Below are positions 1-64,000 of a stretch of 64,000 nucleotides of DNA, piece by piece; the first letter of the stretch is position 1, and every line of letters begins with the position of its first letter. Below the pieces are notes generated by a model. That model was not told the DNA's origin and did no database searches. It saw only the letters and a list, made by a program, of their open reading frames with translations. The stretch is from Malus domestica (Eukaryota > Streptophyta > Magnoliopsida > Rosales > Rosaceae): contig NC_091671.1 of assembly GCF_042453785.1 (NCBI RefSeq), positions 7,076,001-7,140,000 of the forward strand, given 5' to 3'. The translations under genes and the position numbers were made by a program.

Positions 1-1315
1 ATTCGTTTACCATATCATATGTACAAGCCAATAAAAGGTCATTTGTTGCACCAGAATTTCATTCCAAAAATACTATTTATGTTGCTTATTTGATGTATTA
101 TAAATTTCGATTGTGATTATTACTGTTTGTTTCTAAATTAGTGTTTGCTTATTTGTTATGGTAATTTGGAAAAGTTGTCTCTAGCTACCAATATTTGCAT
201 TTCAATTTATAATGCTAAAAGTTCTGTAATACCATAGACGTGTAAGATGAATGACATGCTGGAGGAATGACACGTGTAATATTGATCATGTGTAACCTAA
301 ATAATATTATGATACACTATAATAATATGATCATTCACCATAAGGTCTGATATTAATTCATAAAATCTGGTTTTCCCCTAAACGTAGGAAATCATATTTA
401 TCTAGGCATGCTTAATATTTCATAAAAGAAAAAACATTTCTTAAATAAATGTCCACTCACACCTCCGGCTAGCTCTCCCTTGAGGAGCCTTGTCTACCAA
501 ATAGGTAAGTTCAAGCAACTTCAAGAGAGAATTTCCTCCACATTAAGTCTTAACCATCCACTGGACAGCAGGCAATTCAAAACCAAAGTAAGCTGCTGAA
601 TACAGCTACAATAAACAAGGAATCAGGCTAAGCTATTGTCTTCATCATAAAATGATTTTGGCCCCCATTTTCTAATTTCGTACCACATTTTCACATTCTT
701 TCCATGAATTTTATAATTCCTATGCAACAGAGTTCATTCATTGCCTATTCACAACATTACAAGGTTCTACAGAGTTCAATCCCACCGTGTTATAGACATG
801 CTTCAACTATCAACCGGGAACGTAATCGTTAGGGGTTTCAACAACTTCAGAGATACAACAATTACGATAAGTCTCATCTCGGACATTCATACAGAAAATT
901 GAATAAAATTTGAAATCAAGAATCAATCCCAAAAGTGAAAGTTGAAAATTCGGGAAAAGAACTTACATTGGCGAACAGCCCACGAGAAGAGGATCATTTC
1001 TACCTCTTGGGTCGAGCTCCAATTCTGGCGATATTGGCCGGAAGTTGGCCGGAAAACCCTGGGTCACCGTTTCTTAAATTTGAGGTTGAGGAAAGTCGCC
1101 TACGAATCTATAGAAACTAACTTGGGGATTGGATGAAGGACGGCAAGAGCATTCTGGATGTGTAGTTTGAGAGCCTTTGGTGAGCCGTGGACGACAGAGC
1201 TGTTGCGTCGGCACTCGGCAGTCGTCGGCTTGCTGTTTAATGGGGCTCCTGTTGCAGCGCAAAAGAGGATACGGGAGGAGGAGAGAAGATGGGTTTCTCC
1301 CACTTTTTAGATCTT
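1..1315. repeat. Segmental-duplication flank, copy A0 (downstream flank of a lost CNL copy)
   Basis: This stretch is closely similar to 5015-6215 and 35038-36175, and in parts to 38590-38700, 39450-40290 and 60566-60650. In those places it lies just downstream of a CNL gene copy, so here it is probably the 3' flank of a CNL copy that lies outside the window or was deleted. It contains no convincing gene. The GC-richer part (about 940-1300) has short open frames on both strands, but they are not conserved between copies. Similarity stops near 1315-1355, where the sequence jumps to a CNL exon. Confidence 0.8.
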
Positions 1316-1359
1316 AATTTTTTTCCCTTTTTTTAATTTTTTTCCCTTTTTATATATCG

Positions 1360-4064
1360 TTTACACACTTGTGGAAAAACATTCCGTCTGGATTTCAGGG
1401 CTTCCAAAATTTGAGATATTTGGCAATGAGAGGATGTTGTGGTCTAAAATATGTGTTCTCGCATTTAATTGCCCGAGAACTTTTGAATCTTCAAGAGGTA
1501 AAGATATCAAAATGTCCGGATATGAAAACTATAGTCAGAATTACAGAGGAAAATGAAGAAGAGGCGATAAAATACATGATTTTGTTTCCGAAACTGAACA
1601 CATTTGAACTGGTAGACCTGCCTCGTCTCTCAAGTCTTTGTCCAGAGGGATTTACATTTCTATGGTCATCCGCAAAAAATATGCGCGTGGAAAACTGTGA
1701 AAAATTGAAGACATTGGGTGCCGTAATTCCACAAAGAAAGAAGTTGGAGAATAACATGAAGAAGGATTCAACAAGTCATGATTTCAGCACTTCCCCAACA
1801 AGTTCATCAAATTGGTGCCCCGCTGGATGTGGATGCGCACCATATTCAAGACCAAACGCCCACCGCTCCATTGAAATATTGCCACGTCCAGTTAATTTGG
1901 AGGTAAGCTTTTAAATTAGGTTCAATTAACCTTTATAAGTACAACTTTTAATTAGTATTGTACTCATCTTGTTGATCGTGTTTAATTTTCTAGGTTACAC
2001 CAACTAATCTTGAGGACTCAAATGATGATGATAATCTTGAAAATCTTACTGTAAGTGACTGTAATTCAATGGAAGTGATTTTCCAACTAAAGGGACCGAA
2101 GAATGAAGAAAGTAATCACTCCATTGAAGCATTCAATAAATTGAGGTCCTTCCAGTTACATAAGTTGCCAAGTTTAACGCGTGTTTGGGAGGTGGGTAGT
2201 TCACAACCAATGTTCACAGGAAGCAGTTTTGGAAACTTGAAATCGTTGCAGGTCGATTGTTGCAACCAGTGTTCTAAAAATCGGCCTAGGCGGCCGCCTA
2301 GGCGCTAGGCGGTGGGCAACCGCCGGGATTAACGTAAAATCGGAAGAAAAATCGGGACAAGGATTAGGCGGGTGTCGAGGTGGCCTGAGCGGCCCTTGGG
2401 CGGCCTAGGAGGGCAACTGGGTGGCCTAGGCGGTCTGAGAATTTCAATTTTTCTATGTTCGAACTTGAGAAAGGATGAATGCTTCTGGTTTTTCTGGGCT
2501 TCTGGTGGTCTGTGTTCGCGAAGGAGGAAGAAGATGAGAGAATTAGTTTCTCTCTCTTCTTTCCATACCCACGCACGTGATGTATTAAACTTTTTTTTTT
2601 ATTTTTTATTTTTTATTTTTTGTCCATTAAAATGTGGACAGCTAGCCTTGACTTTTCTTAAAGAATAAAGGTTGTCAGGCTATTAATTTTTGTGTCATCC
2701 ATCAAGTGCTATGGATTTTTTTTGTAGATAGCGATGGAGCACTCATCTCTTCCTGGACAAAGGGCAGACTAGCTGCCATCTATAAAAAAATTAATAGCCT
2801 GACAAAAAATTAATTTTTTTCTCATTAAAAAAACATTGATTGTCAGGTTATCAATTCATAGCATCAAGTGATATGGATTTTTTGGACTTGTTAGATAAGC
2901 ATTTTATTATTCTTTTACTATCTTATTCAGAGATTTCATATAAGTATAATTTTTTGTAAGTATCAGTATACATTTATTTACAAGATATATAAGAAATTTA
3001 CCTAAATCCGCCTAGACCGCCTAGGCGCCCGCCTAGACCCCGCCTAACCGCCTAGGCGCTAGGCGCCAGTTCACCGCCCGACTAGCGCCTAGCGTTTTTT
3101 AGAACCTTGGTTGCAACCAGTTGAAATACTTGTTTCTGTCCTCCATAGTCAAACTTCTCGTGAGTATAGAGGACATAGAAGTTAAGAAGTGTGAGCAGAT
3201 GGAAGAAATCGTTGCCGCAGAAGAAGAAACTGATGAAACAATTACATTACCTAAAGTGAAGTCCATCAAGCTTGCAAGTCTGCCAAAACTCAAGTATTTT
3301 TGTGGTGAAGCTTATACTTTGAAGTTGCCATCTTTGGAGTTATTGAGCGTTATTAGTGTGCAAGACGTAGGGCCATTTGATCCTAAGCATGTTGACACGC
3401 ATAATCCCCGATTGCAAGTAAAAACCGCATTTCGACAGGAATGGACGGGGACCTCAATGCCACTCTAAGGAACATTTATGACACAAGGTATGCTTTAAAT
3501 TAATGTTTCTAATTTGCAGTCACTTTTGTGTCCACCTGGAAGACCGCATCATCAATATACAACCACTGAACCAACAAATATTTTCTCCTAAACAATTACA
3601 ATTACGTCAATATATAAACTTTTAGAGACTACAGTAATGCTTCATGCTGTTTGTTCCAACTCTTTCGATCCTTGATGCATGCGTGGGATTTCTAATGTTT
3701 TTACGAAGGACTGAAGAATAGCTAGGTTGATAATTTGCAGTATGTGAGCTATATATGCTCAATCTTACATTTCTATTTATTCAACCAACAAATACGTTCT
3801 GGTTTCGAGCTACAAGCATAATATGGCTAACACCACCACAATTTTGACTACAAATTTAGGGAAATCAATATCAACCGTTCATATTTATATGTGCATATGT
3901 TCACACTAAAGTGTATTTAAGTAATTTTATTTTTTAAAACTCAATTCTATCTCAAGAAAACATCTGTCTTTTATTTCTAAAACAGGAAGGATAACGATGA
4001 CGAATTGTACAGTGAGGATGAAAATGAAGATGACGAATTCTCTGGGGAGGATGAAGATGACTAA
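1360..4064 (+). pseudogene. CNL resistance-gene 3' fragment (copy A), LRR part only
   Basis: This is the 3' end of a CNL gene: leucine-rich repeats, a Cys-rich insert and an acidic tail, without coiled coil or NB-ARC. By comparison with copy D, the exon pieces are 1360-1902, 1994-2269 continuing at 3121-3487, and 3986-4064, with GT-AG introns at 1903-1993 and 3488-3985. The first piece contains SLCPEGFTFLWSS and the Cys-rich WCPAGCGCAPYSR. The last exon encodes a very acidic tail ending EDEDD. It is a pseudogene for three reasons: the 5' two thirds are missing, an 841-bp transposon interrupts the LRR exon, and a one-base deletion in the G-run near 3448 brings in a stop at 3466-3468. Upstream it is joined directly to flank sequence of another unit, which suggests unequal recombination. 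It is not expected to give a working receptor; an RNA or short LRR peptide cannot be excluded. Confidence 0.88.
2270..3110. mobile_element. Non-autonomous MULE-type element inside a CNL exon
   Basis: An 841-bp insertion absent from the matching exon of copies B and D. It is flanked by a 10-bp direct repeat TTGCAACCAG (2260-2269 and 3111-3120), the target-site length of Mutator-like elements. The ends are imperfect inverted repeats around GTTCTAAAAA followed by repeated CCTAGGCG/GGCGCTAG motifs. It has no transposase frame. An internal inverted repeat (about 2668-2690 against 2785-2803, TTGTCAGGCTATTAATTTTT and its complement) could fold into a hairpin. Confidence 0.82.
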
Positions 4065-4278
4065 CAGAATTGATTGATCAAACACAAAGGTTAGCATGTT
4101 TCCATCTCCAACTTCTTCTAGGTTTAGTAAAAACTGATGAAATTATCTATAAAGTACTCGAAAAATTATTCTTCCATGTTTTATAGTATATACATAAATG
4201 GATAGTACTTTAAAAATTGAACAATAAGGATTGTCGAACCACATTCTGCTACCTAATTCATTTTTTCGAGGTACCCAA
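4065..4278. other. CNL copy A 3' flank
   Basis: Probable former 3' UTR, matching the sequence after the acidic-tail exon of copy B (34601-34797). It includes the shared GTTAGCATGTTTCCATCTCC and a polypyrimidine-AG that may end a 3'-UTR intron. No coding frame is seen. Confidence 0.55.
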
Positions 4279-4686
4279 TGCAAGTCGATCTATAATATGC
4301 ACTCTAAAAGTACTAACCTTGAGAAGCCATTGATATGAACAAGATTGAACCATGATCAGCAACGAACAAGCAAAGATCTTCCTCTCTCTCTACACCCCTT
4401 ATGCACTCCTATATGGGGTGGTGTTTTGTGCTAGAATAATGTGTATAAAAGTGGGATCTAAGCCTTATATTTATAGGTGAGAGTATTAGGTTTCTTGCCC
4501 ATGAAGAAACCCCTAATACAGATCTTTAGCACCTCTAAAATCCATGACCTAATAGGATAGATATTCCCAAAAATTATTGCTATACTTCACCATAAATAAT
4601 CCGGACTAATCAGATATTACTTCCTTTCTTTTATCCTTAATTAATTAGGACTCCTAAATAGATGTAAGCCCAATAAAAGTCTTACA
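4279..4686 (-). mobile_element. Solo LTR of an LTR retrotransposon
   Basis: A 408-bp insertion that reads TG...CA on the minus strand, with a 5-bp target duplication CCCAA on both sides (4274-4278 and 4687-4691). The matching site in block B (about 34798-34806, GGTACCTAATAGCAG) is uninterrupted. On the minus strand there is a TATA-like CCTATAAATATAAGG, as expected in an LTR promoter. No internal retrotransposon domain is present, so a full element was probably reduced by LTR-LTR recombination. Copia or Gypsy assignment is not possible from the LTR alone. Confidence 0.8.
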
Positions 4687-4691
4687 CCCAA

Positions 4692-6431
4692 TAGCAGTTA
4701 AGATGGAAGAAGCTTTTGAGATTAGCATCTGCCTCAAGAAACCTTTATCAGATTCCACAATAATATTGGAATAACCTTTTTCTCTTAGCATGTCTCACCT
4801 GATCTACAACAAGTATAACCATTTTGAGAAACACATATACAATAAACATAACCGTAGTGCTAAGTGACTTGAAAATTAATTTAGTCCTTAAACCGCTATT
4901 TTCTGAAACACAAATACAATAAGCATTACCATTTCAACTTATTCCAATTTCAGTGTTTTCTAATATTCTCCAATGCATGCAGGACAAGCGTTTACAGAAC
5001 GTTGTGGCTTCAGCAATTCGTTTACTATATCATATGTACAAGTCAATAAAAGGTCATTTGTTGCACCAGAATTTCATTCCAAAAATACTATTTATGTTGC
5101 TTATTTGATGTATTATAAATTTCGATTGTGATTATTACTGTTTGTTTCTAAATTAGTGTTTGCTTATTTGTTATGGTAATTTGGAAAAGTTGTCTCTAGC
5201 TACCAATATTTGCATTTCAATTTATAATGCTAAAAGTTCTGTAATACCATAGACGTGTAAGATGAATGACATGTGTAAGCTAAATAATATTATGATACAC
5301 TATAACAATATGATCATTCACTATAAGGTCTGATATTAATTCATAAAATCTGGTTTTCCCCTAAACGTAACGGAAATCATATTTATCTAGGCATGCTTAA
5401 TATTTGATAAAGAAAAAAACATTTCTTAAATAAATGTCCACTCACACCTCCGGCTAGCTCTCCCTTGAGGAGCCTTGTCTACCAAATAGGTAAGTTCAAG
5501 CAACTTCAAGAGAGAATTTCCTCCACGTTAAGTCTTAAACATCCACTGGACAGCAGGCAATTCAAAACCAAAGTAAGCTGCTGAATACAACTACAATAAA
5601 CAAGGAATTAGGCTAAGTTATTGTCTTCATCATGACATGATTTGGCCCCCATTTTCTAATTCCGTACCACATTTTCACATTATTTCCATAAAATAATTTT
5701 ATAATTCCTATGCAAAAGAGTTCATTCATTGCCTATTTCACAACAATACAAGGTTCTACAGAGTTCAATCCCACACCATGTTATAGAAATGCTTCAACTA
5801 TCAACCAGGACGGTAATCGTTAGGGGCTTCAACAACTTCACAGATACAACAATTACGATAAGTCTCATCTCCGACATTCATACAGAAAATCGAATAAAAT
5901 TCGAAATCAAGAATCAATCCCAAAACTGAAAGTTGAAAATTTGGAAAAAGAACTTACATTGGAGAACAGCCCACGAGAAGAGGATCATTTCTACCTCTTG
6001 GGTCGAGGTCCAATTCCTGCGATATTGGCCGGAAGTTGGCCGGAAAACCCTGGGTCACCGTTTCTTAAATTAGAAATTGAGGAAAATCGCCTACGAATTT
6101 ATAGAAACTAACAGGGATTGGATAAAGGACGGCAAGAGCATTCTGGATGTGTAGTTTGACAGGCGTTAGTGACCTGTGAACGACGGAGACGTTGTGTCGG
6201 CAGTCGTCGGCTCGCTAGGAGAAGAGGGAGAGAGGATGCAGGAGGGAGGAGAGACAAAAAGAAAAGGAAAAGAAACAAAGAAATTTAAAATAGAAATGAA
6301 AAAGAAAGGTAACCGGACTGCAAAGGTAATCAGCATACAAAATTATCATACTATCCTTAAACTTTGTAGCTATGTGAAATCTTCATTTTAATTCTAAATT
6401 TTCTTATGCTTGCGCTCACAGGTTCTTATTA
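4692..6431. repeat. Segmental-duplication flank, copy A1
   Basis: Continues the CNL 3' flank after the solo LTR. 5015-6215 repeats 1-1315 with small indels and matches 35038-36175. 6216-6428 matches 36410-36595 of block B. No gene is supported; the open frames at 5729-5929 and 6176-6391 are not conserved in the paralogous copies. Confidence 0.75.
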
Positions 6432-7142
6432 GAGCAGTTCCACCGGAGGTGGAATAGCCCAGTACCCAGTCAAAAAATCAGGTTAGCACCCTGTTAATTC
6501 ACTCCAGCCCGTGAAATCGACTAGCACCCAGCCTAAGCCAGTCTACGGGCCGGCCTAAAATCGACAGACCTTGGGACCGACCTATCTGACGTCAGCGTGG
6601 CGTCGGAGGGCATATGACGTCAGAGAAGGAGTTGTTGTGGAGGCTGAGGAGCAGAGCTGGTTGAGGCGGGAGAGGATGTCGAGAGGGAAGGAACCATGGA
6701 GGGAGAACGACGGAAGGACAAAGCGACAGCGTCGGAGGTGTGGAGATGCAGGAGGACGAATCGACGGTGTTGAAGGACAGGAGGTGTGGAGACGCTGTAG
6801 AGGAGCTAGTTGTTGAGATGTGGAGATGCAGGAGGTGAGGAGATGCAGGAGATGTAGGAAGTGCAGGGGTGGATGGCGTGCAGAAATGGAAGGGAAAGGA
6901 GGTGTGGAAGATGAGAAAATAATAATAATTTTTTTTTATAAAGTTAGAAATTAAAAATAAAAATATTATTTTTTATTATTTTATAATAAAAAATAATAAT
7001 TTTTTAATAAAATTGACTAGGCTATTTTTTTTAGGGATAGAGATGCATTGGCCTATTGCTGTTCATTATGGTTTATCACTGTTCACTTGAGTGGATAAAT
7101 GCACTGGATGCTGGCGTAAAGTCTTTAGGGGTGGACTTGCTC
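6432..7142. mobile_element. PIF/Harbinger-like non-autonomous element
   Basis: A 711-bp element with inverted ends GAGCAGTTCCACC at the left and GGTGGACTTGCTC at the right. It is flanked by TTA on both sides (6429-6431 and 7143-7145), the 3-bp target preference of PIF/Harbinger elements. Block B has an uninterrupted site near 36590-36605. The interior is GA-rich, then very AT-rich, with no transposase. The open frame 6571-6816 lies wholly inside and is low-complexity. Confidence 0.75.
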
Positions 7143-7145
7143 TTA

Positions 7146-7914
7146 TGCGCACTACGAAAAGATATTATGTGAGTTTTCGTTGAGAATTTTTTTGATGGAG
7201 GCATCCATGATTTGCAAGGCCCACCATGGCAAAGCTAGGTATCGGCCTGACATGTGAAGACACCATCGCGGAGAAGAATCTGGAAAGTTCAATCCTTGTA
7301 TTTTTCTTATATAATGGTGTCGTTTTAGTGAACTGAATGTTTCGATTCCAACATCTAAAATACTACAATTGGAATTTTTACATACTACAATTGGATTGTA
7401 TCTTAAAATTCTGAAGTTTTGGATTGAATTACCACTACCAAAAATGTGAGCATTGGTCACAATCATGCTGCTTTGTGTTGGATTTCGTTAGAGATCATAA
7501 TTAATCAATCACCCATATTGTGTCTCCCTCCAAAAGCTCAAACTGAAACCTAAACTCCCTCGTCGACCAAAAAAAAAAAAACAATCCTTGAACTCCCTAG
7601 CAAATCAGAGCCCAATTTGACAACCAAGATCTTCATCGTTCGAGCATCAATGTTCTCTTAAATTTGCTGCGAGCAACCTACCATGAAATCTCCTTCATGG
7701 ACATCTCATAAAATTAGAATGGTACAAAGAAGAGTAGTGTCACTCCTAAGCTAGGATTACACGTTTGAATCGCAAAATAGTTCCTCCTCCACTCTTTGAT
7801 TCTCTCTTTCACCGGCTAACAATATTTTACATTACCATCTTTTGCTCTATTTGACTGAAGGACAAATTTTGATTGTCTAAATATTATATTAAACTACAAA
7901 TAATATTGATATTA
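7146..7914. repeat. Segmental-duplication flank, left part next to the Helitron
   Basis: Matches block B 36600-37410, including ATGTTCTCTTAAATT and the run up to ATAATATTGATATTA. A shorter diverged copy of its beginning occurs at 21124-21290 (GAGCCACCATCGCAAAGAAG). No gene is supported. Confidence 0.75.
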
Positions 7915-8149
7915 CTTTAGTCTAAAGAAGGCTTTTCAATTGCATTGTACCAATGAATAGTGTTTTGAACCACATTTCAGTTTATTTACAAGACTGCCAC
8001 TGGGACGCTTTTAGCCAACTTTTGCTTTATTTACAAAAATGCCACTCAGGCTTAAGACTCGATTTTCAGCCGCTGCATCTCAGGTTTTTACTAGGGGAAA
8101 GAGAGGGGAGGGGGACAGAACGAGCAGAGAGAGAGAGCCTGCGGCTTGC

Positions 8150-8541
8150 AGAATTACGATGATAGAAGAAGAAGCTCAAAAGTTTGATACGCCAAGTCGA
8201 AGGAACCCTAAAAACCAGAGAAGAAGAAGAAGCTCAGAAATCGGGTGAGGATGTTGACAAATCAGCAAGCCCAGTTTTAGGCGACTCTGCAAAACCAACA
8301 ACCTAACCTCCGACGAACGATGTTAGAGGGGATTCGTCAGATTCGAGTCGAACCGAGGCCGTCGTCGACTAAGAGAACATTATCGATCCCGACTTTTGGA
8401 TCGACTCCCTTTACCTGCTCCCTGTCTGTTACTCCTGCTCCGTCTCTCTTCTTGCAAGTTCGCTCGGGTTCTTCTCCCCAGTTATTTCAAGCACAAAAAA
8501 TTCTCCAGTTTCATTCGTCAGCTCATACATACGTAAGCTCT
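8150..8541 (+). other. Exon-like captured fragment of unknown origin
   Basis: A moderately GC-rich stretch inside the Helitron, followed by a plausible donor (ATACGTAAGC near 8530), so it looks like 5' UTR or exon sequence of a host gene. The frame 8320-8565 begins at an ATG and is Ser/Thr/Pro-rich, but I do not recognise it. A related phrase, AGAAGAAGAAGCTCA, recurs near 14330, suggesting both came from one source or from an internal duplication. Confidence 0.3.
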
Positions 8542-8565
8542 TCGCCTCTTAATATTTTGATTTAG

Positions 8566-10059
8566 GTTAATTGTTAAATTCTTGAAAAAAATTGAAAGCA
8601 TTGTTCATTTTTGTCCCAAATTGGTTTGGTTCTGGTTTGGAAACAGAAATTAAAACATATACTCCTTCATCTACGATTCACTTATTCCATTCCAGATATT
8701 TCTCCATTTCTCTCTTAATTTCTTACTTTTTGATTCAAGCGTTTAATTTTTTATTAATTAAATTACAAATAAGTATTATTGACTTTCATTTGGTACCAAT
8801 CAATCAAGTGAGAGATGAGTTGTTTGAATGTTTGATTTTACTTGAATCAGAGTCTCCAAGGAGGAGAAAGAGAAGGATCCGAATGATTTAGGGTTTAGGT
8901 CTTAGCGTGTGAGCAGGCGTATTGATGACTGTAATCAAGGTATCACTTAAGCTCTAATTGTGACTAGTAAATTTTGAATGACTGCTGGTTACTGTTAAAA
9001 CCCCAAATGTATGCAATCCCACGTTCCAATTTGTTGTGTGAAGATGCGGACCACAATTGCTTCCTCTCAGCACAATTAGTTTCCACGATTACTCTTAAAC
9101 CCTAATTGTCTCTCCTCTATCTAAAATCCATTTTTCGATTTTTGAATACGGTAAATGGATATTGTTTCTATGTGCAGGTGTTACTCGGAGAAGTTTGAAA
9201 GGCCCTGGGACAATGAGGATTGCATTTCAGAGTAGCAGAAATACAAGGCCACCCTCTCTTTGTGTATCCAATCTTACCCTTCTCCTAAATTTTTATCAAA
9301 CTATAGGATTTATTTTGCTGATTTTATTTTTTGCGATTTGAGTTTTTATCTCCTGCTTATTTTTTATTTTTTTGCCGAGGTATTACTTTTCCTTTGACTA
9401 GAAATTTTAGTGTTTTTAAAGTATAATGTTATCAAATTCTAATTTTCTAATTTTCTGATTTTGGCCTTTTGCAGGGAGTGCTAAGATACTAAATTTTTGG
9501 GATTTTTTATCTTTGCATGATTTTTGGTCTTTGAAATGGGTATGTGCTGTTTTTAACGTTTTGGTTCTCAAATGTTTCGTTCTTGATTTCTGTTTTCTGC
9601 CTCCTTCTAGGTTGCTTCGTGATTTTCATTTTCCATTGTTGGCTTATGGAATTTATAAAAATGGTTGTAGTTTTGTGACCAAATCCCAATAAGAGTATGC
9701 CGAAACACAGATTAGCATGTAGTGAACATACGTTGAATTAGAACAAAATTTAATATATAAGTGAAGGCATGTGCAGTGAACAGACATTGAATTTAAAATT
9801 GATAGGGTAGTTAAGCTTCTGCCTTAGTTATTCTTTGTCACTCACTTTTGGAATTTAATTCATTCATTTCAAAGTCACTCATGTACTCTGTCTTACTTTA
9901 TTCACTCATGTTTAGTATGCACCATTGAATTTTTTTGTCATATATTATTCACTCATCTACTACACTAATGTTGAGATTTGGGTATCATTTGTTTTCTCAT
10001 ATGTCATGTTTTTAAGCCAAATCTAATATATAAATGGATCCAAAAACTCCTGATGTAGC
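8566..10059. other. Helitron interior, intron-like sequence
   Basis: T-rich, intron-like DNA. A short exon-like piece at about 9181-9250 follows a TGCAG acceptor and reads FERPWDNEDCISE before a stop; I do not recognise it. No other coding signal is seen. Confidence 0.35.
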
Positions 10060-11462
10060 ACATTTAATTTGTTCAAATATTGATTCTTTTCCCTCTATTC
10101 ACTTCAGTTGTCGTGTTCTTCTTCGTTCTTTTTTCAACGGCAAAGCTGGACGATCCATGGAGCACATGTTGTTGAGCCTTTTGCCACTACTGGTCTGGTC
10201 CAATTCGAAGGAGTTGTTGGAGTACAATCTTTAGGCCCTTTGGAGGAGCTGAAAAACCAGTCTCGACTCTGCTGACCTAGACATATTCCGAGATATGCTC
10301 CAGCTCCATAACGAATCGGACATCAGCCCGGTTCACTACTCTCACTCTTTCCTGCTTTCATTCTCAATTTTTTTTTGGAATTTTGCGCTGAATTTCATTT
10401 GGGTAATTTGTGAAGTTTTGTTTTTTTTTCTTCTTTTGTTAGGCAGCTTTTGGTGTGCCTGCGAATGTTGATTCGGCGATGCGTTTACAATAACGTCAAG
10501 AGGGAAAAGATTCAAAAGATGTTCCCAGTGTAGCTATTTTATAATTGATGAGGCTGTTGGTGCTTTTGATGCGGAAGTTTCAGCGAGAATGACGGCGAGA
10601 TGCACACAAGGATCAGGTTAGAGATCTGTGTTGTTTGACATTTCTGTGTAAACATTTTTGAGTATCAAATATATCTCAAATTTAGGGTGTCGGTTATGGG
10701 CTACTAAAGCGGAAAGTTCTTTTGGCTCATACATTAAAGCGGCATGTGCTTTTGGCTCATACATTTAATTTGTTCAAATATTGATTCTTTTCCCTCTATT
10801 CACTTCAGTTGTCGTGTTCTTCTTCGTTCTTTTTTCAACGGCAAAGCTGGACGATCCATGGAGCACATGTTGTTGAGCCTTTTGCCACTACTGGTCTGGT
10901 CCAATTCGAAGGAGTTGTTGGAGTACAATCTTTAGGCCCTTTGGAGGAGCTGAAAAACCAGTCTCGACTCTGCTGACCTAGACATATTCCGAGATATGCT
11001 CCAGCTCCATAACGAATCGGACATCAGCCCGGTTCACTACTCTCACTCTTTCCTGCTTTCATTCTCAATTTTTTTTTGGAATTTTGCGCTGAATTTCATT
11101 TGGGTAATTTGTGAAGTTTTGTTTTTTTTTTCTTCTTTTGTTAGGCAGCTTTTGGTGTGCCTGCGAATGTTGATTCGGCGATGCGTTTACAATAACGTCA
11201 AGAGGGAAAAGATTCAAAAGATGTTCCCAGTGTAGCTATTTTATAATTGATGAGGCTGTTGGTGCTTTTGATGCGGAAGTTTCAGCGAGAATGACGGCGA
11301 GATGCACACAAGGATCAGGTTAGAGATCTGTGTTGTTTGACATTTCTGTGTAAACATTTTTGAGTATCAAATATATCTCAAATTTAGGGTGTCGGTTATG
11401 GGCTACTAAAGCGGAAAGTTCTTTTGGCTCATACATTAAAGCGGCATGTGCTTTTGGCTCAT
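10060..11462 (+). repeat. Two-copy tandem duplication (701 and 702 bp) inside the Helitron
   Basis: 10060-10760 and 10761-11462 are almost identical; the only difference I found is one extra T in a T-run. Each copy contains exon-like sequence, for example a piece after a TTAGGCAG acceptor reading LLVCLRMLIRRCVYNNVK, which I cannot assign. Near-identity suggests a recent duplication, or a collapse/expansion artefact of assembly. The open frames 10034-10234, 10744-10935 and 10996-11235 are parts of this repeat, not separate genes. Confidence 0.85.
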
Positions 11463-11767
11463 TTCTTTACAAAAGTTGAATATTTGAATCTGCTTATTTA
11501 TGTTTTGAAATGAGTGTGTTTGTTATTCATGTTTTGGGAATGTTAAATCTTTTTAATTTTTTCGTTCCAGGACGAAAATATTTAACGAAATGAATTCTGA
11601 CTATAAAGTTAATTGAAGCTCTGAAAAATTTTGTGGTCGAAAAGGATGACAGATTACTATAGTTTTTTTTCCTTCCTATCCAAAAACTACCTTTGATTTT
11701 CTTGATTGTGCGTATATTTAATATTTGCTATTATAATCGTTCCCAGTATAATAGCAGAACCTACTAG

Positions 11768-12245
11768 ACGAGCAGGACCAAGTACCCGACCCTCTACAAC
11801 AAAATCAGCCTGCTCAGAAACCCTAGCTTGAATGCGGTTCCAGAGCTCGACGACTGGGTCTACAATGGCAACAAAGTCCGAGTCACCGAGCTTCAGCGCA
11901 TCATTCACGACCTCCGAAAGTGGAAACGCTTCTCCCAAGCCCTCCAGGTTTCCATCTTTCTTTCTTACCTTGCAATTTGTGTTATCCCCTGTTTGGTTGC
12001 TCAGAAAATGAAAGAAAATTGAAAGAAGAATCAAAGTAATTAAATTTTAGTTAAAGAAAGTGAGTGAATGAGGGAATTAGGATTTTTGTTAGTTTATGTG
12101 TTTGTTTGTATCATAAGTAATCGGAATTTCCTCTGCTTTCATAATAATGTGTTTTAGGTTGCAGATTTCAGAATGGATGAATCAGAAGGGGATATGCATA
12201 TTTTCGCCGGTTGAGCATGTCGTGCAACTGGATTTGATTGGGAAG
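11768..12245 (+). pseudogene. Captured PPR-protein gene fragment (two exons)
   Basis: Exon 1 (11768-11947) gives an open frame including NAVPELDDWVYNGNKV and VTELQRIIHDLRKWKR. After an intron (11948-12164, GT...TTGCAG), exon 2 (12165-12245) reads ISEWMNQKGI and VVQLDLIGKV. This is the N-terminal part of the plant P-class pentatricopeptide-repeat proteins of the At2g20710/At4g21705 type, which are organellar RNA-binding proteins. Only about 87 codons remain; the PPR array itself is absent and the frame stops soon after 12245. The next captured fragment, casein kinase 1, starts under 80 bases later, so two unrelated genes are joined here. Not expected to encode a functional protein. Confidence 0.8.
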
Positions 12246-12323
12246 GTAGAATTTTGCACGAATTGCTGTCAAATAAAGCCAGTTTGAGCCTATGGGTCGA
12301 ATCCTATTGGACATTGTTGCATC

Positions 12324-12537
12324 ATGGAGCATGTGATTGTTGGGAAGTTTAAGCTGGGGAGGAAGATTGGGAGTGGGTCTTTCAAAGAACTCTATTTAGG
12401 TATGGTAATCAGTGCTTGATATCCTTTTTTCCTTAGAAAATTATTCATTGTGTTAATTTAATGTGTTTTGTAATGAAATTGCTCTTCTGGTGTTAGGTGT
12501 AAATGTACATGGTGGGGAGGAGGTTGCTGTTAAGCTG
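12324..12537 (+). pseudogene. Captured casein kinase 1 gene fragment (exons 1-2)
   Basis: Exon 1 (12324-12399) starts at ATG and reads MEHVIVGKFKLGRKIGSGSF; exon 2 (12497-12537) reads VNVHGGEEVAVKL. The split codon and GT-AG intron (12400-12496) are preserved. This is the start of the kinase N-lobe of plant CK1 (CKL) proteins: the glycine-rich loop and the ATP-binding lysine in VAVK. Two departures from the family are visible: K instead of G after GSGSF in the loop, and a missing residue where the family has QTGEE. A donor-like GTATGT follows, but no further CK1 exon is found downstream, so about 90% of the kinase is missing. Inferred Helitron capture of genomic DNA, introns included. Confidence 0.82.
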
Positions 12538-13241
12538 GTATGTGATCGATCGTCAAATCTTATATTTAGTTCTGATGTTTGGTTTATGGCTAAATGTTTG
12601 CAAGCATTGTATAGTTTTGTGCCTGATTGTAAATGGGCGGCTTCATTAATGTACTAGGGTATGTTGAGTGTGAGCTTCTGGTAATTCATTATGATTTCAT
12701 GTGTGCTTCCATATATATTGAAATTGTCCAGTTTGCTCATGGATGTTTCTGTATGATTTTGCATGTCTCCCTTGATAAAAGCTTGAGCAAAATATGCTTA
12801 TGAAATCGATATGTGGTTTAGCTTTATAATTGTGCCTGCATCTGTACTGCTTATTTGCTACCCATCTAAACATATAACTTTATATGAGATAGCCCCCCAT
12901 TTGAAAATGAGTGTTTTTATGCGATGTTTATATTTGTAGGCACTGGAATTAGTGTCTTTTGTTTTTATTTTGATCTCAGTTACTCAAAACTGAATTTTTT
13001 GTTGGTGTGAATATATATGTCAACATTTAATATCAGCATTTGGAGTGAATCAAATTCATTTTAAATTTTCTTAAATTTATTGATTATCAGATGACATAGT
13101 TAACAACTTCTGTGATTTTAAAACACTTGGAGGTGAGATTTACATAATTAAATAGTCAATTGAAAAATTGAAATGAGATGTTAGTTTTACCTGACTGATT
13201 TCTTTGTTGGGTTTATTACTGCTCAATGTTAAAACCCAAAA
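12538..13241. other. Helitron interior, intron-like sequence
   Basis: T-rich sequence between the CK1 and GPN2 fragments, probably captured intron DNA of one or both genes. No coding signal is seen. Confidence 0.35.
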
Positions 13242-13497
13242 ATGGTTTTTTGGGCAAGTGGTGATTGGCCCGCCTGTGTCAGGAAAGACCACTTACTGCA
13301 ATGGCATGTCTGAGTATATCTAGCTCATCCGAAGGTAAAAAATTTCACTCTGAATTCTGGGTTTTCAAGTTTTTCCATGGCTTCAATTTTGGTTTTTGAA
13401 TACATCTGAAATATTTACAGTGGCAATTTGTTGTTTTGGTGTGCAGGAAAGTTTTTGTGGTAAATTTGGATCATGCAGCCGATGCATTGCCGTATCC
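13242..13497 (+). pseudogene. Captured GPN-loop GTPase (GPN2-type) gene fragment
   Basis: Exon 1 (13242-13334) reads, after a one-base frameshift, [20 protein letters not shown], which is the N-terminus and Walker A of GPN-loop GTPases of the GPN2 type (QQT1 in Arabidopsis), involved in RNA polymerase assembly. After an intron (13335-13446), exon 2 reads VFVVNLDHAADALPYP, the switch region of the same family. It is clearly broken: an extra T in the run after the ATG shifts the frame, Walker A has V for G (GPPVSGKT), TAG at 13321-13323 interrupts exon 1, and similarity ends near 13497 before the GPN loop. Third unrelated gene in the same orientation inside the Helitron. Confidence 0.8.
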
Positions 13498-14580
13498 TTT
13501 TCGGGGTTTTATTTTTTTCATGTTTATTGTTCGTAATTTGTAGTGTTGCACTGCATTCCAATGTCGAATATTGAGGGTAATAAAGTAGAGCTACTGGTTC
13601 ATCTTTCATTTGATCTTCTACTAATTTCGATTGAATTCCACAAATTTTTTTTATTTGCTTAGTTTAATTTGTTGTTGTTCAATTGTTATGAAGATCTGTG
13701 AATGTGTATGAATTATTGGTTCTGATTTTTGTTGAACAATGTGAAGTTGCTTGGTGTTTTAAGTTCTTGATCCAAAGAAAGTTGCGTTATTTCGTAATGA
13801 CATTGCCGTTTGTAGTGGTTGTTTGGATTACTGTGTCATTTTATTTATGCAACACTTATATGATACCTTTCTTATTGGCTGTATGTAAATCATCAAATAT
13901 CTTATGGATTAATATGCTTACCATTTCGTATACATATGTTTTTTATTCATGTTAAAACTTTTTGTATTATTTTTGTGTTTGTCATTGGCAGGTGAATTTG
14001 TAAACATTCATAGTTATCCATAGGACCTTGAGGGAGTATGCAATTAGTATTCATATAGATGGTTATTTGTGTTAACGATGAAAGCATATGGTTTAGGTTT
14101 GTCCTCAAAATTTATGCTTAGTTGTAATAATGCTTTTGCTTAGTTGTTCATGTAAAAATGGAACAATTTTTTTTTGTACATATGTCATTTTATATTCGTT
14201 TAATGTTTGAACTTATGCTTATGAACTTGGTTATTGGTAGGGCTCTTCTAGAGGCAGTGTTGGCGTGTAGATGATGTGGAAGTAGGCGATGAGGAGGAAA
14301 TGACAAAGGTGGAGGACCAAAAGGTCTTATAGAAGAAGAAGAAGCTCAGAAGTCTGATACACCAAACAACTCCATCTGAAAGAGGAAGAATCCAAGGGTA
14401 AACCCCTTCAAACTCTTCGATTATGGTGTTCTTTAGTCGATTGCAAGACTAGAACTTGAAAAACTAACACATGCATATAATTTTTTTATGAAGGAACTGC
14501 AGTCCAGTGGTTGTATAAAACAAAAGGACAACGCATGCTCTCTCTCTCTCATAGTAGCTCTGTGTTCCTCTCCCCCCAAA
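13498..14580. other. Helitron interior, no recognised gene
   Basis: T-rich intron-like sequence. The frame 13698-13955 is hydrophobic by composition only. Near 14320-14400 is an exon-like AG-rich piece sharing wording with 8160-8230 and with 15135-15180 (CAAACTCCATCTGAAAG), pointing to internal duplications. Confidence 0.3.
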
Positions 14581-14584
14581 CCTA

Positions 14585-14652
14585 ATGGCTTCATCCCAAT
14601 TCGGAGCCTGCTCGAATCGGGACTTCTTGGAGATTCGGATCTCCAGGTGAGA
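14585..14652 (+). other. Possible captured first exon, unknown gene
   Basis: Starts ATGGCTTCATCCCAATTC and stays open to a donor-like AGGTGAGA at about 14646-14653, following a CT-rich leader typical of plant 5' UTRs. The deduced start MASSQFGACSNRDF is not one I recognise. Most of the Helitron's other exon pieces show the same pattern of a short leader, an exon and then an orphan intron. Confidence 0.3.
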
Positions 14653-14792
14653 TAATTTTCCCCAAATTGTATTCAATCTATGTTGCTTCATTTCATTTTC
14701 CATTTTAATTTGGAATTGTTGATATTTTAGGCGGGTATTGCATGTATAACCACAACAATTTTTGTGTTGGATTGGGGTCAAATTGTCCAGCT

Positions 14793-15366
14793 TTATTAGC
14801 TATTTGGTCGCCTTTGTATTTGTAATCTGAATAATATGAATTAGGGTTTTTCTGTTAGTGTCCAATTGGTCAAGAAAGGATGCTTCTTTTTTGTTATCAT
14901 GCATATTTAAGCTGTAAACATCTGAAAAACTGCTTAATTGAAGTGATATTTCCAGTTTTTTAGCTCAGTTTCAGGTTTTGACCTTTGAATTTGTTTACAT
15001 GTATCCCAGCTGAAGCTATGTACATCGTAGTTTAAGGGGATTTTGCTCAAAATCTGGAGAGCTCTCTCGCTTTGCTCTCTATGTAAACCCGAGAGAAATT
15101 CCATGGAAACATCACGCCTGCAAACGAAGTTGCAGGCCTACACACAAGCAAACTCCATCTGAAAGCCAAAGAATCCAAAGGTAAATCTCTTCAGCTTTCT
15201 TAGCTATTTGGTCCTGTGTATTTGTAATCCGAATAATATGAATTAGGGTTTTTCTGTTAGTGTCCAATTAGTGAAGAAATGATGCTTCTTTTTGTTATCA
15301 TGCATATTTAAGCTGTAAACATCTGAAAAAGCTGCTTAATTGAAGTGAGATTTCCAGTTTTTGAGC
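14793..15366 (+). repeat. Internal direct repeat of the Helitron (two about 165-bp copies)
   Basis: About 14793-14965 and 15205-15366 share GAATAATATGAATTAGGG and CATGCATATTTAAGCTGTAA with scattered differences. The spacer (14966-15204) is unique and includes an exon-like piece with CCTGCAAACGAAGTTGCAGG, itself a partial palindrome. Confidence 0.8.
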
Positions 15367-17274
15367 TCAATTTCATTTCTTATAGACAATTTTTTTTCAA
15401 GATTTCTGGGTTTCTTTTTGCTGCTTCTTTGTTAAATTACTCATCTGGAAGTTAAATTTTGTTCAAATACCAAGTATTGTTCTTCAATTAAAGATTTATG
15501 GGTTTTTTTATTGCTTCTTTTCTGTTAAATTACTCATCTAGAAGTTAATTTTGTTCAAAAACTTACTGTTCTTCAATTAATCTTACAAGAAAGCATATGA
15601 GAATGTGGCACATTAGGTGTTCGATGAAATGTGTCTGAGAATCTGTCAGTATGATATATTATAATTCTGAATCTCCTCTTCAGCTCTGGCCACAGGTGCG
15701 CGAAGGCGACATGATCCTGGTCGACAGTTCGGAGCTCTGGCGATTCTGACTAAGAAAGAGGTCAATAACAACAAGGTAATGGAATTCAATGTTTTGTGTT
15801 TGTTATAGAGGCATATTTGCAACAGTATATCAGATAATAATTCTAGATAGTATGTCCAGATGGCATAGATTGTGTTTCATGATGCATATGGCTGAAGCGG
15901 TTTTGGCTACTTTTTTTATTGCTCATTAAATTTTTTGCTGCCTTTGGCTGGTACAAATATATATAAGAAGTACTATCCTTTTATCAACTTTTACCAAGTC
16001 AAATTTAGGATCCATTTGTACTCATGCGCCATTGGGGTAAAGTGCATGTGCTTTTTTTTTCTGTTGTATATTTTCATCTAGGGGATAACGTTTTGTTGTT
16101 TGTTGGAAGGAATATTAAAACACATCCACACCCTATTTTGTCATTGTTCTAAAGTATCTCATGCTGGTTTTAGAATTCTCCCGACTTTCTAACTCAAATA
16201 TGTGCCAAGAGAACCCAACTAAAGTGGTTCGCCGCTCCATGTATGAAGTATTAGTGAATTATTTGTAATTTTACATAACCAAAAGAAAATTTTTGCGTTG
16301 TATGCATACATATTGAAATTTATGTTATAAATTTTTTGAAAAGAAACAGATGTAAATTAGAATCATACTAATATAGGTATGCTGTATACATAACTTTGAT
16401 AATACCATAAGTTCAGAATTAATCTTTAGTGTCATTAAAAAATTTATGTAAATTTATATACATAAATTTGATAGCACCATAAACTTGGGGTATTGTTATA
16501 TTTAGTACAGGCAATATGATGCCGTTCAGGTGTTTTTAACTAATATCTGCAGTTTTTCAATTCATCTGGGGTATTTGTGATTTTGAACGACACTAAAAAA
16601 TTTTATGGGTTATAGGAACTGCAGGTTAAAAAAATGGGTCAAATTCAGAGCTGCATTCGTCTTCCCTCAAAATAAGAAGAAAATGCTTCCTCAACTACAT
16701 ATTTTGCAACCTCAGGTATATTTGTGTTCTAAAGGCTTTTACTTCCTCCGGTTTCTTCAGAGCTATTATTTTACCCATATATGATTTGTAAAGTGGAAGA
16801 TTGGATTTCATATGTCTGAGTATTTAGGGTTTTGCACAATGCAAACTTGAGCTTTTGATCCAAATGGCTAGAACAGTGTACTCGACCAATTTCATATCCT
16901 CTTGGGCTAATGAGAGTATATTACTTGCCACTGGGGAATTCACTTCATATAAGCCATAGAGAGAGAGAGAGAGAGAGAGAGTCACATTTTTGTTTTTTTT
17001 TTTTTGGATTTGGTAACTGAAATTTTATATGTGTGAACTACATGTTTCTTCTGTTTCTTAAGGAAACAGAAATTTTTTGGAAACCATCTCTTTCTAATCA
17101 AAGACATTGTGCAATGTGTTTATATGCCAACTCACTTGAATGTATATAAAAGCAAAACAGCTTCACTTATTGACCTCAATTCACTCATGTATCCCTCTGT
17201 TTGTTCACGATTGTGTTGAATTTATTCAATTTAAATATATTTTATTCATTTGATTATACCTGAAACAACAGGTT
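15367..17274. other. Helitron interior, no recognised gene
   Basis: AT-rich. An exon-like piece at about 15684-15776 has an acceptor CAG before and GTAATG after it; in one frame it contains LAILTKKEVNNNK, unassigned. A short (GA)n microsatellite lies at 16963-16981. The frames here are short and not convincing. Confidence 0.35.
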
Positions 17275-17305
17275 CCCGCAACAACGTGCGGGCATATTTT
17301 CTCGT
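17275..17305 (+). other. Helitron 3' terminal hairpin and end
   Basis: A 6-bp perfect GC stem CCCGCA/TGCGGG with a 6-base loop, followed by CATATTTT and the end CTCGT, then host T. This matches the known 3' end of Helitrons (hairpin about 10-13 bp before CTRRT) except for C in place of the first purine. Confidence 0.7.
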
Positions 17306-17850
17306 TATATATATTACAATGTGACTGGAATTGTAGTACCCAACATTTTGTTGTCCATGAAGTGGCCAACTCGCCCTCTCTGATATTCTTTAGTCCGGTC
17401 CATTTTGAGTTTAACCAAACTCATTCTTTTTATAAGCAATGTATTGTGGGCATCGTTGGAGCACGAGACATTATTTTATAATTCCTCTTTGGTTGAGCTA
17501 TTAATGTCATTGTTTAACAATTTAGTGATATTTATCTTTACTTGTAGATGAGAGGTTTCAGGTTCGAATCTCGGGAGTGATGATTTGTTGTAAATATACC
17601 ATAAAAGAAGAAGAAAAAAAAAAGCAAATCATCATTTACCACAGTAGTAGAAAGGTGTTGAGCCCTTGTATATGATGGCGTGAGTTTGAACGTAGTTGGT
17701 AACTAATCTAACATGTAATCTAACAAAATTTATCATTTGATAAAAAAAAATATAATACAAAAACACGAAAATGCCCTTAAAGTCCAAAGTGCCCCCCTCT
17801 GCCCTGCCGCTTCCTGCAAGTTCTTTCCTCGCCCCTATTTCCCTCACTTT
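17306..17850. repeat. Segmental-duplication flank, right of the Helitron
   Basis: Resumes the block A/B similarity exactly where it stopped at 7914. It matches 37411-37760, for example TGAAGTGGCCAACTCG and AAACACGAAAATGCCCTTAA. Similarity to block B is lost near 17830-17850. No gene is seen. Confidence 0.8.
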
Positions 17851-18258
17851 CTCCCTATCAGACGTTCGAAGACTCAAAACTGTTTTTAACTCTCTCCCTC
17901 TCTCTCACTCTCTCCTTCTCACTCTTAAATGTCGCCCTTTCTCACTCATACGCACGCTCAATGATCTCTGAAGCACCAATTGCTCTTCGCTTTGGCTCTC
18001 TGCATCTCACCAGAGGTAAAATGCCCCAAATTTATTTATTTATTTTTTTACTTTTTCCTCTAAATTTAATTCAATGAATTTTTTGTGTACCCTTGCAGTA
18101 ATACAGGAAGATTTTTGTAGTATTTCTACTTGCTGGATGATACTGAAATAATTATTGGGAGTTTGAAGAATTTCTGGTTTGTATGATATATTTGCTAAAA
18201 GACCCAAAATTTTGAAGCAGAGCGGCGGTATTTGATAAGAAAATCATCTGATGAGTCA
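17851..18258. other. CT-rich leader-like sequence
   Basis: A pyrimidine-rich stretch (17885-17945), an ATG-containing short frame and a donor-like AGAGGTAAAATG (about 18011-18022) look like the 5' UTR and first intron of a plant gene, possibly the leader of the TTF/hAT-like element that follows. Nothing firmer can be said. Confidence 0.3.
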
Positions 18259-19199
18259 ATGGAGTCGTCATCGCCTCCAAAGGAGAACGAAAAAAGCTCG
18301 AAACAAGCTTGCGTAGAAATCAACTTGGAAGATCTTGCTGTTGATCCCGGGCTGCGCACTCGAATTTGGGATTAGCATCCCAGTTCAAGTTCGAGAGTAA
18401 GTTCGAAGAGCATATATACAAAAGGGTCCTTTTCAGAGTCGAGACCATGACTTCCCCAGCAAGAATACTAGTGAGGGACCGAGAAAGTTTATATCTGCTT
18501 GGTTTATGATTTTCCGACTTGGTTGGTATTGTCTATGTTGTTATCTGTTTAAGCTAAATACAGGAGAGCAAGCCGGCGGTGATTGCTTGGTTAGTAAAGG
18601 GTTTTCGAATTGGAAGAAGGAAAGGTTGCAGGGTCATGTTGGAGGACGGAATAGCGGCCTCAACCAAGCTTGGAGAACCTGTGATGCTTTATTAAAGCAA
18701 CACCAAGCATGAATATGAAGGTTCAAACAACGAAGGAGTTTTTCTTGGACTCTGGAACTTCCACTGTGGTCGTCATGAGGAGTTAAAAGTTATCACATTG
18801 AGAAATTCTCCCTTAAGTCTGAAGTTGACTTCACCTGATACTCAGAAGGACATCATAACTACTTTTTCAGTGAAATTATCAATGCAATCGTTAAAGATAT
18901 TGGTAGTTCGTACTTTTCCATTCTTATCGATGAGCTTCATGACATGTCTTCAATGAAGCAATTGGCTATTGTAATACGTTTTGTGGATAAAGGTCAACTG
19001 ATCGAGCCTTTTTTTTATGTGTTGTACAAGCCACTGATAATACTGCTGACTCACTTAAGGTGGCTATTGATGATTTCTTTTCTACCCATGGATTAAGCAT
19101 GTCAAAGCTAGGGGCAAGGTTATGGTGGGACTAGTAATATGATTGGTGAGTTGAATAGTATTAAGACACTTATAATGAAGGAGAATGAGTGCATTTTAC
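18259..19199 (+). pseudogene. TTF-type zinc-finger / hAT-like transposase, N-terminal half
   Basis: The translation of several frames follows the plant 'TTF-type zinc finger protein with hAT dimerisation domain' (DUF4371) family. The pieces are INLEDLAVDPGLRTRIWD, then YTKGSF near 18415 (family YLQKGPCQP), CLCCYLFK...GEQAGGDCLVSKGFSNWKKE, DIGSSYFSILIDE, QLAIVIRFVDKGQLIEPF and MKENEC. There are many stops and frameshifts (for example the TAG in 18373-18375), so it is dead. These proteins derive from domesticated or mobile hAT-type transposases. Similarity breaks off near 19199, where a minus-strand glycosyltransferase fragment begins. The C-terminal half appears at 24120-24935, so one ancestral element was split by insertions. 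Confidence 0.8.
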
Positions 19200-19204
19200 G
19201 TTCG

Positions 19205-20343
19205 TTACTTTGCTCACGGCAGCGAGAGACACGAAATGCCCACGCCCTCACGAAAGTACTGTCGGCGTTCTCCAACAAGGACGTAGTCGTCTTGCTTGAG
19301 GACGAGCGAGTGCTCCAGATAACTGTTCGCCATCCGAACCACCCACAAGAAAGGCTGCTTGCTGTTGGCCAGACCCCATGCCATTGCAGCTAGTTTTTTA
19401 CTGTCCATGAATGCTGTGCTTCCTAGGCTTACATAGATGACAGAGTTGTGTGCTTGTTTAACGAGCCATGACGTACAACTCTGGTCCTCTTTCAACAAGC
19501 TTGTAGACGGGGATGGAACAGTTTTGTGCAGAGGACCGGTAGGAAATAACGGAATTTGGTACTCTTTTTGAAGCCGTGCCAGCGATGATTGTTCAAGGCC
19601 GTCCCGGTGTTCCAAATGACGGCTGAAGATGACCTTTGAATCGTGTGCTTTCACTAGTAGTTGCAGTAAGCCGTCCAAAACTCTGCCATCTTAATGGTTG
19701 GAGTCCTGGTGCCAGTTCCAGCATTATAGAATCTGTACACAGAATGGTCAAGCATCAGAGATCTTAAGGTTAGTGCAGACAGTTGCAAAAGTTATAAAAA
19801 TCATAGAGTCATCGAGTCTTTTTCCCTTAAAAAGGTTAAAATCAATCAATTAATTGATCAATTTGATGCATTTACATCTCATAGTTATTGTGTCAAGACG
19901 GAATTCGAAAAATTTGAGATGTCTGATTGTTACCTTGAATTGAAAAGTAACCATCTTATAGGAATTACTTGGTAAGTCATCGTGTTTGCTGCACTGCTAG
20001 TAGTCAATATAATGCTAGGCAACCCTAGATGATTAGCCACCTCTACTGTACTCATCATAGATGATGCATGAAATCTTGGAGTGGGGACTTGCAGTTAGAC
20101 ATTAAAGCCTAATATTGCAGCAATAAAATTGTGGGACGAGATATTTTTCTCTCATAAGCCATCGGATATCTCTAAGAAATCGAAATCAGGGTAGTTCGAA
20201 GGAAAGTTGAAGTTGGTGTGAGGGACTGTGATGTAGAAGCCCTCGGAGTGAAAGATAGCGCCCAGTTGAAGTATTGGAGTTATGTTCCCTTGGAATGGGC
20301 ATGGAGCCAGCACTAATCTGTGGCTTGTACGTTGTGTTTCCAT
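19205..20343 (-). pseudogene. Truncated UDP-glycosyltransferase (UGT76-like)
   Basis: Exon 1 (19969-20343) starts [19 protein letters not shown] and [11 protein letters not shown], the acceptor-binding N-domain start of plant UGT76-type glycosyltransferases. It degenerates through a frameshifted CKSPLQDFMHH and an out-of-frame ANHLGLPS. A possible intron (19733-19968) follows. Exon 2 (about 19214-19732) reads [39 protein letters not shown] and [14 protein letters not shown], the linker and start of the sugar-donor domain. It is truncated before the PSPG box (WAPQ...HCGWNS), so it cannot bind UDP-sugar. It sits antisense inside the dismembered TTF-type element, suggesting capture or insertion. 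Confidence 0.82.
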
Positions 20344-20377
20344 TGCCCTTAAGATTTGTGTAGCTAAAAGGAGTACT

Positions 20378-20575
20378 TCACATGGTGGACATTATGAAGG
20401 CTTATGATATTCTGGATTGGGAATTTCTTTTAGACACTCTTTCAGATTTCCAACTTCTATGATTAATTGAATTTGTTGTTGTGTGAATAGTACTAAGTTT
20501 TTAGTTTCAGTTAACGGCAAGCTAGCGAGTTTTTTCTCCTAGTAAAAGGGGGCAAAGGCAAGGGGACGCTCTAGT
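20378..20575 (+). pseudogene. LINE (non-LTR) reverse-transcriptase fragment
   Basis: [19 protein letters not shown] followed, after frameshifts and stops, by FSPSKRGQRQGDALV matches the catalytic-core spacing of plant LINE reverse transcriptases (VDxxKAYDxVxWxFL ... FFxSxRGLRQGDPLSP). Only about 65 codons remain and P is replaced by A after RQGD. It abuts the glycosyltransferase fragment and is not functional. Confidence 0.75.
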
Positions 20576-20589
20576 TGCTACAACATCCT

Positions 20590-21123
20590 AGTTTGCAAAT
20601 CGTTTGAAACAGAAATCAAAACCGTTTGAAACCAAATTGAACCGCAATCAAATGGTTTGGTTTTATCTTGATTGGTTTAAGCTTCAAATTCACACCGAAC
20701 CGAACTGGCAAAAAATTCAGTTTCACTTTAAAACCGCACAGAACCAAACCGTGTCCATCCCTGGTCTGCATTGGAGGAAAACTGGGGAAAACCTCCCGGT
20801 AACCTCAACTCTGATGGAGAAAATGTATTGGAGATTGAAGATTGTGAATTTTTGTTTTTGTTGTTCTCCATAAGATTTCCATTCAAAATTTCTATACGAT
20901 TTTTTGCCTTCTCTTGTAATTTCACTATGATTACATACCATAATTGAATAGTACAAATTAGTCCCGCCTGTTGCCTTGTGGGCTTCAAGTCCTTGGTGAC
21001 CCTCCGACAGCCAAGGAAACGACAACCCACTTCTGAGATCGGAAGCTAGCGTATGGAGACGGCGTGTCGGAGATTGTCTTGACGGTGGATTCGAGCTGTG
21101 GCATCTGAATCTTCTTGAAACCG
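20590..21123. other. Degenerate AACCG/AAACC-rich repeat and unassigned sequence
   Basis: 20590-20765 is rich in AACCGAACC-like and TTTGAAACC-like motifs, common at ends of plant hAT or MULE elements, but no paired end was found. 20766-21123 contains a 142-codon minus-strand frame (20723-21151) with an Arg/Ser-rich composition that I cannot assign and do not treat as a gene. Confidence 0.35.
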
Positions 21124-21284
21124 GTACCTGGCTGACTTGCAGAGCCACCATCGCAAAGAAGAAGAATCCGAAAAGCCCAAACCTTATCTTTTTCTCCTAT
21201 AACGATGTCGTTTTAGTGAATTGCTTTTACGTTCTCAAACGTCCATGTCAAAATTCAATTAAACCCAACAATATTCATCACAAT
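21124..21284. repeat. Partial copy of CNL-cluster flank
   Basis: GACTTGCAGAGCCACCATCG and the following CTATAACGATGTCGTTTTAG match 7240-7330 and 36728-36810. It is a small displaced copy of the segmental-duplication flank. Confidence 0.6.
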
Positions 21285-21955
21285 TTACATCATTTCATGG
21301 TAGAAACGTTGCAATTAAAATTGTGCATATTATTGTATAAAAATATCTCGAAAAAAATTTATTCTTTTGTTTTTGGTCAAAGAACTAATTTCATTAAAGA
21401 TAAAACAAATTAAAGTATCGTTTGCTAAAAACACACTAAAGTAAAAGTGCAGTCTTTTACAAAAGTAAAGTAAGGAAACAAGCCCCAAAAGTAAGGTAAA
21501 ATTTATTCATTTTGATGTCGTTTAGTCATGCAAATTAAATGAATATTTTTAAAATAGTGGTGTTATCAACACTTTTTTTTTTAGAAAAATTAATGAAAAA
21601 TGTTTGAAAACTTGAGTTTTTACGAAAATGACAAAATAAAGGGTAAAGTAAATAGTACCAGAATTGACTTTTTAGTGTAAAAATATAATTTTTCGTTAAA
21701 GTGAATAGTATCATGAGTTTTTGTTAAAGTTTTTTTTTTTTTACTTTAACACATCTTTACTAATTTCTATCCTTTAAAATAATGTTTTTTTTTTGGGGGA
21801 AAACTTAAAATAGTGTTTTTTAGCCAAATTAGAACTGCATAAGTAAACCTAATACATCAAATTAACAATGCAATTGCTATAACTTTACTTTTTGCATATC
21901 TCAAAACATTCAACGCACACATTAAAATCCCACGTGACTCACTCATAAGGCGAGG
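21285..21955 (+). repeat. Left arm of a large inverted repeat
   Basis: This stretch is the reverse complement, with indels, of 26895-27390. Landmarks are TTAGTCATGCAAATTAAATG against CATTCAATTTGCATGACTAA, and TAACAATGCAATTGCTATAA against TTATAGCAGTTGCATTGTTA. The left arm is longer because of an insertion at about 21577-21745 that is missing from the right arm. Confidence 0.82.
21577..21745. mobile_element. MITE-like insertion in the left inverted-repeat arm
   Basis: About 170 bp, AT-rich, with GTAAATAGTACCAG and TTTTTCGTTAAAGTGAATAG. A relative lies at about 25900-26050 (GTGAATAGTGTC ... ATTTTTCGTAAAAAATAAAC). The right arm reads through this position (about 27097-27110) without it. Exact ends are blurred by T-runs. 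Confidence 0.5.
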
Positions 21956-23270
21956 TTGAGAAGACTCGCTAGACACGTAGCTTGCCACTTCAAGAGTAAT
22001 TGCAATGTTTGAGTCCCACTAAAATAAAATAAACAATAAAACTCGAAATTAAAATTAAATTTCTCCCTATTCCAACCTTCTCTCTCCGATAAAATGCAAA
22101 TGCCTTTAACTTATCATTCTAATTGCACAATGTAAAAGATAATATCGAATGTAAAGATTTACATTTTTTTACAGTGCGATATTATACACTAGTTTAATTA
22201 TATAGAGCATCCAATTCGACATTACATGTGATATTAAGTCTGATTCTACAGAAGAAAAATCTCACAGCGGGACAAATTTTTAAAAGCCACAGATACTTTA
22301 AATAAACAATGAAGTCTTTATGTATTGTGTGATGTATTAGTGGTGGTTTTTATCATTCAAGCAATAATGATCCACTAGCCTCCATGCGCGCTCATGCACG
22401 TGCATAAAGTATCACGGTATGCTATATGAGATTTACACGTTTTAAATGTATTTATATGCGTAAATTGATAAAAAGAAAGTCAAATATTTGAGATAAATGA
22501 ATAATTTTAAATCATGCTAGAAGAAACCCCTCATAAACCAATTAAAGCTGAATCTACATAATATTTAATAAATAACTTATTGAATCACATTATTGCTAGC
22601 TCATTGTGAGGCTAAGCACACCCTCTCCCTTTCATTTAGATAATCTTGTTTGTTTAAAAAAATCATTTTACAACTAATTTGATCACATTATTATTCACGT
22701 GTGAAAGACTTTTTTTATAACTGGCATTACACGCCTCTTTAGATGTTTTGAACGTGTTTAAAAATATAGAAAAGAATATTGAATGAACAACTGATTGAAT
22801 CACATTATTGCTAGCCTATTGTGAGGTACTTATTAAAAAAAACAGTACAAAAAATTAATTATTAAAAAAACACTACTAAAATGATGAAAATACCATGCCA
22901 CATTTGATGTCTTATTTTGGGTTGCTTTTGAAGTTTTTTGTTTGAGGGGCATTTTTGTCCAATTATTTTTTGTTGAAGCTTGTGACACCAAAAAAACAGT
23001 ATTCACTTTATTGTTGGCTTTTTATGTAGATACTTTTAAGTTTTATACGTAGTATACTCACGTGAGCTGGTTAGATTAGTCATAAATGGGTGATTAGCCA
23101 CTAACAGATTTGGACCTACGTCGTCATGCAATGCTTAACACCTTTCTACCATTATGAGAAAGTGGCTAATCACACCGATGAGTCATTAGCCACCGACGGG
23201 TTCAGACTCACGACGTCATGTAAGAGCTTAATACCTTTTTGTTATTATGGTAAAGGACCACTACCACGCG
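21956..23270. other. AT-rich intergenic DNA with short direct repeats
   Basis: No gene. Two similar segments, about 22545-22612 and 22770-22827, share GAATCACATTATTGCTAGC. A second pair at 23090-23135 and 23180-23235 shares ATTAGCCAC and CGTCATG and leads into the transposase fragment at 23275. Confidence 0.45.
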
Positions 23271-23274
23271 AGCT

Positions 23275-23335
23275 GGTTGGATATATACAGAAGGGTCCTT
23301 TCAGCCTTGAGACCATGAATTTCCCCATTAGGCTT
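23275..23335 (+). pseudogene. Second short TTF-type transposase N-terminal fragment
   Basis: GYIQKGPFSLETMNFP (from 23276) matches the family phrase YLQKGPCQPRNHDFP and aligns in DNA with 18412-18460 (ATATATACA.AAGGGTCCTTT). Only about 20 codons remain. Confidence 0.6.
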
Positions 23336-23341
23336 GGCGCC

Positions 23342-23520
23342 AGACAAAGGAAAAATGGAAAGTAAAGAAGAGAGAAAAATAAGAAAAGGAAAAGAAGGTG
23401 ATGGTGGAATTGCCGGACAAAGAAAAAATGGAAAGTAAAGAAGAGAGAATAAAAAAGAAAAGGAAAAGAAGGTGATGGTGGAATTGCAGAAAGAAATAAA
23501 GGAAAAGGAAAGAGGGAGTC
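23342..23520 (+). repeat. Purine-rich tandem repeat, about 73-bp unit
   Basis: Two full units and a partial third of GACAAAG...AAATGGAAAGTAAAGAAG...GGTGATGGTGGAATTGC. The antisense Phe/Ser-rich frames 23245-23617 are by-products of this composition. Confidence 0.75.
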
Positions 23521-24119
23521 CATGTGAAGAAAAGGCAGAAGAAGAAAGAAAACAAAGAGAAAAAAAAAAAGATGAATGAGGATCATAGCCGTTATTAGGA
23601 TTCTGGAAATCCTTCAATCACATCTATTCAATTTATATTGTATGGTCAGAACTTATTGTAAATTTTTTATTTAAAATTAATATAAATAATGTCTGACAAA
23701 AGCTAATTGCATAATGTATGATAAACAAATGTGATTAGAGAATTTATAGAATCCTTACAAATATGATCCGACGGGGACCTCCTCTAAAAAAAGATGGTGA
23801 AAGTTGAGACAGGAAAGAAAAAGAAAGAGGTAAAAGAAAGGGAAAAAAACAATGGTGGTGTCTGGCATGCAAATACAGAAGTAGAAAAGTGATGAGATTG
23901 TGTAGAAAAAGTGGAAGAAAGAAAAAAAAAAGGAGTGGAATGAAAGTGGGGAGTGTGGCTCTTTACCACAATGATGAAAAAGTTATGCGTCTTTGTATTT
24001 CTACGTGAATTCAAATCTAGTTGGCTCCTCCAAGGTTGTGTGTCCTTGCATTTCGGCGTGAGTTTGAAACATCAACCAAATTATGAAATGAATGAAAACA
24101 AGTATGTATTCCATTAGAA
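23521..24119. other. Purine-rich intergenic DNA
   Basis: AG-rich and A-rich stretches. The minus-strand frame 23784-24014 is low-complexity. No gene or defined repeat is recognised. Confidence 0.4.
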
Positions 24120-24935
24120 CCAACCTCTGGGTGATCTTCCTTGTCAAAATTCCAACACGCCATTAACAGTCATTAACTTAGTCAGCATATGTAATGAAGA
24201 GCTGAAAAAGTGGTTGGGATTCTTTACTAAATCAGGTTTTTGTGACAAACATAAGATTGAAGTTCCTAACATGAATGACATGTTTCAAACTGTAGGGATA
24301 AAATAACTTCGGCGGGGACATATATGCATCATTATCATGTTGAGATGTTTTGTAATGTTATTGATATGCAACTCCAAGAGCTAAATATTCATTTCACTGA
24401 GACGAATATTGAGTTGCTTTTTTGTGCGACATGTATGAATCCAAGCTATATTTATTCTCTACTTTTGACAAACAAAAGTTGATTCGTGGCTTGCTCAGTA
24501 TACTTGAATGACTTTTCGGCACTTGACTTGATGATACTGTTTTTTTTTAAGGGACTTTTTGGCACTTGATGATACTTGAAAATCAGCTTAAGATGCACAT
24601 TATGGACATGAGCTCTAACATTGAGTTTTCAGGATTGAATGGGATTGCGGATCTTGCACAAAAAATGGTTGAGACAAAATAAGAAACTGTTTACCCATTA
24701 GTTTACTTGTTGTTGACATTGTCACTCATGTTACCAGTTGCATCTCTCAGTGTAGAGGGCGTTTTGTGCTATGAGGATTGTAAACAATTGGTTACTCAAT
24801 CAAATGGAAGATCAAAGGACATATGATTGTTGGATTGCCTATATTGAGAAAGACATTCTCGAAGGTATCAAACATGATGTAACTAAGCAACGATTTCATA
24901 ATATAAAAACTCGTCCATGGCAAATATCATTGTAA
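24120..24935 (+). pseudogene. TTF-type / hAT-like transposase, C-terminal half with hAT dimerisation region
   Basis: In mixed frames this gives ELKKWLGFFTKSGF-like text, then YHVEMFCNVIDMQLQELN, FTETNIELLFC, FDKQKLIR, LENQLKMHIMDM, IEFSGLNGIADLAQKMVETK, YPLVYLLLTLSLMLPVA and DCWIAYIEKDILEGI. The order is that of the C-terminal half of the DUF4371/hAT-C family, ending in the dimerisation motif where RRAFSAM is replaced by GRFVL. Numerous stops make it a pseudogene. Together with 18259-19199 it covers most of one ancestral protein, separated by about 5 kb of foreign DNA. Confidence 0.8.
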
Positions 24936-25559
24936 CTAATGGATATTATCAATCAATGCTGATTTGTTGTCCTAGAATGGGCTTCAGTTTTATTTTTCCT
25001 TATATAGTTAAAATATTGTTAGTATAGATATGTGTCTTTGCAGGTTCGAGGATGACCCCTTTAATTTTAACAGGTTCGAGGATGATCGCTTGCTCAAGAA
25101 ACAATGACTGCAGAACATTGGAGTTACAGGTGAGTGTTGAGAAGTAATGTACTTGAATGGATGACCATAGGCTGCATTTTGCAGTTAGTATTTGGCATGA
25201 TATGTCGTTTTGTATCGGAAAATTATAGAGCTATACAGTTGAACTGAATTTCAATTGAATTTGTGCGTTTTACGTTGATTAGTTTGCTCACGATCTTCAT
25301 TCAACACTTGTAGAGATGGCAAAGGATCATTCTGAAATCTTTTGTCTCTTTATTTCAGTTGCTAATTTGGCAAAATGATGCACCAAGCCAAGGTTTGAAC
25401 GAACTGAATCCTTTGGTTATCTAATTTATATGCTGAAATGATGTACCAAACCAAACTGTATATTCTAATTGGTGAGGTAACATAATATGTCCTCCTTGTC
25501 AATGATAGCATTCAACATTCAAATTCTCTAACAAGTTTGTGACAACCCATTCTGACTTT
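24936..25559. other. Transposase 3' flank and intergenic DNA
   Basis: Contains a short direct repeat CAGGTTCGAGGATGA (25041 and 25071) and a segment at 25480-25545 (GGTGAGGTAACATAATATGTCC) that recurs at 52007-52075. No gene is seen. Confidence 0.45.
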
Positions 25560-25760
25560 ATCAAATTTTAATTTCGAAAGGTGAGAATTGACTAAAATGC
25601 CCCTGTTGGGTTCAGCTTATACACGGACTTTTGAGCCAGTGCTTAATTTGTCTCATTTCTTAGTATATCGGGATAGTAATCGACGTTATAAATGCATGAG
25701 TGCAAACTAGATCCAAATTGGATTTGTAACAAAGAAACTACACTCGTTTAATAAACGGGT
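25560..25760 (+). repeat. Dispersed repeat, copy 1 (pairs with 28110-28280)
   Basis: Shares TTTGAGCCAGTGCTTAATTTGTC and AACTAGATCCAAAT with 28140-28265 in the same orientation. The pair flanks the Cassandra region and could be remnants of an LTR pair, but no TG/CA ends are clear. Confidence 0.5.
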
Positions 25761-26894
25761 AAATATGTACACAAAATTGTATGAAATTCATATTTCTAGG
25801 TAATCAAAACCTAATAATTTCACAAACCAAGTTTGGAATAAAAAAAAAAATTCTAAGGAAAAGAGATTAAAAATGGAAACTTTGAATATTATTAAAAAAA
25901 ATGACAACTAACGAAAAGTTCAAAAAAAATTCTCACTTAATGAAAAACTCTTTTTAAAGGTATAGTGAATAGTGTCAATTAAATGTAAAAATGTAATTTT
26001 TCGTAAAAAATAAACAGTACCTGAGTGTTTTGTTAAAACTCCCTTAAAAAAAACCCAACAATTTTGTTCAAGAAAAATAGAAAGATAGGAAAAAATCTTT
26101 ACCTTCCAGAACATTGAAGTGTGTTTGGATCAAATGAGAGAATCAAATTGTTAAATTCAAATATCTAAGCGGATCTGTGTGAATTTTGTAAGTTATTTAC
26201 AAGTTGAGGTCGGTGCCGTTTCTTATTGTTGGCGAAGTGAATTTTGTAAGGGGAGGAGTCGCAGAAGGTGGGATAGAGACGACGGAGGGGGACCTGGGTT
26301 CTCTGTGGAGGGAGGTATGGAGCCGTTGCTGATCTCGGTCTTCTTGGATTCGGGTTCGTTGGGGAGTTTGGGTGTGGTGGGTGGGTGAAAATGGAGGGTT
26401 TGATTTCTGTGAAGACGTTGGTTCTGGATGTGGTGGGTGGGTGAAAATGGCGGTTTGGGGAGTTTGGGAGTGGGTTGTCGGGAGGAGAAGTGGGTGTGGG
26501 ATATAGTTGGCCGGAGAAGATAGAGGCGACAAGGTGGGTACTTTGAAGAAGATGGAGGTGGGTGGGACGCGGAGGAGAGAAGAGGGGGAGATCGAACTCT
26601 TCTTATCGGAGGAAGACGATTGGGCCCAGATTTCTAAATTTTTTATTATTTTTATTATTATTCTAATTTTTTTAAATATCCATGTGGACATATTGACTCG
26701 TAGCCTTATGTCATTGTTCATGCAGGTGTCATGTCATAAATTAACGGTTAATTTAACAGTAATCCTAACGGATATATGAAAATATTCTACAATTATGACT
26801 TCATGTATCACTTTGGGATAAAAAAAATTTGATGTACTAAATGTTGAAAACTAAGAAACGTAAATTGAGATTAACCCTTAAATTAATGTAAAAT
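25761..26894. other. Intergenic DNA with MITE-like and MULE-like pieces
   Basis: 25900-26050 resembles the MITE at 21577-21745. 26180-26880 is G-rich, then T-rich, ending CGGATATATGAAAATATTC...AATTGAGATTAACCC; a related end occurs at 31780-31900 (AGATATATGAAAGTGTAAC...AATTGAGTTTAACCC). This suggests two copies of one non-autonomous family. The Gly-rich frame 26179-26388 and antisense Pro/Ser frame 26197-26721 are low-complexity and not taken as genes. Confidence 0.45.
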
Positions 26895-27390
26895 ATCGTT
26901 TTATGAGTGAGTCACGAGAGCAAATCCCTCGTGAGAATGTGTGCGTTGAATGTATTGAGATATGCAAAAAGTAAAATTATAGCAGTTGCATTGTTAATTT
27001 GATGCATTGAGTTTACTTATGCAGTTTTAGTTTGGCTAAAAAATATTATTTTGAAGGATAAAAATTAGCAAAAATGTGTTAAAAGTAAATAAAAAAAATT
27101 GTTGATATCACCACTATTTTAAAATCATTCATTCAATTTGCATGACTAAACGATCTCAAAATAAATAAATTTTACTTTACTTAGACTTGTTTCCTTACTT
27201 TACTTTTGGAAAAGACCGCACTTTCACTTTAGTGTGCTTTTGGCAAACGATACTTTAACGTGTTTTGTCTTTAATGAGACTAGTTGTTTGATCGAAAACA
27301 AAAGAATAAATTTTAGAGATATTTTTACACAATAATAAAAAAAATGCGCAACTCTAATTGCGATGCTTCTACCGTGAAATGAAGTTGTAA
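26895..27390 (-). repeat. Right arm of the large inverted repeat
   Basis: Reverse complement of 21285-21955 without the MITE insertion. The outer end continues into a segment, 27390-27475 (GAGGATGGCTCGAGCCATGT), that also occurs at 51640-51700, so the arm belongs to a repeat family present elsewhere in the window. Confidence 0.8.
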
Positions 27391-27483
27391 TGCCGTGTGA
27401 GAGTGAGGATGGCTCGAGCCATGTATTGTCATTTGAAAATTTGGAGTTCGTAAGCAATGCATCTATTACTTTTTCACTTTATC

Positions 27484-28086
27484 TGTGACATCCCACATCG
27501 CTTAAATATATATTTTCATCTCTACCTAGTACGAGGCATTTTGGGAACTCACTCGGAATCCGAAGTTAAGCGAGTAGCACACGAGAGCATTCCCATGATG
27601 GGTGACCCATTGGGAAGTTGCTCGTGAGGTCCCAAAAACAAAACCGTGAGGGAATGGTAAGCCCAAAGCGGACAATATCGTGCTACGGTGGTGGAGCGGG
27701 GCCAGGAAGTGATCCGTCCCGAGCCGGAATGTGACAAATGGTATCAGAGCCAATCCCTACCCAGAAGTGTGCCGACGAGGACGTCGGGCCCCTAAGGGGG
27801 TGGATTGTGACATCCCATCGCTCAGGAGAGTGATCCTTAAATGTATATTCTCATACCTAATAGCATGAGGCATTTTGGAAGCTTACTGGTTTTAGGTTCT
27901 ATCGGAACTTCGAAGTTAAGCGAGTAGCGCGCGAGAGCAATCACATGATGGGTGACCCACTGAGAAATTGCTCGTGAGTTTCCAAAAACAAAACCGTGAG
28001 GGAATGGTAAGCCCAAAATTGACAATATCGTGCTACGATGGTAGAGCGGACTTGAGAAGTGATTCACCCTGGACCGGGATGTGACA
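27484..28086 (+). mobile_element. Cassandra-type TRIM retrotransposon, complete
   Basis: LTR1 is 27484-27736 and LTR2 27806-28086; both start TGTGACATCCCA and end ATGTGACA. The 69-bp interior has a tRNA-Met-type primer-binding site TGGTATCAGAGCC (from about 27739) and a purine tract CCTAAGGGGGTGGAT just before LTR2. TTATC is duplicated on both sides (27479-27483 and 28087-28091). Each LTR carries a 5S rRNA-like segment with the internal pol III promoter pieces AGTTAAGCG and GATGGGTGACCC, the hallmark of Cassandra. It encodes no protein, so it depends on other elements. The LTRs differ by several substitutions and an indel, so the insertion is not very recent. Confidence 0.93.
27545..27635 (+). 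other. 5S rRNA-derived segment of LTR1
   Basis: GGAATCCGAAGTTAAGCG ... GATGGGTGACCC.TTGGGAAGT.GCTCGTG follows plant 5S rRNA (CTCCGAAGTTAAGCG ... GATGGGTGACC.CCTGGGAAGT.CTCGTG). The start of 5S rRNA is missing and bases differ, so this is not a 5S gene. The LTR2 counterpart is about 27900-27988. Confidence 0.85.
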
Positions 28087-28109
28087 TTATCTATTTCTTA
28101 TTAAAGAGA

Positions 28110-28290
28110 ATACAAAATGACAAAACTGATCTTGTTGGGTTTAATGAAATTTTACATAGAAGTTTGAGCCAGTACTTAATTCGTCTCATTTTTTTATTGT
28201 ATTTAGATATTATTTGTCATTGTATGAACGCATAAACACAAACTAGATCCAAATCAAACTTGTAACGATTTAAAGTATTGGCTTTTAAAA
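28110..28290 (+). repeat. Dispersed repeat, copy 2 (pairs with 25560-25760)
   Basis: TTTGAGCCAGTACTTAATTC and AACTAGATCCAAATC align with copy 1. Confidence 0.5.
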
Positions 28291-29640
28291 ATTTGTCCCG
28301 TAGTGAGATTTTTCTTCCGTTAGATCAGGCTTTTGCTTTACGGAAAGTCACCCCACCTATCAATTGCACTATGCTTTTTCTCTCTTTCTCTCAGTGTTCT
28401 CCTCCCACTCTGTAACATCTCTCTCACTCACTCAACCCTCTCTTTCTCCCTCTCAAACTCTCCCGTCCTCTCTTCTCTCTGTAACGCAGCGAAAGTCACC
28501 AAACCTCGACGAATCAACGCTCAAACCACCACCACGTCCACCCTCTTGACCTCGCGAGCTCGAACCCGAACTCCGTTTCGTAGGAAACAGAGCCTAGAGG
28601 CTCTAGCTCGAAGCTCCGACGAGAAAGAAACTTCCCGACGAAGTTCCCGACACTTTTCCGACCACTCCATACCGTTTTCGAAGAGTTGGAAGCCACCACA
28701 CAACTCCCTAACATCCATGGGTCAAGTTTGAGGTAATCCCCAACTCAAAAACCCACGGTTTCGAAGCTTTGGGTTTTTGGGCGAGACTTTCAGGCCAATT
28801 TCAGTACATTTACGTCTGCTTTTTGGAGTTCCAAGAGGTATAAACTTGTTCCTTGTGCTTCATTTCCATATAAAGAACGTAAAAAATGGTTGAGAAATGA
28901 GCAAGTTATGGCCCTTTGAAATTGTCCACAGTTTCCGTCGATTTCAGGGACCTTCCGGCCTGTTTCTGGCTAAATGACGGCGAGTTAGCCGTTGCTATGG
29001 GTACCAATCTGTTCGTCTCATTCCGAGGCATCATTTCCATTCTGAATCACTCAATTTGGTTGAGATATGTGGAAGTTATGATGATTTAAAAATGTCCCAG
29101 AAAACCGACGTGAAACTGCATAATCCGGTGACCCGCGACCGGAACCTGGTAAAAAGTAAATGCAAAAAACGCAGTTCTAAAACAACTAAACACATAATTG
29201 CATATCATTCCTAAAACACAGAGAAATTTGTGAGAGTGGCCTAAATAGAAAGAAATGGATATGAAATGAAGTTCCTTTTGAAACATTGGTCCTGTGGGGT
29301 TTAAAAAGAACACGGGTGTTCTTTCGTCGAGTGCTACCACTCTCATCATTAACATTGTCACTCTAGACATTATCACAATTCTCAACGCAAAGTAAAGCCT
29401 TGTAGAATTCCTTGGATGTCGTACATGGTGTAGATGCTGCCAAGAAACAAAACTGCTTGCGGATATGTTATTTGAACTGGTGGAGCCTTCTTGAATAGTT
29501 GGTATCGATTGTTGGACAATAGCAGGACAATTCGTTGAACTTCCGATGGTACTTAGCTACTGATATTTTGCCTTGTGTAGGTCCATGAACTCGTCTTTTT
29601 TTTCTTTCCCGGGTCTTATACTCCGCATGTGTAAGATTAT
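28291..29640. other. Unassigned sequence, CT-rich leader-like then unique
   Basis: 28370-28490 is strongly CT-rich and is followed by an open frame (28333-28731) rich in Ser/Arg/Thr. The pattern resembles a plant 5' UTR or an LTR-retrotransposon leader. Downstream, phrases such as GAGCAAGTTATGGCCC are often seen in plant Gypsy LTRs, but I found no second LTR, primer site or domain. Not called as a gene. Confidence 0.3.
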
Positions 29641-29644
29641 CTTA

Positions 29645-30830
29645 CATTGCCGGCCCCAAGCCCGGATAAAGAAGGAGGGGGAGGGCGTTAGGTAGTTGAT
29701 AGCCGGTACTCCTATTTTACGTCGAACCTTATGATAATGAATCCTGAATGAAATTGCTCTAAAGCTAGGTCGTCACTCGTAAGTGGTGCGTTGTGTCCCG
29801 AGCACAGTGATAAGTGAGCAAGGGTCGCTGTATCTCCACTGGTGCCCGGATGCAGTGTTAAATGAGCAATAGAGCCATAATAACTCCTTTTTGAACGACT
29901 CCACTCAAAGTTGTTTGGAAGCATCTGCTTCTATCAACTTTGACCTTATTAGACGGGGGATGGTGAAGAAGCTAGGACAAGAGGGTAGAGTTCAAGCGAG
30001 TAGAATGCGTTTAGGAACGTGGAACATAGGAACCTTAACGGGAAAATCTATGGAAATAGTGAAAGTTATGGTGAGGAGAAGGATAAGTATTATGTGCCTA
30101 CAAGAAACTATGTGGGTTGGTCTTAAGGCAAAGGATCTTGAAAACTCAGGTTTTAAACTTTGGTCTTCGGGCAAATAGAACAAGAAATGATGTTAGCATT
30201 ATCGTGGGGTAGGAAATAGAATTATGGCAATCAAGATTGTAATAGGACAAGAACTCATCAATGTGATTAGTGTGTACACACCTCAAGTAAGGTTGGAACG
30301 AGTTTGAAGGAGAAATTTTGGGAAGATCTTAGAAACTTGGTGCAATGAATCACTTAGACGGAGAATGTATTTATAGGAGGAGATTTAAATGGACACGTGG
30401 GTAAGAGGATAGGCCATGGTTTTGGGAAGAGAAATGAGGATGAGGAAGTCATCTTGGATTTTGCAGTGGCATACAATCTCTTCTTAGCCAACACTTTCTT
30501 TAAGAAGAGAGAAGAACATGTGGTAACCTACAAGAATGAGTTATCAAAAACACAAATAGATTTTCTTCTAACGAGGAAGGGGGATCATATAACTTGTAGA
30601 ATTGCAAAGTTATACCGGGAGAGTGTTTGGCTAATCAACATCGCTTGTTGGTGATGGATGTACATATCAAAAGAGAGAGTAAAAAGAACAAGACCTTGAA
30701 GTGTCCAAGGACTAGAAGGTGGAATCTAAAAAGAGAAAGACAAGTCATTTTCAAAGAGGAAATAATCACCCAATGCGTGTGGATAGAGAGGGGGAATATG
30801 GGCCCACATAGATATTAAAAATTACATGTC
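29645..30830 (+). mobile_element. RTE-clade LINE, 5' region with endonuclease domain, 3' part missing
   Basis: 29645-29960 is a GC-rich leader (GGCCCCAAGCCCGGATAAAG ... CTGGTGCCCGGATGCAGTG) common to plant RTE elements. The apurinic-type endonuclease domain follows in broken frames: MRLGTWNIGTLTGKSMEIVK and SIMCLQETMWVG, then GGDLNGHVG, FGKRNEDEEVILDFAVAYN, LANTFFKKREEHVVTYKN and TQIDFLLTRK. The catalytic phrases TWNI, QET and GGDLN are recognisable. The expected late motif is altered (LANQHRLLVMD), and the element stops near 30830, before the reverse transcriptase. Having the 5' end but not the 3' end is unusual for a LINE copy and means later truncation. Confidence 0.82.
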
Positions 30831-31984
30831 CTTAGTTCACCCAAATTGCATATCCCACAAACCAGAAGATCCAAAACTTCAAACATCAAGAAGCCGAATT
30901 TCATATGTTAATATAGAATAAAATAAAGGAAATTCTTACCTTCGAATTATCAGAGACAGAGGACTGCCACTACTGTTATTGTGAGACAAAGGAGTGAAAT
31001 CAATCAATGATTCAGTGGAACTTCTTCAGGGCAAATTTTGTAATTTTTATTTTTTGGGAAAACAAATAGTACAAGGAGTGAAAGGAAAAAGAACCTCAAA
31101 GGAGGAAGCATCAATGAAGCACATATGGATTAAAAAATTGGTTTTTCCTCCAAAACCCAGATGGAAATTCAATATTCAGAAGAGAAAATCACCAAAAGGG
31201 AGAAAAAATGAGGGTTTTTCTTAATCCCCAAATGGAGAAAAAGTTTTTTCTAATATTTTCTTAGTACCAAGAATTTCGAGCCCGACCGGCGAGCGAGCAG
31301 TGTAAGCCCCCCCGAACCGTACTGCATTGAATTGGAGTGGCTGTGACTCGGCGTCATGGATCGGACCCACGTCCACCTCCCGAGTTGTAAAACGAGGAGG
31401 CCGAGAGCCAGCAGGAGCGCGGAATGATCCGACCGTTGATCAACGAAGAAGAAGAAGAGGTTGAGGAATAGGTCCACTAGTCGGGCTCGGCGGGGACGGA
31501 GTTGAGGAGGAGGGAGCACTGGGAGGCAGGGGTGGAAGGCAGGCCAGGTGAGGAGGATGAGGGGCTTGGATTTGGAGGGTTTGAATTTGGGCGATGGTGG
31601 TGAGGAAGGCGACTATGAGGAAGACAATAGGGTTTGGGATTTTTCTTTTTTATAAATTTTTATTAGCATTTTTATATTTCTATATTTTATTAATATTCAT
31701 GTCGGCCTATATTAACATGTGGCGTCTAGTTATTGTTCACATAAGCGGCATGTCATCAGTTAAAATAGATTCTAATGGAAATCTAAACAGATATATGAAA
31801 GTGTAACTTTAAGTACCAGATTGGAACGAAAAAAACTTAATGTATGAAATGTTGAAAACCAAGAAACTTCTAGATAGTAAATTGAGTTTAACCCTTTAAG
31901 CACACAATTTTTTTTTTTTCATAAAATAAAAATACAACCTAGATTTAAACAGGACAAAAATATATGATTATTAATGTTGTGTTG
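30831..31984. other. Intergenic DNA, MULE-like end, no gene
   Basis: Includes a GC-rich part (31260-31600) with open frames on both strands of repetitive composition, and a T-rich part ending at 31900 that resembles 26640-26880. This is probably a non-autonomous element whose other end is unclear. No gene is called. Confidence 0.4.
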
Positions 31985-32086
31985 GGGTGCTTCTTTGGTT
32001 TAGGCATCAGAGCACTGAGCGCGGGACTTACAAAAGCCACCAACAAAGAGAAGCATTCCAGCCGTAGTCCTTGATTTCAGAAGGAA
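31985..32086 (+). promoter_or_regulatory. Conserved leader of the CNL genes (copy B)
   Basis: TGGGGTGCTTCTTTGGTTTA through GATTTCAGAAGGAA just before the ATG is nearly identical to 55712-55818 in front of copy D. Conservation begins further up (about 31935, CAACCTAGATTTAAACAGG; copy D from about 55669). It probably contains the 5' UTR. I see no certain TATA box. Confidence 0.55.
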
Positions 32087-34389
32087 ATGGAAATTATAAT
32101 TGCAATTGCCTCAAAAGTTGGAGAGTGCTTGGTCACACCAATAGGAACAGAGTTTGGCTATTTGATTAATTACCATTCCAACCTGGAAAATCTTAAGGGT
32201 GAGATAAAAAAGCTTTTTGACAAGAAAGATGGAGTGCAAGGATTGGTAGATGCTGCCCAAAGGAACAGTGAAAGTATCAAACCTGATGTTCAGAGTTGGC
32301 TAAAGAATGTGAACAACATGATCCAGAAAGTGTTACATTTTGAGGATGAAATTAACAAGAAAAGGCGATGTATGAATCGATGGAGCTTGAGTCGGAAAGC
32401 CTATAAGATTACACAACATGTTCTTCAGCTCCAAAACGAAGGAACATTTGAAAATGTGGCCCATCCTGCACCTCCACGAGGGATATGGTCAAAATTCAAG
32501 AAAGGTTTCAAGGACTTTAAGTCCAGAACGGCATACATGAATGAGGTGATAGAGGGTTTGAAGAGGGAACAAGTACGAATGATCGGGATTTGTGGAATGG
32601 GGGGTGTGGGTAAAACGACAATGGCGAAAGAAATCATCACAAGATTGGCAAAACTGAACCTGTTTGATAATATTGTAATGGCAACTGTGTCTCAAAGTCC
32701 AAGTATTAGCAAGATCCAGTCGGAAATTGCAGACCAAATAGGTTTGGAATTGAAGGAGGAATCCGAGTCCGGAAGAGCAATAAAGCTGCATGGGAAACTC
32801 ATGGAAATAAAGATCCTGATTGTATTAGATGATGTCTGGACATAGCTTGATTTTGAGGCTATAGGACTCCCTTCTGGAGATGCTCACAAGGGGTGCAAAG
32901 TTTTGTTGACATCACGAGATTGGGAAGTCTGCAACAGGATGGGAAGTCAACCAATTATTGAAGTCCCGACTTTAACAACAGAAGAATCACATGACCTCTT
33001 TAAAGAAATGGTAGGTGAATCCTTCGATGAGCCTGATTTACGTTCCATTGCAAAAGAGGTCGTTTATGAATGTGGAGGTTTACCTATAGTCAGAATCACA
33101 GAGGAAAATGAAGAAGAGGCGACAAAATACATGATTTTGTTTCTAAAACTGAACACATTTGAACTAGAAAACCTGCCTCGTCTCACAAGTCTTTGTCCAG
33201 AGGGATTTACATTTCTATGGTCATCCACAAAAAATATGTACGTACGAAAATGTGGATCATTGAAGACATTGGGTGCTGTAATTCCACAAAGAAAGAAGTT
33301 GGAGAATAACTTGAAGAAGGATTCAACAAGTCATGATTTCAGCACTTCTCCAACACGTTCATCAAATTGGTGCCCTGCTGGATGTGGATGCGCACCATAT
33401 TCAAGACCAAACGCCCACCGCCCCATTGAAATATTGCCATGTCCAATTAACCTGGAGGTAAGCTTTTAAATCAGGTTCAATTAACCTCTATAAGTACAAC
33501 TTTTAATTAGTATTGTATCATCTTGTTGATCGTGTTTAATTTCCTAGGTTACACCAACTAATCTTGAGGACTCAAATGATGATGATAATCTCGCAAATCT
33601 TCGTGTCCATGACTGTGCATCATTGGAAGTGATTTTCCAACTAAAGGGGCCGAAGCATGAAGAAAGTAGTCACTCCGTTGAAGCATTCAATAAATTGAGG
33701 TCCTTGCGGTTAGATATTTTGCCAAGTTTAACGCGTGTTTGGGAGACGGGTAGTTCACAACCGATGTTGACAGGAAGCAGCTTCGGAAACTTGAAATCGC
33801 TGCGGGTCTTTGATTGCGACCAGTTGAAATACTTGTTTTCATCGTCCATTGTCAAACTTCTCGTGAGTATGGAGGACATAAAAGTTCAGAAGTGTGAGCA
33901 GATGGAAGAAATCGTTGCCGCAGAAGAAGAAACTGATGAAACAATTACATTACCTAAAGTGAAGTCCATCAAGCTTGAAAGTCTGCCAAAACTCAAGTAT
34001 TTTTGTGGTGAAGCTTATACTTTGAAGTTGCCGTCTTTGGAGTTATTGGAGGTTGATGACGTGCAAAACTTAAGCCTATTAGCTCCAAAGCTTATTGCCA
34101 CACATCCCTGATTGCAAGTAAACACCGCGTTGGGACTGGCTGAATGGAAGGGGGACCTAAACGCCACTCTTACGGAATATTTACATCACAAGGTATGCTT
34201 TAATATAAGGTTTCTAATTTTCAATCGCTTATGCGTGCATGTTTAAAGATGTTTTTTTTTTTCAACATCTCTCTTTTAAATCTTGATGTATACGTGGAAT
34301 TTCTGAAGTTTTTACAAAAGACTATATAATAGCATTATATTAATGTATATGTGTGTGTGTATGCGAGTATGTGCACACTAAAGTGTATT

Positions 34390-34449
<60 letters not shown>

Positions 34450-34600
34450 AGAAAACTCAATTATATCTCAAGAAAACATCGTCTTTTATTTCTAATACAG
34501 TACGGATGAAGATAACGAAATCGATGGCAAGGATGACGATGACAAAATCGACGGCAAGGATGAAGATGACGAAACCAACAGGGAGGACGAACACAGTTGA
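32087..34600 (+). pseudogene. CNL resistance gene (copy B), internally deleted
   Basis: The start MEIIIAIASKVGE and coiled-coil region match copy D. The NB-ARC begins normally with the P-loop GMGGVGKTT (from about 32597) and kinase-2 IVLDDVW, then TAG at 32843-32845 replaces a Glu codon. Reading on, KVLLTSRD and CGGLPI (about 33075-33092) are present, but CGGLPI is followed directly by VRITEENEEEATK of the LRR exon. Everything between (rest of NB-ARC, MHD motif, most LRRs, one intron) is deleted, about 2.1 kb by comparison with D. The Cys-rich WCPAGCGCAPYSR, the intron at 33456-33548 and the next LRR exon follow, with TGA at 34109-34111 replacing an Arg codon (CGA). The acidic last exon is 34501-34600. 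Cannot encode an NLR; a truncated CC-P-loop peptide is possible. Confidence 0.9.
34393..34447. repeat. (AT)n microsatellite in the last CNL intron
   Basis: More than 20 consecutive TA dinucleotides within the intron before the acidic-tail exon. Copy D has a (TG)n(TA)n tract in the same intron; copy A has none at this length. Confidence 0.95.
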
Positions 34601-37600
34601 TTGATCAAGCACAAAGGTTAGCATGTTTCCATCTCCAACTTCTTCTAGGTTTAGTAAAAACTTATGAAAATTATATATATAGTACTCAAAAAAGTATTCT
34701 ACCATGTTTTATAATATATACATACATGTATAGCACTTGAAAAATTGAACAGTTTGGATCTAAAACCACAATCTGCTACCTGATTCATTTTTTCGAGGTA
34801 CCTAATAGCAGTTAAGGTGTGAGGAAGAAGCTTTTTAGATTACCAACTGCCTCAAGAGAAACCTTTATCAGAAACACATATACAATAAACATAACCGTAG
34901 TGCTAAGTGGCCTAAAAATTAATTTATCCTTAAACCGCTATTTTTGGAAACACATATACAATAAGCATAACCGTTTGATTTCTAATATTCTCCAATGCAT
35001 GCAGGAAAAGAGTTTAAAGAACGTTGTGGCTCCAGCAATTCGTTTACCATATCATATGCACAAACCAATAAAAGGACATTTGTTGCACCAGAATTTCATT
35101 CCAAAAATACTATTTATGTTGCTTATTTTATGTACCATAAATTTCGATTGCGATTATTACTGTTTGTTTCTAAATTCGCATCATTAGTATTTGCTTATTT
35201 GTGCTCGAGGTTGATTATACACGTGTAAGCTGAATCACATGTTTGTAGAATGGACAAGCTGAATAAAATCTGTTTGCCCCCTAAATGTAATGGAAATCAT
35301 ATGTATCTAGGCATGCTTAATATTTGATAAAGAAAAACATTTCTCAAATAAATGTCCACTCACACCTCCGGCAAGCTCGCCCTTGAGGAGCCTTGTCTAC
35401 CAAATAGGTAAACATCTACTGGACAGCAGGCGATTCAAAACCATAGCAAACTGCTGAATACAACTAGAGTAAACAAGGAATCAGGCTATGCAATTGCCAT
35501 CATCATAACATGATTTTGGCCCCCATCTTCTAATTTCCTACCACATTTTCACATTCTTTCCATGAATTTTATGATTCCTATGCAACAGAGTTCATTCATC
35601 GCCTATTCACAACAATACAAGGTTCTACAGAGTTCAATCCCACACCATGTTATAGACATGCTTCAACTATCAACCGGGAACGTAATCGTTAGGGGTTTCA
35701 ACAATTTCACAGATACAACAATTACTATAAGTCTCATCTCCAACATTCATACAGAAAATCGAATAAAATTCGAAATCAAGAATCAAACCCAAAACTGAAA
35801 GTTGAAAATTTGGAAAAAGAACTTACATTGGAGAACAGCCCACGAGAAGAGTATCATTTCTACCTCTTGGGTCGAGGTCCAATTCCCGCGATATTGGCCG
35901 GAAACCCCTGGGTCACCGTTTCTTAGATTTGAAGTTGAGGAAAATCGCCTACGAAATTATAGAAACTAACTTGGGGGATTGGATAAGGGACGGCAAGAGC
36001 ATTCTGGATGTGTAGTTTGAGAGCTTTTGGTGACCAGTGGACGACAGAGCTGTTGCGTCGGCACTCGGCAGTCTTCGGCTTGCTGTTAAATGGGGCTCCA
36101 GGAGTCGCAGCGCAAAAGAGAAGGAGGAGAGAGGATACGGGAGGAGGAGAGAAAATGGGTTTCTCCCACCTTTTACATTAATTCTTTTCCACATTTTTTA
36201 ATGTAATAAACGATAATATATATCATCAAAAGCGTGTTTGGTACGTGAGATGAGAATGAACGTGTTTTAATGATAATAATGACTAGAAGTAATATAGTTA
36301 AAATTCGTTTTTGGTGATAATCGAATATCAGATTTCTTATCTACAAGTTACAAATAAAAATGAATATCATTATTTTTTTTTCACTTTTAATACACACGTA
36401 AATAAAAAGAAACAAAATGAAAATGAAAAGAAATAAAATAATTTGAAATAGAAATGAAAAATAAAGGTAAATTGACAACATAAGGTAATCAGCCATGGTA
36501 ATACAAAATTATTATACTATCCTTAAACATTGTAGTGCCATGGAATCTTCATTTTAGCTCTGAATTTCCTTCTGCATACGCTCACGCGTTCATATTGATG
36601 AGCACTACGAGAAAATATTAAGATGATAGGTCATACTCATACGTTCGTTTTTGTTGAGAATTTTTTTGAAGGATTTTGCAATATGGCAGCCATGATTTGC
36701 AAAGCCCACCATCGTAGAACTCGATATCGGCCTGACTTGTGGAGCCACCATCGCAAAGAAGAACCTGGAAAGCTCAATCCTTGTCTTTTTCTTATATAAG
36801 TGTCATTTTGGTGAACCAAATGTTCCGATTCCAACATCCAAAATACCACAATGTGATTTTTTTTCATACTACAATTGGATTGCATCTTAAAATTATGAAG
36901 TCTTGGAGCATTGGTCATGCCATCATGCTGATTTGTGTTGGATTTCGTTAGAGATCGTAATTAATCAATCACCCTTTTTGTGTCTCCCTTCAAAAGCTCA
37001 AATTGAAATCTGAACTCCCTAGCAAATAAGAGCCCAATTTGACAACCAAAATCTTCATCGTTCGAGCATCAATGTTCTCTTAAATTCACTACGAGCAAAC
37101 CGCCATGAAATCTCCTTCATGGACATCTCATAAAATTAGAACGATACAAAGAAGATTAGTGTGACTCCTAAGCTAGGATTACACGTATGAATCGTAAAAT
37201 AGTTCCTCCTCCGCTCTTTGATTCTCTCTTTCACTGGCTAACAATATTTTGCTCTACCTTTTCACCCTAAGTAAGAAATGAGCATTTTGTTAGCATCTTT
37301 TTGAAAATTTCAAATTTGATCCTAATATATCTCTTTTGCACTATTTGACTGAACAACAAATTTTGATTGTCTAAATATTTATATCAAACTACAAATAATA
37401 TTGATATTATATATTTATAATGTGACTGAAATTGTAGTACCCAACATATCTATCTTGAAATAAATTTTGTTGTCTATGAAGTGGCCAACTCGACCCTCTC
37501 CTATACTCTTTGAGTTTGTATAAATATATCATTGTTTAACAATTGACATTCAGTACTGTGATTTAGTGATATTCATTATCATGTTCGAATCTTAGGAGTA

Positions 37601-37770
37601 ACGAGTTTGTGTAAATATATCATTGTATTAAAGAAAAACAAAAAAATAAAAAATAAAACAAAATATTTTTTTTTTGGTCGGACAAAAACACGAAAATGCC
37701 CTTAAAGCCCAAAGTGACCCCACTACCCTGCCGCTGCCTGCAAGTTCCTTCCTCGCCCCTGTTTCTACGT
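34601..37770. repeat. Segmental-duplication flank, block B
   Basis: Parallel to 4065-7914 plus 17306-17850 of block A without the solo LTR, Harbinger or Helitron insertions, so it holds their empty sites (about 34798-34806, 36590-36605 and 37401-37420). It ends near 37770, where the sequence jumps to a CNL exon end. No gene is called; the small frames (34819-35187, 35562-35798, 36637-36918) are not conserved in other copies. Confidence 0.82.
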
Positions 37771-37774
37771 CCAA

Positions 37775-38560
37775 TTAATTAATTTGGAGGTAAGCTTTTA
37801 AATCAGGTTCAATTAACCTCTATAAGTACATCTTTTAATTAGTATTGTATCATCTTGTTGATCGTGTTTAATTTTCTAGGTTGCACAACCTAATCTTGAG
37901 GACTCAAATGATGATGATAATCTCGAAAATCTTACTCTAATTAACTGTAATTCGATGGAAGTGATTTTTCAACTAAAGGGACCGGAGCATGAAGAAAGTA
38001 GTCAATCCGTTGAAGCATTCAATAAATTGAGGTCCTTGCGGTTAGATATATTGCCAAGTTTAACGCGTGTTTGGGAGACGGGTAGTTCACAACCGATGTT
38101 CACAGGAAGCAGCTTCGGAAACTTGAAATCGCTGCGGCTCGTTGCACCGATGAAATAATTACATTACCTAAAGTGAAGTCCATCAATCTTAAATGTCGGC
38201 CAAAACTCAAGTATTTTTATGGTGAAACTTATACTTTCAAGTTGCCGTCTTTGGAGTTATTGGCGGTTACTGACGTGCAAAACTTAAGCCTATTAGCTCC
38301 AAAGCTTATTGCCACACATCCCCGATTGCAAGTACGCACCGCGTTGGGAGTGGCTGAATGGATGGGGGACCTCAATGCCACTCTAGGGAATATTTACGTA
38401 ATCACTTATGCGTGCATATGCGCACACTAAAATATGTTTTTTTTTTCTTTTTCCTTTTTGGAAACTCGAATTATATCTCAAGAAAACATCTCTCTTTTAT
38501 TTCTAATACCGAGAAGAATGAAGCTGACGGAATTCTACTAGACACCATATAACGAGGATG
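37775..38560 (+). pseudogene. CNL resistance-gene 3' fragment (copy C)
   Basis: The similarity starts at the end of the LRR exon (AATTTGGAG then GTAAGC, donor near 37790) and continues through the intron to the next exon at 37880 (AQPNLEDSNDDDNLENL), then MEVIFQLKGPEHEESSQSV and LTRVWETGSSQPMFTGSSFG. A deletion at about 38138-38145, compared with copy D, removes the LKYLFSSSIVKLL region and shifts frame to a stop at 38156-38158. The downstream part, KLKYFYGETYTFKLPSLELL, is in another frame. The last intron has lost most of its length and its acceptor (AATACC instead of AATACAG near 38510), and the acidic-tail exon is degenerate. Upstream exons are absent. Confidence 0.87.
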
Positions 38561-39040
38561 TTAACAATCACAAAAGGTTGTGGCTTCGGCTATTCGCTTA
38601 CTTTCATATGTACAAACCAATAAGATGTCAGTTCGCCAAAAAAAAAAAAAACCAATAAGATGTCATTTGTTGCACCAGAATTTCATTCTAAAGATTCTGT
38701 TTCCGTTGCTTACTATATGTATAATTAATTTCGAGTGCGATTATTACTGTTTGAATTCATCTCTCGACTGCCTATGGGGACGTCAAGGTGGACACCAAAA
38801 TGGAGGTGTGATGACCTGCATCTGGAAAGTGACGTAACCATAACGTGCATGCAAATATAATTTAATAAAATAACTTCAAATGATCTACTGAAAAATCGGC
38901 ACAGTTTCCTTTGGAATTAGGTTTTGGCACCCAAATTTAAAACCTGCTGAAAAGTTATAATTATTTCAAAACCACATCCCCGACACCTAATGGGTTATCA
39001 ACCCTCCACTACATGCACGTATACTCCAATATACTTACTG
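38561..39040. other. CNL copy C flank
   Basis: 38578-38740 resembles 35038-35160, interrupted by an A-run with a short repeat of AAACCAATAAGATGTCA (38618 and 38650). The rest is unassigned. Confidence 0.55.
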
Positions 39041-39450
39041 GTGGTATAGCATACAATTTCATACACTAGTCATAGTTAGTGTAAGGTTACACACACATGA
39101 TACATGCTAGTGTAAACTGAAGATAAAACCATACATTAGATGTAGCTAGTGTAAGCTGAAAAATATAATCATACACTAGCCGTAGCCAGTGTAAGCTGAA
39201 TGGGCATGCTCACAGTAGGGACAAGATGACTATACTGTAGTATAAATCATACACGTGTAAGCTGAATAACATGTCCGTAGCATGGACAAGTTGAATATTC
39301 TTTAATATTAACCATACACATGCGGAATGACATGTTTGTAGTATGGACAAGCTGAATATACTGTAATATTGACTATACACGTGTAAGCTAAATAATATTA
39401 TCAAACACTGGTTATGGCTAGCTAGTGTAAGCTGAATATGTTCATACACT
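39040..39450 (+). repeat. Degenerate minisatellite in the flank of copy C
   Basis: At least six imperfect units of CATACACTAG..GTAGC.AGTGTAAGCTGAA, intermixed with a second module ACACGTGTAAGCTGAATAACATGT..GTAG.ATGGACAAG. Only one or two units are present at the matching place in block A (about 240-340) and block B (about 35205-35265), so the array expanded here. Confidence 0.75.
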
Positions 39451-40291
39451 GTAAGGTCTGGTATTAATTCATAAAATCTATTCTTCCCCTAAACGTAATG
39501 GAAATCATATGTATCTAGGCATGCTTAATATTTGATAAAGAAAAACATTTCTGAAATAAATGTCCACTGACAGCTCCGGCTAGCTCTCCCCCTTGAGGAG
39601 CCTTGTCTACCAAAAAGGCAATTTCAAGCAACTTCAAGAGATAATTTGACCACGTTGCGGAAGTATGACACCAAACGGTTGAGACCCAGAAGACATCCAA
39701 GAGTTTTTGGAGAAACAGAACGCTCACTGAAGATATGTGTTCTATTTCTATAGCACGCTTACCCCAAACAAAACACAGGTTATGGAAAGGAAAATAACAT
39801 TAAGAAATGCAAAAGATTGGGGAGATGCTAAAGAACTCATCTCCGGTCCTGGAAATAATGCATACAATATTGCTCTACCAATTAAACCAAATCTTATGAC
39901 TCTAGTGACAAGCTAGAAAGCCACAAAAACCCCAAGCCTTGCAGGGAACCCAAAACCAAAGCAAACTACCGAAATGAACCCGATTCGAGCCAAGAAATGA
40001 CAATTGCTTATGTAAAAATAAATTAATCAAATTAAACAAGGAAAACTTTACACTACTCAAACAAGAAATGACAAACCCGATTCTAGTTGAATACAACTAG
40101 AATAAACAAGGAATCAGGCTATGCAATTTCCTACCACATTTTCACATCAACGTGATTGTTAGGGGTTTCAACAACTTCACAGAATTACCACAAATCTCAT
40201 CTCCGGCATTCAGACAGAAAAATCGAATAAAAGTTCGAAATCAAGAATCGATCCCAAAACTGAAAGTTGAAATTTTGGAAAAAGAACTTAC
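39451..40291. repeat. Segmental-duplication flank, block C
   Basis: Diverged relative of 350-940, 5330-5950 and 35270-35830 with about 400 extra bases (39630-40080). GGGGTTTCAACAACTTCACAG and GAACTTACAT are conserved landmarks. Confidence 0.65.
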
Positions 40292-40683
40292 ATCAGAGGA
40301 CATTCCACGGTGAGCCTGCATAAATGAACCAATTAAACAAAGAAATGAAAACCGAATAACTCGGAAGCTAAAGTATCACAGATAGAAAATTGCATATACC
40401 TAACTAAAAATGCACAACCTAATGAGATGTGGTAGTTTAAGTGTATAACACAAGGGTGAGAAGTACTCTAGTGCTCACACACTGAAGCCACAAGACTACC
40501 AAATAATGTAGCTTTAGAAATATCATTCGTTGTTTTGCACACAATCATACATGCTCATCAGAACATAGTATGATCTCCAACGGAAATAGAAGTGACACAG
40601 GTGAAAGTCAAAATAAACAAACAAATAATAGTGTACGAGAAGGCCCTAAAGAATTGCTCTAACTAAGAGACAAGCTTAAATTA

Positions 40684-41696
40684 GAGTAAATTGTAGCTAT
40701 GGTCCCTTAACTTTAACTCAATTGGAGCAATGGTCCCTCAACTCATCAAAACATGCAGCTATGGTCCCTTAACTAAAAATCCATTACCATTGGTCCCTCA
40801 ACTCATCAAAGCGTGCAGTTATGGTCCCTCAACTAAAAATTCATTACCATTGGTCTCTCAACTTTAATTCAATTGGAGAAATGGTCCCTTAGCTTTAACC
40901 CAATTGTAGCAATGGTCCTTCCAACCAAGGTCTAAAATATCGATGATATCCTGATATTTCCATCGAAATTTTCGTGTTTTTGGACTACCGATATTTCCGA
41001 TATCATCGATATTTTAGACCTTGATAAGAACTCTATGTGGTACTAAATTACTCATATATCTTACCATGCAATGTATAAAGTGTAAAATATTGTACTAATT
41101 CATTATATATAAATGATTATGGTGTGTTTAAACTTGTTTCATTAATTACTACATATTTTCTACACTCACAATGTTTGCCAGCTCGCTATATAATCAACTT
41201 AAATCAATTAAATCCATCATGCAATGCATTTCCTTCCAATTTTTTGTGATAAACTAATAGATAATTGACTAAATAAACATCCTGCAAAGTTTCAATAAAA
41301 ATTTCCAAGTTTTTCTTACAATTTCCGTGGTTTTTATTCAATTTTTATCGATATCGATAATATCTCGATATTTCCATCGAAATTTCCGTTTTTTACTGCC
41401 GATATTTCCGATATCATCGATATTTTAGACCTTGCTTCCAACATAACTCGTTTTGACAAAATTTTTGACGTGATTGACGAAAAGAACCATAATTACACTT
41501 TGATAAGTTGAGGGACCCTAATTATATAAATGGTTATTCCAACATAACTTATTTTGACAAAATTTTGACGAAATTAATTAAAAGGACTATAGCTACATAT
41601 TTTGATAAGTTGAGGGACCAATGGTAATGGATTTTTAGTTGAGGGACCATTGCTCCAATTTGATTACAGTTGAGGGACCATTACTACAATTTACTC
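40684..41696. mobile_element. MULE-type non-autonomous element with long inverted ends
   Basis: 1013 bp, flanked by a 9-bp duplication CTTAAATTA (40675-40683 and 41697-41705). It starts GAGTAAATTGTAG and ends CTACAATTTACTC; inverted similarity runs for about 120 bp and is built from repeated TGGTCCCTCAACT / AGTTGAGGGACCA. No protein is encoded. It lies in the TIM10-like fragment's intron and is itself interrupted by a second element. Confidence 0.88.
40926..41434. mobile_element. Second element nested in the MULE (hAT-like)
   Basis: 509 bp, flanked by the 8-bp duplication CTTCCAAC (40918-40925 and 41435-41442). The inverted ends are CAAGGTCTAAAATATCGATG and its complement. The left end carries an extra inverted copy of the terminal sequence (40985-41021), so 40926-41021 can itself fold into a hairpin. 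An 8-bp target fits hAT elements; no transposase is present. Confidence 0.82.
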
Positions 41697-42298
41697 CTTA
41701 AATTATATAATAAGCTTTGCACACACCCCACTTTCAAAAACTAGATTAGTATGCCGTGATATTTAACAATGCCGTCATAAACTTACTTGTTGAATAACTC
41801 AACCCTGTATTCCATCTCCTTCTCTGCCATACCAAAGATTTGCACAATTGTTTAAAACCAAATTCAAGTCTTTCCAGAACACGCAGGAGATTATTTGAAA
41901 AACAAGAATTTAGAACAATAATTCAAAACCAAAGAAAAGAAAGTCCATCACTCAGAGTAAAAATTAACCATCTTGTTGCTTCCTAACTGTCTGGAAATAC
42001 CCACGTTTCAATTTTACTAATGTCGAAACACCACCATCATTGACCAATTAGACAAATAAGACCCAATTCGATTACGCCCAAACTCACAGAATACCCAGAT
42101 TCCCAACACCCATTGAACAATCTAACCATGAATTTCCAAAACTTTCCCCAAAATCCAATCTTGGGCATGCATTAAATCCAATCTAAAACTTGAATTCGTT
42201 TTTGCAGAACAAAAGGTAAAAACTTTGGAACAATGAAGCAAAAGGGTACTTACCTGTTCCTTGTCCAAAACCGTCGGCGCATTGTGGGGGGCAGCCAT

Positions 42299-42660
42299 TA
42301 GAACCTGAACAATTCGCAAAATTAATTTACAGACTTCTTCGAAACCGAAACAGTATGAAGTAGCAGAGAGGGTTTAAGTAATCTTACTCGGCGGATGGAA
42401 TCGAACGCGCTGAGAGTGGTAGCTGTAAATGCAGAGGGGTTTTAGGTGTCCGATTTGAAGCCAAAGCAGGAGAAAATGGAAATCCCACTGAACTATAATG
42501 TACGAATTAGGGTTTTAGGAGTTTGTATAGCGTGTATGTGCGATGGACGGTTTTGTTTTGGGGGACTTTCAACCCGAAAAGTAGTGGATTATTGCCCCTT
42601 CTTTTCTCCTTCCACCACAAGTAGCGGATAATTTCACAAAGTCCTTACATGGTGGACAGC
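42299..42660 (-). promoter_or_regulatory. Upstream region of the TIM10-like fragment
   Basis: The leader upstream of the ATG at 42296-42298 includes a minus-strand GTAAGATTACTTAAACCC that could begin a 5'-UTR intron. This is a plausible former promoter and UTR region; no TATA box is certain. The small plus-strand frame 42446-42631 is not taken as a gene. Confidence 0.35.
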
Positions 42661-43356
42661 CGTATATATATGTCCCTTTCTTTCTTATTTTTTGGATTCT
42701 TTTATTTCTTTGCTTACTCATATTTCATCGGTTGGCTCAAGTTCGGTTCACTAAAGTAGCGTGTTTCTTTTGTTATGTTAGAGTTTGAATATCCATTCAA
42801 ATGATTTAGATTTCTTCGTGCAGACTATCGTTTAATTAAAAGAAAAACTCGTATTATGTTTACTTATAGGAAATGAATATTAGTCTCATTGTATATTTGC
42901 TAACAACTATGAATTTGAGAGGAAAAAAAGTGAATCCACATTGATTTTACATTCTAATACGTTCTCATACATGAAAAATCATAAGATTATTATGGGGGTT
43001 GTTTAAACTCGTGGAAACGTGTTTTGATGTTCACCCAATAACAATTGTTTGTTCTCGATCCATTTCAAGTTTTAACAAATAGTTCGTTTAAGCAGTTAAG
43101 AGTTTTTTCTCGTGCTCTCAAAACTCGGCGTTACCTAGTGAACCATATAATATTCAATAATGACTTACCATTTGAATGGATCGAAAATTTCAAATTGACG
43201 ACATTTGTGCCGGTAACCTGTGTATTACAAGGATCATTGAGAAAATACATACTTTCACATTGTGCCGGTAGCTTTCATTAGCAATGCTTCACAATTTACA
43301 GGTACGAGGGCTTGACCAGCATCTCCTCCGGATCTTTCCACACTGGGGAGTCCTTA
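42661..43356. other. AT-rich intergenic DNA
   Basis: No gene or repeat recognised. The frame 43045-43281 has no recognisable domain. Confidence 0.4.
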
Positions 43357-43634
43357 AGGGTGCGTTTGGTACGTGGGACGGGACGGGACGGAACGGGACG
43401 AGGCGTTCCGTCCCGCGTTTGGTACGCCAAAAATGGGTGGAACGGGCTGTTCCACGGGACAGATTTTGGGTGTTTTTGCGTTCCACGTCTGTGGAACACA
43501 ATGTTTTACCATTTTAAGACAAATATACCCCATGTCTTTTTCAAAAATTACACCTTCGTTCCGTCCCGTCCCGTCCCGTTCCGTCCCGTCTCGTCCCATC
43601 CCGTTCCGTCCCGTCTGCGTACCAAACGCACCCT
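43357..43634. mobile_element. MITE with GGGAC-repeat inverted ends
   Basis: 278 bp beginning AGGGTGCGTTTGGTACG and ending CGTACCAAACGCACCCT with TA next to both ends. Both arms carry runs of GGGAC(GGAAC) in opposite orientation, so the whole element is a near-palindrome. The TA target suggests a Stowaway-like (Tc1/mariner) MITE, but a 3-bp TTA (Harbinger) reading is possible. The Arg/Pro-rich frames across it are artefacts. Confidence 0.75.
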
Positions 43635-45128
43635 TACTGTACAAATAAGATTCACATGCGCAAAATATGTGCTAGACTACGCGCTGCAAATGGAAACAAG
43701 TTGTCACCCCCATTTATCCAAAAATAATATACTTGTTATAGATATCCGTGTAGAATATTATATTACGAAGGGCGGAGAGCGTGTGTACGGCAAAGTAGGA
43801 ACGGGTACAGCAACGTAGCAGCACAAGCAAGACGATGATTGGAACTGCAACTTACCCCCACACATTCACAGAAGCCTTTTTCTTTCCCCTGCTGGTGTTC
43901 ATGAAAGCGCTTTGAAGTGAAAAAGCCAAGAAATTACGAAGGCAAGGATCATGCAGGCAAGAAGGAAAGCCGCATCAGTACTGCTATTTGCCTCGTTTAT
44001 CTGGCCACTGGAAATGTTGAATGCAGTTACTCCACAGATCTCGCAGGTTCTGCAAATCAAATAAATAAAATTATGGATAGGCAGAAAATAACATATCAGT
44101 CAGACAAGACAAGTAATTACAACCATAACGCAACATAATGAAGAAACGTACCATGAGGATTTTGAACAAACATAATGAAGTGTAACCAACAGCATACAAA
44201 TATAAAAAAATATAGAAGAAAATGCTATACAATCACTGTAAGTGATTTCAAAGGCCATCAATCTTCTATTTCTGTTTCTAGAAATAAGTCACGTCGTCAA
44301 GATGTCGTTCCATTTGCTTACCATGATGAGTAAAATGAAATTTGAACTAGCTTGCTGTTCTTGCATATCTTCTCCTCATCCTGGTTACCAAGCAAGTCAG
44401 TCTTGACCAATCCATCTATGATGTATTGTATTCTCATGTGATGCAGCTTATCTAGATTATATTTCCTGTAGCCTAAGTTTGGATATTTCCTTTGCAGAGG
44501 GTATAGCGTGCAAGGTCCTAAGAACTTCACCAAATTATCATCCTTCGAGTATAGAAAATCTCCCAAATATATAAGCGAAATAAACTTGTGACGGAATCAA
44601 AGAATGCAAATGCTCATCATCATTTACTAATCCATATGCATAATGTAAACATTTACATCTTTATTAGAAGCATACATAAAAAATACATGGCACACAAGAT
44701 ATCCACTTTTCAACATAGGAGCTCAATTCTTACATACAGACACACTTCCTTTAGCTTGCATTGGACCTCGCACTTTCCACTAATGTAAATGCCATAGAAA
44801 GTGTGACTGTAAAAACTATAAACGTAGAACGATCGATATGTTTGAGTTCAGATGGACTGTAATAGTGGTGACTACAAGATTTGTTCTTTTACTAGATTTT
44901 CTCGTATTTCATATGAGCATACACATTCTACTATATACGTGATCTGCCTCATTCAGCATTCCAGTAAGAAGCAAAATGATAAGAACAATTGTGACAATTA
45001 CATCAAAAGAAAGAAGCTAATTAGCAAGTAATCATTCGAATAAGCTGAACTCACGGAAGCAGGAACCTAAACACTATCAAGATGGTCTCTGTTGTAGCAT
45101 GCCCATAGTAAGATCATAGTTTGAAGTA
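43635..45128. other. Intergenic DNA, no confident gene
   Basis: AT-rich. The minus-strand frame 44318-44566 (82 codons, with YPNLGYRKYNLDKLHHMRI) has the least repetitive composition in this stretch and could be an exon of an unknown gene, but I recognise no family and see no supporting splice context. Confidence 0.35.
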
Positions 45129-45520
45129 TGTTAGGATGCCACTTGTCATCATCTCAATATGACAAATGTAAGGTTGAGATGCTCTAGTAGTAGATAAGAT
45201 GGTTATAAGTTGTCGGATGATAGCTTACAGAGGAAGCTAAGTAGTTTACATATAAGGAAGTCGGTTGTAATTGGGAGGGGGTCATTGGAATAATCTCTGT
45301 GTAATACAAGAAAGTACTATGCAATTGTGAAGAAGCCGAGCAAGGTTTTAACATTGGTATCAGCCAGTGTCGATTCCTCTCAATCCTTCATTGTTGTATG
45401 CCTCGCCGACCCCGGAACACCATGGAATCGCGAGTGTCGACTTTGGAAACCATGCTCGCCGATCTCAAAGATGAGTTCAAGAACAGCCAAGAGATGATCA
45501 TGATGCAGCTGCAATCATGA
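45129..45520 (+). mobile_element. LTR retrotransposon remnant: LTR, primer site and gag start
   Basis: A 225-bp LTR (45129-45353) starts TGTTAGGATG and ends TTTTAACA, with palindromic TGTTA...TAACA ends. It is followed by TTGGTATCAGCCAGTG, a tRNA-Met-type primer site. A frame from 45399 then reads MPRRPRNTMESRVSTLETML and DLKDEFKNSQEM, the coiled-coil start seen in plant Gypsy gag proteins, and stops at 45519-45521. The rest of the element and the second LTR are absent. Confidence 0.75.
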
Positions 45521-45864
45521 TGCAGATGGATGCATTATTTGTGGCTTTTATCGTTATTGAAATCTTGTTGGAATTTCGACATTTATTGATCATAATGCAT
45601 CCATCTGCATCTCCGTTGTATCATTACCCTGTACAAAGAAAGTGGCTCGAAGTCTTGAGAAGCAACATAACCAACAATCAAACCGCGGCATTTGGGTGCT
45701 CCATTAGAAATGGTGGGACTACGACCAGGAATCCCAGGTACATTACGTCTTGCTACAGTTAAAAGGGACAAATGCTCAAAATCAAATACATATTCGTGAT
45801 ATAACTTTGGCACTCTTATTTCTGATACATATTTGTGACTGAGCAGATAATCATAGATAAAATC

Positions 45865-45899
<35 letters not shown>

Positions 45900-45907
45900 T
45901 CACAATT
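45521..45907. other. sHSP 3' flank and unassigned frame
   Basis: A minus-strand frame at 45583-45813 (76 codons, with VARRNVPGIPGRSPTISNG) is not low-complexity, but I cannot assign it. 45873-45900 is an A-run plus (AT)n microsatellite just downstream of the sHSP stop. Confidence 0.35.
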
Positions 45908-46390
45908 TCAACCAGAAATTTCAATGGCTCTGACGTCAACGTTCTTCAACTCCGCCTTCGGAACAGTGACACTCAGAACTCCATTCTCCATGGCAGCCTT
46001 AATCTGATCAACCTTTGCGTTCTCCGGAAGCTGAAACCTCCTCAAGAACTTGCCGCTGTTCCTCTCCACTCTGTGCCACTTGTCGTTTATATCCTCCTTC
46101 TCCACGTTCCTCTCTCCGCTGATCTTAAGCACCCTGTCGTCTTCCACCTCCACCTTCACCTCCTCTTTTTTCAGCCCCGGAACGTCCGCCTTGAACACAT
46201 GGGCTTCGGGGGTCTCCTTCCAGTCGACCCTAGTGTTCACAAAAGCCGAATTCTCCCGAGAAAATTCAGGAAATGCGGAGAGTGATGAGGAGGAAGGGAA
46301 CGGGAAATCCTTGAAAGGGTCCCACAGATTGAGGGAGAATGGGTCGAAGACGCTGCTGCTTCCTCGTCGGGAGTTGGGAATTAGCGACAT
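45908..46390 (-). CDS. Class I cytosolic small heat-shock protein (about 18 kDa)
   Basis: A single uninterrupted 160-codon frame, the usual length for plant class I sHSPs, which are intron-less. The N-terminal arm [20 protein letters not shown] and [10 protein letters not shown] is diagnostic of class I. The alpha-crystallin domain runs from about residue 55 ([20 protein letters not shown]) through LKISGER and [18 protein letters not shown] to GVLSVTVPK. The C-terminal IEIS motif needed for oligomer contacts is present. The protein is an ATP-independent holdase for heat-unfolded proteins in the cytosol, forming dodecamers by family knowledge. Upstream heat-shock elements and a TATA box support heat induction. 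A broken relative lies at 49200-49677 in the opposite orientation. The start is chosen because MSLIP is the family start. Confidence 0.96.
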
Positions 46391-46484
46391 TCTGAAAAAC
46401 CGATGGGGTTGGTTTGGATGCAGAGAAATTTGAGAATTATTACAGAATTATTGCTTTTGCTGGACTGATTGGAAAAGTAGCGGA

Positions 46485-46605
46485 TTTGATATATTTATAA
46501 GGAACCGAAGAATTTTCTAGAACAGACTTGAGGATGAGGCTGGAAAAGTATGTGTGAGTTTCTCGAACTTTCTAGGATGCTTGAGAATAATTGGAACTTT
46601 CTTAG
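46485..46605 (-). promoter_or_regulatory. Heat-shock elements and TATA box of the sHSP gene
   Basis: TATA box TTATAAATAT on the minus strand at about 46491-46500, about 100 bases before the ATG. Upstream are GAATTTTCTAGAA (46510-46522, three perfect alternating HSE units), TTCTCGAACTTTC (46560-46572, three units) and GAACTTTC (46594-46601, two units). This is the standard arrangement for heat-shock-factor binding. Confidence 0.85.
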
Positions 46606-49199
46606 GACGCTTAAGAATAATCCGACGTTTGTGTGAGTTACTCACACAACACGGTTGACTTCATGATGATGAATGGTGGACCCAAAAGCCTAAGTGTGGG
46701 GGTTGTATGGGCCATTCGATTTAATCGGACGGTTAAAACTGAAGATACTGTGCAAGTTATAAGCGGGGCGTTTGAATCTTTGATATGTATTATTTGGACT
46801 TATTGATAAATAATAATATTTACATTAAATTAACAATATCAACTAAATATCAATAACATTTAACATCTCATGAAGTAGCTTATCTAAAGGTAAAGGGAGT
46901 TATAGCCCAAACAAGCAAATTACCAGTTAAGTAATATGATGGTCACTTAGTGCTACCTTTAATGATATTTTTCTTTATTTGAGAGTGAGAGGTCTTAGAT
47001 TCGATTCTCGTCAAAAGCGAATTCGAATCATATTATTGTTTAGGGTAAATTGCCAATTTAGTCCCTGAATTATTACCTTAGTGAAAATTAGATTCCTAAA
47101 CTATTTTTTTCAGAAAAATTAGTCCCTGAAATATAAAAATCTGCCAATTACATCCCTAATGTTATATTCGAAGCTACTATATTCAAATTTTCGTCAATTT
47201 AAGTTATATTACTTGCATGCGATACACATTGGAGGGTAGATTGGTAGTTTTTCATAAAGAAATAGTGTATGGAGTTAACTTTGGATGAGAAATTAATAGT
47301 GTACAAAATAATACATAAAATATTGTAAAACACACATAAAAGGATCTAAGCCTAAAAAGAAAAATCATCCACAGAGCCCAGTCAGTAAGGTTCTATACGC
47401 CATAAGAATGAAATAAAGCATTTTATTGTGCACCATAAGATTGGAAGAATCAATCTTATACCTAGCCAATTACCAATGGCTGATCAAAGTTCTAGCTCAT
47501 AAATATTAAGTACAAATGTGAAAAACAAACTGAAATCTATAGGCCAAATTGATAATAAATAAATAAATAAAAAAAGAACATCTGCACGCCCGCACCGACA
47601 GTAAAGCTAGTTTAGTCTTTAGCGGAATTCTTTTCTCTCTTCTATCCCCCTTTTTTTTTTTTGGTCGAAGCCCAATTCTTTTTCATTCACGAAGTTTCTA
47701 GCAACTTCTGTTTTGCCTTCATTGAGCTGTTGGGTTTCATGCTCTTTCTAGTTTTACGGTACCTGAAATTTTCCAGAAACGTCTTTGACTCCTCATAAAT
47801 ACGTCACTAACCCCACGCCCTTCACCAACCAGTGAAGCCAAGCAAGAACTCTCCCTACTGACTCCAATTTGATTCCCAAGGCAGCCAAACAAAACCACAT
47901 CAAGTTTTTTGTTTTTTAGGTTTTTTTAATAAATTATAAAAAATTATCTCAATTATGAATCCAACTACAATCTTATATATCATGTTCAAACATTACAATG
48001 TTATATGAATTCCTTTAAATATTCTATTAATTTTAATTGTTAAATGATGAGATGCCAGGAATGGAGCTCACTCTTTTGATAATTGGAATAAAAAATTAAT
48101 CAATTAATAATAAATTAATAATTTTTTATTTACAATTAAAATCAATTAAAAAAAAAACTCTCTCAGCCGCATCCCTCCGTTACCCCCCCCCCCCCCCACA
48201 TTTTCCGAGCAACCAAACAAACCAAAGCATATAATTTTTTCCAGAAAAAAATTCAAAACCCAAGTCGAAAAATCACAAGAGAGTGCAGACCTGATTTTTT
48301 ATCCCAAAAACATGCATTGAATGTGGATCCGGCAATTACAAGCAGGACGCGATTCCCAAACCTCACAAATCAAAATTTACAAACCCTTAAAATCCCAATA
48401 GATTTACGAGTTCCCGGAGTGGGATTCAAATCCCACGAAACCTTCATAGCCATTGGACCAAAACACTAGACTATTTCTCTACTAGAGAAAATTAAGATTT
48501 AATTTTTAATTTAAACCCATGATGTTATGGGTACAATGATTTTTGGGCATCGGTGGAGACTACGCGCAGACGAAGGAGATAAGGGAATAGAGAAGACTCG
48601 CAGACTACCTCACCGAAAAGATCTCATCTCCCCTCCCCAGAACAACACCTTCCACTACTCCAAAATTCCTAGGTACTCGATTCCACTAGCAGAGACAACC
48701 ACATCAGCAATGGCGATGGCGATTATGCAGCTTCAAATTCTCATGATGCACTCGAGAGCTCCCTTGCCGATCTTTAGAACATTGACGATGGATAGACGAG
48801 GATTGGAAAAGTCTCGATCATCGTCAGGTCCAGGAATCGCGGGCGGGAAGCTCATACGGTAGCCGGATCTCGAGGTGGTTTCGATGACAGAAGACTCGCT
48901 GCAGACAACCATCAAGAAGCAACAAGAGAGACAGAAGGAGAGATGGGGTTTTTAATAACTTTAATTTTTTCAGATTAAAAATTCTTGACTTATTTAATTT
49001 TTAAATTATGAGTGGGTCCTATTATTGCCAAGTCATCATTTAGCAGTCAAACTGATAGAAAATTTAATGAAGGTGTGACATTGCAACGAATTTAGAAGTT
49101 GATGTATGATATTGTAATGTTTAATACATGAAGTATGAGATTGTGGTTCGACCCATATTTAAAGTAGTTTTGTATAATTTATCATTTTTTTTCTTCAAA
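46606..49199. other. Intergenic DNA between the two sHSP loci
   Basis: No gene. 47040-47160 resembles one end of a 'TTAGTCCCTGAA'-type MULE or MITE, without a visible partner. A C15 run lies at about 48183-48198. A repeat-like segment at 48960-49140 ends close to the sHSP pseudogene start. The frame 48527-48862 has no recognisable domain. Confidence 0.45.
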
Positions 49200-49677
49200 A
49201 TGTTGCTTATCCCCACCTCTCAACAAGGCAACAGCATCTTCGACCAATTCTCCCTCAACTTGTGTGACCCTTTCAAGGATTTCCCATTCCCTTCCTCCTC
49301 ATCACTCTCTGCATTCCCTGATTTTTCTCGGGAAAATCGGCTTTTATGGACACTACAGTCAACTGGAAGGAGACCCCCGAAACCCACGTGTTCAAAACGG
49401 ACATTTTGGGGCTGAAGAATGATGAGGTGAAGGTGGAGGTGGAAGACAACAAGGTGCTTCAGATCAGCGAAGAGAAGAATGTGGAGAAGGAGGACAAACA
49501 CAACAAGTGGCATAGAGTGGTAAGGAGCAGAGGTAAGTTCTTGAAAGATTTCAGCTTCCGGAGAATGCAAAGGTCGATCAGATTAAGGCTGCCATGGAGA
49601 ATGGAGTTCTGAGTGTGATCGTACCAAAGACAGAGGTGAAGAAGCCTGACGTCAAAGCCGTTGAAATCAATGGTTAA
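49200..49677 (+). pseudogene. Class I small heat-shock protein pseudogene
   Basis: Starts MLLIPTSQQGNSIFDQFSL and [19 protein letters not shown], clearly related to the intact gene at 45908-46390. A one-base loss near 49338 shifts frame; DTTVNWKETPETHVF to GKFLKDF continues in the second frame. Another one-base loss near 49548 shifts again, and the C-terminus ending [12 protein letters not shown] then TAA (49675-49677) is in a third frame. Two frameshifts disable the alpha-crystallin domain. The upstream 100 bases lack clear GAA..TTC elements, and the ATG follows a T-rich stretch unlike the active gene's leader. This is an inverted relative of the sHSP gene about 3 kb away. Confidence 0.9.
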
Positions 49678-50279
49678 TTAATAGTGAAATAATAAGATTA
49701 TGAATGTTGTGTTCTTAGGAAATAAGATTATGAAATAGAGTGCCCAAAAAAGAGTGATTTGTGTAATTGTTTGTAAAATAATGACTTGTGTGTAGTTAAT
49801 TTGATACAAATTTGGATTTATGCGTTTGAAAATAATAAAAATTTTAAATGAGGATAATCGGAAAACAACTTTTGTAGTAAAAATTTAGATTTAAATTTTT
49901 TGGTAAAGTTCATTAGGTTTCATGTTCGAATGTGACATTTATATTATTTTTCTGTTACTTGTCATTTCACTCTATATTTTTTCACGGGGTATCATACCAT
50001 TGCCAAGCCCCTTTCTCACTTCTCCCTCTTCGTCTCTCTACACCTACATCCCGTCTTCTCTCTCCTCCGTCTCACTTTCCATGCGCAAAACATTTTTGTG
50101 AGTTTTTAGATTTTAAAGCTCTGATTGGATCAGTTTGAATGAAAAGTTTTAACCAAGCTTCTAAAACTGGAGAAAGGATTTCTAGGCAGCAAAAGGCAAG
50201 ACCCATGGCGTACAATTGAGATTTAAAAAAAAATGGCTTTGAGATTTGTTGGTTAGGATGTCCTTCCCTCAATTGTGAG
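49678..50279. other. Intergenic DNA
   Basis: AT-rich, followed by a CT-rich part (49998-50075) with no recognised gene. It ends with the left target duplication of the hAT element. Confidence 0.4.
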
Positions 50280-51424
50280 TAGGGTTGGGCAAATACCCAT
50301 TGGTTATGGGTAACCGTGATTACCCGCCAATTTAAATTAAATGGTTACGGTTATGGGTAACCGTTTAGATAAATAAACAGTTATGGGTATAACCGTTTAC
50401 CCGCAAAGTGTAAATGGGCGGTTATGGATATTAACCGCGGTTATAAACGGGTAACCGTTTACCCATTTATTTTATATATATAAAATTAACACAAAATATG
50501 TTCTCTACTAGACAAAACTTAGATCAATGCTATTGACTATAATGTGATTTATATAGCGCTGTTTTAATTAATTAAAAAGTAATAAACGATAATCCGTGCA
50601 GTATTTTTATCCTTAAATTGAGTAAATCAAAAGAAATTTAAGTGAGAAAAATAAACGGGAGCGCACTGAAATCATTTCCCTTGCAGTATGCATGCATTAG
50701 ATTTTTTCATGTGTTTACTGTAGCTATATGTTGATCTTGGATCGAACAAACTGGAAATCGAACATTCTTACAGGGCTATTGATCCCCTACATTTTCTTTA
50801 CCCTTCCTTCAATATTGTTCAACATCTTCAAGTTCTTTTCTACACGTAGTTACCGTACAAGTTATATATTTCCTGTTGTCTGTGTTTCTTATTTGTTCTA
50901 TTCCCTAAAAATCTTTATTTTTCTAGGGGAGAGAATGGAAAATGGATTGCTCTCGTTACGTTGGCATATAAATAATCCACGTAACGGTGCCCGTCGTTGT
51001 GTCTTTTCCGGTAATTATTTCAATTATTGGAATGTTATAAGGACTTAAAAATTTAAAATACGGAAATGGATGATGAATGTACCTATAACGGTGTTTAATT
51101 GTCACAAAAAATAAAAATTATAACAATTTTTTTTTAAATTTCCAAGTTGTTAAAAAATATGTAGACGGGTGAAAAATGGGTAACGGTAAAAAAATAAAAA
51201 GATAAATGAGTTAAAAATGGTAAATGGGTAAACGGGTATTAAACGGTTACGGTTAAATGGATATGCGGTTATGGGTATGGTTAACCGTTTATAAATGGTT
51301 ATGGGTATGAGTATAACCGTTTAAGCAATTACCCAACGGGTAAACGGTTATGCGGGTATGAGCATAAACGGTTATGGGTAAATAACCGCGATTGCCCACC
51401 CGGCATAACCGTTGCCCATCCCTA
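50280..51424. mobile_element. Non-autonomous hAT-type element
   Basis: 1145 bp with an 8-bp target duplication ATTGTGAG (50272-50279 and 51425-51432), the hAT signature. The ends TAGGGTTGGGCAA and TTGCCCATCCCTA are inverted. Both subterminal regions (about 150-250 bp) are packed with GGTTATGGGTAACCG and AAACGGGTA motifs in both orientations, resembling clustered transposase-binding sites. The interior is AT-rich; the frame 50728-51048 is hydrophobic and is not a transposase. Confidence 0.88.
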
Positions 51425-51432
51425 ATTGTGAG

Positions 51433-51720
51433 CAGCTCTTAATATGCTTTCTTCGCAGGAAGGCGAATTGGAGACAATAGTATGCTTTTGAAGGAGTTTC
51501 TTAAAAAAACACTTTCAAACAAATTTGTATAGAATTTATATGCTACGACTAATAGTAGCCCTACTATTGTTCGAAATAGATTACCAATTCTAATTGTGAT
51601 GTTTGTACCGTAAAATAATGTGATGCCTCGAACGAATGAGGATGGCTCAAGCCATGTATTGTGCCTTGAGAATGTGGGGTTGGGAAGCAATGCATCCAAT
51701 TTTTCTTTCACTTTATCCTT
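51433..51720. repeat. Dispersed repeat related to the 27.2-27.5 kb region
   Basis: GAGGATGGCTCAAGCCATGT and AAGCAATGCATC...TTTCACTTTATC match 27405-27480. Part of the same repeat family as the inverted-repeat arms. Confidence 0.6.
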
Positions 51721-51949
51721 CTTCTTTTTTTGTTAAAGAAAGTACCATATGGTTCGTAAGCAAAGTATCCAAATCTTTTTCACTTTTTTCTTGATAAAGA
51801 GAAATACAAAGTGGGTTCGAAAGCAATGCATCTCATTCTCTTTCCCTTTGTCTTTTTCTTGTTAAAAAAGAATGAAAATACCTTACTTCAGAATCACCTC
51901 CTCTTGAGGTAATGCTCGTTAAATATATTTTTTTTGCTTCTCTATTTAT
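51721..51949. repeat. Short local repeats
   Basis: Three echoes of 'GTAAGCAA(AG)TATCCAA.CTTTTTCACTTT' (51670-51720, 51755-51790 and 51818-51850), following the dispersed repeat. Confidence 0.5.
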
Positions 51950-53110
51950 ATTGTTAGAGAACTCTTATTAACCTTTCCCCATTGAAGTTATCTGCTCATT
52001 GCATTGCTGAGGTAACATAATATGTCCTCCTTGTGCATGATACCATTCAACATTCATATTTTCTAGCAAATTCGTGAAGTAACAATGTCAGTACCAGACA
52101 CATGAGTTGTTGTTGAATAAGGCATAGATTTTAGAATTTCACTTTTACTCTAGTGAACTGTTGCATTGGGTTGATTTACAATACAGGTACGTATGTACAG
52201 CTTGGAAACTTTATTTCTTTTCAATATTTGTTGTTTTAGGTGTTTATTTTTACCCATGTGTGACTAAGAAACAAAAGTGTTGGTTTTACAATATATTTTC
52301 TAGAAAATTCGTGAAGTACCAGATCCAGCAGCAGACATATTGTTGTTGAACAAGGCATAGATTTCACAATTTCATTTTTTTCCCTACCGGTTAGTTGCAT
52401 TTGGTTGATTACAATACAGGTACGTATGTTCTTAGAAACTTCATTTCTTTTCAATATTTGTTGTTTTAGGTGTTTGTACTATATGTTTATGCATTTTGAT
52501 GTTCATCCACGTCAACTGAAATTGAGCTAATCCCCCCCCCCTTATAATCTAATTTTTAGTTTTCTCACTCAATACAAAAAGTTTTAAATCATGTCTGCTA
52601 TATGGTGGTGAAATGTAAACTATTAGAAATTTGTATGCTGTAAAATAATAATGAGTAAATAAATATACACATGCAGTGAAACCGTCAATTGAAAATATGA
52701 CTTTACCCCTTGAAATTCAATTTTCTTTAACTAAAACTCATCATAGTATATTTTCCTAACAAAAACTCATTGACTTTACCTCTTGAGAAAAAAAAAGGGC
52801 CTTCGGGTTTTTACATATATATATTTTTTTCACTTCTCCTATTTATATTGTTAGAAAGCTCTTATTAACTCTTCCCCATTGAAGTTATCTGTTCATATAT
52901 ATGCATTGATGTGCATCATCTTTCCTCCTTGTGCATGCTAACATTCATCATTCAAATTTTCTTGCAAATTCGTGAAGCACCACTACCAGTACCAGACATA
53001 TGATTTGTTGCTGAACAAGGCATAGATTTCAAAATTTCAATTTTACTCTGTTGGACAATTGCATTGCGTTGATTTACGATACAGGTATGTAGTACTTCTC
53101 GAAAACTTTG
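51950..53110 (+). repeat. Three-fold imperfect direct repeat
   Basis: Units at about 52060-52240, 52300-52480 and 52968-53110 share AAATTCGTGAAG, GCATAGATTT and GATTACAATACAGGTACGTA. A leader part (GAAGTTATCTG, ATGTCCTCCTTGTGCATGA) precedes units 1 and 3 and recurs at 25480-25545. The spacer 52490-52840 is unique and T/C-rich. No protein is encoded. Confidence 0.75.
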
Positions 53111-54329
53111 TTTTTATCTTGCTTGACTAAGAAACTAAAATGTTAGTTTTACAATCTAGTGCCCACCAGATATTCTATTTCAGGATTCAGCTCAACAATT
53201 TTATTGATTAGGTTTTGACTTCACACAATTTTGTATTTTTAGATGTTTAAAATATCCCTAGTAACTTATGTCAGATTAAAAACAAATTTTAATATCATGA
53301 TTTCATTGCATATTAATAATAAAAGTATATGATTCTACGGTTTTCATTTGTTTTATTTTATTTTTTTTCCTTTTTAAATTCCCTAGTTGCTTTTCAAATT
53401 TGCATAAATTAGGATTTTTTTTTTGGTTTAATTTTTCCGTTTTCAAAATATGGGAGCATTAGTTACCAACAAAATATAAGAATGTTATTTTTTTTCAAAA
53501 TTATTTAATTATATTCTATATAAATATGGGTAAATTATTTTACTACACATATATAATAACAATAAAATGTGCTTAATGTATGTAATAATACATGCAAAAT
53601 AATTTACCTACAACATAAGGGATGTGATTTGGTTCAAGTTTATTTTACCTACATTTCACATATTGATATGGGGAAATTATTTTATGTAGATTAAAGTACC
53701 TACTTAAAGATGAAGAATGTGAATTGGTCCAAGATTTAATTTACAATTATTTCAAATATATAGATATAAGTAAGGGGAATTTTGATCTAGGTGCAACATC
53801 CCTAGCATTTAGACTTTTTTATTAAACTATTTTCTACAATTTTGGTGCCACGTTTTCTAAAATGTCCTTCTTTTTGAAATTCAAAATTACATGAAGTGCC
53901 ATTGATCCACCAATTTATTCAAAAAGTAGTTCCGAAATCTAGCCTTCTTCAAACCAAATTTATTATTTTTATTAATCCAAAACAAAGACACATATTATTA
54001 AGTTATCAACCAATGACATGTGCCAAAAATTAAAATTAAAATAACCAAAACTAGAATCAAACGTACCATAAACTAGAATTAAACGTACCAACACTAAAAC
54101 TAAATGTACCAATCAACGATATATACAAAATAATTCTCTCACTAAAATGTATACATAAAATATAAACATCCACCATTTTCATTGTCTTGAAGGTAAAATT
54201 ATATTTTAATTTTAGGAGAAAAAATATTTTTTACGAAGAAATTATAACAAAGAGATCATTTGATAAGCATCAGGTGCGACTTTGTGGCAAGGCTTCATAT
54301 CGTTTCGGGTTTGAACTAAGTGATGCTTA
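53111..54329. other. AT-rich intergenic DNA
   Basis: No gene. Weak repetition of 'AATTATTTTA.CTACA' phrases at 53480-53700. Confidence 0.45.
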
Positions 54330-55215
54330 GGCCATCTCCAACCGAAGGGTTCAGAGGGCCAGAAGGTCGAAAATAGCCCGAAAACCGTCTCCAACCGAGG
54401 GCTAGGCCAAAGGGCTCTGGAATCTGGGAGGGCCCCACGGAATCGGAGAGGGCTGGAGGGCTGGAGGGTTGGCTGCATGCAGCCAGCCAGCCCGGGGCTG
54501 GCTATTTTTTTTTAATGTTTTGTTATTCCTGTCGGTTATAACCGACATGAATACATTTATACTAAATAATAGCATGTATTCCTGTCGGTTATAACCGACA
54601 TGATTTCTTAAGAAAAAATTCAAATGCAACGGCTACTAGACGTTGCATTTGATTTATTTATTTATTTATTTTACAGTTTTATTATTATTTTTTATTTACA
54701 AAAATTTTCATATAACTTCTATTTTTTCCTATAACTTCTATTTCACAAAATTTATTTCATATTTTTTTTTAAATTCCATTTTTTCCCTATAACTTCTATT
54801 TCACAAAATTTGTTTCATATTTTTTTTAAATTCCATTTTTTTCCTATAACTTCCTAAGCCATTATACAACATTAAATTAAATTAAGTAACATGAAACAAC
54901 ATTAAACAATATGAAACAACATTACATAACATTAACCAACATAAAAATTATACAACATGAAACTTAAATGGAGACGGTTTTTAAATGGGTTGAATTTAAG
55001 TTGTAGTCTTTAAATAATAAATTATGTTTGGCCCTATGGTCTTCGGTTGAAGACGGTTTTTTGTGACAGGGCTAAAACGAGCCATCTGGCCCTCGGTTGG
55101 AGACGGAGGCAAATATGACCCTGTACTGTTCATTAAAATATTAATATCTTGAAGAATCTTGGAGGGCTAGAGGGCTAAAACGAGCCATCTTGCCAACCAT
55201 CGGTTGGAGATGGCC
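54330..55215. mobile_element. PIF/Harbinger-like non-autonomous element
   Basis: 886 bp with perfect 16-bp inverted ends GGCCATCTCCAACCGA and the target TTA on both sides (54327-54329 and 55216-55218). Further copies of the end motif, CGTCTCCAACCGAGGG and CCTCGGTTGGAGACGG, occur just inside. Two copies of the perfect palindrome TGTCGGTTATAACCGACA lie at about 54528-54545 and 54584-54601. No transposase is present; the two antisense frames at 54242-54629 are artefacts. Confidence 0.87.
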
Positions 55216-55218
55216 TTA

Positions 55219-55689
55219 AGCCTTAAAGTATGAGTCATAGAGGAAAAATAACAAAGATCTACACAAAACTCAAACAAAAGATAAAGATAGAGAAAACAAT
55301 AGATAAGTTTTCTGGGTGGGCTCAAAACTGTCATAAATAGTGGGCGATGGAGGAAGGAGGCTTGAATTTTGAAACGAACCATGAGGGTTGCTGGAAAAAA
55401 TAAAAAATAAAAAAATAAAAACTAGAGGAGGTGTGGGGTCTATGGTAATGGGATGAGGATGAATGAAAAAACCAATAAAACAAAAATATAAAGAAATAAA
55501 AGAATTGAAAAAACCCGATATATCACGTTGTTTGCTGTATCGTGTAAGCTTGACAATGAGCTTATAATAATGTGATTCAAATTCGCATTTGACGAGAATC
55601 GAACATAAAACCTCTCACTTACAAGTAAATAAAAATATCACTAAACTGCAATACTAAGTGATAATACAACTTAGATTTAAACAGGACAA
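55219..55689. other. Intergenic DNA upstream of CNL copy D
   Basis: AT-rich, no gene recognised. The last part, from about 55669, is shared with the upstream region of copy B. Confidence 0.45.
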
Positions 55690-55818
55690 AAATATATGAT
55701 TATTAATGTTGTGCTGGGGTGCTTCTTTGGTTTAGGCATCAGAGCACTGAGCGCGGGACTTACAAAAGCCACCAACAAGGAGAAGCATTCCGGTTGTTGT
55801 CTTTGATTTCAGAAGGAA
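55690..55818 (+). promoter_or_regulatory. Conserved leader of the CNL genes (copy D)
   Basis: Nearly identical to 31955-32086 upstream of copy B, including GGCATCAGAGCACTGAGCGC. Conservation of non-coding sequence right up to the ATG supports this start codon in both copies. Confidence 0.55.
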
Positions 55819-58800
55819 ATGGAAATTATAATTGCAATTGCCTCAAAAATTGGAGAGTCCTTGGTCACACCAATAGGAACAGAGTTTGGCTATTTGGTTA
55901 ATTACCATTCCAACCTTGAAAGTCTTAGGGGTGAGATAAAAAAGCTTTTTGACAAGAATGATGGAGTGCAAAGATTGGTAGATGCTGCCAAAAGGAATGG
56001 TGAAATCATCAAACCTGATGTTCAGAGTTGGCTAAAGAATGTGAACGACGACATGGTCAAAAAAGTGTTGCAGTTTGAGGATGAAATTAACAAGAAAAGG
56101 CGATGTGTGTATCGATGGAGCTTGAGTCGGAGAGCCTATAAGATTAAACAAGAAGTTCTTCAGCTCCAAAACGAAGGAGCATTTGAAAATATGGCCCATC
56201 CTGCACCTTCACCAGAGATATGGTCAACATTCAAGAAAGGTTTTAAGGATTTCAAGTCCAGAATGGCATACATGAATAAGGTGATAGAGGGTTTGAAGAG
56301 GGAACGAGTACGAATGATCGGGATTTGTGGAATGGGGGGTGTGGGTAAAACCATAATGGTGAAAGAAATCATCGTAAGATTGGCAAAACTAGACTTGTTT
56401 GATAAAATTGTAATGGCAACTGTGTCTCAAAGTCCAAGTATTAGGATGATCCAGTCGGAAATTGCAGACAAAATAGGTTTGAAATTTGAGGAGGAATCAG
56501 AGCCCGGAAGAGCACTAAAGCTACGTGGGAGACTCATGGAAATAAAGAGGATCCTGATTGTATTAGATGATGTCTGGACAGAGCTTAATTTTGAGGCTAT
56601 AGGACTCCCTTGTGGAGATGATCATGAAGGGTGCAAAGTTTTGTTGACATCACGAGATTCGGAAGTCTGCAACAGGATGGGAAGTCAACAAATTATTGCT
56701 GTCCCGATTTTAACACCAGAAGAATCACAGGAGCTCTTTCGAGAAATGGTAGGTGAATCCTTCAATGATCCTTATTTACGTTCCACTACAAAAGATGTAT
56801 TGAAGGAATGTGGAGGTTTACCTATTGCAATTGTAACTGTTGGAAAAGCCCTAGAAAAGAAAAACAAGTGTGAATGGGATGATGCCCTTAATCAGCTGCG
56901 AAAATCTACCCCAGTGAACATCCCTGGAGTGAATGACAAAGTTTATTCTAGCATAAAATGGAGTTATGATAGATTGGAGAGTGATGAAGCCAGGTCATGT
57001 CTTTTACTTTGTTGTTTATTTCCAGAAGATTATGATATTCCAATTGAGTATTTGATTCGATATGGGTGGGGTCGAGGATATTTTAGCAACATCTTTACTT
57101 TGGAAGATGCAAGAAATAGAGTGCATTATTTGGTTGGCCAACTAAAAAGAAGGTTTTTGTTGCTCGATAGTGGCAAGAGTGAGGCTACAAAAATGCATGA
57201 CGTAGTTCGCGATGTTGCCATATGGATTGCTTCAAGAGATCCACATGGATTTTTGATAAGAAGTGATGCTGAAAATAAAGGGTGGCCAAATTTAGCTACA
57301 TATGACCATTACACTACCATCTCACTTGTTGGCGAATTGGAGATTCAACATGGTTTGAAATGCCCAAAACTTGAGCTTCTACAGACGATGGAAGGACGTT
57401 TTTCAGAAGGTAGCATGGACAACATTTGTAAGGCGATGAAAGAACTGAAGGTTTTAGCTTTGGTGGGAATGGAAATGGAAGACCTAGGCTCATCAAGATC
57501 ACTAGGATTACTGAAGAATCTGCGGACCTTGTGCCTAGATGGGTCTAATTTTGATGGCACGTCTACTGATGTTATTGGGAGTTTGGAGAATTTAGAAATC
57601 CTCAGCTTTCGGGAATGTGATTCCATGCGTGAGTTGCCGAGGGAAATTGGACGACTTAAACAGTTAAGGTTGTTAGATACGACAGACTGTCGGAAACTTG
57701 AGGTGATTCCACATGGTATCTTATCCAGCTTATGTAGACTTGAAGAACTGTATATGCATTGTAGCTTTAATAAATGGGAAATTGGAAGAGGAAGAGAAGA
57801 AAAGGGGATGGCAAGCATTTCTGAGGTGATGTCTCTGTCTCATCATTTGAAGGTTCTAGCCATAAATATACCCAATGTCATCCACTTGTTGCCAAAAGAC
57901 ATAGTCTTTGAAAAGCCCAACAATAAGATTCGGTATATGCCTTGCAAGATGGACAGAAGCAGTCAAAGAATTTTTTAGGACAACTTATGCATTCGAAAAT
58001 TGTTTGATGATTGAAAAAAGTGATGCAAGGGAGTTGGAGGAGAGTCAAGCAGTTAGACTTTTGTTGAAAAAATCTAAAAATTTGACTTTGCGCAAAGTTA
58101 AGAATTTCTCTGTCCTCACTGATTTAGACCAAGAAGGATTTCAAGATTTGAAAGATTTGGATCTTCGGTATTGTCCACATATCGAGTATCTTGCAAATGG
58201 AACAAGTGGGTTTTTGACCAACCTAAGAATCATTCAATTGAAATTTTGTGGTGTCTTAAAATATGTCTTTTCATTATCAGTAGCAAGAAACTTGGTACAA
58301 CTCCAGGAATTAAACATTTATGGATGTGATCAAATGGAAGAAATTGTGTCAAAGCAAGGGAGAGAACATGAGGAGGAAGCCGATATAATATCTTTCCATA
58401 AATTAACCAATTTGACTCTCGAGGGTCTAGGGAGTTTGGTTGGTTTCTTCCAAGCCAACAAGCTATACTCCAACCAAGAAGAGGTATGTCCCACTCTCCA
58501 ATCTCTATGAGATGAGGAGGCAGCCGATATGTGGAAATTTGAAATTATTTAACTGATAATTATTTTTCTTTTTCAGGAAAAAACGGCAAGGGTTGAGCAT
58601 CAATCTGCAGGCATATTTGAAAAAGCAATATTTCCATCAACGTGCATTTCATGGTTTCCAAGTTTAGAAAAGGTGAGATTGGGATTTATGGAGTTTGAAG
58701 GCGTGCTATTTGATCTTAAAATCCATGTAGTTATGGATGGGCAGACAGCTCCAACTTTTCCCCAGTTACGTGGGTTGGAGATAATTTTTTGTTCGTTTAC

Positions 58801-60214
58801 ACATTTGTGGAAAAACATTCCATCTGGATTTCAGGGCTTCCGAAATTTGAGATGTTTGGATATAAGAGAATGTTGTGGTCTAAAATATGTGTTCTCGCAT
58901 TTAATTGCCCGAGAACTTTTGAATCTTGAAGAGGTAAAGATATCTAGATGTCCGGACATGGAAACTATAGTTAGAATCAAAGAGCAAAATGAAGAAGAGG
59001 CGACAAAACACATGATTTTGTTTCCGAAACTGAACACATTTGAACTACAATACCTGCCTCGTCTCACAAGTCTTTGTCCAGAGGGATTTACATTTCTATG
59101 GTCATCCATAAAAAATATGCACGTGAACAAATGTGAAAATTTGAAGACATTGGTGAATAACTTGAAGAAGGATTCAACAAGTCATGATTTCAGCACTTCT
59201 CCAACACGTTCATCGAATTGGTGCCCTGCTGGATGTGGATGCGCACCATACTCAAGACCAAACGCCCACCGCCCCATTGAAATATTGCCACGTCCAATTA
59301 ACCTGGAGGTAAGCTTTTAAATCAGGTTCAATTAACCTCTATAAGTACAACTTTTAATTAGTATTGTATCATCTTGTTGATCGTGTTTAATTTTCTAGAT
59401 TACACCAACTAATCTTGAAGACTCAAATGATGATGATAATCTCGAAAATCTTACTGTAAGTGACTGTAATTCGATGGAAGTGATTTTCCAACTCAAGGGA
59501 CCGAAGCATGAAGAAAGTAGTCACTCTGTTGAAGCATTCAATAAATTGAGTTCCTTGCAGTTATATACATTGCCAAGTTTAACGCGTGTTTGGGAGACGG
59601 GTAGTTCACAACCGATGTTTACGGGAAGCAGCTTCGGAAACTTGAAATCGCTGCGGGTCTATTATTGCAACCAGTTGAAATACTTGTTTTCATCGTCCAT
59701 AGTCAAACTTCTTGTGAGTGTAGAGAACATAGAAGTTCAGAAGTGTGAGCAGATGGAAGAAATCATTGCCGCAGAAGAAGAAACAGCTGAAATAATTACA
59801 TTACCTAAAGTGAAGTCCATCAAGCTTTTAAGGCTGCCAAAACTCAAGTATTTTTGTGGTGAAGCTTATACTTTGAAGTTGCCGTCTTTGGAGTTATTGA
59901 AGGTTACTGACGTGCAAAACTTAAGCCTATTAGCTCCTAAACTTACCGGCACACATCCCCGATTGCAAGTACGCACCGCGTTGGGAGTGGCTGAATGGAA
60001 GGGGGACCTCAATGCCACTCTAAGGAATATTTACGTCACAAGGTATGCTTTAATATAAGGTTTTTAATTTCCAATCATTTATGGCAAACAGCACAAAAAT
60101 TTCGACAACAAATTTAGGCAAAGCATAATCAACAGTTCAGATTTAGTTTGACGAAAGTGTAATCAAAATTTAGTCAAAAATACACATACACACACATAAA
60201 TATGTATGTGTGTA

Positions 60215-60251
<37 letters not shown>

Positions 60252-60400
60252 GTATGTGCGTATGTGCACACTAGAGTGTATTTAGATATGTTTTTCTTCT
60301 TTTGAAAACTCAATTATATCTCAAGAAAATATCTGTCTTTTATTTCTAACACAGGAAGGGTGAAGATGATGAAATCGACAGGAAGGATGAACACAATTAA
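55819..60400 (+). pseudogene. CNL (CC-NB-ARC-LRR) disease-resistance gene (copy D), near-intact with one frameshift
   Basis: RPS2/At4g27190-like intracellular immune receptor. Exons are 55819-58483, 58577-59308, 59399-60042 and 60355-60400, with GT-AG introns. Exon 1 encodes a coiled coil (about 1-140), P-loop GMGGVGKTI (171-179; the usual second T is I), kinase-2 ILIVLDDVW (245-253), RNBS-B KVLLTSRD (273-280), CGGLPIAI (331-338), CLLLCCLFPEDYDI, MHDVV (459-463) and LRRs. Near 57915-57935 the frame shifts by one base: the first frame ends at 57976-57978, and the LRRs resume in another frame (RFGICLARWTEAVKEF). Exon 2 has SLCPEGFTFLWSS and WCPAGCGCAPYSR, exon 3 more LRRs, and exon 4 an acidic tail (KGEDDEIDRKDEHN). 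If the frameshift is a sequencing error, this is a full CNL gene; otherwise it makes an NB-ARC protein with a short LRR. Confidence 0.88.
60043..60354 (+). other. Last intron of CNL copy D, with (TG)n(TA)n microsatellite
   Basis: Intron GTATGC...ACACAG. A CA/TG-rich palindromic start and (TG)n then (TA)n tract lies at about 60180-60250, at the place where copy B has its long (AT)n. Confidence 0.8.
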
Positions 60401-60752
60401 TCGATCAAGCACATCTTCAACTTCTTCTAGGTTTAGTAAAAACTGCTATTTTCGGAAACACATATACAATAAGCATAACCGTTTCAACTTATTTGAGTTT
60501 CAGTGATTTCTAATATTCTCCAATGCATGCAGGACAACAATTCAAAGAAGGTTGTGGCTTCAACAATTCGTTTACCATCTCATATGTACAAACCAATAAA
60601 ATGTCATTTGTTGCACCAGACTTTCATTCCAAAAATACATCGTCAATGACATTTATCTAAGTTCTCATTATTAATGTTTGTATCTAAGTTCGCATTATTA
60701 ATGTTTGTTTATTTGCCCGAAGAAATGAGAAATGCTTATGTAAAAATAAATA
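60401..60752. repeat. CNL flank, block D (short)
   Basis: 60415-60650 matches the start of the other flanks (GTGGCTTCAACAATTCGTTTACC). Similarity ends near 60700, much earlier than in A and B. Confidence 0.7.
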
Positions 60753-61335
60753 CAACAACAACAACAACAACAAAGCATTTTCCCACTAAGTGGGGTCGGC
60801 TATATGAATCCTAGAACACCATTGCGCTCGGTTTTGTGTCATGTCCTCCGTTAGATCCAAGTACTCTAAGTCTTTTCTTAGAGTCTCTTCCAAAGTTTTC
60901 CTAGGTCTTCCTCTACCCCTTCGGCCCTGAACCTCTGTCCCGTAGTCACATCTTCGAACCGGAGCGTCAGTCGGCCTTCTTTGCCCATGTCCAAATCACC
61001 GGAACCGATTTTCTCTCATCTTTCCTTCAATTTCGGCTACTCCTACTTTACCTCAGATATCCTCATGCCCAATCTTATCCTTTCTCGTGTGCCCACACAT
61101 CCCACGAAACATCCTCATCTCCGCTACACCCATTTTGTGTATGTGTTGATTCTTCACCGTCCAACATTCTGTGCCATACAACATCGTTGGCCTTATTGTC
61201 GTCCTATAAAATTTTCTCTTGAGCTTCAGTGGCCTACGACGGTCACATAACACGCCGGATGCACTCTTACACTTCATCCATCCAGCTCGTATTCTATGGT
61301 TGAGATCTCCATCTAATTCTCCGTTCTCTTGCAAG
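60753..61335 (-). mobile_element. RTE-clade LINE, 3' end (5'-truncated copy)
   Basis: On the minus strand the frame 61053-61334 reads DGDLNHRIRAGWMKCKSASG, RKFYRTTIRPTMLYGTECW and MGVAEMRMFRGMCGHTRKDK, the C-terminal part of plant RTE reverse transcriptases. The downstream phrases EIEGKMRENRF, RRPTDAPVRRCD and RGRGRPRKTL follow in broken frames to about 60790. The element ends in a (TTG)n tail (plus strand CAACAACAACAACAACAA at 60753-60770), typical of RTE. It is 5'-truncated at about 61335, as most LINE copies are. It is complementary in content to the 5' part found at 29645-30830. Confidence 0.87.
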
Positions 61336-62930
61336 ATAAATCATAGGCAGCAAAAATGGTCGCTTTTTGTGATCTTCGCTAGATTGCTCCGGTCATTAGT
61401 GTGGATAAGTATATAAATGAATAGAGATAGGAAAGCAAACACAAGATGTACGTGGTTCACCCAAATTGGCTACGTCCACGGAATAGAAGAGTTCTCATTA
61501 ATTGTGAAGGGTTTACACAAGTACATAGGTTCAAACTCTCCTTTAGTGAGTACAAGTGAATGATTTAGTACAAATGACATTCGGAAATATTGTGAGAGAA
61601 TGATCTCGTAATCACGAAACTTCTAAGTATCGGAGTGTGGTATCGTCTTGACTTGCCTTATCTGTCTCATAGGTAGATGTGGCATCTTCTCTGGAAGTAC
61701 TCTTCCTCCATCCAGGGGTGGTATCTTTAACTGGTGGAGATGCACAAGGTAATGTATCAATTTCACTTGAAGCTTACTTGTAGTTTCAGGCTTGGTCAAG
61801 CGCGATACAAACCATGTAGTAGGAGTCCCCCAAGTCGCCGAGCTAGGGGATCTACTGAAAGAGGTGACAGACAAGGTAAGCAATCAGAGCTCCGGCTGAT
61901 TGTTCACCTTCTCCCCATCTTGCAGCAGCATGAAGGATAAAGAGAAGAAAAATGAGAAGAGATGATATGGGATACTTTTGCTTTTGAAGAAGTAACTTTC
62001 CACAGGCTTATTCTTGAACTGAGCTGGAGGGTTTTCTGGTTTCCTCCAGAGCCGACTGAAGAATTTGAGGGTCAAAACAAGTCCATCAAATCTAGAGTAC
62101 GTTCGACCCTGCTGATATGGGATACTTTTGCTTTTGACAGAGTAATGGATGTATCGGAACGTGTGCTGTTACGCTTGTCTCCACATGCTTCCTTGTATCC
62201 TTCGCACTTGCCCTATCTGTTCCTCAAGCAGATGCGGTATCTTCCCTGGAAACATAAGATGTTGAAGATGAGTACTCGAGAGCAATGTCAGGTAAGTAAT
62301 CAGGTAAGGGGTTCCAGGCAGTCAGTTCCTGGCTGGAAGCTTGATTCCAAGTGCTGACTGATTACTCTCTTTCTCCTTGTCTTGCAGGTAAAAACAAGGC
62401 CAAAGGAAAAGACAGGGAAAAAGCATGATATGGGATACTCTTGCTTTTAATCTTGATGATATGAGATATTCTTGCTCTAGTATAGCTTGTTTGCAGAGGT
62501 ATTATCGGGGGGAAAGAAAGCTGAATATTTCGAAAGGCTTCGTTGGGAGTGCCCTCTCAGATATGAGGAAGGGTTGAGCATTTTTGCAGGTCTGCCTGTC
62601 CGTTGGGGATGGAGGTCGACATATATAGGAGTCTCCCTAACAACAAGTAGTAATGCTATTCCTTTACCCTGCTTGGTCATAGCACGGTAGTGGGAGCTGC
62701 CAGCTTCACATGTTTTAACTCTGTCAGAGCACTTTGAAAAAGTGGTCTGTGGTATCTGGCTCTCGAGAAGTCTTCGACAGAATGCCCATAATTTTCGCAA
62801 AGCTGAGTGTGTGTGTGACAGGTGCTGATAAGGCTAGAAAAGTAGGTGTCTCTTCGATTTCTGAGATCGGCCCTCGTGGTCTCTGAGCAGCCCAGCTTTT
62901 GAGAAATCGAGCGTCTCTTCGATTGATTCG
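61336..62930. mobile_element. Non-coding LTR-type (LARD-like) repeat region, left part
   Basis: Long non-coding sequence with repeated phrases: GATATGGGATACTTTTGCTTTTGA at 61965 and 62116, and a diverged copy near 62427. Two gene-like 'CTTGCCTTATCTGTCTCA / CTTGCCCTATCTGTTCCTCA' passages, each followed by ...CAGATG.GG.ATCTTC.CTGGAA, lie about 550 bp apart. TACGTGGTTCACCCAAATTG near 61448 is a phrase also found, shorter, near 30833. No retrotransposon protein domain is seen. LARD-like origin is an inference from composition and repetition. Confidence 0.5.
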
Positions 62931-63455
62931 GAGAACGATGCATCTTCGATTTTTAAGAAAGCAATCATGCTGGGGGTCTGGCTCTCGAGATTTGGGGAGC
63001 AGTGTCACTTCGATTTTTGAGAAAGTAATCATGTTGGGAGTCTGGCTCTCGAGATTCGGAGGGCGGTGCCTCTTCGATTTTGGAGCAAGCAATCTTGTTG
63101 GGAGTGTTTTCTCGAATGTGAGTAAAGGTTGGGCATGTTTGCTAGTCTACCTTGCCACGAAGCACAGAGGTTGACACACAGGGATTTTCCAATTATCCAG
63201 CAATGGTACTGTTCCTTTACCCTCTCTTCGATTTTTGAGAAAGTAGTCATGTTGGGAGTCTGGCTCTCGAGATTCGGAGGACGGTGCCTCTTCGATTTTG
63301 GAGCAAGCAATCTTATTGGTAGTGTTTTCTCGAGTGTGAGTAAAGGTTGGGCATGTTTGCTAGTCTACCTTGCCACGAAGCACAGAGATTGACACACAGG
63401 AACTTTCCAATTATCCAGCAGTGGTACTGTTCCTTTACCCTTGTGGGTAATAATA
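62931..63455 (+). repeat. Tandem repeat with 218-bp unit
   Basis: 63021-63238 and 63239 to about 63447 are near-identical (offset exactly 218), with TCTGGCTCTCGAGATTCGGA, AAGGTTGGGCATGTTTGC and CCACGAAGCACAGAG. A partial, more diverged unit precedes at about 62957-63020. Several frames cross the units on both strands, but they are repeats of one another, not genes. Confidence 0.85.
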
Positions 63456-63690
63456 TGGTAGCTAGACCTTCAAAATTTATGGGTCTAAACTTGTTAGTGC
63501 TGTTTCTTTGCTATTCTTTTACCTTTCTTGGCCAGAGCGATGTAGTGGGAGCTGCAAGCTTTACGTGCTCAATTTTGGCAGAGAACTTTGGCAAAGTTAT
63601 ATGTGGTACCCATGAGCTATTGTTGCGTGTGGGAAGTGGGTGATTGAACAGTAAGATTCATGTGTTTTCTACTTCCTCAGAAGTCTTCGA
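63456..63690. other. Repeat-region spacer
   Basis: Contains a diverged copy of 62670-62720 (ATAGCACGGTAGTGGGAGCTGC against GAGCGATGTAGTGGGAGCTGC). No gene is seen. Confidence 0.45.
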
Positions 63691-64000
63691 CAGAATGCCC
63701 ATAATTTCCGCAAAGCTGAGTGTGCGTGTGACAGGTGCTGACAAGGCTGGAAAAGTAGGTGCCTCTTCGATTTCTGAGATCGGCACTCGTGGTCTCTGAG
63801 GAGCCCAGCTTTTGAGAAAGCGAGCGCCTCTTCGATTTCTGAGATCGGCCTTCGTGGTCTTTGAGCAGCCTAACTTTTGAGAAAGCAAACGCCTCTTCGA
63901 TTTCTGAGATCAACCCTCGTGGTCTCTAAGCAGCCCAACTTTTGAGAAAGCAAACGCCTCTTCGATTTCTGAGCAGGCGCCTCTTCGATTTCTAAAGCTC
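63691..64000 (+). repeat. Tandem array of about 62-66 bp units
   Basis: At least four units of CCTCTTCGATTTCTGAGATC...CTCGTGGTCTCTGAGCAGCCCA.CTTTTGAGAAAGC, continuing past the window edge. A single diverged unit precedes at 62845-62925, linking this array with the 218-bp repeat, whose units also contain CTCTTCGATTTT.GAGAAAG. Confidence 0.85.

Follow-up and report, generated by a model that had tools for sequence, protein, structure and literature searches.

A gene-carrying Helitron-type element in an apple CNL cluster and the extended target motif of its family

An insertion in CNL block A and its boundaries

We analysed a stretch of 64,000 nucleotides of the apple (Malus domestica) genome, hereafter the window (C11:7076001-7140000), and searched the assembly to which it belongs (651,096,769 bases in 19 contigs). 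Two paralogous CNL blocks, A and B, lie in the window. Block A carries an insertion of 9393 bp on the + strand (7912-17304), placed between host bases A7911 and T17305 with no target duplication, whereas block B is contiguous at the corresponding site. The features that define the insertion are the following, in window coordinates.

7912..17304, +: putative non-autonomous Helitron-type element of 9393 bp, with ends defined from nine empty sites and from further copies
7911..7911, +: host base A on the left side of the A^T target; of 38 5' flanks read, 35 were usable and 33 of these have A
17305..17305, +: host base T on the right side of the A^T target, present in all 39 3' flanks
37406..37407, +: unoccupied A^T target in paralogous block B, within contiguous sequence
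7912..8072, +: 5' terminal region, beginning TTACTTTAGTCTAAAG, common to family members with other cargo
16906..17304, +: 3' terminal region, common to family members with other cargo
17275..17292, +: 3' hairpin CCCGCA-6 nt-TGCGGG (6-bp stem, 6-nt loop), 8 nt before CTCG
17301..17304, +: 3' end CTCG (CTCG in 20 of 39 copies, CTAG in 17, CTTG in 2)

Local alignment of the window with itself shows that the homology of block A to contiguous block B sequence runs to 7914 and resumes at 17305, with a short overlap at the junction that makes the exact cut ambiguous from this pair alone. Elsewhere in the CNL cluster, five paralogues lack the insertion (C11 7113150, which is window 37150, 7166335, 7214649, 7252572 and 7017732), read GATATTATATAT and are 88-100% identical to the query; given the cut A7911^T17305, the joined window flanks align with them with one 1-base gap. 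Joined flanks of eight other copies were tested in the same manner; four of them led to an unoccupied site that could be read, each cut at A^T without duplication. Two of these four alignments are gapless (175/178 and 176/180 identical bases), and the other two (164/181 and 156/182) have small gaps, which lie either outside the part displayed or over 20 bases away from the junction. For the remaining four copies, the 40 matches scored, out of 514 candidates, included no unoccupied site.

The terminal sequences of dispersed copies place the boundaries at the same bases. A 5' query (7911-8080; 40 scored of 237 candidates) yielded 38 loci that were read, from which L011, L029 and L038 were dropped as their alignments start more than 3 bases inside; the two loci lacking A at position -1 have G (L032) and C (L035, the end of which is not intact). 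After the host A, the element starts TTACTTTAG. A 3' query (17200-17305; 40 scored of 152 candidates) yielded the 39 3' flanks, which exclude C11:8176774 (matching query bases 1-86 only) and are dissimilar past the T except for a cluster of six. The preliminary description of this DNA had proposed an insert of 9391 bases ending at 7915 and 17305, which is off by 3 and 1 bases. We rejected these ends because the TTA at 7912-7914 is common to copies with unrelated flanks, T17305 belongs to the host and the nine empty sites fit A7911^T17305 or its equivalent. Its underlying observation was sound: the paralogous block is break-free at 37406/37407, and all five empty paralogues of the cluster agree in delimiting the insert. 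Likewise, the CTCGT terminus it reported comprises the CTCG end and a final T that is host DNA, and both the right-end hairpin and the lack of inverted ends that it noted are borne out.

All 39 copies end in CTNG, followed by T. The hairpin folds moderately better than shuffled sequences, 8 of 200 shuffles folding equally well, and a general scan of the window for a hairpin followed by CTNRT returned other chance matches as well, so that the hairpin alone proves little. In common with canonical Helitron1 elements, the insertion occupies A^T without target duplication at nine unoccupied sites, has a 3' hairpin and shows no inverted repeats at its two ends. It begins with TT where Helitron1 has TC and ends with CTCG where Helitron1 has CTRR, the latter form being present as CTAG in 17 of the 39 relatives. 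The A^T target differs from the TT or TTTT^T of Helentron/Helitron2 elements. Pack-MULEs are characterized by long terminal inverted repeats and a 9-11 bp target duplication, neither of which is found at the ends or the nine empty sites.

The surrounding cluster (C11:7017732-7289920) contains seven or more paralogues of the intergenic CNL stretch over ~270 kb, one of which is 99% like block B; in another, L113, the similarity ends at the target site itself. A U6 snRNA-like sequence at 37110-37213 (block A counterpart ~7690-7790) scores 44.7 bits against an Rfam gathering threshold of 44 and is probably a pseudogene carried along with the duplicated block. By eye, an open frame at 45908-46447 on the - strand resembles a class I small heat-shock protein, and 49190-49667 is an inverted stretch related to it.

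Cargo, sibling copies and a candidate partner

The insertion contains fragments of three genes and an internal tandem repeat.

11753..12248, +: PPR-gene fragment, 92% identical to C5:43299469-43299954, a PPR gene
12243..12697, +: casein kinase 1 (CK1) gene fragment, 93% identical to C5:31428348-31428802, a CK1 gene
13230..13575, +: GPN-type GTPase fragment (ATP_bind_1), 88-89% identical to C8:6308785
10060..10760 and 10761..11462, +: 701-bp unit in tandem, with no substitutions between the copies; single in the sister element L039

The donor matches are at the DNA level, spanning 496 (PPR), 455 (CK1) and 346 (GPN) window bases, and the donor loci extend beyond the captured part, with domain matches at E=1e-26 (PPR) and E=2e-16 (ATP_bind_1) and, for CK1, a match to PDB 3sv0 at E=5e-11. 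Each fragment also has a second, weaker locus (PPR and CK1 on C10, GPN on C15), perhaps the whole-genome-duplication partner of the donor. At the PPR/CK1 junction, AAGG is common to both donors. A Pfam scan of the three forward frames of the insert returned only sub-cut-off matches (COMMD9_HN, ATP_bind_1, HSF_DNA-bind, DUF6669 and TgpA_N) and no RepHel at E<1. The 701-bp tandem is either very recent or an assembly artefact.

The stretch 11740-13520 recurs whole on C2, C11, C14 and C15 (90-95% identity) and in part on C5, C6, C10, C13 and at a second place on C15, and the PPR-CK1 junction is spanned in eight of the nine other places that carry this sequence. Many places likewise carry cargo matching 8080-10760 and 14200-16900. 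Since eight other places share the PPR-CK1 junction, the cargo was not collected at the window site; the sequence comparisons indicate that the window copy received it from a chimeric lineage that had been amplified, rather than capturing it itself. The sense-strand PPR, CK1 and GPN fragments listed in the preliminary description, and its suggestion of matching them to donors, are thus supported by donors for all three, 88-93% identical; its gene-capturing, Helitron-like element retains the captured fragments but not the capture by this copy, which appears to descend from an older chimera. In the stretches examined, L101 (C15:21853439) and L103 (C13:26510451) hold only 11869 to ~12560, and either the PPR-CK1 chimera itself was copied again or these loci represent an earlier stage. 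At C7:31.15-31.28 Mb lies a cluster of several tandem-like copies of element cargo, 88-95% identical.

Genome-wide, there are 223 exact matches to the 5' end ATTACTTTAGTCTAAAG, and the 3' end pattern is found 119 times (at most 1 mismatch), with no occurrence of either reversed control. Pairing used the first 100 places of each end list, 64 of the listed 3' ends lying on C1-C7. Among the 100 5' ends listed, 34 can be paired with a 3' end lying no more than 45 kb away on the same strand (28 of the 34 at a distance of 4.9-14 kb), as compared with one opposite-strand control pair among the ends listed; two of the 5' ends are paired with the same 3' end. The search for further copies by terminal sequence that had been suggested thus uncovered dozens with the same two ends and unrelated flanks on many contigs, which identifies the insertion, as judged from its sequence, as one of many copies of an apparently non-autonomous Helitron-type element. 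Three copies (L040, L041 and L042) match it only over ~160 5'-terminal bases and at most ~400 3'-terminal bases, and look like a sibling branch of the family in which the same ends enclose different cargo: all three carry glycosyl hydrolase 35 pieces, and two a sucrose-phosphatase C-terminal piece that scores below the curated cut-off.

The sister copy L039 on C2 carries the same cargo at ~95% identity, with ~1.1 kb extra near 15375 relative to the window element, and the two diverge by a K2P of 0.036-0.042. Flank A diverges more from the five empty paralogues (K2P 0.077-0.106 over 398 sites, a small sample). Because flank divergence over these 398 sites exceeds the element-to-sister divergence, the insertion most likely happened after block A had split from the other CNL blocks, and the proposal that it postdates block separation fits both this comparison and the empty paralogues.

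The genome holds at least 142 matches to PF14214 (150 scored of 177 candidates). A candidate for an autonomous partner is C9:17884451-17894543, in which a RepHel match at C9:17884451 is followed ~10 kb downstream, on the same strand, by a CTAG-type 3' end homologous to that of the window over ~290 bases, with stretches similar to window 16308-16368 and 16538-16900 in between. Among the 5' ends listed, family ends lie 11 and 17 kb upstream of the RepHel matches at C7:10898119 and C2:34456353, respectively, and two lie within 8 kb of a weak Rep match at C5:38104179; at all these loci, C9 included, the family ends may belong to separate non-autonomous insertions nearby. No RepHel gene was tied to both family ends among the loci examined, and, apart from the C9 candidate itself, no autonomous relative was found among 40 scored 3' ends resembling L118. 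RepHel loci at C8:27.18M and C3:5.85M could not be linked to the family: in the parts of them that were read, neither common ends nor homologous internal sequence was found.

An extended target motif

Helitrons are usually described as requiring only A and T as their target. Of the 39 3' flanks of this family, 23 have a CTA starting at +7 and 10 have one starting at +8. Reducing the set to 33 independent insertions by dropping the similar-flank cluster of six leaves CTA at +7/+8 in 27 of them, against 54 of 3168 other positions of the same flanks, a background of 3.4% for two positions (binomial 1.7e-34). The motif accompanies both major end types (12 of 15 CTCG copies, 14 of 17 CTAG copies), and T at +5, A at +9, A/T at +10 and A at +11 are also enriched; the stricter pattern T-N3-T-W-CTA is present in 10/33 insertions. 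The window copy is among the six exceptions. A second test based on exact 3' ends found CTA at +7/+8 in 28/33 sites, 12 of which were already in the first sample (11 with CTA); 17 of the 21 new sites have it, one of the 21 (C9:17894519) having been inspected earlier. The target preference of the family, unexpectedly, extends beyond AT to CTA at +7/+8.

Two other readings of this signal were considered. The CTA could be part of the element end, or DNA added on insertion, as might be suspected from the window copy, which has no CTA and was the first copy for which empty sites were found. We rejected this reading as very unlikely, since the unoccupied sites L119, L120 and L121, corresponding to all three motif-bearing copies checked, already contain CTA at +7, and the spacer separating T from CTA is freely variable among flanks; in L122, the unoccupied site of an exception copy, CTA is absent in both the occupied and the empty state. 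Alternatively, the signal could stem solely from insertions beside the 5' ends of other Helitrons, with no general sequence preference: TCTATTCTAAA, which we take to mark putative 5' ends of related Helitrons, lies within 8 of the 39 flanks, in 6 of them exactly at +1. This explanation is improbable, as 24 of 30 insertions keep CTA at +7/+8 when, besides the cluster, L004 and two more flanks starting with TCTATTCTAAA are also dropped, and the other flanks share no similarity with one another.

The TCTATTCTAAA stretches themselves carry CTA at +7, which would make an A^T in front of one of these ends an ideal target and lead to head-to-tail pairs. We tentatively suggest, at somewhat less than even chance, that the family RepHel may read its target like a plant Helitron 5' end, that is, A^T followed by CTA(A/T)A about 7 bases on. 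The layout of this proposed target matches the TCTATTCTAAA stretches that several copies abut; against it, the 5' end of the family itself has CTAAAG at +11, not +7. We found no description of an extended Helitron target motif, or of this family, in the open-licence literature, subscription journals being outside the scope of the search.

Origin of the insertion and relation to other Helitrons

Our data make it very probable that the insert is a non-autonomous Helitron-type (rolling-circle) copy of a gene-scavenging chimeric lineage that landed in CNL block A. An ancestor would have gathered PPR, CK1, GPN and other DNA between the family ends, in an order that we can only infer, and the chimera would have been copied many times. 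For each copy, a RepHel protein supplied in trans would nick A^T before the 5' end, one strand would be peeled off up to the 3' hairpin, presumably by rolling circle, and the peeled strand would be joined into an A^T target without target duplication. One such copy would have reached CNL block A after block divergence, and the 701-bp unit would have been duplicated within it after insertion. A gene-capturing cut-and-paste element, such as a Pack-MULE or CACTA, is an extremely improbable source: such elements also carry gene fragments, but the absence of visible inverted ends, the 3' hairpin and A^T target, and above all nine unoccupied sites with an exact A^T and no target duplication contradict this origin. 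An ordinary segmental insertion, or a deletion in block B, has a next to negligible probability despite the many indels between blocks of the CNL cluster, given that five blocks have the empty state in common and that copies with these ends are scattered over many contigs in unrelated surroundings.

The Helitron-type copy proposed here can be compared with known systems through the available parts of the relevant papers. Maize HelA and HelB are likewise large, non-autonomous carriers of several gene fragments acquired by stepwise capture, with A^T insertion, a 3' hairpin and copies beside other Helitrons; their ends are TC...CTAG as opposed to TT...CTCG here, and the portions available give no target rule beyond A/T, unlike the CTA motif described above (PMC3288121, PMC2267711). 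The HelA 5' search pattern ATCT[N]TACTAC, equal to TCTNTACTAC, has T at +5 and CTA at +7, the same layout as the target in apple (PMC3288121), and head-to-tail Helitrons have been described in maize and bats (PMC2267711). Bat Helraiser/Helibat elements also use A^T without duplication, prefer AT-rich DNA most strongly on the 3' side and include CTTG in place of CTAG ends, as in this family; they differ in being autonomous and, in the text available, in showing AT-richness rather than a CTA at fixed distance (PMC4778049, PMC5876387). Wheat Xuan-Feng is also non-autonomous and inserts at AT, moved there by an autonomous partner; the accessible text mentions an AT dinucleotide preference, in contrast to the CTA motif (PMC13286980). 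Variant termini and targets within the superfamily have a parallel in Helitron2/Helentron elements and Fusarium FoHeli, although the targets reported in the part of the source available are T-rich, TT or TNAT-type, rather than A^T (PMC5148889).

A gene-capturing Helitron is in itself one more case of a well-known phenomenon, and the novelty resides above all in the extended target motif, along with the variant termini. Helitrons are already known to shuffle genes in maize; the apple case shows this at base resolution, inside a resistance-gene cluster, with donors, empty sites and sibling copies supplied together by one assembly. Annotation may benefit because the ends and the motif identify insertions that TC/CTRR rules miss. 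The motif provides a concrete clue to site choice by a eukaryotic HUH transposase and could account for Helitron clustering; if true, 5'-end mimicry would explain head-to-tail Helitrons and make insertion sites predictable.
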